A DNA stretch of 43,325 nucleotides. Source: Erysipelotrichaceae bacterium. GTDB taxonomy: Bacteria; Bacillota_I; Bacilli_A; Erysipelotrichales; Erysipelotrichaceae. The first letter of the stretch is position 1; each line of letters starts with the position of its first letter. The position numbers and the translations under genes were made by a program. Under the pieces are notes generated by a model. The model was given only the letters and a program-made list of their open reading frames with translations, made no database searches and was not told where the DNA came from. This document shows, piece by piece, positions 1 to 43,325 of the stretch. Location: NCBI GenBank assembly GCA_017397025.1, contig JAFQKG010000002.1, positions 1 to 43,325 on the forward strand. The letters are read 5' to 3'.

Positions 1-2
1 TT

Positions 3-1418
3 GTGGAAAATGAAATGAATCTTTTAATTTTTGATGAATCCCTTGATGAGGTTTTGTGCAAGGTAGAATCCATTCCTTTGATGTCCTTTGTAGTTTTAGA
101 TGAAAAGGAAGATTATTATCTGGTTCAGCTGGATGAAAATTTGTTTTCTTTAACGACTCAAAGAGGGAGCTATGACTTTACTAAAAATGTTGGATATCTA
201 AGAAAAGAAGATGTGGATAGACTCATCAATCCTGACAAGATTGCAAAGAAAGAAGTCGTCAATGCTGTTTTTAAGGCTTCTGGAGGGGTTTTTAAAGATG
301 GAACGGATGAGAAGGTGCTTCAGTTCGAAAAGGGCAGAGAACTAGTTTGTGAAGCTCCTGTACAACAGAATGCTGTTTTTGAAAAGTGGAATCAGATTTC
401 TGAAACTGTGTTTGAAGCTCAATATCGATACATTGATTCCATTAGAATGCATACACTTCCAGACCAGGTGACAGAGCTGAATGTTCCATTGGATTTGAGC
501 GGCGGAAGCATCGAAGTTCTGTATGAAAATGGTGATCGTGAAATCATTGAACTCACCACATCAATGGTATTTGGATACTCACTTGCAGAGGCTATTGAAC
601 AGCAGGTGAGCGTGAGTTATGGTGGAGCAAGTACTTTTTATCCTTTACGTGTATCCTTAGAAAAAGACGAGCAGCGAAGACGCATGAATGAACTCATCGA
701 ACTAGCTTTACAGATGAATGGGAATGATGAACTGAATGAAGATGATGTTCATGTGCTTTCTGAACTGAAAATGCTGTTTCACAATGAATTTACACCAGTG
801 CTTACGATGAAACAAATCATGAATTTAGATCGCTTGTATCACAGCATGATGAAGGATGATGTTTCTGTCATCGTTGAAAAAAATGATGTGAATCTTTCGC
901 TCAGCGGTCTTTATCTTTCAACTCAACTTAAAGAAAACAGGTTTCCTTTTGGAAAACCTGTCATAAAAATAAAATTAAAACATCAAATTGCTGCAGAGCA
1001 TCTAAAACAAACTGCTATAGCTCAAGGATGGAAAGTAGAAGATGAATTTGTCATTGATTTCAAAGTCAATGGTCACAGTGAACTGTGGGAAACACCTCTA
1101 TTGTTTACGATGGACAGACCGGATCAAAATCTTAAGGAATGGGCTGTATTGACAAGTGATGAAGCAGATGTTGTGCAGTGTCATACGGCTGTTTATCAAG
1201 ATCGTATTCGTTTTAAGGCATTGAAACCTGGATCTTTTGTCTTGGTTTCAAAACCTTCTGTCAATGTTTATGATCATGCAGCTTCTGAAGATGTCACTTT
1301 AGCCATTGATAATGGGTTTGACTATGATGCTTTCTTTAAAATAGCTGGTCTTAGTCTGATTGCAGTGCTATGCAGTTTGATTGGATGGATACTTGCTCTT
1401 AAAAAGCGTTTGAAATAA
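3..1418 (+). CDS. Exported SH3/Ig-like protein with C-terminal membrane anchor, probably 5'-partial
   Basis: The frame is open from the window edge, with possible starts GTG at 3 and ATG at 15. No signal peptide is visible. An SH3-like stretch lies around residues 20-70 (YYLVQL then GYLRKEDV). Residues about 158-215 resemble a bacterial Ig-like (Big_3) domain: LDLSGGSIEVLYENGD, then VSYGG. The middle is charged and helical. One hydrophobic segment near residues 448-466 is followed by KKRLK, a type I anchor with a short cytoplasmic tail. An Ig-containing anchored protein should carry a signal peptide, so the true N-terminus probably lies upstream of the window (inference). A strong terminator begins at its stop codon. 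I do not recognise a named family for the whole protein. It may be a cell-surface protein of the same locus as the peptidoglycan peptidase downstream, but nothing proves a functional link. Confidence 0.7.
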   Translation: MENEMNLLIFDESLDEVLCKVESIPLMSFVVLDEKEDYYLVQLDENLFSLTTQRGSYDFTKNVGYLRKEDVDRLINPDKIAKKEVVNAVFKASGGVFKDGTDEKVLQFEKGRELVCEAPVQQNAVFEKWNQISETVFEAQYRYIDSIRMHTLPDQVTELNVPLDLSGGSIEVLYENGDREIIELTTSMVFGYSLAEAIEQQVSVSYGGASTFYPLRVSLEKDEQRRRMNELIELALQMNGNDELNEDDVHVLSELKMLFHNEFTPVLTMKQIMNLDRLYHSMMKDDVSVIVEKNDVNLSLSGLYLSTQLKENRFPFGKPVIKIKLKHQIAAEHLKQTAIAQGWKVEDEFVIDFKVNGHSELWETPLLFTMDRPDQNLKEWAVLTSDEADVVQCHTAVYQDRIRFKALKPGSFVLVSKPSVNVYDHAASEDVTLAIDNGFDYDAFFKIAGLSLIAVLCSLIGWILALKKRLK

Positions 1419-1448
1419 GACCAGAAATGGTCTTTTTCATTTTTTTTG
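1417..1448 (+). terminator. Rho-independent terminator after the SH3/Ig-like gene
   Basis: A stem AAGACCA/TGGTCTT with a GAAA loop is followed by TTTTTCATTTTTTTT. It overlaps the stop codon of the upstream gene. Confidence 0.8.
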
Positions 1449-1473
1449 ACATACACTTATGACAGGTGATGTC

Positions 1474-2463
1474 ATGAAAAGAGTACTTTGTTTGTGTCTA
1501 GTTATGATGTGCTTTGTTTTCCAAGCTGAAGCAGAAAATTATATAGTTATGAGTGATGATGAAAGAGTTCTTGTCTCTAAAGATGCTCATGAACAAAGAA
1601 GCATTGCTTCCATTACTAAAATCATGACTGCAGTTCTCTGTCTTGAAAAAGGGGATTATATTGACCAATGGAATGTTGGTGAAGAAGTTTCTAAAGCAGA
1701 TGAAAAAAGAATCTATCTTGTAGAAGGACAGATGGTCTCCATGCGTTCATTGCTTTATGGGCTGATGCTTGAAAGCGGTAATGATGCAGCACTTGTCCTG
1801 GCCAAAAGAGTGGGTGGAAGTGTAGAAAACTTTGTGAAAATGATGAATGAAAAAGCAAAGGAAATAGGGATGCTAAACACTGTTTTTCATAATCCTCATG
1901 GACTTGATGTCCATGAACAGGGGAATCTCTCGACTTGTTTTGATATGGCGCTTTTGATGAAGTATGCACTCAACAATGAACAATTCTGTGAAATCATCAA
2001 AACAAAAATCTATGCTTCAGAATGGGGAACAGTTTTTCATAATTCCAACAAGCTTTTGAGTGATTTTGCATTTTGCCTTGGCGGAAAAACAGGATATACA
2101 TCCAAGGCAGGAAGAACGCTTGTCACTGCTGCAAAAAATCAGGATTTGACGGCTATCTGTGTATCTTTTCAAATTCAGGATCATTTTGAGTTCCATAAAA
2201 GCCAGTATATTGATGTTTTGAATAAATATCAGAAATATACGCTGCTTCACAAGGGGGATTATCTTATGACAAATGGAACTGTTCGAATTGAGGAACCTTT
2301 TTGTGTCACTTGTACACTAGATGAACTTTCACAGGCACAAATCAGATATGTATTGAATCATGATACAGTTACTTTTCAGTTTACTTTGAATGATTATGTT
2401 GTATCAAAAACATATCCTATTGTTCAAAAGAAAAACATCTGTTTTCTGGGGTGGTGCTTTTGA
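1474..2463 (+). CDS. dacB: D-alanyl-D-alanine carboxypeptidase (penicillin-binding protein 5/DacB type)
   Basis: Serine DD-carboxypeptidase that trims the terminal D-Ala of peptidoglycan stem peptides outside the membrane. A signal peptide is visible at residues 1-20. The catalytic motifs are in order: S46-I-T-K49 (SxxK), S101-G-N103 (SxN), and KTG near residue 205 in GGKTGYTSKAG. The start at 1474 is preferred over the in-frame ATG at 1459 because AGGTGAT lies just upstream and the signal peptide then begins MKRVLC. At about 329 residues it is near family size, with a short C-terminal domain and no clear amphipathic anchor. spmA begins inside its 3' end (13-nt overlap). The order dacB-spmA-spmB-rluB matches B. 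subtilis, where dacB encodes the sporulation PBP5*. The symbol rests on that synteny; dacF or dacA are alternative family names. Confidence 0.9.
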   Translation: MKRVLCLCLVMMCFVFQAEAENYIVMSDDERVLVSKDAHEQRSIASITKIMTAVLCLEKGDYIDQWNVGEEVSKADEKRIYLVEGQMVSMRSLLYGLMLESGNDAALVLAKRVGGSVENFVKMMNEKAKEIGMLNTVFHNPHGLDVHEQGNLSTCFDMALLMKYALNNEQFCEIIKTKIYASEWGTVFHNSNKLLSDFAFCLGGKTGYTSKAGRTLVTAAKNQDLTAICVSFQIQDHFEFHKSQYIDVLNKYQKYTLLHKGDYLMTNGTVRIEEPFCVTCTLDELSQAQIRYVLNHDTVTFQFTLNDYVVSKTYPIVQKKNICFLGWCF

Positions 2464-3029
2464 ATCTGATCTGGGTGATTTTGTGTGGGATTTCACTGTT
2501 GTTTGGACTGCTAAAAAACAGAGCAGATCTTTTGAATCAGGTTTTAGTTCAAATTGGAATGGATACATTTGATTTTGCGCTACCTGTGATTGTCACCACT
2601 TGTTTTTTTAACGGAATCATGGAAATTGCAAGAGAATGCGGAGTGCTGGATCAGCTTCAGAAACTGCTTCAACCATTTCTAAACAAACTTTTTCCTGATG
2701 TTCCCTCTGATCATCCGTCTTTAGGCTATATCGGAGCCAACATTGTCATCAACATGTTTGGCCTTGGATTTGCAGCAACACCATCTGGTTTAAAAGCGAT
2801 GGAACATCTTCAGAAATTAAATCATGACAAAAAACAGGCATCTCGTCCAATGGTCACCTTTCTTGTATTAAATACGGCCGGCGTTACTTTGTTTTCGACC
2901 AATATTATTGCGTATCGAATGGCGGAGGGATCAGTGGATGTTACAAGATATCTGCCTTTAGCAATTGCAAGCACCTGCTGTGCTAGTTTGGCAGGACTTC
3001 TTTTGGACAGGTGGTGGAACTATCGCTGA
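2451..3029 (+). CDS. spmA: Spore maturation protein A (nucleoside-recognition/gate-domain membrane protein)
   Basis: Membrane protein of the SpmA/Gate family. In Bacillus, SpmA and SpmB together are needed for spore-core dehydration; members also occur in non-sporulating bacteria. Visible signs are an N-terminal hydrophobic segment, then DTFDFALPVIVTTCFFNG, GYIGANIVINMFGLG, TPSGLKAMEHLQ and a C-terminal hydrophobic segment, at about 192 residues. The start is uncertain: GTG 2451, GTG 2454 or TTG 2460. TTG 2460 is best placed behind the GGGGTGG at 2448-2454. It overlaps the end of dacB and the start region of spmB, so the three are probably translationally coupled. Presence of the pair suggests, but does not prove, a spore-forming or ancestrally spore-forming host. 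Confidence 0.9.
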   Translation: MVLLNLIWVILCGISLLFGLLKNRADLLNQVLVQIGMDTFDFALPVIVTTCFFNGIMEIARECGVLDQLQKLLQPFLNKLFPDVPSDHPSLGYIGANIVINMFGLGFAATPSGLKAMEHLQKLNHDKKQASRPMVTFLVLNTAGVTLFSTNIIAYRMAEGSVDVTRYLPLAIASTCCASLAGLLLDRWWNYR

Positions 3030-3039
3030 ACTTTCTCAG

Positions 3040-3534
3040 ATGCTGCTGCCGGTATTTTTTCTTATGCTGTGTGCTGTTTCATTGATTCAAGGCATCAATG
3101 CTTATGATGCATTTGTCAAAGGAGTCAAAGACGGAATGAAACTCACAGTTTCAATCTTTCCTAGTTTGATGGCTATGATTCTTCTCATCAATCTTTTGGA
3201 TTGTGCTGAACTCTTTGATTTGCTTTCTGATATGATTTCACCAATGATTTCATTTCTTCCTTCTGAAATATTGGCAATGTGCTGTTTCAGGCCAATTTCA
3301 GGGGGTGCATCCATGGCTTTGATGGTGCAGATTTTAAGAACTTTCGGTGCAGATAGTCTTTATGGCACGATGGCCTCTGTCATTCAGGGATCTACCGATA
3401 CAACACTTTATGTCATTGCCTTGTATTTTTCATCTGTTGGCATCAAAAAAATAAAAAATGCACTTTGGATTGGGTTGTTTGCAGATTTTGTTGGAATTGT
3501 AGCTGCAATATTTCTGACTGTTCATTTTTTCTGA
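3040..3534 (+). CDS. spmB: Spore maturation protein B
   Basis: Partner of SpmA in the same membrane-protein family. The sequence shows NAYDAFVKGVKDGMK, repeated hydrophobic segments, FRPISGGASMALM, and IQGSTDTTLYVIALYF, all family-typical. The start is a problem. The reading frame is open from TTG 2965, but no ATG, GTG or TTG sits at a normal distance from the only good Shine-Dalgarno (AGGTGGTGG, 3009-3017). The first ATG is 3040, which is 22 bases away with nothing closer. By comparison with the usual SpmB N-terminus, translation should begin near ATC 3022. I give 3040 as a conservative start. The gene overlaps or abuts the 3' end of spmA, and the stop is followed 36 bases later by rluB. Confidence 0.85.
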   Translation: MLLPVFFLMLCAVSLIQGINAYDAFVKGVKDGMKLTVSIFPSLMAMILLINLLDCAELFDLLSDMISPMISFLPSEILAMCCFRPISGGASMALMVQILRTFGADSLYGTMASVIQGSTDTTLYVIALYFSSVGIKKIKNALWIGLFADFVGIVAAIFLTVHFF

Positions 3535-3569
3535 TGTATGGTAAAATGTGACAGGTTAGGAGTGATTGC

Positions 3570-4298
3570 ATGGAAAGACTGCAGAAAGTCATTGCACAAA
3601 GTGGAATAGCATCCAGACGCAAAGCAGAAGAACTGATGAAAGAAGGACGTGTCAGTGTAGATGGCGAAATCATCACTGAGATGGGATATCAGGTCAAGCA
3701 GGGTGCTAAAATCATGGTGGATGGTAAACCTATCGTGCGTGAAAATAAAGTGTATTATCTGATGAACAAGCCTAAGAAGACTCTTTGTACTCTCAATGAT
3801 GAACATCAGCGCACGACAGTGGTTGATTTAGTTGAATTCAAAGAGCGTGTATTTCCAGTTGGCCGTCTGGATTATGATACGACCGGAGTATTGATTTTGA
3901 CCAATGATGGTGATTTTGCCAATGAAATCATTCATCCTCGCTATCATATTCCAAAGACCTATGAACTGATTATCAATGGCATTCTGAAGACGCCAGAAAT
4001 CAAACAGCTGGAAAGTGGAATTGAACTGGATGGCATTATGACGCTTCCTGCTAAAGTTTGGGTCACCAACAAAGACTTTAATAAGAATCAGACCACTCTT
4101 GAACTGACAATTGTAGAAGGAAGAAATCGTCAGGTCAAGCGTATGATGGAATATTTTGGCTATGAAGTCAGAAAACTGAATCGTAAATCTCTTGGATTTT
4201 TAACAGTTCATGATTTGCGTCCTGGTGAAGTTCGTCTATTAAAGCCATTTGAAGTCAAACAGCTGCGCCGTCTGGCAAAAGAAGGAAGAATCAAGTAA
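3570..4298 (+). CDS. rluB: Ribosomal large-subunit pseudouridine synthase B
   Basis: RsuA/RluB-family pseudouridine synthase that modifies 23S rRNA (U2605 in E. coli numbering for RluB). An S4 RNA-binding domain covers residues 1-60 (ERLQKVIAQSGIASRRKAEE). The catalytic motif GRLDYDTTGVLILTNDG holds the active Asp near residue 93, and RNRQVKRMM lies in the C-terminal part. At 242 residues it is normal length. The start ATG follows TTAGGAGTGA. Synteny behind spmB agrees with B. subtilis rluB (ypuL). RsuA (16S) is the alternative, less likely given the context. It ends at a shared convergent terminator. Confidence 0.93.
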   Translation: MERLQKVIAQSGIASRRKAEELMKEGRVSVDGEIITEMGYQVKQGAKIMVDGKPIVRENKVYYLMNKPKKTLCTLNDEHQRTTVVDLVEFKERVFPVGRLDYDTTGVLILTNDGDFANEIIHPRYHIPKTYELIINGILKTPEIKQLESGIELDGIMTLPAKVWVTNKDFNKNQTTLELTIVEGRNRQVKRMMEYFGYEVRKLNRKSLGFLTVHDLRPGEVRLLKPFEVKQLRRLAKEGRIK

Positions 4299-4336
4299 AA
4301 AATCGAAGCGTTACAGATACGCTTCGATTTCTTTTA
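4298..4336. terminator. Bidirectional terminator between rluB and rqcH
   Basis: Arms AAATCGAAGCG and CGCTTCGATTT (about 4300-4330) flank a 9-base loop. There is a T-rich tail to the right (CTTTT) and an A-run to the left, so it can serve both convergent genes. The stop codon of the minus-strand gene lies in the loop. Confidence 0.85.
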
Positions 4337-5948
4337 ATTCTGGGTCAATATAAATGGTTTTATAGCTGCTCATTGAGACAAATCCTGGTTTCATGCCAGG
4401 GACTTTTTTTAAATTTTTGACAGGACACCAGTTGACTGGAACAGAACTTGAATATCTTCCTTTAGAGTAGTAGGCGGCAATATGAGCTCCTAATCGTATC
4501 ATTTCCTCTGTTGGATTTGGGTTGGTAATCACTACATGAGCACCATGATAGTCTTTTGCATGCATCCAGATCGCATCTTTTTTTGCGAGCTTGAAGGTAA
4601 GATAGTCATTTTGTAGGTTGTTTTTTCCAAAGAGAATCTGTGTGTTTTCATCATAGTCAAGGATGGTAATCGCAGGCAGAGTCTCTTTTTTCTTTTTCCT
4701 GATTTTTCGTACCTGTTCTTTTAAATAACCCTGTGCAGTAAGTTCATCACGAATTTCTGCAGCATCGTTGAATTCAGCCAATTCCAGCTGCTGATCCAAA
4801 GCTTCGAAATATTCAATTTCTTTTTGGCACAAATCAATCTGTTCTGCAAGATAAACTTGTCCTTTTTTGCCTTTGGTGTATTTCTGGAAGCATTTTTTTG
4901 CGTTCTGCCGTCCATCGAGTTTTGGGTCTAATTCAATAGTGATCGTTCCATTTCCATCAAAACGATCAAAAGTGACTTTTGTTTCGCCCTTTTTGACCAG
5001 AGGTGCATAGGCATGCAGATAATCGCCATATTCCTGCCATTTCTGACAATCAAGTGCTTCTTCATAGGAATCCATCAGTTTTGGGAGTTTAGTCCTGTGA
5101 TGTTTGAGTTGAGCACGAACAAGTTTGAACAAATCTCCAGTGATCTGACGAATGCGGTCTTTTTCTTCCTTGTGGTAGTAGAGCACATCCATGCCTTCCA
5201 TCATTGGATAGCTTTCAAAAGTGTCTGATAGATGAGTCAGCGGCAAAACATGATATTGCATTTCCTGGTTGATTTCACAAAGATAAAAATCCTTGGATTC
5301 TTTGATCTGTTTCATGATGTCATCAAAAGATTCGCCATTGCTTATACGATGGAGCACTTCTTTGGAAAGCAGCGGTGAAAAGCCATGAAGCTGAGAAGTT
5401 AAAGAGGCTTCAAGATTGAGCGTACATTGTTCAAATGGATTCTGCTTTCCTTCCTGCGCTTTTGGTTTTTTAAATTGAGCACCAGGCTGAATGGTACGCT
5501 GATTGTTTTGAAATGGCGGGATTCGTTTCAGTGCATCGAGTATTTTATCATGTTCATCAACGAGGATGACATTGGCGTATTTTCCCATCAGTTCAACGTA
5601 GAGATGGCGCTGAACTTTGTCTCCGATTTCATTGCGTATCATGATTGTGATGTCCAGCCAGCGGTCAAGACCTCCCTGTTCAATGGAAATCATCATGCCA
5701 TTTTCCAAATGTTTTCTTAAAAGCATAACAAAAGGACTTGGACTTTCAGGAGTTGGGTATGTTTTTTTAGTGATGCTGATGCGATTGTATTGTGAATGTG
5801 CAGAAATTAAAAGAGAGACTTTTTCTTTTCCTCGACATTGAAATAGTAGCTCTGTGTTGGATATCTGATAAATTTTATTGATTCTCAGCGGAAGAGCTTC
5901 TTTGAGTTCTTTGGTTAACTGAGCAAGAATAATACCATCAAGTGCCAT
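4311..5948 (-). CDS. rqcH: Rqc2 homologue RqcH (NFACT protein; ribosome quality control)
   Basis: Bacterial Rqc2/NEMF homologue that binds stalled 50S-peptidyl-tRNA complexes and recruits tRNA-Ala to add C-terminal alanine tails. It was earlier annotated as fibronectin-binding protein FbpA. An NFACT-N domain begins MALDGIILAQL. The conserved Asp-Arg pair is D95-R96 (GGLDRWLDI). A coiled-coil middle covers about residues 280-430. The C-terminal NFACT-R domain contains AIWMHAKDYHGAHVVI and KGRYSSSVPVNWCPVK. At 545 residues it is close to the B. subtilis protein. It stands alone on the minus strand. The start is followed upstream by a TATAAT box (complement of 5977-5982). Confidence 0.93.
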   Translation of the reverse strand: MALDGIILAQLTKELKEALPLRINKIYQISNTELLFQCRGKEKVSLLISAHSQYNRISITKKTYPTPESPSPFVMLLRKHLENGMMISIEQGGLDRWLDITIMIRNEIGDKVQRHLYVELMGKYANVILVDEHDKILDALKRIPPFQNNQRTIQPGAQFKKPKAQEGKQNPFEQCTLNLEASLTSQLHGFSPLLSKEVLHRISNGESFDDIMKQIKESKDFYLCEINQEMQYHVLPLTHLSDTFESYPMMEGMDVLYYHKEEKDRIRQITGDLFKLVRAQLKHHRTKLPKLMDSYEEALDCQKWQEYGDYLHAYAPLVKKGETKVTFDRFDGNGTITIELDPKLDGRQNAKKCFQKYTKGKKGQVYLAEQIDLCQKEIEYFEALDQQLELAEFNDAAEIRDELTAQGYLKEQVRKIRKKKKETLPAITILDYDENTQILFGKNNLQNDYLTFKLAKKDAIWMHAKDYHGAHVVITNPNPTEEMIRLGAHIAAYYSKGRYSSSVPVNWCPVKNLKKVPGMKPGFVSMSSYKTIYIDPELKEIEAYL

Positions 5949-5976
5949 AGTTTCACTTCTTTCTAATTGCTTGACT

Positions 5977-5982
5977 ATTATA
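5977..5982 (-). promoter_or_regulatory. rqcH: Putative -10 box for rqcH
   Basis: TATAAT on the minus strand, about 30 bases before the rqcH ATG. The -35 region would fall inside the left copy of the 32-bp repeat and matches consensus poorly. Confidence 0.45.
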
Positions 5983-5994
5983 ACATAATCTTGT

Positions 5995-6026
5995 AAGGTT
6001 CACATCTTTATCGTGTGTGGTATAAT
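5995..6026 (+). repeat. Left copy of a 32-bp direct repeat bounding the accessory block
   Basis: This copy is identical over 32 bases to 10096-10127, and CTTG also matches just outside, separated by one mismatch. It begins AAGGTTCACATC and ends GTGTGGTATAAT. Inside are TTCACA and TATAAT boxes 16 bases apart, so it reads as a rightward promoter. At this copy no intact rightward gene follows. Confidence 0.85.
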
Positions 6027-6052
6027 CCTGTCTTTGACAGTCAAGTGATATG

Positions 6053-6103
6053 AAAAAGTGCAAAAAAGCTTGTAATAAAAGTCTAATTTGCACTTTTGAT
6101 TTG
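6053..6103. other. Inverted repeat at the left of the accessory block
   Basis: Arms AAAAGTGCAAA (about 6054-6064) and TTTGCACTTTT (about 6090-6100) are perfect 11-base complements with a loop of about 25 bases. It lies just downstream of the decayed minus-strand transposase, so it may be its terminator or part of the element's end. The two cannot be separated by eye. Confidence 0.5.
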
Positions 6104-6122
6104 CATCGAATTGTAATAATTT

Positions 6123-7044
6123 TTATCTTTCTTTCGTTTTTTTAATAATATTTCTCATCTTTGACTTTTTGATGATCTGATTGTCAGTTCTAAAACCGAA
6201 CGCTTCATGAAGATCATCGGTCAATTGTGTCCTTGTGTAAGTCGGTATATATCCATGTCCATCTAGTTCAAGAACCTTCATTTCTCTTAATGTATCTAAT
6301 GTTTCTGTAATCGTGTATTTCTTCTCTAATTTGTTTTCCAATAGCTTATAAATCGGTAATGACAAGAAACAAGTAAGGAAATGTGCTTTGATCCTGTCAT
6401 CCCTTTGTAGATAAACAGGTCTAGCTTCAAAGTCCGTTTCATAATTCTGAAACATTCTTCGATCTGCCATCGTCTCTTATTGATTTCGATGATCTTAGAT
6501 ACATCACCCTCAATACTGTAGTGACTGCATAGAATCCATCAAATCTTTCTTCATCTTCAATGGTAGCTGTATTCAACTGAAGAATCTGTTGTTCTGCCAC
6601 TTCACCATTCTCTGTAACTGCTGTTTTCGTTATAAAGCGTGCAGGATCGTTAGGATTTCTGTGTGTCTTCTTACTCTTTCCACTATCTACCATTTTTTGA
6701 GCACGATCGATTTGCCCGCTTCTTATCTTTCTTTGGTAGTCTTTATATTTTGGAGAATAAGTGACAATCAATGTTTCAGATAATTTCTTCGATTCGATTG
6801 GAACCTCCTTATAGTAGATACTGTTATAAACATCTGAATCGTTTTCATCGAGTTTAGAGACATCGATAAATTTACTGCTTCCCAGCTTTCTAAACTGTGT
6901 TGGGCTAAGAGCGATTTCCTGATTTTCTTTTTTTAGTTTTTTCAAAGACTGTGTTCGTTTACTACGAAAGGGATAACTGCAGAACTCAATCGCTCTAGGA
7001 TGTCGCTTCACGTCCAGACATCTTCTTTTCAGACGAAGAACCAA
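6123..7044 (-). pseudogene. Decayed IS1634-family (IS4 group) transposase
   Basis: DDE transposase remnant. The N-terminal part (from about 7044) contains NSIYYKEVPIESKK, then DGFYAVTTVL. The C-terminal part contains TDFEARPVYLQRDDR and KAHFLTCFLSL, which are typical of IS1634 transposases. The linking block WQIEECFRIMK is readable only in a third frame around 6440-6510. At least two frameshifts therefore separate the pieces: one after TTVL near 6510 and one after RIMK near 6438. Roughly the first 200-250 residues expected for the family are absent; the sequence changes at about 7000-7044, where a plus-strand remnant begins. The product should be inactive. Confidence 0.85.
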
Positions 7045-7442
7045 AATCTATGGTTGAGACAATGATCAATATCTATGAACGTTCTACACGTGATAGAAAC
7101 GTCATCGCTCAGCTGACTGCTTTTCTTCACTTATCGATACATTACCTATACCGATGCTGTCCAAGACCTGACCGTTGTTTCTTTTCGTTGGTGAGATTAT
7201 TGGATACAGCACAAAAGCACAAAGTAGATGATGAATCTACCTTTGAATGTATGATGAAAGAAATGCTGGAAAAGAATGTAGATTCTGAACTTTATTCTAA
7301 GCTTAGAATCAAGATGATTCTTTTCAAGTGCAACTGGACAAGAAACACTTGTGACAATCTGTCTCAAGCCCTCAACTACATTTATTCAGTGATGGTTGAG
7401 GCACAGAAACAAGTTGAACAGCCTAGTTCCATCTCTCATTAA
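6999..7442 (+). pseudogene. 5'-truncated ORF of unknown function joined to the transposase remnant
   Basis: The frame is open from about 6999 (after TAG at 6996) and has its first ATG at 7050, giving 130 residues. Residues before that ATG (RPDIFFSDEEPKS) read like protein interior, and no ribosome-binding site precedes 7050. It therefore looks like the 3' part of a longer gene cut by the IS remnant. The protein is helical, with five cysteines and FFSLVRLLDTA in the middle. The spacing of the helices faintly recalls the all-alpha region of VirD4-type coupling proteins from Firmicute conjugative elements. That is a weak impression and not an assignment. Confidence 0.4.
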
Positions 7443-7450
7443 CTGGGCGT

Positions 7451-7657
7451 ATGGTTGTGAAAGCTAAAAAGAGATTGGAGAAATTAGTGCAACTTTCTTA
7501 TAAAATGGAGATTTCTCCAGACTTAGATGAAGGAGGCTATGTAATATCGTTTCCTGAACTCCCTGGTTGTCTTACTTGTGGTGAAACAATCGAACAAGCA
7601 TTAAAAAATGCTGAGGACGCAAAACAAGAGTGGTATATTGCTCAAATGGATGATTAA
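7451..7657 (+). CDS. HicB-family antitoxin, short/truncated
   Basis: 68 residues. The core YKMEISPDLDEGGYVISF, then ELPGCLTCGETIEQALKNAEDAKQEW, is the partial RNase H-like fold of HicB antitoxins. Usual HicB proteins are about 110-140 residues and add a C-terminal DNA-binding domain after IEIPEP-like sequence; here the frame stops at QMDD. No HicA toxin (small dsRBD-like protein) is seen on either side. It begins 8 bases after the remnant ORF, without a convincing ribosome-binding site. This is probably an orphan remnant, though it may still be expressed. Confidence 0.75.
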   Translation: MVVKAKKRLEKLVQLSYKMEISPDLDEGGYVISFPELPGCLTCGETIEQALKNAEDAKQEWYIAQMDD

Positions 7658-7661
7658 AAAG

Positions 7662-7716
7662 AACACCTGTCATTTTTCAGGTCAATTGGAGTCCTAGAAA
7701 TTTGATAGGTGTTTTT
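7662..7716. terminator. Bidirectional terminator between hicB remnant and lysR
   Basis: Arms AACACCTGTCA and TGATAGGTGTT (one G-T pair) flank about 30 bases. A T-run follows on the right, and an A-run precedes on the left, which serves the convergent lysR. Confidence 0.7.
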
Positions 7717-7720
7717 TCTA

Positions 7721-8590
7721 TTAAACATTCAATTTATCAATGTGTTTAATTACATATTCAAACAGCGAATTAACTGCAACACAAGAATTAGCATTATGAA
7801 CAGCTATATGAAGTTTCCATTTTCCTTTGTCTTTCATAGGAACTTTAATATATCCTTCTGGATAAATATCATATTGAGGATTACCCATTGTGATGGCTTC
7901 TCTTATTTTAAGCGTATTCTCTATAGCTTCTAGACTTGCCGCACTAAATACAATTTTTGGAGAACATGATTGATAGTTCATATGCGAAACATAACAATCA
8001 TGAATTTTGAAGTTTTCATTCATGGAAATGAAAGGTTCATCTTTTATATCATTGAATGAAATTGTATCTTTCGATGCGAGAGGATGGTTTTGAGGAAGAC
8101 ATAGATAATCATCGGCTTCTGCGATGGTCACATATTTTAATTCTTTAGAGAATACAGGACCACTGATGAATGCGATATCTATTTTTTCTTCAACTAGCTT
8201 TTGTTCTGTGGCTTTATCAGGGTACTCTGTAATCAACAAAAGATGTTCAGGATGTTCTTTTTGGTATTGTTCCAATAGAGTTGAAACCAATTTATAAGTA
8301 TAAGAAGAAACGCCAACGCTGATTTTGACAGTTTTCGTTTGAATAAAGTCATTGTTGATTTCTTCGATTTTTAAAACCAAATCTTTGATTCTTGTATAGT
8401 AAACAAGACCGTCTTCAGTTAGTTCAAGTTTACCTTTGCTGAATCTTAATAATTCGGTTTGCAGTTCCTGTTGAAGTGCTTTCAGGCTTCTACTTAAACC
8501 CTGAGTAGATATGTAAAATTTCGCAGCGCTGATCGTCATATTTTTGGTTTCAGCGACATCGATAAAGTATTTTAATTGTTCTATGGTCAT
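7721..8590 (-). CDS. LysR-family transcriptional regulator
   Basis: 289 residues. An N-terminal winged helix-turn-helix is visible: MTIEQLKYFIDVAETKNM, then ISTQGLSRSLKALQQEL. A LysR substrate-binding domain follows (VKISVGVSSYTYKLV; IDIAFISGPVFSKEL). The frame extends further upstream, but the start at 8590 is chosen because GGAGG lies 5-9 bases before it and MTIEQLKYF is the family's usual N-terminus. It is divergent from the lipoprotein gene at 8754. LysR regulators commonly control the divergent neighbour, and the shared intergenic region carries inverted repeats of LysR-box type. The ligand is unknown. Confidence 0.9.
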   Translation of the reverse strand: MTIEQLKYFIDVAETKNMTISAAKFYISTQGLSRSLKALQQELQTELLRFSKGKLELTEDGLVYYTRIKDLVLKIEEINNDFIQTKTVKISVGVSSYTYKLVSTLLEQYQKEHPEHLLLITEYPDKATEQKLVEEKIDIAFISGPVFSKELKYVTIAEADDYLCLPQNHPLASKDTISFNDIKDEPFISMNENFKIHDCYVSHMNYQSCSPKIVFSAASLEAIENTLKIREAITMGNPQYDIYPEGYIKVPMKDKGKWKLHIAVHNANSCVAVNSLFEYVIKHIDKLNV

Positions 8591-8605
8591 AAAGCCTCCA
8601 TGAAT

Positions 8606-8656
8606 TTGGTTGAATTGCACCAAATGTATTATAACATCTCTTGTGCAATGATTCAC
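8606..8656. promoter_or_regulatory. Inverted repeat over the lysR promoter
   Basis: TTGCAC and GTGCAA arms (8612-8647) flank a minus-strand TATAAT, the -10 candidate for lysR. The symmetry over its own promoter fits autoregulation, which LysR proteins usually show. Confidence 0.45.
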
Positions 8657-8663
8657 AAATAGA

Positions 8664-8684
8664 ATATCAATAAATTGTTGATAT
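8664..8684. promoter_or_regulatory. Candidate LysR operator
   Basis: ATATCAA, 7 bases, TTGATAT is a perfect interrupted palindrome between the divergent lysR and lipoprotein genes. A second short palindrome, TTGAT-TT-ATCAA, lies at 8701-8712, near the lipoprotein promoter. The pair fits recognition and activation sites of a LysR tetramer. Confidence 0.55.
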
Positions 8685-8727
8685 ATCCATCATCATTTCG
8701 TTGATTTATCAAAATCTTCACAAAGTT

Positions 8728-8733
8728 ATAATG
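8728..8733 (+). promoter_or_regulatory. -10 box of the lipoprotein gene
   Basis: A TATAAT box about 20 bases before the ATG, with a poor -35. Weak -35 boxes are common in activator-dependent promoters. AGGAGG lies just upstream of the ATG at 8754. Confidence 0.5.
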
Positions 8734-8753
8734 AAATCAGGAGGAAAGTCAAA

Positions 8754-9620
8754 ATGAAAAAAATATTAATGATGTTTGTTGCTTTGATGATGCTGGTATC
8801 TATGGCAGCATGTTCAAACGATACAAACAATGACACACCAACTCCATCAAATGAACCTGATGTGCAGGACGTAGTTCTGAACGATGGAACTTATGATGGA
8901 TATGATCCACAGCCTACTTATTTGGCAAGAGCACTAGTAACTGTTGAAGGTGGAAAAGCTGTAAGCTATGAATATGAAGAAATTCATCTTCCTAACTACT
9001 GGGCAACTTATACTGAAGCTGAAGCTGCAGAAGCTGGTGAAGCAGAAGTTATGGCAGTTGAAGGGGCAAGAGGAACTTCTTATTATGCAAGACATGCTGT
9101 TGTAGGAACAGGAGATGAAGCGATTCATCTTGTTGCATTAGATGATCCACAGGAAGCACCAAATGGTTCAACTTATACTGCTTATGGCAATGATGAAATT
9201 CCTAATTTCAGCGAATGGGTAAAAGATGAAGATAATGCAGCATGGTATTATGAACAGATTTTTGCAGGAAATTATTGGATTGAAGATGCTGAAGGAAATT
9301 TGAAGGAAGATTTGGCTGTTTATTCTACAACTCGTAAAGATGGTGTTGTGCTTGATAAGGTTGAATCACGTATGAAAACTAAGATTCAGCACTGGACAGC
9401 TGTTGGTACTGGTGTTGGTACTGAAGTTGGAGAAAATGGATGGTCTGGAAACCTAGAAATCCTTGGTGATACTTTGATTGAACTGCAGTTCCCTGAAGGT
9501 GAAGTTACAAAGAATGATGAAAACAAGGTTATCATCGCTGATACAGTAACATCTGCAACTGTCGAAGAATATAAAGGATATGTTCAGATGTTCTATGACG
9601 CTTATAACAAAGCAAAGTAA
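8754..9620 (+). CDS. Secreted lipoprotein, FMN-binding-domain-like
   Basis: 288 residues. A lipoprotein signal is visible: MKKILMMF, then lipobox VSMAAC with the lipidated Cys near residue 20, and an Asn/Asp/Pro-rich linker. The mature part begins NDGTYDGY and continues ALVTVEGGKAVSYEYEE, resembling the opening of FMN-binding domains (DGTYxG with Val-rich strands and a dGKI turn). Near the C-terminus D263-TVTSA-T269 closely resembles the ApbE flavin-attachment motif D-x-x-S-G-A-T, with Ser in place of Gly. Covalent FMN and a role in extracellular electron transfer are therefore possible but inferred. No apbE is in the window. It is probably controlled by the divergent LysR. The strong ribosome-binding site and own terminator mark it as monocistronic. 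Confidence 0.7.
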   Translation: MKKILMMFVALMMLVSMAACSNDTNNDTPTPSNEPDVQDVVLNDGTYDGYDPQPTYLARALVTVEGGKAVSYEYEEIHLPNYWATYTEAEAAEAGEAEVMAVEGARGTSYYARHAVVGTGDEAIHLVALDDPQEAPNGSTYTAYGNDEIPNFSEWVKDEDNAAWYYEQIFAGNYWIEDAEGNLKEDLAVYSTTRKDGVVLDKVESRMKTKIQHWTAVGTGVGTEVGENGWSGNLEILGDTLIELQFPEGEVTKNDENKVIIADTVTSATVEEYKGYVQMFYDAYNKAK

Positions 9621-9647
9621 TTATAGAAAATTGTTATGAATCATGAG

Positions 9648-9684
9648 AGGTGTTTTTGTCAGAAATGGCTGAACACCTTTTTCT
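9648..9684 (+). terminator. Terminator of the lipoprotein gene
   Basis: AGGTGTT/AACACCT arms with an inner CAG/CTG pairing, followed by TTTTTCTT. Confidence 0.8.
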
Positions 9685-10095
9685 TGCGATAATACAAGCA
9701 AGTTTGCTGTATCTTATTAGGACGGGTATCAATAAGAGTTCATAAAAATAGGTAAATGAAAAAATGTCGTTTTTCTGTCTATTTTCCCTACAAATCACCC
9801 AAATAGGTGTAAAATATGGGCTGAAGTCACCGTAAGTAGGAGAAAATTACTGAAAATCTGGATAAAAACCGCCATTTTGGATGATAGGAACACGTTGATT
9901 TCCAGCGGCTTTCTTTTGGCTTTTTTACAATTTTTTTGAGGGTTTCCCCACTAGAGCCCATGACACCAGATAATAACACCCTTCAGAAATGCTTTGTAAT
10001 AAGGCTTTTTGAATTAGCGTTTAATGTAGATTAACATAAAGTTTGATAAAAAAGTCATATCCCGATTAACCGACTATAGAATAACTTAAACTTGA
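9685..10095. other. Non-coding stretch, about 410 bases
   Basis: There is no open frame with a ribosome-binding site on either strand. It holds an imperfect hairpin near 9690-9718 and many A/T runs. The low coding potential and its position next to the right 32-bp repeat suggest decayed mobile-element or intergenic DNA. I see no tRNA, CRISPR or recognisable RNA in it. Confidence 0.5.
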
Positions 10096-10127
10096 AAGGT
10101 TCACATCTTTATCGTGTGTGGTATAAT
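10096..10127 (+). repeat. Right copy of the 32-bp direct repeat; NUDIX gene promoter
   Basis: Identical to 5995-6026. TTCACA and TATAAT with 16-base spacing lie 23-50 bases before the NUDIX ATG, so this copy very probably is that gene's promoter. Confidence 0.85.
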
Positions 10128-10149
10128 ACATATATTGAGGAGAATCTTT

Positions 10150-10656
10150 ATGGATACAGCAGCTTCAGGAAAACTAAGAAATTTGACCTCTATTTATCTT
10201 TTGATGGGGAATCAGATTCTTCTTCTTTATCGGCAGGGTTCACGTGTTGTCAATGATGTCTGGGTTTCTTCTGCCGGAGGACATTTTGAACAGGATGAAC
10301 TGAATGATGCACGGTCTTGTGTGCTGCGTGAGCTCAATGAAGAACTTGGGCTTAAAGAAGAACATTTAAAAGACATGAGGCTGCGTTATGTGACGCTTTA
10401 TCATAATCCAAAAGATCTGCGTCAGAATTATTATTTCTTTGCCCATTTGAATGATGATGTTAACATTGATTTTTCCAGCAATGAAGGTGAGCTTAAATGG
10501 TTTGAACTTAGTGAACTTGAAGAGCTCAACATGCCGTTTACTTCAAGATGGGTCATCAACCATTATTTGCAGGAAGGACGTTTGACAGACTTCTTTTATG
10601 CAGGAGTTTCGACACAAAATCAAATGGTTTTTCATGTGCTGAGTGAATTTGATTAA
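10150..10656 (+). CDS. NUDIX hydrolase
   Basis: 168 residues. The Nudix motif is GGHFEQDELNDARSC followed by VLRELNEELGL, with the REUxEExGU part intact. The distance between the first Glu and the RE is two residues longer than the textbook motif, as in the MutT-like 8-oxo-dGTP-type subgroup with DELND. The start at 10150 is supported by TTGAGGAGA seven bases upstream; the frame also has an upstream start at 10114, but that falls inside the promoter repeat. The substrate is not predictable: a nucleotide-pool cleaning role is the usual guess for this group. gmk follows with its own promoter. Confidence 0.88.
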   Translation: MDTAASGKLRNLTSIYLLMGNQILLLYRQGSRVVNDVWVSSAGGHFEQDELNDARSCVLRELNEELGLKEEHLKDMRLRYVTLYHNPKDLRQNYYFFAHLNDDVNIDFSSNEGELKWFELSELEELNMPFTSRWVINHYLQEGRLTDFFYAGVSTQNQMVFHVLSEFD

Positions 10657-10659
10657 CAA

Positions 10660-10688
10660 TTGACAAGAAGAATCATCTTCAGTAACAT
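10660..10688 (+). promoter_or_regulatory. gmk: Promoter of gmk
   Basis: TTGACA, 17 bases, TAACAT. The transcript start would fall about 25 bases before the ATG, with AGGGGG as ribosome-binding site. Confidence 0.6.
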
Positions 10689-10717
10689 TATATTTATACA
10701 AACAGGGGGATAAGGCT

Positions 10718-11287
10718 ATGAAAAGAGGTAAACTGATTGTCATTAGCGGACCAAGCGGTGTTGGAAAGGGAACAATAGTAAAGCAGTTCATTGATGATCC
10801 TGAACTGAAGCTTTCTTATTCAGTATCCATGACAACACGTTCAATGCGTCCTGGTGAAGTCGATGGAGTCAATTATGATTTTGTATCCAAAGAGGAATTC
10901 AAACAGGCTATTGAAAATGATGAGCTTTTGGAATATGCAGAATTTGTCGGTAATTTCTATGGCACGCCTTTGAAAAATGTAAATCGTCTATTGGATCAGG
11001 GAATCAATGTTCTATTGGAAATTGAAGTGCAGGGATGCATTCAGGTGCAGAAAAAATGTCCGGATGCACTGAGTATTTTTATCACTCCGCCTAGCATGGA
11101 AGAATTAGAACGCCGCATTCGCGGCCGTGCAACAGAGCCGGAAGAAATTGTTCAGCAGCGTTTAAGCAAAGCTCTGAAAGAAATGGAACTGGTTGGCAAG
11201 TACAAATATGCCATCTGCAATGACGATGTAGAACTGGCAGCTGAGCTGGTAAAGACGATCATTCGCTATTATTCAGACAACAAGTAA
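10718..11287 (+). CDS. gmk: Guanylate kinase
   Basis: Phosphorylates GMP to GDP with ATP in the cytoplasm. The P-loop GPSGVGKGT lies at residues 10-18. The GMP-binding region SMTTRSMRPGEVDGVNY is followed by YAEFVGNFYGTP. The lid region contains RIRGRATEPEE. The 189-residue length is typical. The usual partner rpoZ does not follow; a terminator ends the unit and the next gene is convergent. Confidence 0.97.
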   Translation: MKRGKLIVISGPSGVGKGTIVKQFIDDPELKLSYSVSMTTRSMRPGEVDGVNYDFVSKEEFKQAIENDELLEYAEFVGNFYGTPLKNVNRLLDQGINVLLEIEVQGCIQVQKKCPDALSIFITPPSMEELERRIRGRATEPEEIVQQRLSKALKEMELVGKYKYAICNDDVELAAELVKTIIRYYSDNK

Positions 11288-11313
11288 ACTGGAAGCAACT
11301 CTCCAGTTTTTTT
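11288..11313 (+). terminator. gmk: Terminator of gmk
   Basis: ACTGGA/TCCAGT stem followed by a run of seven T. Confidence 0.85.
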
Positions 11314-11323
11314 ATGGTACAAC

Positions 11324-11347
11324 AAAAAAAGCCCAATTGGGCTTTTT
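11324..11347 (-). terminator. rpsD: Terminator of rpsD
   Basis: AAGCCCAATTGGGCTT palindrome, followed on the minus strand by a run of T. Confidence 0.8.
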
Positions 11348-11359
11348 AAGTTCGATTTC

Positions 11360-11962
11360 TTATCTGTTGTAGAATTCGACAATCAGCTGTTCGTTGATTT
11401 CAGCGTTCAGTTCATTACGTTCAGGAAGACGTACGAAAGTACCTTTCTTGTTGTCTTTGTCAACTGTAACGAATGCCTTAGGGCTCAGATTAGCTTCCAG
11501 AGCTTCATTGATGCTAGCCATGTTTCTTGACTTTTCCTTGATGGAAATTTCGCATCCTGGAGTCATGATTGCTGAAGGGATATCAACCTTTTTACCGTTA
11601 ACCAGTACATGACCATGGTTAACCAGCTGTCTAGCACCGCGGCGAGTTCTTGCGAATCCCATACGGTAAACCAGGTTATCCAGACGGCTTTCCAAAGTGA
11701 ACAGCAGGTTGTGACCTACTACACCAGCCATCTTAGATGCTTTTGCATAAGTGTTTGCGAACTGACGTTCATTCAGTCCATACATGTTTCTTACGCGCTG
11801 TTTTTCGCGCAGCTGAGTACCATAGTTGCTCAGTTTGATTCTCTTGGTTGGTCCATGCTGACCAGGGGCGTAAGTGCGCTTCTGAAGTTCTTCACCTGTT
11901 TCCAGAATAGAGAAGCTCAGACGACGGGAAACCTTCCAAACAGGTCCTGTGTATCTTGCCAT
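11360..11962 (-). CDS. rpsD: 30S ribosomal protein S4
   Basis: Primary 16S rRNA-binding assembly protein and, in Bacillus, repressor of its own translation. The N-terminus [23 protein letters not shown] is typical. [25 protein letters not shown] and the S4 domain [21 protein letters not shown] are visible. At 200 residues it is normal. This is the form without zinc-binding cysteines. It is monocistronic, as in B. subtilis, with a long structured leader. Confidence 0.98.
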
Positions 11963-12137
11963 AAAACGTTTTCCTCCTATATTGTTTTATTGCCATAAAA
12001 CAATAACAGGTACAAATCATGCCGCAGGGTGTTGAAACAAGTGCTTTTTCGCCAATCAGCAGCAGGTTACTTAAGCATCAGATTTCTCTGATTTCAACGC
12101 GTTCTGCAGCAACTTTGTAAGCTGCTATGTTTAACGC
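11963..12137 (-). promoter_or_regulatory. rpsD: Structured 5' leader of rpsD, putative S4 autoregulatory element
   Basis: About 175 bases separate the predicted transcript start from the rpsD ATG. Stems are visible on the minus strand: GCAGC/GTTGCTGC near the 5' end (about 12107-12126), ATCAG/CTGAT (about 12078-12095), and a 10-base perfect stem at 11981-12004 just upstream of the AGGAGG. B. subtilis S4 represses rpsD translation through such a leader; function here is inferred from position and structure. Confidence 0.6.
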
Positions 12138-12143
12138 TAGGAT

Positions 12144-12172
12144 ATTATACAAAAATGCACTTTGAATGTCAA
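12144..12172 (-). promoter_or_regulatory. rpsD: Strong sigma-A-type promoter of rpsD
   Basis: On the minus strand TTGACA, 17 bases, TATAAT: a perfect consensus. Confidence 0.9.
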
Positions 12173-12244
12173 AGGTTTCTGTTGAAATATTGCGAAAAAA
12201 ATGAAAGAATTCTCAAAAACAGGGAAGAAAAACATGACTGAATA

Positions 12245-12253
12245 TGATACAAT
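12245..12253 (+). promoter_or_regulatory. ezrA: Extended -10 element for ezrA
   Basis: TGATACAAT, an extended -10, 28 bases before the ATG. No convincing -35. Confidence 0.45.
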
Positions 12254-12280
12254 AGAAAAGAATTAGTGAGGGTGAATCCG

Positions 12281-14017
12281 ATGAATAGTGAAACTTTAAA
12301 AGAATATCTCTCCATGCCATATCTTTGGGCAGGCATTGGTGCTGTAATAGTATTGATTGTTCTGATTGTGATGGTCAGAAGTTCAAATTTGAAGAAAGCG
12401 AAGAAGCATCTTCAGGAACTGGAAGTGCGTTACAATTCCTTAAAGAGTGTTCCGCTTTCCTTTAAACTGAACAAATCAGTGGCCATTGCTCGATTGAATG
12501 AAGAAACGATGAATTCTGTGACACACTGCAAGGATGATTTTGACTTGTGTCAGTCTAATCTCAAGCAGATTGCTTCTATGCTTGCGGATGTAGAAGATGC
12601 TGTTTCAATGAAAAAGATGAAAGGTGTTAAAAACGATCTGACTGATTTGGACAATCTGTGTGATCTTGCAGAGGGGCAAATCAAAAAACTGGAAGAGTTC
12701 CTGGACAAGATTCTTGAAAAGGAAAGTGCACAGCGTGCTGAAGTGACACGTATGAAAGATGAATTCCGAAAGGTCAAACAGCTTCTTGCAGACAAGCGTG
12801 GCCAGCTGTCTTACTGCTGGGACATGATTGAATTCAAGGTGACAGAATGTGAAAAGCAATTCACGCTGTTTGAAGAGTGGATGTATGCTTCGGAATTTGA
12901 AAAGGCGGGCGTCGTTCTTGAAATCATTCATGATAAAGTGGATGAACTAAAAATGATTGGAAATGAATTTCCTGTTCTGCTTCAGGAAGCTCGCGGATTT
13001 ATTCCAAATCTTGTGGATGAAGTGATTCATCACACAACTGCTCAGACAAATCGTGGTGTTTATCTGCAGCACCTTGAAATCAGAAGAAATACAGATTTGA
13101 TCATTTCTTCTTTGCAGGAAGATCTGGGACTCATTCGTGCTGGTCAGATTGATAACACACAGTCTCATCTGGAAGATTATAAGATTCGTTTGAATCAGCT
13201 GCTTCAGCAGATTGAACGTGAAGCTTTGAGTTTTGATGAAGTGTCTAAAAATCAGATGCGAGCTGTTGAGCTCATTGAAGATTCAAAACAGCTTCAGGAA
13301 TATGTGCTGAGCATGCATGATGTGGCTAAGGAACGTTTTGGCATTGCTGATATGACAGAAATGATTCAGGAAAAAGACCGCAAGGTGGAAGAAATCAGTC
13401 AGCTGTTTGGACGTGTTACTCAGATGGTCAACAGTTCTAACGTGCCTTCAAGTACAGTTTTGATTTCTTTGAAAGAACTTGTTCAGAATGCCGAAATCGT
13501 CAATGGCGAATACCGTGCATTAAAGGAAAAGCTGGATACGGCTCGTGCAGATGAAGAACGCGCTAGAAAACAGCTGCTTAAGCTTCAGCTGATCATGAAT
13601 GAAATGCAGGTCAAGATTCGCAAAAACAAATTGCCTAACATTTCAGGAAAATATCATGATGACCTTGAAAAGGCGTATGGGTATGTCAACAGTGTTGAAG
13701 AACTTCTGAAAACAACTCCGCTTGAAATTCAGCTTTTGAATTCTACGCTTTCTGAAGCGATTGATTATATCTATAAGCTGTATAACAATGTCAACAACAT
13801 TGTTGGTATGGCTATCATGGTTGAAAATACGATTGTTTTTGGCAACAAGTATCGCTCAACTTACCCTGATATTGATTCAGAATTGACACGTGCTGAGCTT
13901 TGTTTCAGAAATGGTGAATACACACAGGCATTGACCATTGCAATCAGCACAATTGAAAAAATCTTCCCTGATACTTATGAAAAACTGATTAAGGAGAATT
14001 CGACAAGTGCAGCATAA
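12281..14017 (+). CDS. ezrA: Septation ring formation regulator EzrA
   Basis: Membrane-anchored, spectrin-like coiled-coil protein that binds FtsZ and restrains extra Z-rings in Firmicutes. One N-terminal membrane segment lies at about residues 14-33 (AGIGAVIVLIVLIVMV). Long helical repeats follow, with no globular enzyme motifs. At 578 residues it matches family length (about 560-575). The ATG at 12281 is preferred over GTG 12266 because GAGGGTGA is its ribosome-binding site. The conserved order ezrA-nifZ-thiI as in B. subtilis supports the call. It overlaps the next gene by 11 bases. Confidence 0.93.
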   Translation: MNSETLKEYLSMPYLWAGIGAVIVLIVLIVMVRSSNLKKAKKHLQELEVRYNSLKSVPLSFKLNKSVAIARLNEETMNSVTHCKDDFDLCQSNLKQIASMLADVEDAVSMKKMKGVKNDLTDLDNLCDLAEGQIKKLEEFLDKILEKESAQRAEVTRMKDEFRKVKQLLADKRGQLSYCWDMIEFKVTECEKQFTLFEEWMYASEFEKAGVVLEIIHDKVDELKMIGNEFPVLLQEARGFIPNLVDEVIHHTTAQTNRGVYLQHLEIRRNTDLIISSLQEDLGLIRAGQIDNTQSHLEDYKIRLNQLLQQIEREALSFDEVSKNQMRAVELIEDSKQLQEYVLSMHDVAKERFGIADMTEMIQEKDRKVEEISQLFGRVTQMVNSSNVPSSTVLISLKELVQNAEIVNGEYRALKEKLDTARADEERARKQLLKLQLIMNEMQVKIRKNKLPNISGKYHDDLEKAYGYVNSVEELLKTTPLEIQLLNSTLSEAIDYIYKLYNNVNNIVGMAIMVENTIVFGNKYRSTYPDIDSELTRAELCFRNGEYTQALTIAISTIEKIFPDTYEKLIKENSTSAA

Positions 14018-15149
14018 CAGAGTGTATTTGGATTATGCCAGCACAACACCAGTTTCGCCTGAAGTTCTAAAGGCCTATAAAGGCCTTTTAGATGTCTGGT
14101 TTGTGAACAGTGAATCTTTGTATCAGGAAGGGGCACAGCTTCATCAGCTGATGGAAAAGAGCCGTCTGCAGACGGCTTCGCTTCTGAATGTCAGAGCGAA
14201 TGAGATTATTTTTACCAGTGGTGCAAGTGAAGCAAGTTCACTTGCAATCAAAGGTGTTGCTTTTCGTCATCTTGAAAAGAAAGGGCATTTGATCACTTCA
14301 AGCGTTGAACATTCCAGTGTAACGAATTGTTTTAGACAGCTGGAAGAGCTAGGATTTGAAGTGAGCTGGCTAAGTGTTGATTCCTCTGGGAAAATATCAT
14401 TGGAAGAGCTGAAAAAGGAACTTCGTCCAGATACGATTTTGGTTTCGGTGATGATGGTCAACAATGAAGTGGGTGCCATTCAGCCAATCGATGACATCAA
14501 AACGTATGTAAAGAAACATTCGCATGCTTTTTTGCATGTTGATTGTGTTCAGGCTTTAGGAAAAATTCCAGTGGATTTGAAAGACATTGACATGGCTAGC
14601 TTTTCAGCACATAAGATTCATGGCTTGAAAGGATCAGGTGTGCTTTTCTGTCGTCAGCATGTCGATTTAATGCCTTTGATTTGCGGCGGTCAGCAGGAAT
14701 TTGGCCGTCGTGGAGGAACAGAAAATGCGTTGGTGAATATCATGTTTGCCAAAACATTGAGACTTGCACTAGAAAGTCAGAAGAAGGGCTATGAACACGC
14801 AAAGATGCTGAATGATATCTGTGTTGAAGAACTTTCAAAGATGCCTGAAATCGAACTGAATTCAACTTCAGACGGTTTGCCTCACATCTTGAATTTTTCC
14901 TGCAGAACGATGCTTTCTGAAGTACTGATGAATGCATTGAATACTCGCGGTTTTTGCATCAGTGCACAAAGTACATGCCATTCAAAATCAAAAGCTCCAT
15001 CCTTTGTCCTCAAAGCGATGGGATATTCTGATCAGCGTGCATTGTCGAGCATTCGTCTGAGTTTTTCTCATGAAACAACTAAAGAAGAAGTACTTCAGTT
15101 TATTGAAACGTTAAAGGAGTGTACAGAAAAATATGGAACTCGTTTATGA
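14007..15149 (+). CDS. nifZ: Cysteine desulfurase of the NifS/NifZ type, partner of ThiI
   Basis: PLP enzyme that moves sulfur from cysteine to an active-site persulfide. YLDYASTTPVSPEVL opens the protein. The PLP-Lys motif is SFSAHKIHGLKG (Lys near residue 203). RRGGTENALVNIM and the catalytic-loop Cys in SAQSTCHSKS are visible. The GTG start at 14007 lies 10 bases behind AAGGAG. Its 17-base overlap with thiI and the B. subtilis-like order indicate it supplies sulfur for 4-thiouridine in tRNA, and perhaps thiamine. It is 380 residues. The gene name is by synteny; IscS is the general family alternative. Confidence 0.93.
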   Translation: MQHNRVYLDYASTTPVSPEVLKAYKGLLDVWFVNSESLYQEGAQLHQLMEKSRLQTASLLNVRANEIIFTSGASEASSLAIKGVAFRHLEKKGHLITSSVEHSSVTNCFRQLEELGFEVSWLSVDSSGKISLEELKKELRPDTILVSVMMVNNEVGAIQPIDDIKTYVKKHSHAFLHVDCVQALGKIPVDLKDIDMASFSAHKIHGLKGSGVLFCRQHVDLMPLICGGQQEFGRRGGTENALVNIMFAKTLRLALESQKKGYEHAKMLNDICVEELSKMPEIELNSTSDGLPHILNFSCRTMLSEVLMNALNTRGFCISAQSTCHSKSKAPSFVLKAMGYSDQRALSSIRLSFSHETTKEEVLQFIETLKECTEKYGTRL

Positions 15150-16323
15150 TCATATTCTTGTTCGCTATGGCGAATTATCAACAAAAGGAAAAAATCGTAA
15201 AGATTTTATCCGCCGTCTGACTTCTAATATGAAGCAGGCACTTTCGGGCTTTGAAAGATTGTCTTTTGAACAGACTTTTGACAGGATTTATGTTCATCTT
15301 CATGGAACACCGTTTGATGAAGTTTCTCCAATTTTAAAAGAAGTGTTTGGCATCAGCAGTTTTTCACCGGCATTAAAGGTAGAAAGTGACCTTGAAACGA
15401 TTAAGGAAGCTGCATTGAATGTTGTTATTCATTCTGAAGGAAAGACATTCAAAATGGAAACTCGCCGTCATGACAAAAAGTTTCCATTTAGAAGTGATGA
15501 CATCAATCGCGCATGTGCAGGACGAATTTTAGCTAACACTGAATGGAAAGTGGATGTTCACAAGCCTGATCTTCATCTGAAGGTTGAAGTACGTGAAAAG
15601 GCAACTTATATCATGCCATTTGTAGTACAAGGTGCAGGAGGATATCCGACTGGAATTGGCGGAAAAGCGATGCTTCTACTTTCAGGGGGGATTGATTCTC
15701 CGGTGGCAGGTTATCTGACTATGAAGCGCGGCATTGAAATTGAAGCAGTTCATTTTTCAAGTCCTCCTTATACATCAGATCTTGCCAAAGGCAAAGTATT
15801 GGATCTGGCTTCTCAGATTTCAGTTTATCAGGGGCAGATCAAGGTTCATGTTGTCCCATTCACTGATTTGCAGCTGGCCATCTATAAAAACTGTTCTGAA
15901 AGCTATGCAATCACCATCATGCGTCGTATGATGGTCAGAATTGCTGATCGTTTGGCTCAAAGAAGAAACTGCATGGCTCTTGTTACAGGAGAGAGTGTTG
16001 GTCAGGTTGCATCTCAGACACTTAATTCGATGCAGACGATCAATGAAGTTACTTGCATGCCGATTTTACGTCCAGTGGTTACCTATGACAAGCTTGAAAT
16101 TATTGATGTGGCAAAGAAAATCAATACCTATGAAACATCAATTCTTCCTTATGAAGACTGCTGTACAATTTTTACACCTAAAAATCCTGTTACTAAGCCA
16201 ACAGTGAAGAAAGCAATCGAATTAGAAAGTCATTTTGATTTTGAACCTTTGATTGAAGAATGCCTAAGCAATATTGAAACTGTTGTCATGACTGTGAAAA
16301 AACAAGAAGAAGATCTGTTTTAG
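15133..16323 (+). CDS. thiI: tRNA uracil 4-sulfurtransferase ThiI
   Basis: Makes s4U8 in tRNA by adenylating uridine and transferring persulfide sulfur. Visible parts are the N-terminal ferredoxin-like and THUMP regions (residues 1-165), then the PP-loop LLSGGIDSPVAGYL (about residues 178-191). At 396 residues it is the short Bacillus form without the C-terminal rhodanese domain, which is why a dedicated desulfurase sits upstream. The C-terminus is followed by a terminator. Confidence 0.96.
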   Translation: MELVYDHILVRYGELSTKGKNRKDFIRRLTSNMKQALSGFERLSFEQTFDRIYVHLHGTPFDEVSPILKEVFGISSFSPALKVESDLETIKEAALNVVIHSEGKTFKMETRRHDKKFPFRSDDINRACAGRILANTEWKVDVHKPDLHLKVEVREKATYIMPFVVQGAGGYPTGIGGKAMLLLSGGIDSPVAGYLTMKRGIEIEAVHFSSPPYTSDLAKGKVLDLASQISVYQGQIKVHVVPFTDLQLAIYKNCSESYAITIMRRMMVRIADRLAQRRNCMALVTGESVGQVASQTLNSMQTINEVTCMPILRPVVTYDKLEIIDVAKKINTYETSILPYEDCCTIFTPKNPVTKPTVKKAIELESHFDFEPLIEECLSNIETVVMTVKKQEEDLF

Positions 16324-16336
16324 ATCTTCTTTTTTT
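16307..16336 (+). terminator. thiI: Terminator after thiI
   Basis: AAGAAGATCT/AGATCTTCTT stem with a short loop and a T-run; it overlaps the last codons of thiI. Confidence 0.85.
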
Positions 16337-16362
16337 GTCCATATTAACACTGAGGTGATGAT

Positions 16363-16542
16363 ATGGAACGTAAAGAATTGAGAAGAACAAGAATGGATGA
16401 CATTTCCAAGAAGTTTGCCGATACTGAACTTGCCTTTGAATATGAACTTGGTGTTGAGTATCAAGAGAAATTAATGCAACGCCATGAACAGCTAAAAAAA
16501 CAGCAGCAAGCCAAACAAAAAGAAACTCCTCATCAGCAGTGA
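16363..16542 (+). CDS. Small charged protein of unknown function, 59 residues
   Basis: ATG follows TGAGGTGATGAT, a good ribosome-binding site. The product is about half charged or Gln residues: an N-terminal Arg/Lys patch (RKELRRTR), a central acidic helix, and a Gln/Lys-rich tail (KKQQQAKQKE). No signal peptide or membrane segment. The gene sits after the thiI terminator and its last codons form the left arm of its own terminator. I do not recognise it. Being cytosolic and helical, it could be a small regulatory or ribosome-associated protein, but nothing shows this. Confidence 0.7.
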   Translation: MERKELRRTRMDDISKKFADTELAFEYELGVEYQEKLMQRHEQLKKQQQAKQKETPHQQ

Positions 16543-16556
16543 TGAGGAGATTTTTT
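16526..16556. terminator. Terminator between the small gene and trpS
   Basis: CTCCTCATCA/TGATGAGGAG with a GCAG loop, then ATTTTTT. trpS converges; its stop is at 16555. Confidence 0.85.
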
Positions 16557-17547
16557 AGCGTTTACGGATTTCAATGCCGATTTTGCGCTGTACTTTAGAG
16601 AGTTTTCTGGATGCAATTCTTCTTGCCTTCATAGCACCTTCTTCAAGAACAGCTTCAATCTGTCCAGAAGCAAGAACTTCTTTATAGGCACTTTGGATGC
16701 GTGCAAGTTCTGCACAGACAACTTCTGCAACAGCTTTCTTGAATTCGCCATAGCCGCAGTTTTCAAACTGTTTGACAAGCTCTTCAATCGAAACTCCGCT
16801 TAGACTTGAATGAATCTGAAGCAGATTAGAAATTCCAGGCTGATTGACAGGGTCAAACTGTACTTTTGCCAGTGAATCGGTCACTGCTGACATGATTTTC
16901 TTACGCGCTACATTCAAATCATCCAGAAGATAGATGCATCCTTTGTCGCCATGGTCGCTTTTTGACATTTTCTTGGTTGGCTCGCTCAGTGACATAATAC
17001 GTGCACCTACCTTTGGTACCAGCGGTTCAGGCACTTTGAAGGTATCGCCATATTTGTGATTGAAACGAATGGCAGTATCACGGCATAGTTCTACATGCTG
17101 TTTCTGGTCTTCACCAACAGGCACATAATCTGCATCATACATCAGAATATCAGCACTCATGAGTGTAGGGTAAGTGTACAGACCAGCGGTCAGATTGGTT
17201 TCTCCTTTGGCCTGCTTGTCTTTGAACTGCGTCATACGGTTGAGTTCACCCATGTACGTGTTGCATGACATGATAAAACCAAGCTGTGCATGCTCTAAAA
17301 CATCTGTCTGTAAGAAGATGGTTGCTTTTTGCGGGTCTAAACCGCAGGCAAGATACAGAGCGACTGCATCTCTTAGATTCTTTTTCAGTTCCTGGGGATC
17401 CTGATAGACAGTAATGCAGTGAAGATTTGCGATGAAGGCGATCATTTCGTATTCATCCTGATAGGCTACAAAGTTCTTCAAAGCACCGATGTAATTTCCA
17501 AGTGTCAATTGACCTGTTGGTTTAATTCCGCTGAGCATTCTTTTCAT
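16555..17547 (-). CDS. trpS: Tryptophan-tRNA ligase
   Basis: Class Ic aminoacyl-tRNA synthetase that charges tRNA-Trp. SGIKPTGQLTLGNYIGAL contains the HIGH-equivalent GNYIG. The KMSKS signature is in TKKMSKSDHGDKG. CGLDPQKATIFLQTDV and YPTLMSADILMYDADYVPVG are family-typical. The start is at 17547, since AGGAGGAAAACTT directly precedes it; the frame runs further upstream into the T-box terminator. It is 330 residues, normal size, and monocistronic under a T-box. Confidence 0.97.
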   Translation of the reverse strand: MKRMLSGIKPTGQLTLGNYIGALKNFVAYQDEYEMIAFIANLHCITVYQDPQELKKNLRDAVALYLACGLDPQKATIFLQTDVLEHAQLGFIMSCNTYMGELNRMTQFKDKQAKGETNLTAGLYTYPTLMSADILMYDADYVPVGEDQKQHVELCRDTAIRFNHKYGDTFKVPEPLVPKVGARIMSLSEPTKKMSKSDHGDKGCIYLLDDLNVARKKIMSAVTDSLAKVQFDPVNQPGISNLLQIHSSLSGVSIEELVKQFENCGYGEFKKAVAEVVCAELARIQSAYKEVLASGQIEAVLEEGAMKARRIASRKLSKVQRKIGIEIRKR

Positions 17548-17570
17548 AAGTTTTCCTCCTGATTCAAAAA

Positions 17571-17785
17571 GAAAAACGTCCCAATGCTGGGACGCTGTAA
17601 ACGTGGTACCACCCGACTTATTCAAATAAATGAATCACTTTCGGGATAACGGTTTTCGCCGGGGAATGACTTTTGCCATCCCAACTCCAAAGACCCACTT
17701 CTCAATGTGAACCGCTGCAGTTTTCACCGTCCACTGCATCTCTTAAGTCAGTTTCACAAGATACTTTTTCTTTTTCTTAGCTTTG
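17571..17785 (-). promoter_or_regulatory. T-box leader (tRNA-Trp specific) of trpS
   Basis: Read on the minus strand. AAGAGA (near 17740) and GGTGAAAA mark Stem I. The specifier is probably TGG at 17697-17695, in GAAGTGGGTC. The T-box motif GGGTGGTACCACG lies at 17614-17602. The GCGTCCCAGCATTGGGACG terminator with a T-run (17595-17571) competes with the antiterminator. Uncharged tRNA-Trp should stabilise antitermination and raise trpS expression. Confidence 0.93.
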
Positions 17786-17790
17786 AGTCT

Positions 17791-17819
17791 ATTTAATCAC
17801 TTTTTCTTGCAGGAATCAA
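17791..17819 (-). promoter_or_regulatory. trpS: Promoter of the trpS T-box transcript
   Basis: On the minus strand TTGATT, 17 bases, TTAAAT, just upstream of the T-box. Confidence 0.55.
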
Positions 17820-17862
17820 GTAAAGAAAATTTTGAAAGTGATTTTGTGATGAAGTTCTGACT

Positions 17863-17890
17863 TTGAATTTAACAAAAAGAATGATATACT
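17863..17890 (+). promoter_or_regulatory. spx: Promoter of spx
   Basis: TTGAAT, 16 bases, TATACT, with TG at the extended -10 position. Confidence 0.6.
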
Positions 17891-17906
17891 GATGAAGGTG
17901 ATAATC

Positions 17907-18341
17907 ATGATCGTTGTATATACATCTCCAGGCTGTGCATCGTGCCGTAAAGTGAAAGCCTGGCTGAAAGACAGAAATTTAAATTATCTTGAAAAAAATA
18001 TTTTTAAAACGATTTTGAATGAAAAAGAAATCAAGCATCTCTTATCACGCTGTGAAAATGGGACTGAAGATTTGATTTCAAAGCGTTCTAAGATTGTGCA
18101 GGAGCTGAATGTAGATATGGAAGAGATGAGTATGAATGAACTTGTTGAATTCATTCAGAAAAATCCTTCTGTCTTAAAGTGTCCTATCATTTTGAATGAA
18201 CGTGTTTTTCAAGTCGGTTATGATCAGGAAGAAATTGATGCATTTGTACCTGCTGAGCTGCGAAGAATTGCGCTTGGTTCGTGCAATTCTGCCTGCCCTA
18301 ATTACAATGGATGCGGCAAATGCCGTGAAGAACTGCATTAA
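17907..18341 (+). CDS. spx: Spx/ArsC-family thiol-responsive regulator with a cysteine-rich tail
   Basis: Spx binds the RNA polymerase alpha C-terminal domain and redirects transcription under disulfide stress; its switch is an N-terminal CxxC. Here C10-A-S-C13 is in YTSPGCASCRK. NIFK and ISKRSKIVQELN follow, then CPIILNERVFQVGYDQEEI, all Spx-typical. The start at 17907 is behind AAGGTGAT. Beyond the usual end (about 131 residues) the protein carries CNSACPNYNGCGKC, with Cys 126, 130, 136 and 139, which could bind a metal or act as a second redox switch. The classical ClpXP-sensitive C-terminus is replaced. Whether it is Spx itself or an Spx-like paralogue (MgsR/ArsC-like) is unsettled. Confidence 0.85.
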   Translation: MIVVYTSPGCASCRKVKAWLKDRNLNYLEKNIFKTILNEKEIKHLLSRCENGTEDLISKRSKIVQELNVDMEEMSMNELVEFIQKNPSVLKCPIILNERVFQVGYDQEEIDAFVPAELRRIALGSCNSACPNYNGCGKCREELH

Positions 18342-18363
18342 AAAGCACGAATGTGCTTTTTTC
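18341..18363 (+). terminator. Terminator between spx and mnmA
   Basis: AAAAGCAC/GTGCTTTT stem with a GAAT loop and T-tail. mnmA starts 25 bases later, so read-through is possible. Confidence 0.75.
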
Positions 18364-18387
18364 TCATCTTTGAAAAGGAGGAGTACA

Positions 18388-19539
18388 ATGAAAATACTGG
18401 TTGGTTTATCGGGTGGTGTTGATTCTGCTGTTGCTGCTTATCTGTTAAAAGAACAGGGACATGATGTAACCTGCTGTTTCATGCGCAACTGGGACAGTGC
18501 CGCCAACAATGATACATTGGGAAATCCAACTCTCAATCAGGATGTTTGTCCGCAGGAAATGGACTACAATGATGCAAAGAAGGTTTCGGATGCATTGGGA
18601 CTTGAACTTTTGCGCATTGATTTCATCAAGGAATACTGGGACTATGTATTCTCCAGTTTTATTGATGAATACAAAAAAGGAAGAACTCCAAACCCCGATA
18701 TTCTATGCAACAAATACATTAAGTTTTCAAGCTTTATGGATTTTGCGAAACAGAATGGTTTTGACTGGGTCGCTACAGGACATTATGCACGTGTTGAACA
18801 TCGTCAAAATGAATCCGTTATGCTCAAGGCAAAGGATCTCAACAAAGATCAGAGCTATTTCTTGTGTCAGATTTCAAAAGAAGCGCTTGCACATACTTTG
18901 TTTCCACTAGGTGAAGTGACTAAGCCAGAAGTTAGAAAGATTGCACATGAACTCAATCTTCCGATTGCAGACAAGAAGGATTCTACAGGAATCTGCTTTA
19001 TTGGTGAACGTGATTTCCGTGAATTTTTGAAGAATTACCTTCCTGCTAAATCTGGAAATGTCATTGATGTAACAACTGGCAAAGTTTTGAAGCAGCATGA
19101 AGGGGTGCTGTATTATACCATTGGACAGCGTAAGGGATTAGATATTGGTGGACCTGGAGGGCCATGGTTTGTAGTAGGAAAAAATGTTGAGACCAATGAA
19201 CTGTATGTTGCACCGCAGTCTTGCGATGATCTTCTTTACTCTGATGCCTGTCTTGTTGAAGGAATCAACTGGCTGATTGATATTGAAGATGAAATGGACT
19301 GCATGGCAAAATTCAGATATCGTCAGAAAGACAATCCAGTTCATCTTAAGAAATTGAATGAGACAACAGTACTATGTACGTATCCTCAAAAAGTCGGTGC
19401 TGTGACATGTGGACAGGAAGCTGTTTTCTATGATGGTGATGTCTGCCTTGGAGGCGGTGTCATTGAGCAGGTGTTCTTAAAGTCAAAAGATCTCAATGAA
19501 TGCATCAAAGAAAAGCTGAAAGAGGCAAGACATGTCTAA
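18388..19539 (+). CDS. mnmA: tRNA-uridine 2-sulfurtransferase MnmA
   Basis: Thiolates U34 of Lys, Glu and Gln tRNAs. The PP-loop GLSGGVDSAVAAYLL is at residues 6-20. TPNPDILCNKYIKF holds the first catalytic Cys, and DSTGICFIGER the second. YYTIGQRKGLDIGG is typical. Start ATG 18388 follows AGGAGGAG; the frame also runs upstream through the spx 3' end, which is a shadow. It is 383 residues. It overlaps the CPBP protease by 8 bases, so the two are probably cotranscribed. Confidence 0.97.
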   Translation: MKILVGLSGGVDSAVAAYLLKEQGHDVTCCFMRNWDSAANNDTLGNPTLNQDVCPQEMDYNDAKKVSDALGLELLRIDFIKEYWDYVFSSFIDEYKKGRTPNPDILCNKYIKFSSFMDFAKQNGFDWVATGHYARVEHRQNESVMLKAKDLNKDQSYFLCQISKEALAHTLFPLGEVTKPEVRKIAHELNLPIADKKDSTGICFIGERDFREFLKNYLPAKSGNVIDVTTGKVLKQHEGVLYYTIGQRKGLDIGGPGGPWFVVGKNVETNELYVAPQSCDDLLYSDACLVEGINWLIDIEDEMDCMAKFRYRQKDNPVHLKKLNETTVLCTYPQKVGAVTCGQEAVFYDGDVCLGGGVIEQVFLKSKDLNECIKEKLKEARHV

Positions 19540-20215
19540 ACGTCAAAGTTTAATTCTTTGTCTTCTCTATTTTGCAGGATATTTGATTTGTTTTCCTGCA
19601 GTTGAAAGCATACTGCTTCAACTGCTAAGTCCTGCCTATTCGTATCGAATATTGAATGCTTTTGAATGGGGGTTTTATCTTGCATTTCCATTTGTGATGG
19701 TCAAATCTGTGTGGCCTTGGCTCAAAAGAGAAATTTATCTATTTTTAGACACGCCATTGAAGCATTTGATGACTCTTGTTAAAACCTATGGTCTAATGAT
19801 GCTTTCTTCCATTGCATTGAATTTAGTTTTGCTTCTGGTATTCGAACTTGAAAATTCTGGGAATCAGAATTCTTTGATTGAATTGTATTCAGTGCAGCCT
19901 TTTAAAGTGCTGTACGCATCGCTGATTTTTGCTCCGATTGTAGAGGAACTGGTGTTTCGCGGGGCTTTGTTTTCCGGGTTAAGAAAAAATCATAAAGTGC
20001 TTGGGATTTTGTTTTCTTCGTTTGCCTTTGGTTTTCTTCATGTCTATCAATCCCTGTTTACAGGTGATTTCAAAGATCTGCTGTTTCTTTTCAGTTACGC
20101 ACTTTTAGGAAGCTTTATGTGCAGAGCTTATGAGAAAACAGGAAGCATTGCCGGCGCTATGTCGCTGCATTTCATTAATAATCTGGTTTCTGTCATTGTT
20201 ACATTTATGTTGTAA
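19532..20215 (+). CDS. CPBP-family intramembrane metalloprotease
   Basis: Polytopic membrane protein with about six to seven hydrophobic segments in 227 residues. The Abi/CAAX protease motifs are present: EELVFRGALFSGLR (EExxxR), GFLHV, and HFINN near the end. Family members cleave CAAX proteins or process bacteriocins, and some provide self-immunity; the substrate here is unknown. It overlaps mnmA by 8 bases and lies 17 bases before recD2. Confidence 0.9.
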   Translation: MSKRQSLILCLLYFAGYLICFPAVESILLQLLSPAYSYRILNAFEWGFYLAFPFVMVKSVWPWLKREIYLFLDTPLKHLMTLVKTYGLMMLSSIALNLVLLLVFELENSGNQNSLIELYSVQPFKVLYASLIFAPIVEELVFRGALFSGLRKNHKVLGILFSSFAFGFLHVYQSLFTGDFKDLLFLFSYALLGSFMCRAYEKTGSIAGAMSLHFINNLVSVIVTFML

Positions 20216-20232
20216 GGCAAGGAGGTGTGCTC

Positions 20233-22425
20233 ATGGCTGATACGATTGTCTGCCGTTTTGTGTCGATGATCTTTCATTCTGATGCAACCTCTTTTTCTGT
20301 GGGAAGATTTCAGCTGTTTGAAGTGGAAGAACGACAAATTATTGTGACAGGATATTATCCTCACCTGGAAAGTGATACTTTGTACCGCTGTACTGGAGAA
20401 TATGTTGAGCATCCTCGTTATGGCATGCAGTTCAAAACTGAAAAGGTCGAACGAGTTTTGGCTTCGGATGAAGACTCTTTGATTCGTTTTCTTTCTGGTC
20501 CTCTTTTTCCAGGAATTGGGAAGAAATTTGCAGCTACCATGGTGCAAGTGCTGGGGAATGATCTTTTGGATCAGATTAAAGAGAATGCTAGTGTCCTTGA
20601 TTTGATTCCAAAAATGACAGAGAAAAGGAAAAAATCGATTCTTGATGGTCTGAAAGCATCAGAAAATCAGCTTGAAAAAACGATTTCTTTTTTGAGCAGT
20701 CACGGATTAGGGATACGAAACATTATGCGTTTAGATCGCATCTATGGTGAAAAAGCACTGGAAATCATTACAGCCAATCCATATCGCATGATTGATGAAG
20801 TGGACGGAATTGGGTTTCAAACAGCAGACAAATTAGCAATATCACTTGGATTTGATGAACACGAGCCAGTCCGTATTGAAGCTTGTCTTGTTTCTGTTGT
20901 CATGGAAATGTGCATGACAAGCGGGGACAGTTACGTAAGTTATGAAGCTGTTCGTCCTGCATTAGAAAAAAAACTGGGCTTTAGCGTTGAAGAATTTGAT
21001 GAAATTCTTTTTTCTACCTTAAGCAGAGGCCTTCTTGAGCATGAAGAGGGTCGTATCTATCATCATTCTCAGATGAATGCAGAACGTCAAATTGCACTTT
21101 TTACTTCAACCTTTCCACTGGTTCCTTTAGAACCATATGATCCAGTGCAGTACATGCAAGAGCTTTCGCTGTTTCAAGACAGCATTGCGATTCATTATGA
21201 TCAGAAACAGATTGAGGCTATTGACAGTTTTTTTGATCATGATTTGACAATTTTAACTGGCGGTCCTGGAACAGGCAAAACTACAGTCGTACGTGGAATG
21301 GTCAATTTGTTTCGTCAGCTTTACCCAGATCGAATGATTGCCTGCTGTGCCCCAACAGGAAGAGCTGCCAAGCGTCTTGCAGAACTGACAAAAGTAGAAT
21401 GTCAGACAATTCATTCACCTTTGAAATGGGATCTTGAAACCAATAGTTTTGGCATCAATGAAGAAACGCCCTTGTCTTTGGATTGTCTGATCATTGATGA
21501 GTTTTCCATGGTGGATGCTTACTTGTTTGCAGCACTGTGCAAAGCTTCTTCGCAGATTAAAAAAATCGTCATCATTGGGGATGAAAATCAGCTTCCATCT
21601 GTTGGACCAGGCTGTGTATTGAAAGATTTGATTGACAGTACTTTATTTCCTGTCATTCGCTTGCAGACTATTTTTCGTCAAAAGGAGGGCAGTGATGTGA
21701 TTTCACTGGCCCATGCGATTCAAAAAAGAAATGTTGATGAATTAAAATACAGCGGTGACGTTGCCTTTTTTGAATGCAGTCAATATGACGTTAAACAGCT
21801 GGTCATTCAAATCGTGCAATCTGCACTCGACAAAGGTTATCAATTAAGTGACATACAGCTTTTGGCCTGCAAGTACTCTGGCGTAGCTGGCATTGATCGC
21901 TTGAACAATGCGCTTCAGGAATGTTTTAATCCTTATGACCCTTTAAAAAAACAATGGAAAGTCGGACATCGAGTTTTCCGCGAAAACGACAAAATTCTTC
22001 AGCTAAAAAATCAGGTGGATGATGACATCTACAATGGAGATATTGGCTTGCTGGTAGAAGTCATTGAACCTGAAGAAGACTTTCGCCATCAGGCGCGTCT
22101 CATCGTGGATTTTGATGGCAATTTTGTTGAATACACTTCAGAAACTTTTTCAAACATGACACATGCCTATTGCATTTCTGTTCATAAATCACAAGGCTCT
22201 GAATATCCAATCGTGATTCTTCCTATTGTCAATGAAGCTTCTTTTATGCTTCAGAGGCGTCTAATCTATACTGCAGTTTCTCGCGCTAAGAAATCATTGG
22301 TTCTGCTTGGCAGTCGTGAACTGTTTGAAAAAGCAGTGCTGAAAGAGGAAAAAACTCTTCGTCATACAACGCTATGTGAACGCATGATTAAGATGAACAA
22401 AGAACGTATATTTCCAATGGATTGA
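20233..22425 (+). CDS. recD2: RecD2-type 5'-3' DNA helicase
   Basis: Superfamily 1B helicase found without RecBC in Firmicutes, with roles in replication-fork repair. An OB-like N-terminal domain (residues 1-90) is followed by helix-hairpin-helix repeats (LDLIPKMTEKRKKSILDGL; DEVDGIGFQTADKLA). Walker A is LTGGPGTGKTTVVRG, Walker B LIIDEFSMVDA. GDENQLPSVGPG and the late HAYCISVHKSQGSEYP motif complete it. The start ATG 20233 is seven bases behind GGAGG. The 730-residue length is typical. Confidence 0.95.
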   Translation: MADTIVCRFVSMIFHSDATSFSVGRFQLFEVEERQIIVTGYYPHLESDTLYRCTGEYVEHPRYGMQFKTEKVERVLASDEDSLIRFLSGPLFPGIGKKFAATMVQVLGNDLLDQIKENASVLDLIPKMTEKRKKSILDGLKASENQLEKTISFLSSHGLGIRNIMRLDRIYGEKALEIITANPYRMIDEVDGIGFQTADKLAISLGFDEHEPVRIEACLVSVVMEMCMTSGDSYVSYEAVRPALEKKLGFSVEEFDEILFSTLSRGLLEHEEGRIYHHSQMNAERQIALFTSTFPLVPLEPYDPVQYMQELSLFQDSIAIHYDQKQIEAIDSFFDHDLTILTGGPGTGKTTVVRGMVNLFRQLYPDRMIACCAPTGRAAKRLAELTKVECQTIHSPLKWDLETNSFGINEETPLSLDCLIIDEFSMVDAYLFAALCKASSQIKKIVIIGDENQLPSVGPGCVLKDLIDSTLFPVIRLQTIFRQKEGSDVISLAHAIQKRNVDELKYSGDVAFFECSQYDVKQLVIQIVQSALDKGYQLSDIQLLACKYSGVAGIDRLNNALQECFNPYDPLKKQWKVGHRVFRENDKILQLKNQVDDDIYNGDIGLLVEVIEPEEDFRHQARLIVDFDGNFVEYTSETFSNMTHAYCISVHKSQGSEYPIVILPIVNEASFMLQRRLIYTAVSRAKKSLVLLGSRELFEKAVLKEEKTLRHTTLCERMIKMNKERIFPMD

Positions 22426-22455
22426 CTCATACTAAAGCTGTAAGGAGTGATCATT

Positions 22456-22605
22456 GTGAAAAGTTGTCTTGTCGGCATGATGGCCGGACTGTTTTTTGGG
22501 ATGGCATTGGCCCATAGCTATGAAGATGAGATTGATGATGCCTGCTATAGAGCCAATCGTACAAAAAAGAAAGTCATGAGAAAACTTCATGAGCTTGGTG
22601 AATAA
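22456..22605 (+). CDS. Small membrane-anchored protein, 49 residues, unknown
   Basis: GTG start behind AAGGAGTGA. The product begins MKSCLVGMMAGLFFGMALAH, a glycine-rich hydrophobic segment, followed by an acidic stretch and a Lys/Arg-rich helix (RTKKKVMRKLHELGE). The shape resembles YtxH-like single-pass peptides. It lies 30 bases after recD2 and likely shares its transcript, ending in the terminator that precedes the next gene. No function can be assigned. Confidence 0.7.
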   Translation: MKSCLVGMMAGLFFGMALAHSYEDEIDDACYRANRTKKKVMRKLHELGE

Positions 22606-22628
22606 CCCTGAAAAGGGTTATTTCTTTT
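22601..22628 (+). terminator. Terminator after the small membrane gene
   Basis: AATAACCC/GGGTTATT stem with T-rich tail. It includes the stop codon and ends one base before the next ATG. Confidence 0.8.
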
Positions 22629-22629
22629 C

Positions 22630-23589
22630 ATGAAACAAAAAGAATTGATTTCTCTTCTGATTCTCAGTTCTTTTTTGTATGTGAGCGTTCTGCTTTTCAA
22701 AGAACTTGACATTTTTCAGCTCATCATTCCGATTTTTGATTTGTTTTACAATGTGCTGGTTGCATTGTGTTTTGTTTTGGTGTTTGAACCTGTCATTGAA
22801 AAAATACCTCTTAAAAATAGAACATTTCGATGTACCATTGTTTATTTGTTTTTGTTTGCTGTGATTCTTTTTATTGGCGGCTTGCTGGTGCCTGTTGTTT
22901 TGAATCAAAAAGATCATTTAAAAGAGCTGTTTCAAATGGTTGTGAAGATGAGCCGAAGTCAGAGCGAACAGGTGTTTTCTTATGAGTCCGCCATTATGTC
23001 AACGTTTCAGATGATTCAAGGAGTTTCTGATCTTGTCTTGTCCTATCTTTTGGCTTATTTCATTTCGATGGAAACACCTGTGATTCAATCCTATCTAACA
23101 AAGTGGGATTTTGCTTGTCGATTTTTTGAATTTTATGAAGAATTTAAAGAAATCGTGTTTCGTTATTTGAAGGCTTTGGTAATGGATGTGAGTGTTTTAT
23201 TTTTTGCTCAGCTGATTGTGCTTCATCTGTTTGGTGTTTCTTATGCAGTTTCACTTTCTTTGGGACTTGCGTTATTGAATATCATTCCATATTTTGGATC
23301 ATTGATAGGACAGCTCTTGATTTTTTTTGTTGATTATCTTGTGTATGGAAGATTTAGATTTTTAATGATTCTTTGCGTTTTTCTTGTTCAGCAACTTGAA
23401 TCCAATGCATTACAGCCTGTTCTTTATGGGAAAATGATGAACATTCGTCCTTTGTATATGTTTGTCAGTATCTTGTTTTTTGGTAAATTGATAGGATTGA
23501 CAGGTGTTCTTTTTGCCCCGGTGTTTGCAGTTGCAATACAGTTTGTTCTGCAGAAGATGTTTCAAAAAAATATCATTCAAGATCAATGA
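22630..23589 (+). CDS. AI-2E family transporter-like membrane protein (PerM/YtvI type)
   Basis: 319 residues with an N-terminal pair of membrane helices, a soluble segment (about residues 95-130), and several C-terminal helices containing LGLALLNIIPYFGSLIGQ and QQLESNALQPVLYGKMMNI, which are hallmarks of the family. Members include a quorum-signal exporter, a sodium/proton antiporter and many of unknown substrate. No clear ribosome-binding site precedes ATG 22630, as the site is taken up by the terminator of the previous gene. Confidence 0.9.
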   Translation: MKQKELISLLILSSFLYVSVLLFKELDIFQLIIPIFDLFYNVLVALCFVLVFEPVIEKIPLKNRTFRCTIVYLFLFAVILFIGGLLVPVVLNQKDHLKELFQMVVKMSRSQSEQVFSYESAIMSTFQMIQGVSDLVLSYLLAYFISMETPVIQSYLTKWDFACRFFEFYEEFKEIVFRYLKALVMDVSVLFFAQLIVLHLFGVSYAVSLSLGLALLNIIPYFGSLIGQLLIFFVDYLVYGRFRFLMILCVFLVQQLESNALQPVLYGKMMNIRPLYMFVSILFFGKLIGLTGVLFAPVFAVAIQFVLQKMFQKNIIQDQ

Positions 23590-23653
23590 AAACGATTGTA
23601 TCTTTCTTGGTTGTTCAGTATAATTCTTTTTTAGATGAAAGCAGGGCTGAGCA

Positions 23654-24316
23654 ATGGAAAAGATGAGGGAAGAAACTAAATCAATTTATTTACTTTTTAC
23701 TCAGACATATACTTTTTCTGCACTTTTAATACGTAGCTTTGGAAAAGTAAAATACAATCACTGTGCAATAGCGATGGATAAAGAACTTAATCAGCTTTAT
23801 TCTTTTGCGCGTCCTCAGCAGCATGGCTTGTTTCTTGGAAAACTGGTCAAAGAAACAAAAGACCGCTATACAAGAAATGATACTGTTTCTGTACCTTGTG
23901 CCTTGGTTGAAATACCTTTGTCCAGTTCACAATATGCTTTGATTCAAAAACGCATCCAAGAAATAGAACTGGATAAGGAATATATGTACAACTTCATGTC
24001 TGTTTTGACTTATCCTATCAGCGGAGGATTTCAGGTGTACAAATCCTACAGCTGTGTTGAATTTACTGCATCTTTGATGCAGCTGATTGATTCAAGTCTG
24101 ACTCAGCCTGCTTACAGCTATACTCCAGATGAACTGTTGAAGCGATATCTAGATTTTTTGGTGTATCATGGTGATTTAAGAGAGTACATGTCACTGAAGC
24201 GCAGAGATGAACATTATTATGCAGCAATGACACTATCTTTGATTTGTTTGAATGTTTATGGCATTTATAAAATTATTAAGCGCTGTGCTTTTTCAATCCT
24301 GCTTCATTTTCTTTGA
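23654..24316 (+). CDS. Permuted papain-like (YiiX/NlpC-P60-type) protein with hydrophobic tail
   Basis: 220 residues. H36 in KYNHCAIAMD and C134 in SYSCVEFTASLM match the His-then-Cys order of circularly permuted papain-like amidases (YaeF/YiiX/LRAT group). There is no signal peptide. The last 35 residues (from YYAAMTLSLICLNVYG) are hydrophobic with an internal Lys-Lys-Arg, so the protein may associate with the membrane. The substrate is unknown. Promoter-like sequence is weak. It is separated from the AI-2E gene by 64 bases and ends in its own terminator. Confidence 0.65.
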   Translation: MEKMREETKSIYLLFTQTYTFSALLIRSFGKVKYNHCAIAMDKELNQLYSFARPQQHGLFLGKLVKETKDRYTRNDTVSVPCALVEIPLSSSQYALIQKRIQEIELDKEYMYNFMSVLTYPISGGFQVYKSYSCVEFTASLMQLIDSSLTQPAYSYTPDELLKRYLDFLVYHGDLREYMSLKRRDEHYYAAMTLSLICLNVYGIYKIIKRCAFSILLHFL

Positions 24317-24340
24317 TCCACAAGTGTGGATTTTTTCTTT
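24315..24340 (+). terminator. Terminator before the phn operon
   Basis: ATCCAC/GTGGAT stem, AAGT loop region, then a long T-rich tail. Confidence 0.85.
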
Positions 24341-24372
24341 TTTTTAAAAGTGCTTCATCTTTTACAAACTTG

Positions 24373-24381
24373 TGCTATACT
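24373..24381 (+). promoter_or_regulatory. phnD: Extended -10 promoter element of phnD
   Basis: TGCTATACT, 32 bases before the ATG; the -35 is weak (CTTCAT at 17 bases). No Pho box or other operator was recognised. Confidence 0.45.
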
Positions 24382-24413
24382 AACTAAGTAGTAAACAAGG
24401 GAGGAAAAGGAAA

Positions 24414-25514
24414 ATGAAAAAATTGTTTGCTTTACTTTTGAGTGCTGTGATGGTACTTTCCATGGCTGCATGTTCATCTGAACCTAAGGTTGATGAAAAT
24501 GTAGATGAAAATGGAAATCAGATCGTTGAAGAACTCAATATTGCGTTTGTTCCAAGTAAGGATGCTGCTGACATTCTGGCTGCTGCAGAACCTCTGAAGA
24601 CAATTCTGAAGGATGAATTGCTTGAACGTGGTTTCAATGTTTCTACTATCAATATCGAAGTTGGAAACAATTACGAAGTAGTAGGTGAAGGTTTGGCTGC
24701 TGGTTCAATCGACTTAGGCTTTATCCCAGCTGGTAACTATGTTACTGCTCATGACACTTATCCTGAAGATGTCAATCTGCTTCTGGTCAGCTCACGCGCT
24801 GCTGTTTCTGTTGACATTGAATCTCCATCTAAGGGTGCTGACTGGAAAGACTGGAACGATGTTGTTGTTACAGACTCTACTGAAGTAGCTGGTGGATACC
24901 GTTCACTGGTTTATGTCAATGTTGGTACTGAAAAGGGTGCTGAACTGTATCAGAAATCTGTTGATGGAACAATCACTTGGGAAGATGTTAGAACTGCAAC
25001 TGTAGCTTCTGGTTCTGCTACGTCTGGTGCATCTTTCAAATATCCAAGTGCTTGGCTGAACAACAATTTCGGTGAAGAAGCTGGAAAGACAATCACTTTG
25101 GCTGATGTTGAAAACGTGATCCCTGATGGAAACTATGCCGGTAATATGGAACTTTTGCTGCAGGGCAACTGTGACATTACTTTCGGTTATGCAGATGTTC
25201 GTAAGGATGCTGCATCTACTGATGCATTGAATGCTTTGAAGGCTGAAGGTTTCTATGCTGAGTATGAAACAATTTTTGATCTGGTTAAGGTTATCGGTGT
25301 TTCTGACATGATCATGAATGATACAATTTCTTATGGTTCTGATGAAAAACTGACTGATGAATTCCTGACTGCTATCCAGGAATCTTTCCTTGATTTGATT
25401 CAGACTGAAGAAGGCAAGGCTTGTGTTGCTCCATACAGCCACACTGGCTATGTTCTGGGAACAGATGATCAGTATGACGGTTTCCGTGCTGTAACTGCAC
25501 TGTTTGCTGAATAA
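24414..25514 (+). CDS. phnD: Phosphonate-type ABC transporter substrate-binding lipoprotein
   Basis: Binds the ligand outside and delivers it to PhnE. Signal MKKLFALLLSAVMVLSMAACSS has a lipobox with Cys near residue 20. NIAFVPSKDAADILAAAEPL is the PhnD opening. AAGSIDLGFIPAGNYV and TVASGSATSGASFKYPS (ligand loop) follow. Length is 366, slightly above the usual 300-350. It is the first gene of phnD-phnC-phnE-phnE. The true ligand may be a phosphonate, phosphite, or another small anion. No C-P lyase or phosphonatase gene lies nearby. Confidence 0.92.
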   Translation: MKKLFALLLSAVMVLSMAACSSEPKVDENVDENGNQIVEELNIAFVPSKDAADILAAAEPLKTILKDELLERGFNVSTINIEVGNNYEVVGEGLAAGSIDLGFIPAGNYVTAHDTYPEDVNLLLVSSRAAVSVDIESPSKGADWKDWNDVVVTDSTEVAGGYRSLVYVNVGTEKGAELYQKSVDGTITWEDVRTATVASGSATSGASFKYPSAWLNNNFGEEAGKTITLADVENVIPDGNYAGNMELLLQGNCDITFGYADVRKDAASTDALNALKAEGFYAEYETIFDLVKVIGVSDMIMNDTISYGSDEKLTDEFLTAIQESFLDLIQTEEGKACVAPYSHTGYVLGTDDQYDGFRAVTALFAE

Positions 25515-25527
25515 TTGCTTTAAGTCA

Positions 25528-25558
25528 AGAGGGAGCAGGATTCTGCTCTCTCTTTTTT
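25528..25558 (+). terminator. Internal terminator between phnD and phnC
   Basis: GAGGGAGCAG/CTGCTCTCTC stem (one G-T pair) with a GATT loop and TTTTTT tail. Partial read-through would give more binding protein than ATPase and permease, a common arrangement. Confidence 0.8.
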
Positions 25559-25578
25559 CAAATTGAAAGGGGTTCACT

Positions 25579-26355
25579 ATGATTGAATTTAGTCATGTAT
25601 CAAAAGTCTATCCAAATGGTGTTAAAGCCATGGATGATGTGAATTTGAAAATTGAGCAGGGTGAATTTGTCGGCATCATTGGACTTTCTGGTGCAGGGAA
25701 ATCCGCTTTGATCCGTACAGTCAATAAAATGATTGATACTACAGAGGGTACATTAACAGTTAATGGTATTGATGTGTCTAAACTGAAGGGGAAAGAGTTA
25801 AGAAAATTCAGAAGGAAAATAGGAATGGTTTTCCAGTCCTTTAATCTTGTGACACGCACATCTGTCATCAACAATGTTCTTTCTGCAAAGGTTGCAGACA
25901 TGTCGCTTTTGCGTACACTGTTTGGACTGTATTCAAAGAAAGATAAAATTGAAGCCCTTGAAGCACTGGATAAAGTAGGTATTCTTGACAAGGCATATAC
26001 ACGTGCTGATCAGCTTTCAGGCGGTCAGATGCAGCGTGTAGCGTTGGCAAGAACATTAGCACAGAATCCGGAAATCATTCTTGCGGATGAGCCTGTTGCA
26101 TCGCTGGATCCAGTGATGGCGGATGTGGTCATGGAAGATTTCAGACGTATTAATCGTGAAATGAACATTACTGTGATTATTAACATTCATCATGTAGATC
26201 TGGCTTTGCAGTACACCAATCGCATTATTGGAATTCAGGCAGGCAAGATTGTGTATGATGGACCGGTCAGCGGTGTCAATGATGAAGTGCTGAGAATGAT
26301 TTATGGGCGTGATTTGAAAGAAGATGAACTGATGAAGGAGAAAAAGGATGCTTAA
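25579..26355 (+). CDS. phnC: Phosphonate-type ABC transporter ATP-binding protein
   Basis: 258 residues. Walker A is GLSGAGKSALIR, the Q-loop is in MVFQSFNLV, the signature LSGGQMQRVALAR, and Walker B IILADEPVASLDP. The switch His is in INIHHVDLA. GTEGTL-like and SVINNVLSAKV segments follow PhnC family order. The ATG follows AAAGGGG. It overlaps the first permease gene by 8 bases. Confidence 0.95.
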   Translation: MIEFSHVSKVYPNGVKAMDDVNLKIEQGEFVGIIGLSGAGKSALIRTVNKMIDTTEGTLTVNGIDVSKLKGKELRKFRRKIGMVFQSFNLVTRTSVINNVLSAKVADMSLLRTLFGLYSKKDKIEALEALDKVGILDKAYTRADQLSGGQMQRVALARTLAQNPEIILADEPVASLDPVMADVVMEDFRRINREMNITVIINIHHVDLALQYTNRIIGIQAGKIVYDGPVSGVNDEVLRMIYGRDLKEDELMKEKKDA

Positions 26356-27178
26356 GGATCTGCTGCATGTTTTTGTACCTGATACTCATACATTAAGCAA
26401 TGGGAAAAAGGTCAAAGAAAAGTTCAACAGCACGCCTTATATCATCATTGGTCTGATTCTTCTTATTATAGTCTGTGCAATGATCACAGGCGTTGATTTT
26501 GCTAAATTCTTTAAGCGTTTTACAAAAGGATGGACTTTTGTTGTTCGTATGCTGAATCCAAAATGGTCTTATTGGGCAACTGCACAGCAGGCGATGATTG
26601 ACACAATCATTATTTCTTTTGTTGGTTCAGCATTTGGGATGATTTTAGCTCTTCCAATGAGCTTTTATCTTTCTAACAATTTTAAACTGAACAAGACTTA
26701 CATTGTTGTGCATCGATCAGTGCTTAGTATTTTCAGAACTTTGCCAACATTGGTTTACGCACTGCTACTGTCACTGGTTATTGGCTATGGAACAACATCT
26801 GGTACGCTTGCGACAGCTATTTTCACTTATACAGTTGCAGTAAAAATGTTATATGAACACATTGAAACCGTGAATATGGGGGCTTATGAAGCACTTGAAT
26901 CAACCGGTGCATCTCGTGCAAAATGCATGATCAAAGCGATTTGGCCTCAGATCAAAGGTTTTTACTGGTCAACTGTTTTGTATTGCTTTGAAATGAACAT
27001 TCGCTCTGCTGCGATTTTAGGGTATGTTGGAGCAGGTGGAATTGGTGTGAAACTGAATGATACGATTGCCAACATGGATTATGAGCGTACAGGACTGCTT
27101 GTTCTTGTGCTTATTGTGGTCGTTGTGGTGGTTGAAACAATTTCTCGTGAGCTTAGAAAGAAGCTGGTGAATGGATGA
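26348..27178 (+). CDS. phnE: Phosphonate-type ABC transporter permease, first copy
   Basis: 276 residues with about six membrane segments. The EAA-like coupling loop is EALESTGASRAKCMIKAIWPQ. RSVLSIFRTLPTLVYALLL and GYVGAGGIGVKLNDTI are PhnE-typical. It overlaps both neighbours by 4-8 bases, which fits translational coupling. Together with the second copy it forms a heterodimeric channel. Confidence 0.93.
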   Translation: MLKDLLHVFVPDTHTLSNGKKVKEKFNSTPYIIIGLILLIIVCAMITGVDFAKFFKRFTKGWTFVVRMLNPKWSYWATAQQAMIDTIIISFVGSAFGMILALPMSFYLSNNFKLNKTYIVVHRSVLSIFRTLPTLVYALLLSLVIGYGTTSGTLATAIFTYTVAVKMLYEHIETVNMGAYEALESTGASRAKCMIKAIWPQIKGFYWSTVLYCFEMNIRSAAILGYVGAGGIGVKLNDTIANMDYERTGLLVLVLIVVVVVVETISRELRKKLVNG

Positions 27179-27999
27179 TGAGTACAAAGAAATTAACTGT
27201 GGGACAGCAGTATGAAAAATATCCGAATTCGCTTCCTTTTTTCCTGTGTCTTTTTGCAGGGATTGTTGTTCTGTATCTTTTGTCAAGCTATATCTGCACA
27301 TTCAAAGGATTGAGTGACATGGGCTTTGTTCTGGCTAAAAATGCTGTATCTGGTATTTTGGCTCCAAATGTTGACAAGCTGTTTTCACTGGATGAAAGCT
27401 GTGTTCCATATCTTCTGGTTGAAACCTTTGCGATTGCATTTTTAGGAACACTGGTTGGTGCTGTACTGGCTTTGCCGTTTGCATTCTTTTCATCAAGAAA
27501 TGTAACCAACAGCACTTGTGCTTATATTGGATTAACGATTATTTCGATTCTTCGTGGTTTTCCAACAGTACTTTATGGAATCATTTTTGTTAAAATTGTT
27601 GGTACTGGTCCTTTTGCTGGGGTGCTGACGATGTCGATTTCTTCCATGGGGATGCTGACTAAACTTTTGATCGAAGCAATTGAAGACGTAGACAAAGGAG
27701 TGATTGAGGCATTGGATGCATCAGGATGCACGACGTTCCAAAAAGTTCGATATGGGATCATCCCTCAGCTTTCTTCCAACATTCTATCTACAATCATCTA
27801 TCGATTGGATATCAATGTGAAAAATGCTACTGTCTTAGGTCTGTGTGCAGCAGGCGGAATTGGTGCAGAATTGATTTTCTCCATTAATGGACGCAGATGG
27901 CACGACTGCGGTGCATATCTGTTAGGGCTGGTTATTCTTGTGTTAGGTCTTGAATTCATTTCAACAAAAATCAGAAAAAAACTGGCAACGGGTGAATAA
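27175..27999 (+). CDS. phnE: Phosphonate-type ABC transporter permease, second copy
   Basis: 274 residues, homologous to the preceding permease. The coupling loop EALDASGCTTFQKVRYGIIPQ, ILRGFPTVLYGIIFV and GLCAAGGIGAELIF occupy matching positions. The start is ATG 27175 or the adjacent ATG 27178. It ends with a terminator and closes the phn unit. Confidence 0.93.
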   Translation: MMSTKKLTVGQQYEKYPNSLPFFLCLFAGIVVLYLLSSYICTFKGLSDMGFVLAKNAVSGILAPNVDKLFSLDESCVPYLLVETFAIAFLGTLVGAVLALPFAFFSSRNVTNSTCAYIGLTIISILRGFPTVLYGIIFVKIVGTGPFAGVLTMSISSMGMLTKLLIEAIEDVDKGVIEALDASGCTTFQKVRYGIIPQLSSNILSTIIYRLDINVKNATVLGLCAAGGIGAELIFSINGRRWHDCGAYLLGLVILVLGLEFISTKIRKKLATGE

Positions 28000-28000
28000 T

Positions 28001-28030
28001 AGAAATCTCGGGAAACCGAGATTTTCTTTT
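28001..28030 (+). terminator. Terminator of the phn operon
   Basis: AAATCTCGG/CCGAGATTT stem with a GAAA loop and T-rich tail. Confidence 0.85.
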
Positions 28031-28031
28031 G

Positions 28032-28060
28032 TTGCATTCATTTAAAAAATGTGCTAACAT
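28032..28060 (+). promoter_or_regulatory. alaS: Promoter of the alaS T-box transcript
   Basis: TTGCAT, 17 bases, TAACAT. Confidence 0.5.
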
Positions 28061-28069
28061 CTACTAGTA

Positions 28070-28283
28070 AATCGTAATGGATGATGAGTAATTGAAATGA
28101 AGTTTTTAGAGACAGGATGGCTGGTGTAAATCCTGAACTGAATTCAATGAAGCTGCTTCCATAGAGTGACTAATCCTCACCGTGACTTCGCGTTAAGAAG
28201 AGAATTAAGGTGCATATCGCAAGATATGAAGATGGATGGTACCGCGTAACAAATACGTTCCTTCAATTGAAGGAACTTTTTTA
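28070..28283 (+). promoter_or_regulatory. T-box leader (tRNA-Ala specific) of alaS
   Basis: AGAGACAGGATGGCTGGTG marks the distal part of Stem I. The specifier is probably GCT at 28152-28154 (GAAGCTGCTT). The T-box motif TGGATGGTACCGCG lies at 28233-28246. The terminator GTTCCTTCAA/TTGAAGGAAC with TTTTTT is at 28257-28282. Uncharged tRNA-Ala should favour read-through into alaS. Confidence 0.94.
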
Positions 28284-28299
28284 TTGAGGAGGAAATGAA

Positions 28300-30921
28300 A
28301 TGAAAAATCTTACAGGCAATCAGGTTCGACAGATGTTTCTGGATTATTTTGCATCCAAGGGTCATATGATTGAACCAGGTGCATCTCTTGTTCCGCACAA
28401 TGACCCAACTTTGCTTTGGATCAATGCTGGTGTAGCTGCACTGAAAAAATATTTTGACGGTTCTGAAAAGCCAAGATGTAACCGTATCTGCAATGCTCAG
28501 AAGAGCATCCGTACCAATGACATTGAAAATGTTGGGAAGACTGCCCGGCATCACACTTTCTTTGAAATGCTGGGGAATTTCTCTATTGGAGACTATTTCA
28601 AAGAAGAAGCTCTGCAGTATGCATGGGAATTTCTGACAAGCCCTGAATGGATTGGGTTCGACAAGAATCGCATGTATGTCACGGTTTATCCAGATGATGA
28701 AGTAGCTTATAACACTTGGGTGAACAAGTGCGGAATTGACCCAAGCCATATTTTAAAGACGCCAAACAATTTCTGGGAAATTGGTGAAGGACCTGGCGGA
28801 CCGGACAGTGAAATCTTCTATGACCGTGGTCCAGAATATGATCCAGAAGGTTTAGGTGAACGTGCTTTCTTTGAAGAACTTGAAAATGACCGTTACATTG
28901 AAGTATGGAATGTCGTATTCTCTCAGTATGACTGCAAGCCTGGTGAACTTGACCGCAAGGATTACAAAGAACTACCTCAGAAAAACATTGATACAGGAAT
29001 GGGGCTTGAACGCTTGACTTGTCTGATTCAGGGCGGTGAAACCAATTTCGATACTGATTTGTTTCTGCCAGTGATTCGTGCTACTGAAAAAATGGCGAAG
29101 CACCCTTATGGCGGTGAGTACAAGATGGCTTATCGTGTCATTGCTGACCACATTCGTACCGTGACTTTTGCACTGGCTGACGGTGCAAACTTCTCAAACG
29201 AAGGACGCGGATATGTGTTAAGACGTGTTTTGAGACGTGCTGTTCGTTATGGCATCAAATTAAACATTGAAGGTGCTTTCATGTACAAACTGGTAGAAAT
29301 CGTGGCAGAAAATATGAAAGATTTCTATCCATATGTTACTGAAAAAGTGGGTTTGATTTCCCGTTTGGTTAAAAATGAAGAAGATACATTCCACTCTACA
29401 CTGGCAAATGGTGAAAAACTTTTGATGAATGCTTTGTCTGAAGCTGAAAACAAGGTACTTGATGGAGCAGTGATGTTCAAGCTGTATGATACATATGGAT
29501 TCCCTAAGGAACTGACTGCTGAAATCGCTGAAGAACGCGGCTTTACAGTGGATCTGGATGGATTCAATGCAGAAATGCAGAAGCAGCGTGAAAGAGCACG
29601 TGCTGCGCGTGAAGATGAACAGTCCATGTCTTCACAGTCAGCTGATTTGATGGATTTTGAGGAACAGTCTGACTTCCTTGGCTATGAAACTCATGAAATG
29701 AAGGCGAAAGTACTTGCTTGCTTCAAAAATGGTGTTCGTGTTTCTTCGATTGAAGATGAAGGGGATATCATTCTTTCACAGACCGCATTCTATGCTGAAA
29801 GCGGCGGTCAGATTGCTGATACGGGTGTACTTTCAAATGAAGGCGTTAAGGCTGATGTTGTGGATGTCAAAAAAGCTCCTCATAAACAGCATTTGCATCA
29901 CATTAAGGTAACTGCTGGTGCTGTAAGTGAAGGCGATGAACTTTTTGGTCAGATTGATTCTGCGCGCCGTGTTCGTATTATGGGCAATCACTCATCGCTG
30001 CATCTTTTGCAGTCTGCATTAAGAGAAATCATTGGTGATCATATTCATCAGGCAGGTTCTTATGCGGGAGATGAGTACGGACGTTTTGACTTCACTCATT
30101 TTGAAAAGGTAACTGAAGATCAGCTGCATCAGATTGAAGAAAGAGTCAATCAGATGATCATGTCCAACAATCCTGTTGTGACTCAGGTTCTCTCAATTGA
30201 AGATGCAAAACAGACAGGCGCTATTGCACTTTTCGATGAAAAGTATGGAGATTCTGTTCGAGTTGTTTCCATGGGTGAAGTGTCTAAGGAATTCTGTGGT
30301 GGTACTCATGTTGCCAACACTCAGGAAATTGGTGTGTTCAAAATTGTTTCTGAAGAATCCATTGGTTCTGGCATTCGTCGTATGACAACAAGAACAAAAC
30401 TGGCAGCTTATCATGATTTTGTAGAACGTGAAAATACACTTAGAAGCATTTCTGAAATGCTGAAGATGAATTCAATTCTTGGTGTTGAAGATAAAGTGCA
30501 GGGTGTCATTGAAGACAATGCTGCACTGCGTAAGGAAATTGCACGATTGAATCAGAAAATGATGATGCTGGAAGCAGATGAAATGGTTCATTCTGCAAAG
30601 CACATCAATGGGTTGAATGTGATTATCAAAAAACTTGAAAATGCTGATTCTGGTTCATTAAAGGCACTTGCAGAAACGCTGCGCAACAAGTGTGAAGATT
30701 CCTTTGTCCTTTTGGCAAACAATGCCGGCGATAAAGTTGTCTTTGTGGCAGCAGCCTCTAAAGCAGCCATCGCCAAGGGCATCAAAGCTGGGGATATGGT
30801 CAAACTGGCAGCTTCAGTGTGCGGAGGCAATGGCGGAGGACGTCCTGATCTGGCACAGTCTGGCGGAAAAGACGCTTCTAAGATCGATGAAGCTATTTCA
30901 CAAATTGAAGCAAAACTTTAA
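28300..30921 (+). CDS. alaS: Alanine-tRNA ligase
   Basis: Class II synthetase with editing. The catalytic core begins QVRQMFLDYFASKGH and includes WINAGVAALKKYF and DTGMGLERLTCLIQGG. The editing domain has the zinc-type HxxxH (GNHSSLHLLQSAL) and, later, SKEFCGGTHVANT. The C-terminal C-Ala domain ends GGNGGGRPDLAQSGGKD. At 873 residues it is full length. The ATG lies behind GGAGGAAA. It heads the alaS-ireB-ruvX cluster shared with B. subtilis. Confidence 0.98.
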   Translation: MKNLTGNQVRQMFLDYFASKGHMIEPGASLVPHNDPTLLWINAGVAALKKYFDGSEKPRCNRICNAQKSIRTNDIENVGKTARHHTFFEMLGNFSIGDYFKEEALQYAWEFLTSPEWIGFDKNRMYVTVYPDDEVAYNTWVNKCGIDPSHILKTPNNFWEIGEGPGGPDSEIFYDRGPEYDPEGLGERAFFEELENDRYIEVWNVVFSQYDCKPGELDRKDYKELPQKNIDTGMGLERLTCLIQGGETNFDTDLFLPVIRATEKMAKHPYGGEYKMAYRVIADHIRTVTFALADGANFSNEGRGYVLRRVLRRAVRYGIKLNIEGAFMYKLVEIVAENMKDFYPYVTEKVGLISRLVKNEEDTFHSTLANGEKLLMNALSEAENKVLDGAVMFKLYDTYGFPKELTAEIAEERGFTVDLDGFNAEMQKQRERARAAREDEQSMSSQSADLMDFEEQSDFLGYETHEMKAKVLACFKNGVRVSSIEDEGDIILSQTAFYAESGGQIADTGVLSNEGVKADVVDVKKAPHKQHLHHIKVTAGAVSEGDELFGQIDSARRVRIMGNHSSLHLLQSALREIIGDHIHQAGSYAGDEYGRFDFTHFEKVTEDQLHQIEERVNQMIMSNNPVVTQVLSIEDAKQTGAIALFDEKYGDSVRVVSMGEVSKEFCGGTHVANTQEIGVFKIVSEESIGSGIRRMTTRTKLAAYHDFVERENTLRSISEMLKMNSILGVEDKVQGVIEDNAALRKEIARLNQKMMMLEADEMVHSAKHINGLNVIIKKLENADSGSLKALAETLRNKCEDSFVLLANNAGDKVVFVAAASKAAIAKGIKAGDMVKLAASVCGGNGGGRPDLAQSGGKDASKIDEAISQIEAKL

Positions 30922-30980
30922 AAAACTTGTTTCTTTTTACAGTAGCATAGGTTAAAATATCCCTATAGGAGGAAATCAAG

Positions 30981-31241
30981 ATGGCAAAAGATATGACAGA
31001 AACTATGGCATTTCGTTCTGATGAACTGAGACGTGACAACATTAAGCAGGTTCTTCGCTTGACCAAAGAAGCGCTTGAAGAGCGTGGGTACAATGCAGTG
31101 AATCAGCTGGCTGGCTATCTGATTTCCAATGACCCAGCCTACATCTCATCTCACCGCAATGCCAGAAGCATTATTCAGTCGGTGGAACGCTATGAGATCA
31201 TTGAAGAGCTGGTACGCTGCTATTTGGAAGAGAAGAAATAA
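30981..31241 (+). CDS. ireB: IreB/UPF0297 regulatory phosphoprotein
   Basis: 86 residues. MTETMAFRSDELRRDNIKQV, then YNAVNQLAGYLISNDPAYI and HRNARSIIQSVER are near-invariant family segments. In Enterococcus, IreB is phosphorylated by the PASTA kinase IreK and affects cephalosporin tolerance; the N-terminal Thr residues (T6, T8) are the candidate sites. It is called yrzL in B. subtilis. The stop overlaps the start of ruvX. Confidence 0.95.
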   Translation: MAKDMTETMAFRSDELRRDNIKQVLRLTKEALEERGYNAVNQLAGYLISNDPAYISSHRNARSIIQSVERYEIIEELVRCYLEEKK

Positions 31242-31657
31242 TGGAAAGAGTATTAGGGCTTGATCTAGGCAGCCGAACACTTGGCGTTGCTGTTTCTGAT
31301 CCGCTTGGAATGATCGCAAGAACTGTAGAGACTTTCCGTTTTGAAGAAGATGATTATGATGCTGCTTTAAAACGCACAGGTGATTTGATCAAAGAATATT
31401 CCATCAAGCGCATTGTGCTTGGTCTTCCTAAGCACATGAATGGTGATATTGGTATTCGCGGTGAAATCTCAATCCAATTCAAAGCTTCACTTGAAGAAAT
31501 GTATGGTCTTCCTGTTGAACTTGTTGATGAGCGATTGACAACTGTGGCTGCACAGAAAATGCTGATCAGTGCTGATGTATCCAGAAAAAAACGTAAGAAA
31601 GTTGTGGATCAGGTTGCAGCAGTGCAGATTCTGCAGGGATATTTAGACAGACATTAG
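31241..31657 (+). CDS. ruvX: Holliday junction resolvase-like RuvX/YqgF
   Basis: 138 residues, RNase H fold. GLDLGSRTLGVAVSDPLG contains the first catalytic Asp. IVLGLPKHMNGDIGIRGE and VDERLTTVAAQKML follow. It is implicated in 16S rRNA 5'-end processing (E. coli YqgF) as well as resolvase-like activity. It overlaps ireB by one base and is followed by a terminator. Confidence 0.95.
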   Translation: MERVLGLDLGSRTLGVAVSDPLGMIARTVETFRFEEDDYDAALKRTGDLIKEYSIKRIVLGLPKHMNGDIGIRGEISIQFKASLEEMYGLPVELVDERLTTVAAQKMLISADVSRKKRKKVVDQVAAVQILQGYLDRH

Positions 31658-31658
31658 A

Positions 31659-31686
31659 TAAAAGACGGGAAACCGTCTTTTTCTTT
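31659..31686 (+). terminator. Terminator after ruvX
   Basis: AAAGACGG/CCGTCTTT stem with a GAAA loop and TTTCTTT tail. Confidence 0.8.
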
Positions 31687-31707
31687 GATGAAAAAGCAAG
31701 TGAAATA

Positions 31708-31716
31708 TGATACACT
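31708..31716 (+). promoter_or_regulatory. Extended -10 for the DUF1292-mltG-udk-greA unit
   Basis: TGATACACT, 36 bases before the ATG at 31753. The -35 is weak. AAGGAG precedes the ATG. Confidence 0.45.
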
Positions 31717-31752
31717 ATAAAAGGTAATTTTACCATTGAAGGAGAATTAAAC

Positions 31753-32028
31753 ATGATTGATTCAAATAAGATGATTGTAAAGGATGAAAATGGACAGGAA
31801 AAAGAAATGGAAATTCTGTTCACTTTTGAAAGTGATGAACTGAATGCACAGTATGTTGTGTTCACAGATCCACAGGATGAAGATGGAGAAGTATTTGCAT
31901 CACGTTATAACGATGAAGGTGAACTTGAGCCTATCGAAACTGAAGCAGAATGGGAAATGATTGAAGAAGTTGTTGGTGCTTTTTCAGATGAAATGAATGA
32001 GTATGAAGAAGAAACAGACGGCAAGTAA
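31753..32028 (+). CDS. DUF1292 family protein (YrzB-like)
   Basis: 91 residues, strongly acidic. EMEILFTFESDELNAQYVVFTDP is the family core, followed by VFASRYNDEGELEPIETEAEWEMIEEV and an acidic tail. Function is unknown; the family is widely conserved in Firmicutes at this position. It overlaps mltG by about 30 bases. Confidence 0.92.
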   Translation: MIDSNKMIVKDENGQEKEMEILFTFESDELNAQYVVFTDPQDEDGEVFASRYNDEGELEPIETEAEWEMIEEVVGAFSDEMNEYEEETDGK

Positions 32029-33076
32029 GACTGGTTTAAAGGTTCTGCTGTGTCTGATTCTTTTAGCTGCTGTTTGTGCTGGCGGAGTTTTTCTGTTTTA
32101 TCACTCACAGCTGAGTCCAGTTTCTGAATCTCAGGAAGAGGTTGTTTTTGAAGTTAAAAGCGGAGAATCGCTTAATGCTGTGCTTCCTCGTCTTGAAGAA
32201 AGCGGATTGATTAAGAATTCTTTGTGTGCGAAAGTCTACGTTAAATTGAACAAAACTGACTCTTTAGCTGCAGGAAAATTTGTGTTGACACCTTCTATGA
32301 GCACTGAAGAAATTATAGAAACTATCACAGATGCTACAAAACTGATTCATGATGACATTACCATTACTTTCATTGAAGGCGAATGGTTAAAGCATATGGC
32401 AGAAAAGTTTGAAAGTGATCTTGGAATTGATGCAGATGAGCTTATGACTTTGTGGAATGACAAGGACTATCTGAAATCTTTGATGGGTGACTATCCTTTT
32501 TTGACTGAAGAAATCTTTAACGAAGATAGCCGTTATCTTCTTGAGGGCTATTTAATGCCAAACACTTATGCATTTGCAAAAGGATCAGATGCCCAGACAG
32601 TAACAAAGAAACTGCTTGATCAAACCTTGAAGGTTTACAACAAGTACAAAGATGAAATTGCACAGCATGAATTAAGTGTTCATGAATTATTTACTTTAGC
32701 TTCTATTGTTCAGTACGAAGCCAGTAAAATCGAAGATATGAAAATGATTGCTGGAGTTTTCTATAATCGACTGGATATTGGCATGAAGCTGCAAAGCAGT
32801 GTGACTGTCTGCTATGCCATCGACAAGGAGAAAAGTGACAGCTGGAAAAGCTGTGAAGTCAATCCTACATTTGATTCACCTTACAACACTTATATGGTAC
32901 AGGGGCTTCCTCCAGGGCCAATTCTAAACCCTGGTGCTGATGCGATTGAAGCTGTATTAGCTCCAACTGAAAGTGACTATTACTACTTCATGGCAGATGT
33001 TTATGGGGATGGGACAGTATATTACGCTGAAACCTATGCTCAGCATTTGGCACTGGTCAATAAATATTTGAGATAA
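31997..33076 (+). CDS. mltG: Endolytic murein transglycosylase MltG
   Basis: Cleaves nascent glycan strands and ends their elongation at the membrane. One N-terminal membrane segment (about residues 14-33) follows KKKQTASK. A LysM-like region (EVKSGESLNAVLPRL) precedes the YceG domain. The catalytic Glu is probably the one in LASIVQYEASK; most homologues have a Glu also where this one has Gln. YNRLDIGMKLQSSVTV and YNTYMVQGLPPGPILNPG are typical. Starts at 31997 or 32003 are both inside the DUF1292 gene and lack a good ribosome-binding site, so coupling is likely. B. subtilis has yrrMNO after this gene; here udk follows directly. Confidence 0.94.
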   Translation: MSMKKKQTASKTGLKVLLCLILLAAVCAGGVFLFYHSQLSPVSESQEEVVFEVKSGESLNAVLPRLEESGLIKNSLCAKVYVKLNKTDSLAAGKFVLTPSMSTEEIIETITDATKLIHDDITITFIEGEWLKHMAEKFESDLGIDADELMTLWNDKDYLKSLMGDYPFLTEEIFNEDSRYLLEGYLMPNTYAFAKGSDAQTVTKKLLDQTLKVYNKYKDEIAQHELSVHELFTLASIVQYEASKIEDMKMIAGVFYNRLDIGMKLQSSVTVCYAIDKEKSDSWKSCEVNPTFDSPYNTYMVQGLPPGPILNPGADAIEAVLAPTESDYYYFMADVYGDGTVYYAETYAQHLALVNKYLR

Positions 33077-33087
33077 GGGAGAAGCAT

Positions 33088-33717
33088 ATGAAACCAATTC
33101 TGATTGGCATTGCTGGAGGCAGTGCATCTGGAAAATCATCGATTGCACAGCGACTGAAGGAAGAATTCAGTTTGACCAATTCTGTTGTGATTATTCGTCA
33201 GGATGACTATTATAAAGATCAGACTCATCTGAGCATGGAAGAAAGAGTGAAAACCAATTACGATCACCCATTTGCCTTTGACAACGATCTTTTGATTCAG
33301 CATCTTCATGAGCTGATGGAAGGCAGATCTATCGAAAAGCCTATTTATGACTATACGGTTCATAATCGTTCTGAAGTGACAGAAACTGTGAAACCATGCG
33401 ATGTTATTGTACTGGAAGGTCTGTTTGTCTTAGAAAGCGAAAAGCTGAGAGAACTTCTTGATATGAAGATTTTTGTTGATACAGATGCGGATATTCGTTT
33501 TATCCGCCGTATGGTCAGAGATGTCAAGGAAAGAGGCAGATCGCTTGATTCAGTTGTTTCTCAATATACAACCACTGTACGTGTTATGCATGATTTATTT
33601 ATTGAGCCTTCAAAACGTTATGCAAACCTGATTATTCCTGAAGGCGGACATAACGAAGTTGCAATTGATTTGTTAACGACAAAAATCAATAGCATTATCC
33701 ATCAGAACGTGGTATAA
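33088..33717 (+). CDS. udk: Uridine kinase
   Basis: Phosphorylates uridine and cytidine in pyrimidine salvage. The P-loop GIAGGSASGKSSIA is at residues 7-20. IRQDDYYKD carries the conserved Asp. NYDHPFAFDNDLL and PIYDYTVHNR are substrate-site motifs. At 209 residues it is normal. The ATG follows GGGAGAAG. Confidence 0.97.
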   Translation: MKPILIGIAGGSASGKSSIAQRLKEEFSLTNSVVIIRQDDYYKDQTHLSMEERVKTNYDHPFAFDNDLLIQHLHELMEGRSIEKPIYDYTVHNRSEVTETVKPCDVIVLEGLFVLESEKLRELLDMKIFVDTDADIRFIRRMVRDVKERGRSLDSVVSQYTTTVRVMHDLFIEPSKRYANLIIPEGGHNEVAIDLLTTKINSIIHQNVV

Positions 33718-33740
33718 TCTTGTGCGTTAGGAGTGAAACT

Positions 33741-34208
33741 ATGTCAGAAAAGATTTATGTAACTCAAGCTGGTCTTGAAGAATTAAAAAGAGAGTATGAA
33801 AATTTAATCCATGTGGTACGTCAGGAAGTCATTGAAGACTTGAGAGCTGCACGCGCACAGGGGGACTTGTCTGAAAACGCTGACTACGATGCAGCACGTG
33901 ATCGTCAGGCTCAGGTAGAAGCTCGTATTTCTCAGCTGGATGTCATGTTGAAGAATGTTGTCATCATTGGTGAAGGAAGCACACAGACAGTTCAGCTTGG
34001 TTCTACATTCACTGTGGAAGAACTGGATACTGGTGATAAGGGTACTTATACAATTGTTGGTTCTGTTGAAGCAGATCCGCTTGCAGGCAAACTGTCCAAT
34101 GCGACTCCGCTTGCAATTGCAGTTATGGATCATGCAGTTGGCGATGTTGTGACAATTGAATGTGATGAACCATATCAGGTAAAGATTTTAGAACTTCTTA
34201 CAAAATAA
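33741..34208 (+). CDS. greA: Transcription elongation factor GreA
   Basis: Binds the RNA polymerase secondary channel and promotes cleavage of backtracked RNA. The N-terminal coiled-coil hairpin has the acidic tip GDLSENADYDAA. The C-terminal FKBP-like domain has GDKGTYTIVGSVEADP and NATPLAIAVM. ATG 33741 follows TTAGGAGTGA. It is 155 residues, and ends the conserved cluster. Confidence 0.97.
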   Translation: MSEKIYVTQAGLEELKREYENLIHVVRQEVIEDLRAARAQGDLSENADYDAARDRQAQVEARISQLDVMLKNVVIIGEGSTQTVQLGSTFTVEELDTGDKGTYTIVGSVEADPLAGKLSNATPLAIAVMDHAVGDVVTIECDEPYQVKILELLTK

Positions 34209-34238
34209 ACAATCTGAACAATCAGATTGTTTTTTTTT
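34208..34238 (+). terminator. greA: Terminator of greA
   Basis: AACAATCTG/CAGATTGTT stem followed by nine or more T. Confidence 0.9.
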
Positions 34239-34282
34239 AGGTTTTGATGTTTTTTGTACAATAATGAAGTGGAGGATATCCT

Positions 34283-34744
34283 ATGAAAACTCTGCTTCTT
34301 TTTTGTTTTTGTCTTTTTCTTTGTACTGGGTTGGAATACAGCTGGATTGACATCAATGATTTTTCAAATCAGATGATTCAAGTAGAAGTGAAAGGCCATG
34401 TTCAAAAGCCAGCTGTCTATGAAGTAATACGGGGATCTACAATCAGTGATCTTCTCAATCTTGCAGGGCTTTATGAGGATAGTGATCTTAGTACCATTAA
34501 TCAGACACAGATCCTGCATCATCAAGATGTTTTGACTATTCAGAAAAAATCATCACAGCTGATTCATCTTAATACTGCAACTTTAGCTGAACTTTGTACA
34601 TTGCCAGGGATCGGTGAAGCAACTGCACAGAAAATCATTGATTATCGCAATCAGCAGCTGTTTCAAACACTTGAAGATCTTATGAATGTCAAAGGCATAG
34701 GGAGTAAAAAATTTGAAAATCTTCGAGGTAAAATCGCTCTATGA
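34283..34744 (+). CDS. comEA: Competence DNA receptor ComEA
   Basis: Membrane-anchored DNA-binding protein of the transformation pilus system. An N-terminal hydrophobic anchor (residues 1-18) is followed by an SLBB domain (VEVKGHVQKPAVYEV). The helix-hairpin-helix domain is LNTATLAELCTLPGIGEATA, then DLMNVKGIGSKKFENL. 153 residues is short but complete. It overlaps comEC by 4 bases. Confidence 0.94.
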   Translation: MKTLLLFCFCLFLCTGLEYSWIDINDFSNQMIQVEVKGHVQKPAVYEVIRGSTISDLLNLAGLYEDSDLSTINQTQILHHQDVLTIQKKSSQLIHLNTATLAELCTLPGIGEATAQKIIDYRNQQLFQTLEDLMNVKGIGSKKFENLRGKIAL

Positions 34745-35658
34745 AAGATTTTTTCTGGCTGTTTTTGTTTGTCTTTTTTCTTCAGGAGTATTCTTTTGCT
34801 GTTCAGTTGATTGTCTGTGTGGCTGTAGCTGGTCTACTTGTCTGTAAGAGAAAAGGCTCTTTGGTTTTGTTGCTTGCTGTGCTTATAATACGTCCTGTGT
34901 GTCAGAGTGATTTTCCTGAAGTGGAACTCCTCAAAGGCAAAGTAGTTCAGCTTTTTGAACAATCTTTTTTAATGCAGACTTCTTATGGAGATGTTCTTGT
35001 GGTTACTGAAAATAAGCCCATGCTGGATACTGTCGTTGAAGTCAAAGGTGATTTTCGACAGGTTGATGCTTCTCCTCATTTTTTTGAGTCAGAAAGCAGG
35101 GCAGATGTACTCGTTTATCCTGAGACAATCACTATCGTTGAACAAAAGAACACACTGCGATACTGGGTGCAGCATAAAATCCTTGAACTAGAAGACGTAC
35201 ATGATCAATCAATGATGATGAAAGTTTTGCTTCGCTGTTCAAGCAATGATGTGGATGGATATCTTTCAACGATTCAGCTTTCATTTGTACTCTATTTCTT
35301 TTCTTTTTTACTTCGTACCTTTTTTAATGAAACAGCAGTGAACCGGATCAAGATAATGCTTGTCATTTTGCTGAGTACATTATGGAATTGTCATTGGACC
35401 GGATTTCGGATACTGTATTTCAAAGGAGTAAAAAAAACAAAACTGACATTCTATGAATCATTAGGTTTATATTGCGTCTTTATGTTTCTTATTGATCCAA
35501 AATATACTTTCTCTTCATCTTTTTGGTTTAGTCTATTGATTCGTCTTTCCCTGAAATCGTTTGAACATCATCGTTTAGCGGTATCTGGACTCTTATCATG
35601 GCTCAGATGTGTTTTCGAGCTTCTTTTGATGTTGTTGAAATATGCTGTATGCCTGTGA
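34741..35658 (+). pseudogene. comEC: comEC, 5' part (OB-fold and membrane domain), frame-disrupted
   Basis: 305 residues. Two hydrophobic N-terminal segments are followed by a soluble OB-like part (LLKGKVVQLFEQSFLMQT; VVEVKGDFRQVDASP) and then by membrane segments of the Competence domain (TIQLSFVLYFFSFLL; NRIKIMLVILLSTLW). The frame ends at TGA 35656, before the channel domain is complete, while the remaining comEC lies in a different frame from 35598. The usual HLLxISGxH motif is not clearly present. Either a frameshift mutation (or base-call error) has broken comEC, or two polypeptides are made. Alone it lacks the nuclease-like domain. Confidence 0.7.
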
Positions 35659-36596
35659 TTCAGATGTTTTCAGTGATTTCGATGATGCTGTGTACTTTAA
35701 GACTATTTGTGCCATTTTCACTTACTCAATGGATATTATGGCTTCAGACATTCGATTCTTTGCTTCCTGTTGTTGAACTTCATGGTTCAATTTCACTGAT
35801 GGGAATCTTGATGCTGCTTTACCTGATTTCATCTCAAAAAAAACAATGGATACTTTCTGTCTGCTCGATTGTAGTCTGCTTTCTGTGCAGTTTTCGATTG
35901 TTTCCGCGTGTTATCTTTTTCAATGTTGGGCAGGGAGATTCAATTCTGATTCATTCTCCTTTAGAAAATAGGACAGTGCTGATTGATACTGGACCTCCGT
36001 CCAGCTATCTGCAGCTGAGAAATTCTTTGTATGCACAATCGGTTTATGAACTTGATCTTTTGATTCTTTCACACAATGATGCCGATCATAGCGGCAATCT
36101 AGAAGCCCTAAAAAAAGATTTTCGTGTCAAAGAAGTCTGGGACAATACGATGAATAAATCATCGTTTGATTCATTATCAATGCTTCAGTTAAATGAAATC
36201 TGCGATGAATTCAATGACAATGATCAAAGTCTGATTCTTGCGTTTGCAATGAATGAAATCTCATTTTTATTTAGTGGTGATGCTAGTGCAAGAGTAGAAG
36301 AAAAAGCAGCAGAACAACTTAATGAAACTATAGATGTCTGTAAAATCGCACACCATGGTTCAAAAACTTCAACATCCACTAAGTTTCTTGATCAGGTTGG
36401 ATGTCGTCTTGCCATCATCAGTGCAGGCGTTTCCAATCGCTATGGTCATCCTCACAAGGAAGTGATTGAACGTCTTGAAATCAATGGAAGTACTATTTTG
36501 AACACACAGATTCATGGAGATATTCAGATTGTCATGACACGTTTTTTTAATCTTATTACGACAAGTAATCACGAATTTGGTATAATAGGTAAGTAA
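35598..36596 (+). pseudogene. comEC: comEC, 3' part (membrane and metallo-beta-lactamase domain), frame-disrupted
   Basis: 332 residues from ATG 35598; ATG 35649 or 35664 near the upstream stop are possible restart sites. About three to four membrane segments are followed by the ComEC metallo-beta-lactamase domain: FFNVGQGDSILIHSP, LILSHNDADHSGN, and CKIAHHGSKTSTST. These metal and active-site motifs are intact, so this part was under selection recently. The total of both parts (about 620 residues) is at the low end for ComEC. Confidence 0.75.
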
Positions 36597-36613
36597 TGAA
36601 AGGGGCGCTGTTC

Positions 36614-37594
36614 GTGAATTATCTTTTGAGCGGAACAGAAAGTTATTTGATTCGAAAGAAACTGAATGAAATCATCAAAGAAACAGTTCATGATGAAACA
36701 GAAATGAGTGTTGTGACTTATGATGCATCAGCACCTGATTTTCTGATGTCAATGATGCTTGAAGATGCCTCTACCATTCCATTTTTTACTGAGCGAAAAG
36801 TTATTGTTGTAAAGAATTGTACTTTTTTAAGTGCTTCTGGAAGTATTACTGATTCGGATGCAAAACTATTGGAATCTGCCTTAAGCATTCCAAATGAAAC
36901 GACAGTTCTTGTATTTGTGCTTGAAAAGGACAAACTGGATGCTCGCAAGAAAATTGTAAAGACGTTAAGAAAACTCTGCAGAGAGTTTAAATTTGATGCC
37001 CTTGAATCTTCTGAATTCAAAAGTGTACTGAAAAGTAAATTGAAAAGCTATCATATTGAGATAGACAAAGATGCAGTGGATGAACTTGAAGTTCGTCTGG
37101 CTGGGTCATTGCTAAAGATGGAGTCTGAACTTGCCAAACTTTCGCTGCTGGAAAAACGAATCAGCAAAGAGGATATAGAACTTTTGATTTCTCGACCTCT
37201 TGAAGACAAGGCTTTTGATCTTGTCAACGCAGTCATTTCTGGAAAGATGAAGGAAGCTTTTCGTATCTACAGAGATCTTCAGGTAGCAAAAACAGATCCG
37301 ATTTTACTGAATACACTTATTGGAAGACAGTTTCATCTCATTCTTCAAGTTAAACTGCTTTCAAAAAGTGGAAAAGCTGAATCAACGATGGCACAGATTC
37401 TTGGTGCACACCCTTATTCCATCAAATTGGCTCATCAGAGTTCACGAATGATTTCAACGGCAGTTTTAAAAGAAATTATTAATGATTGTGCTGAATTGGA
37501 TCAGAAATTCAAATCAGGGACGATTGATCGCCATTTAGGATTTGAACATTTTCTGATTCATACAGTAGGGAGAATGAAACCATGCAAACGTTAA
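36614..37594 (+). CDS. holA: DNA polymerase III subunit delta
   Basis: Clamp-loader subunit that opens the sliding clamp. NYLLSGTESYLIRKKLNEI is the N-terminus. Segments LMSMMLEDASTIPFFTERKVIVVKN and LEDKAFDLVNAVISGKMKEAF are family-typical. GTG 36614 is behind AAAGGGG and gives the usual start; ATG 36596, which overlaps the comEC stop, is the alternative. It overlaps sdaA by 13 bases. Synteny comEC-holA matches B. subtilis (yqeN). Confidence 0.9.
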   Translation: MNYLLSGTESYLIRKKLNEIIKETVHDETEMSVVTYDASAPDFLMSMMLEDASTIPFFTERKVIVVKNCTFLSASGSITDSDAKLLESALSIPNETTVLVFVLEKDKLDARKKIVKTLRKLCREFKFDALESSEFKSVLKSKLKSYHIEIDKDAVDELEVRLAGSLLKMESELAKLSLLEKRISKEDIELLISRPLEDKAFDLVNAVISGKMKEAFRIYRDLQVAKTDPILLNTLIGRQFHLILQVKLLSKSGKAESTMAQILGAHPYSIKLAHQSSRMISTAVLKEIINDCAELDQKFKSGTIDRHLGFEHFLIHTVGRMKPCKR

Positions 37595-38808
37595 AAGAAC
37601 TATATAAAATTGGACCTGGACCTTCCAGTTCTCATACTCTGGCTCCTGCCAGAGCTTGTCGTCTTTATTTAGAATCGTTTCCTGAGACAGTTTCAGTTCA
37701 TGCGATTCTTTATGGCTCATTGTCTTTAACAGGGAAAGGCCATTTTACTGATAAAATCATCATGGATACCTTTGCACCTAGAAAGTGCACTGTTGATTTT
37801 AAACTGGATTGGGAACAGCCATTTCCTAATGGATTTACCATTGATGGTTATGATGCTGAAGGGAAATTAACAGGTCATTGGACAGTATATTCAATGGGCG
37901 GCGGCAGTATTCTGATTGTTGAAAGGCCTGATCTTGTGATAGCGCAGCCTTATAAAGAAAAGACAATGGGTGAAATCATTGAAGTTTGTCGTAACAATCA
38001 CTGGAGCTATGTGGATTATGTGTTTCAAAATGAAGATGAATCACTGTATTCCTATCTAAATCAGATATTGACTGCTATGCTTGATAGTGTAAAACGCGGC
38101 TTATCAGCTTCTGGTGTACTTCCTGGACGTCTTGGCATTGAACGTTGTGCTAAAAATATGTATTTAAAATCCAAAAGCATTGACAATGACATTGAGGAAT
38201 TTAAAGTGCGTTTGATGGCTTATGCTTACGCGGCATCGGAAGAAAATGCTGGTAATGGTGAAGTTGTAACTGCACCTACTTTAGGCGCATGCGGTATTCT
38301 GGCGGCTTATCTGTACATGATGTACTATGATGAAGGGATTTCACGCCGTAAGCTCATCAATGCTTTAGCTGTTGGAGGCCTGTTTGGAAATGTTATTAAA
38401 CATAATGCTACGATTTCAGGAGCAGTTGGAGGTTGCCAGGCTGAAATTGGTGCTGCCTGCTGCATGACTGCAGCTGCAGCTGCGTATCTCAATGATTTAA
38501 ATCTTAAACAGATTGAATATGCTGCTGAGATTGCGATGGAGCATCATCTTGGTTTAACCTGTGATCCAGTCGGAGGCTATGTTATTATCCCTTGCATTGA
38601 ACGTAATGCAGTTGGTGTTCTTCGTGCTGTGGATGCCATGACACTTTCTAAGTATCTCAGCAAAATCAAAGAAAATGTCGTTAATTTTGATACTGTTGTT
38701 AGAACGATGAAATATACAGGTCAGAAACTTCCACTTGAACTTAAAGAAACTTCTTTGGGCGGACTGGCTCAGGAAGTTGTCATCAAAGGAGTGGATCGTC
38801 ATGCGTAA
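37582..38808 (+). CDS. sdaA: L-serine dehydratase, single-chain iron-sulfur type
   Basis: Converts L-serine to pyruvate and ammonia with a [4Fe-4S] cluster. Beta domain: YKIGPGPSSSHTLAPARA near the N-terminus. Alpha domain: APTLGACGILAAYLYM, SGAVGGCQAEIGAACCM, and MEHHLGLTCDPVGGYVIIPC, which hold the cluster cysteines. In Bacillus the two halves are separate genes (sdaAB and sdaAA); here they form one 408-residue chain. ATG follows AGGGAGAATG. It overlaps holA before and the U32 gene after. Confidence 0.95.
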   Translation: MQTLKELYKIGPGPSSSHTLAPARACRLYLESFPETVSVHAILYGSLSLTGKGHFTDKIIMDTFAPRKCTVDFKLDWEQPFPNGFTIDGYDAEGKLTGHWTVYSMGGGSILIVERPDLVIAQPYKEKTMGEIIEVCRNNHWSYVDYVFQNEDESLYSYLNQILTAMLDSVKRGLSASGVLPGRLGIERCAKNMYLKSKSIDNDIEEFKVRLMAYAYAASEENAGNGEVVTAPTLGACGILAAYLYMMYYDEGISRRKLINALAVGGLFGNVIKHNATISGAVGGCQAEIGAACCMTAAAAAYLNDLNLKQIEYAAEIAMEHHLGLTCDPVGGYVIIPCIERNAVGVLRAVDAMTLSKYLSKIKENVVNFDTVVRTMKYTGQKLPLELKETSLGGLAQEVVIKGVDRHA

Positions 38809-41041
38809 GGTTGAATTGCTTGCACCTGCTGGTTCATTCGAAGCTTTAAAAGCTGCTGTTATCAGTGGTGCTGATGCTGTGTATTTAGGTGGAATTCGTT
38901 TTGGTGCAAGAGCTTTTGCCTCCAATTTTGATGAACAATCATTGATTGAGGCTGTCAAGTATTGTCATTTAAGAGATGTGAAAGTTTATGTCACGGTTAA
39001 TACATTGGTCTATGAACATGAACTGATTGAATTGAAACAGTATCTTCGCTTTCTCTATAATGCCCATGTGGATGCAGTGATTGTACAGGATTTCGGTGTC
39101 TTCCAGATTTTAAAAAATGAATTTCCTGATTTTGAAGTACATTGTTCAACACAAATGCATATTCACAACAAAGCAGGTGTTCAATTCATGAAGAAAATGG
39201 GAGCAGGACGAGTTGTGCTTGCTCGCGAGACTCCGATTGAGCTCGTACGTGAATGTACAAAAGAAGGCATTGACATTGAAGTATTTGTGCATGGTGCACT
39301 CTGTATGTGCTACAGCGGACAATGTCTTTTCAGCAGCTTCAATGGCGGTCGCAGCGGAAATCGCGGTGAATGTGCTCAGCCTTGTCGTAAAGCGTATCAG
39401 CTGATCAATCTGGATACCCATGAAATCATCAAAACACCGGGTGAATATCTACTGAGTCCTAAAGATTTATGGACTTTGGATCATGTAGAGGAGCTGATTG
39501 ATGCAGGTGTATTAAGTTTTAAAATTGAAGGACGTATGAAACGTCCAGAGTATGTTGCAGAGGTAGTGCGAGTTTATCGCAAAGCTATTGATTCAGTTTT
39601 GAATCAAAAGAAATCTCAAGTTGATGAAAACGACCAGATGAGTTTAATGAAGCTGTTCAATCGTAAGACAACTGCAGGACATCTGTTTCATGAAAAAGGC
39701 TACAGTCTTTTAAATCCACTGCGTCCAAATCATATGGGAATACCTCTTGGAAAAGTCGTAAAAACTGCAAAAGGAAAAATCACGATTGAACTTTCTCATG
39801 ATCTGCATCAAAATGATGGAATTCGTATTCTTTCTGCAAAGGGCGATATGGGTCTTTTGGCTGGACGTATTGTCCTTCATGGACGTCTTGTCAATGCTGC
39901 AAAATCTAACGACATCATTGAAATTGAAACTTCCTTGCCAATTACATGCAGAAAATATGATCAAGTTGTTTTGACTACAGATCGTCTTCAGTGTGAATCC
40001 ATCACTGCAAGGCTTCAGCATGAACGTCAGTTTCCTGTTGATATGATTTTTCATGCTGTCGTTGGCGAAAATGCTCAGCTTATTGTAAGTGATGGAAAGC
40101 ATCGTGTTTCAGTCTGTTCGGAAGAAACTGTGCAGCAGGCTTTAAAACAGCCTGTGACAGAAGAAAAAATCTATGCACAGCTGTCGAAACTCAATGAGAC
40201 TATTTATTATCTCAATCGTTTTGAAAAAACAGGTGATGACAATCTGTTCATTTCACTCAAAACGATCAATGAAATGAGAAGAAATGCCATACAGCTTTTA
40301 AATGAAAGACGCCTAGAGTTTGCTCGTACTCAGATGAACTATCCGGACTCTTCCATGAAGAATGTTCAGAGACTTCCTGAGGTTATTTATGACATTTCCA
40401 ATGAATCACAGATTTCTGTTTTTGATGATGATACAATGGTTTCATCAAAGCTCAAGCATGATCAAGTTTCTGTCAAGGGATTGCGTGTTGATGAGCATTC
40501 TCAAGTGTTGTCTGGTTCATTAGTCATGCACACTCAGATTTCCACATTGAACGCATCAAAAGAAAATCAAATCTGGGTCTGCGATGCAAGTCTGAATGTG
40601 ACCAATAGTTATGCCATAGAATTTCTGATGGAGCAGGGAGCTGATGGAGTTGTTGCCTCATTAGAAGCGAATGATGAAGCCATTTCTCAAATGATATCTG
40701 GCTTTGAACAGCGACATGGATTTACTCCTCAAGTAGGTAAAATGATGTATGGGAAACGTGAACTGATGATCATGAAAGGGTGTCTTGTCAATGCTGCTTT
40801 AGGCAATGGACAGAAAACAAAGTGCAGTCTTTGCCGTAGTAACCGCTATGCTCTTGTGAATGAAAAAGGTGATGTATTCCCGCTTTCACAGGATGGATTC
40901 TGCCATCCAATTGTCTATGATTCGCAGACCTTGAAAGAAACAGAATTCAGTGATAAAATTTCATTTAGAATACTGCGATTCACTGATGAGTCAGCAAAAG
41001 AATGTAAGGAGATTAAGAAGTATTATGAAAGCATTTTTTGA
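38801..41041 (+). CDS. U32 peptidase-like protein with DUF3656 (RlhA/TrhP class RNA hydroxylase)
   Basis: 746 residues from ATG 38801 (AAAGGAGTGG upstream). The U32 catalytic part begins VELLAPAGSFEALKAAV and DAVYLGG. A cysteine cluster, CMCYSGQC then GNRGECAQPCRKAY, probably binds an iron-sulfur cluster. A DUF3656-like middle and a long C-terminal part follow, with more cysteines (KCSLCRSNRY) near the end. Relatives RlhA and TrhP use prephenate to hydroxylate 23S rRNA or tRNA-U34. B. subtilis carries two shorter U32 genes (yrrN and yrrO) beside mltG; here a single long one sits elsewhere. The exact RNA target is not predictable. Confidence 0.9.
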   Translation: MRKVELLAPAGSFEALKAAVISGADAVYLGGIRFGARAFASNFDEQSLIEAVKYCHLRDVKVYVTVNTLVYEHELIELKQYLRFLYNAHVDAVIVQDFGVFQILKNEFPDFEVHCSTQMHIHNKAGVQFMKKMGAGRVVLARETPIELVRECTKEGIDIEVFVHGALCMCYSGQCLFSSFNGGRSGNRGECAQPCRKAYQLINLDTHEIIKTPGEYLLSPKDLWTLDHVEELIDAGVLSFKIEGRMKRPEYVAEVVRVYRKAIDSVLNQKKSQVDENDQMSLMKLFNRKTTAGHLFHEKGYSLLNPLRPNHMGIPLGKVVKTAKGKITIELSHDLHQNDGIRILSAKGDMGLLAGRIVLHGRLVNAAKSNDIIEIETSLPITCRKYDQVVLTTDRLQCESITARLQHERQFPVDMIFHAVVGENAQLIVSDGKHRVSVCSEETVQQALKQPVTEEKIYAQLSKLNETIYYLNRFEKTGDDNLFISLKTINEMRRNAIQLLNERRLEFARTQMNYPDSSMKNVQRLPEVIYDISNESQISVFDDDTMVSSKLKHDQVSVKGLRVDEHSQVLSGSLVMHTQISTLNASKENQIWVCDASLNVTNSYAIEFLMEQGADGVVASLEANDEAISQMISGFEQRHGFTPQVGKMMYGKRELMIMKGCLVNAALGNGQKTKCSLCRSNRYALVNEKGDVFPLSQDGFCHPIVYDSQTLKETEFSDKISFRILRFTDESAKECKEIKKYYESIF

Positions 41042-41447
41042 AGAATTTAAGAAGTTTGCTCTAAGAGGCAACGTCATTGACATGGCTATTGGGGTTGTCA
41101 TTGGGGGAGCATTCTCTAAAATTACAAGTTCCCTTGTCAACGATGTGATTATGCCTCTGTTTGCTACCATGCTGGGCAATGTGAATTTTACTGAATTGTC
41201 ACTTGTTTTAAAAGAAACTGTTGCTGCAGATGGCACAGTTACACAGGTTACAATGAATTATGGTCAGTTCATCCAAAATATTGTGGACTTTGTTTTGATT
41301 GCTTTTGTTTTGTTTTTGGTTATAAAGACAATGAACTCTTTGAAAAAGAAAGAAGAAGAAGCACCTGCACCAGCACCTGAACCTAAGAAATCTGATGAAA
41401 CCTTGCTTCTGGAAGAAATCAGAGACCTGCTTAAAAAAGAGAATTAA
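41025..41447 (+). CDS. mscL: Large-conductance mechanosensitive channel MscL
   Basis: Pentameric osmotic safety valve. FFEEFKKFALRGNVIDMAIGVVIGGAFSKI is the N-terminal helix and first membrane segment. The second is QNIVDFVLIAFVLFLVI. The C-terminal cytoplasmic part has an acidic/proline linker (EEEAPAPAPEPKK) and the bundle helix LLEEIRDLL. 140 residues. It overlaps the U32 gene by 17 bases and ends in a terminator. Confidence 0.97.
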   Translation: MKAFFEEFKKFALRGNVIDMAIGVVIGGAFSKITSSLVNDVIMPLFATMLGNVNFTELSLVLKETVAADGTVTQVTMNYGQFIQNIVDFVLIAFVLFLVIKTMNSLKKKEEEAPAPAPEPKKSDETLLLEEIRDLLKKEN

Positions 41448-41453
41448 TCAATG

Positions 41454-41478
41454 AAAAAGCCATAAAATGGCTTTTTTC
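41454..41478 (+). terminator. mscL: Terminator of mscL
   Basis: AAAAAGCCAT/ATGGCTTTTTT stem with an AAA loop. Confidence 0.85.
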
Positions 41479-41500
41479 TCTGTTCGAAAGAATCTCTTTT

Positions 41501-41509
41501 TGATATAAT
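41501..41509 (+). promoter_or_regulatory. smc: Extended -10 promoter of smc
   Basis: TGATATAAT, 28 bases before the ATG. TGTTCG lies 17 bases upstream as a weak -35. Confidence 0.6.
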
Positions 41510-41537
41510 ATTTTAATGCAGGAATAGGAGTGAATTT

Positions 41538-43325
41538 ATGTTCTTAAAACGAATCGAAATGCAGGGATTCAAATCGTTTGCGGACAAAGTTGTCATTCAC
41601 TTTGAACACAATGTAACTGGAGTTGTCGGTCCTAATGGATGCGGTAAAAGCAACATTACGGATGCAGTGCGCTGGGTTTTGGGGGAACAGTCTGTCAAAA
41701 ACATGCGCGGGAATTCCATGACAGATGTTATTTTCGCCGGCAGTGCTGACAGACGACCTGTTGGTATGGCAGAAGTAACCTTGGTGTTTGATAATAGTGA
41801 ACGTCATTTGCATACTCAAAGCGATGAAGTTGAAATCACTCGCCGTTTGTATCGAAGTACTTCGGAAGGGGAATACTTCATCAATCGTGTGCCCTGCAGA
41901 CTGAAAGACATTGTTGAACTGATATTGGATACAGGTCTTGGAAAAGATTCTCTGTCGATGATTTCACAGGGGAACATCAGTTCCTTTGCAGAGGCAAAAC
42001 CTATTGACCGCAGAGCAATTTTTGAAGAAGCAGCCGGTGTCAGCAAATACAAAAAAAGAAAAATTGAATCATTAAGCAAGCTTGAACGCACAAAAGACAA
42101 TCTGGATCGTACAGGTGATATTCTGAGTGAACTTGAGCGACAGGTAACACCGCTTAAACGTCAAGCTCATAAAGCCGAAATCTATCGAGAAAAGAAAGCT
42201 CGTCTTGAGAAAATTGAAATTGCAGTTCTGGTGGAAGATATCACTTCAATGCAAAAGAACATTGATGATACAGAGAAGACACTCTTTGACATTGAAACTG
42301 AAACCGCAATGCGCCAGACAGCGATTCAGGTTCATGAAACGCAGAATGAAGAAAATCGGAAAGATCTTCGCAGAAAAGATGAAAAAATTAATTTTCTGCA
42401 AGATGAATTGATGCGAGTGGTCAATGAAATTCAGATTCTAGAAACTCGTAAGGTTGAAATTGATGAAAAACGAAAATATGCCATTGAGATAGGCTCTTCG
42501 GAAGAAAAAATCAAAGAATTGACGATCTCTGTTGAAGAAGCGCGCATTGAATATGAGGACCGAAAAGAACGTCTTTCGCTGCTTGAAACAGAAATTGATC
42601 TTCTAACAACAAAGCTGACTCAAACAGCTTTAAAAATTGCAGAAGCAAGTTCTGAGCAGGAGAAAGAACGTCATCTTCTGCAGCGCTATTGCAATAGAAG
42701 AGATGTTTTAGAAAATATTCTTCGTCAGCCGTTCACTTCACAAGCAGGTGTAAAAGCAGTGATGGACAACAAAACGTCGCTGCATGGAGTGATGGGTGTT
42801 GTTGGACAGAATTTGAAGGCAAAAGATGGTTATGAAGATGCAGTCTCTGTTGCTTTGGGTGGTTCAATGATGAACATTGTGACCACTGATGAAGCTTCAG
42901 CACGTGGTGCCATTGGTTTTTTAAAGCGTAATCAAAGCGGACGTGCAACGTTTTTACCATGCTCTGTTTTAAAGCCAAGAGATTTATCTGTGCAGCAAAA
43001 GCTGGTTTGTGAAAACGCAGAAGGCTATTTAGGTGTTGCCAGTGAATTTGTCGATTGTTCCAAAGGATTTGAGATTGTCAACTTAGCTCTTTTGCAAAAT
43101 GTCATCGTTACCGATACACTGGAAAATGGCAATCACATCGCATCGCTGTTGAACCATTCAGTGAAAATTGTAACTCTTGAAGGAGATGTGATTCACAAAG
43201 GTGGTTCAATGACAGGCGGTAAGGTGAAAAACTCAACTTCACTGATTACAGCTGAAAAAGAATTCAATCAAATGAAACAAATGATTGTTTCACAGTCTGC
43301 AGCCGTCAGTGTCGCTGAAAGAAAA
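41538..43325 (+). CDS. smc: Chromosome partition protein Smc, N-terminal part (runs off the window)
   Basis: Condensin ATPase for chromosome segregation. ATG 41538 follows ATAGGAGTG. MFLKRIEMQGFKSFADK and the Walker A GPNGCGKSNITDAVRWVLGEQ open the protein. ISQGNISSFAEAKPIDRRAIFEEAAGVSKYK includes the Q-loop region. A coiled coil follows from about residue 165, then the hinge (GVMGVVGQNLK; GGSMMNIVTTDEASARGAIGFLK; GDVIHKGGSMTGG). 596 codons are present without a break; the second half, with the signature and Walker B, lies beyond the window. Confidence 0.96.
   Translation, partial: MFLKRIEMQGFKSFADKVVIHFEHNVTGVVGPNGCGKSNITDAVRWVLGEQSVKNMRGNSMTDVIFAGSADRRPVGMAEVTLVFDNSERHLHTQSDEVEITRRLYRSTSEGEYFINRVPCRLKDIVELILDTGLGKDSLSMISQGNISSFAEAKPIDRRAIFEEAAGVSKYKKRKIESLSKLERTKDNLDRTGDILSELERQVTPLKRQAHKAEIYREKKARLEKIEIAVLVEDITSMQKNIDDTEKTLFDIETETAMRQTAIQVHETQNEENRKDLRRKDEKINFLQDELMRVVNEIQILETRKVEIDEKRKYAIEIGSSEEKIKELTISVEEARIEYEDRKERLSLLETEIDLLTTKLTQTALKIAEASSEQEKERHLLQRYCNRRDVLENILRQPFTSQAGVKAVMDNKTSLHGVMGVVGQNLKAKDGYEDAVSVALGGSMMNIVTTDEASARGAIGFLKRNQSGRATFLPCSVLKPRDLSVQQKLVCENAEGYLGVASEFVDCSKGFEIVNLALLQNVIVTDTLENGNHIASLLNHSVKIVTLEGDVIHKGGSMTGGKVKNSTSLITAEKEFNQMKQMIVSQSAAVSVAERK

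Follow-up and report, generated by a model that had tools for sequence, protein, structure and literature searches.

Spx is the model for redox control exerted through RNA polymerase, and in Bacillus ClpXP and YjbH together determine how much of it is present. In a 43,325-nucleotide stretch of DNA from an Erysipelotrichaceae bacterium (hereafter the window, meaning the whole stretch that was analysed), a Spx-like gene ends in a cluster of cysteine codons, which raises the question of whether this tail is a genuine part of the regulator, how widely it is kept, and what it may do. A preliminary description had read it as a four-cysteine motif, C126-x3-C130-x5-C136-x2-C139, suited to zinc or iron-sulfur binding or to an additional disulfide switch. 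The features of the locus are collected in Table 1.

Table 1. Features of the spx locus and its surroundings, with positions in the window.
Feature	Position	Strand	Basis or count
T-box leader of trpS (RF00230)	17585..17787	-	
Sigma-70-like promoter candidate, TTGAAT-16-TATACT, TG before the second hexamer	17863..17890	+	Weak: 3 found vs. 2.1 expected by shuffling
spx, Spx-family RNA polymerase-binding regulator	17907..18341	+	ATG at 17907 to TAA ending at 18341, 144 aa plus stop; NCBIfam, PDB, Foldseek
C10-x2-C13, classical Spx redox switch	17934..17945	+	C10 and C13 in 137/137 Spx proteins
Codon 92, Cys replacing Arg	18180..18182	+	R in 136/137 Spx proteins, C in the window protein alone
Conserved three-cysteine unit, C126-x3-C130-x5-C136	18282..18314	+	Exact spacing in 68/83 family sequences, 40/50 genera
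Codon of C126	18282..18284	+	
Codon of C130	18294..18296	+	
Codon of C136	18312..18314	+	
Codon of C139, lineage-specific fourth cysteine	18321..18323	+	7/83 family sequences, 4/50 genera
Terminator-like hairpin between spx and mnmA	18340..18361	+	Weak: 1 found vs. 0.5 expected by shuffling
mnmA, tRNA 2-thiouridine(34) synthase, downstream neighbour	18388..19539	+	TIGR00420 above cut-off
Second T-box leader	28066..28265	+	

The window protein scored above the cut-off of the NCBIfam Spx model NF002459 (E = 5.4e-46, 155.9 bits, cut-off 123) and of TIGR01617 (95.4 bits, cut-off 75.05), and below those of NF009210 (118.7 against 159) and NF009885 (117 against 152), equivalog models that cover SpxA/Spx proteins from other lineages. 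Spx chains were the top matches of a PDB sequence search, and 7f75_G was the top Foldseek match (E = 2.1e-13) of a moderate-quality AlphaFold2 model (mean pLDDT 69, alignment of 10 sequences). Among the 137 Spx proteins that we read, G52 was found in 137, R60 in 136 and K62 in 132, and the window protein has all three. In B. subtilis these residues are described, partly in PMC2801614, as serving in the contact with RNA polymerase alpha and in activation. The family score, the key residues and the fold match show that the window protein is a true Spx. Its reading as a Spx-like regulator with an added cysteine tail was also borne out, since no cysteine followed residue 110 in any of seven plasmid-borne Spx-type proteins of Bacillales/Lactobacillales, drawn from the 20 matches listed out of 141 matching records. 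The genes for these proteins came from Priestia (three), Lactiplantibacillus, Lentilactobacillus, Lactococcus and Enterococcus and, together with the PDB chains of B. subtilis (131-132 residues) and Streptococcus mutans (120 residues), they make up our coverage of these two orders, the wider searches having been confined to one class.

When aligned with B. subtilis Spx (YjbD) over residues 1-124, the window protein shares the CxxC at 10/13, G52, R60 and K62, with 41-45% identity to the B. subtilis chains in the Foldseek alignments. It differs in being 13 residues longer (144 against 131), in the added tail of three to four cysteines and in having C92 for R92. The arginine is kept in three Spx proteins of the same genus, and C92 either truly occurs in this genome or reflects a wrong base in the assembly, which consists of 1,999,277 bases in 211 contigs and is 92.4% complete. 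In B. subtilis, R92 is described as taking different positions in the oxidised and the reduced structure, with a possible location close to a DNA phosphate (PMC2801614). The genome also encodes a second protein of the Spx/MgsR type (L002, G000:C148:6002-6322, 115 aa), which has no cysteine tail and scored 48 bits against NF002459, below the cut-off of 123; like MgsR and other short Spx/ArsC-type paralogues, it belongs to the same superfamily as Spx (TIGR01617). The ORF that follows L002 presumably encodes a DtxR/MntR-type regulator, from its resemblance to such proteins.

The four tail cysteines stand at the positions and spacing first given for them, and their codons are read in frame from the ATG at 17907. 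The preliminary description had itself named two ways in which the tail could prove spurious, its absence from all relatives and an assembly frameshift, and neither holds. The closest relatives are in frame through the tail, with identities of 90%, 88% and 75% over residues 1-144, 1-144 and 1-142, and all four tail cysteines are present in three records (L145, L146 and L147) from separate named assemblies. A frameshift as the source of the tail is thus ruled out, because relatives from separate assemblies carry it in frame. Among named records, the closest come from Erysipelotrichaceae MAGs of water buffalo caecum and of roe deer rectum, and from an uncultured Holdemania. With the CxxC excluded, cysteine makes up 413 of the 4,341 residues after P115 in the 137 proteins (9.5%) and 27 of the 15,761 before it (0.17%), an enrichment of about 55-fold in the tail, and a chance origin of the tail cysteines is therefore excluded.

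Relatives of the window Spx were found in 187/195 genomes of the family, 234/244 of the order sample and 205/296 of the class sample, the three samples overlapping. The 137 proteins read were drawn from 57 loci (L003-L059, the best matches) and 80 hand-picked regions, about one per genus in Erysipelotrichaceae and fewer elsewhere; a duplicate of the window gene (L001) and the paralogue L002 were omitted. Eighty-three of the proteins are from Erysipelotrichaceae and represent 50 genera. If looser spacing is allowed, at least three tail cysteines are found in 71 of these 83 sequences and in 43 genera. The tail is thus common in the family, and what is conserved is a unit of three cysteines and not the four of the motif; the latter is present in the window, and its last position is a cysteine in only 7/83 sequences, even if the total of tail cysteines is four or five in 30/83. 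The family consensus reads C-x3-C-P-N-[YF]-x2-C-G-x2-R, and among the 68 sequences with exact spacing the residues around the cysteines are kept to varying degrees (P in 58, N in 50, the aromatic in 68, G in 58, R in 56). Both cysteine codons are in use at each position of the triad in this set.

The distribution of cysteine numbers is discontinuous: 12 of the 83 family sequences have none, 41 have three, 29 have four and one has five, and not a single one has one or two. Within the family, the tail cysteines thus behave as a unit that is kept or lost as a whole. A tree built from the first 115 residues requires 11 changes overall for the cysteine-free state, ten of them forced by well-supported branches; it has 115 columns and 138 rows, with many weak forks and unsettled bootstrap values. 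By our reading of this tree, the tail was lost about seven times inside the family, in genera g4, g9 with g10, g36, g41, g47, g55 and part of g58. These losses are not frameshifts, because none of 16 cysteine-free spx genes showed the triad in another frame. The tail is also not essential to Spx, since about seven lineages of the family live without it.

Looking beyond the family, a triad of the form C-x(2-6)-C-x(4-5)-C was found in 64 of the 88 genera sampled and in 11 of the 17 families in which Spx was read, 13 of these 17 being represented by one to four sequences. Outside Erysipelotrichaceae, this corresponds to 10/16 families, most of them sampled by one or two sequences. The cysteines are kept in sister families and the residues around them differ from those of Erysipelotrichaceae. 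Some sister families have the spacing C-x2-C-x5-C, which we take to be reminiscent of iron-sulfur motifs. In one sister family (f2), two close cysteines were found in 14/14 sequences and the triad spacing was absent; f2 is taken as the family of Candidatus Stoquefichus and [Clostridium] spiroforme because their proteins resemble its Spx. No phage-borne copy was seen, none of 83 pattern matches in viral contigs encoding a relative. The idea of a reusable cysteine module present elsewhere in the same genome was also set aside: a degenerate DNA pattern gave four matches, including the tail itself, and among the other three, the local ORFs do not translate into the motif at two and the third had an in-frame stop.

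In Bacillus, Spx is described as being degraded by ClpXP with YjbH, both YjbH and ClpX losing zinc under oxidative stress (PMC2801614, PMC5506225, PMC8957991), and the preliminary description had compared the window tail with the short B. subtilis tail recognised by ClpXP and its adaptor. In a profile search, no ClpX zinc finger exceeded the cut-off in any of 145 family genomes (one match fell below the threshold), and none was found in the genome of the window. The ClpX model TIGR00382 likewise gave no match above the cut-off in 57 family genomes. Weak matches below it were seen in 53 of these, mostly in frames of 600-870 aa, which from their length and the part of the model matched are probably other AAA proteins. 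The controls B. subtilis, Lactococcus and eight further genomes exceeded both cut-offs. Erysipelotrichaceae thus appear, as sampled, to be without ClpX.

ClpP-like matches were found in 23/57 family genomes. Two partial ones are present in the genome of the window, at G000:C28:1-330 (model positions 4-114, at a contig end) and G000:C83:7608-7949 (model positions 68-181). In another genome, a 352-aa frame (L165, G021:C39, about 312231-313680) has two weak ClpX-like AAA matches and adjoins a ClpP match, and the two may possibly form a divergent Clp pair.

Proteins of the YjbH type (PF13743) were found in 13/95 family genomes, in 10 of them above the cut-off, and none in the genome of the window. 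When the four best PF13743 proteins were scanned, none reached an NCBIfam cut-off, and for two of the four the top PDB match was YjbH (6ghb_B). These YjbH-like proteins with 6ghb_B as top match, L140 (G032) and L142 (G076), occur in a family in which ClpX was not detected, and both genomes also carry the tail. A substitution of YjbH for a lost tail was considered and gave no clean pattern across genera: PF13743 was present in the tail-less g9 and g10 (one of two genomes in g10) and in the tail-bearing g18, g22, g32 and g34, and was not seen in the tail-less g4, g41, g47, g55 and g58.

Because ClpX is apparently absent from the family and YjbH-type proteins are uncommon in it, the tail does not represent an altered handle for ClpXP there, and the comparison with a tail recognised by ClpXP and its adaptor does not carry over. 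The limitation of Spx in Erysipelotrichaceae probably takes place by another route than ClpXP. The opposite idea, that the tail arose as a replacement for lost ClpX, was rejected as well, since cysteine tails also occur where the ClpX zinc finger is present. This domain exceeded the cut-off in 45/198 genomes of the class sample, one f2 genome has ClpX, and a cysteine-tailed Spx was found in seven ClpX-zinc-finger genomes (G199, G293, G304, G310, G321, G334 and G451); in five of these the tail contains the triad. A genome can thus have both the tail and ClpX. Within Erysipelotrichaceae the tail may nevertheless work as a stand-in for ClpX, even though it did not originate as one.

As expected of zinc or iron-sulfur ligands, at least three conserved thiols are clustered in the tail. 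No C/H/D/E column shared by the groups was found within five residues after the third cysteine as a conserved fourth ligand, and the columns in which such residues reach at least 90% over the 137 proteins are C10, C13, E29, E50, D55 and E109. A Pfam search with five tails gave nothing above the cut-off, its iron-sulfur matches being at chance level (E = 0.03-0.37), and AlphaFold2 models the tail with low confidence (mean pLDDT 54 for residues 121-130, 49 for 131-140 and 43 for 141-144). Thiols that are kept as a unit without a fixed fourth ligand would fit a thiol switch as well as a site for a labile metal or cluster, zinc and iron-sulfur not being separable on these data.

Judging from the sequences, we see about an even chance that the tail is a metal-thiolate site, with zinc or an iron-sulfur cluster, that sets the activity or amount of Spx. 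Three thiolates and an exchangeable fourth ligand would hold a labile Zn(II) or an iron-sulfur cluster, the fourth ligand being C139 in the genus of the window and something different elsewhere. This site would be stripped or oxidised in the presence of oxidants or oxygen or when metal is lost; the tail would then change in conformation or stability, and with it the activity or amount of Spx, the N-terminal CxxC still acting as the classical disulfide switch. The stress-labile thiol/metal sensor would then lie inside Spx in Erysipelotrichaceae, whereas in Bacillus it lies outside, in YjbH and ClpX. The likeness is one of analogy between zinc-thiolate sites: in Bacillus, oxidation of the sites in YjbH and ClpX is described as stabilising Spx (PMC2801614, PMC5506225), and these sites are in a separate adaptor and unfoldase, whereas in the window Spx itself carries the thiols and its binding of a metal is putative. 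A stronger form of this proposal, which we put forward tentatively and consider somewhat improbable, is that Spx in Erysipelotrichaceae and their relatives would be a one-component sensor-regulator, with a three-thiolate site that holds either a labile metal or an oxygen-sensitive cluster and directly sets its activity or lifetime.

The same cysteines could instead work free of metal, the tail forming a disulfide, either internally or with C10/C13, and serving as a relay or resolving thiol. A CxxC disulfide is described as being already at work in Spx (PMC12822559, a S. aureus preprint), C10 and C13 are invariant in 137/137 proteins, and the short loops between the tail cysteines make disulfides feasible. 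However, a simple disulfide takes two cysteines, yet three are conserved, and all three are retained or lost jointly across the 83 family sequences; we regard a pure thiol switch as possible and on the whole rather unlikely. The conserved P, N, aromatic, G and R amid and after the cysteines offer a potential binding surface, by which the tail could dock, perhaps around a structural zinc and with no sensing, to RNA polymerase or to some other protease or adaptor. Another Clp route would be possible, given the ClpP-like matches noted above and the ClpC homologue reported in Bulleidia extructa (PMC12786226), but outside the family the residues near the cysteines vary while the cysteines stay, so that a docking role seems quite unlikely to us.

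It is very improbable that the tail is a functionless cysteine-rich end left by drift. Its disappearance from about seven lineages of the family and the variable length and end after the triad are consistent with such a remnant, but the 55-fold enrichment, the lack of any intermediate among 83 sequences and the use of both cysteine codons at every triad position argue against it.

The cysteine-tailed Spx is a new form of a known regulator; the observation is larger than first described, and the preliminary interpretation is borne out in part. No description of the tail was found in the open-licence literature searched; the broader searches covered a part of the matching papers, so that a mention could have been missed. 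Term look-ups gave no mention of the tail or of a missing ClpX in four papers dealing with these bacteria (PMC5138195, PMC12786226, PMC3749518 and PMC10868615), and the term "spx" was likewise absent from the main text of the last three; the first names SpxA as a global regulator of Mollicutes. In a family that keeps Spx and is apparently without ClpX, one must ask by what means Spx is restrained, and the thiol triad is a concrete and mutable candidate. If the tail binds a metal or cluster, about twenty added residues would have turned a disulfide sensor into a metal or oxygen sensor. If Spx were indeed a one-component sensor-regulator of this kind, the best-known Gram-positive regulator of disulfide stress would have a second, independent input in bacteria that have apparently lost ClpX.

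The surroundings of the gene were also inspected. The spx and mnmA genes are adjacent on one strand in 56 of the 76 family sequences with enough flanking DNA (seven others were too short), and this adjacency was not seen in any of 54 sequences from other families. The linkage with mnmA was set aside as a clue to function, given its absence outside the family and the weak hairpin that separates the two genes in the window. Upstream, trpS is divergently oriented and preceded by a T-box leader, and a second T-box leader is present further along the window.
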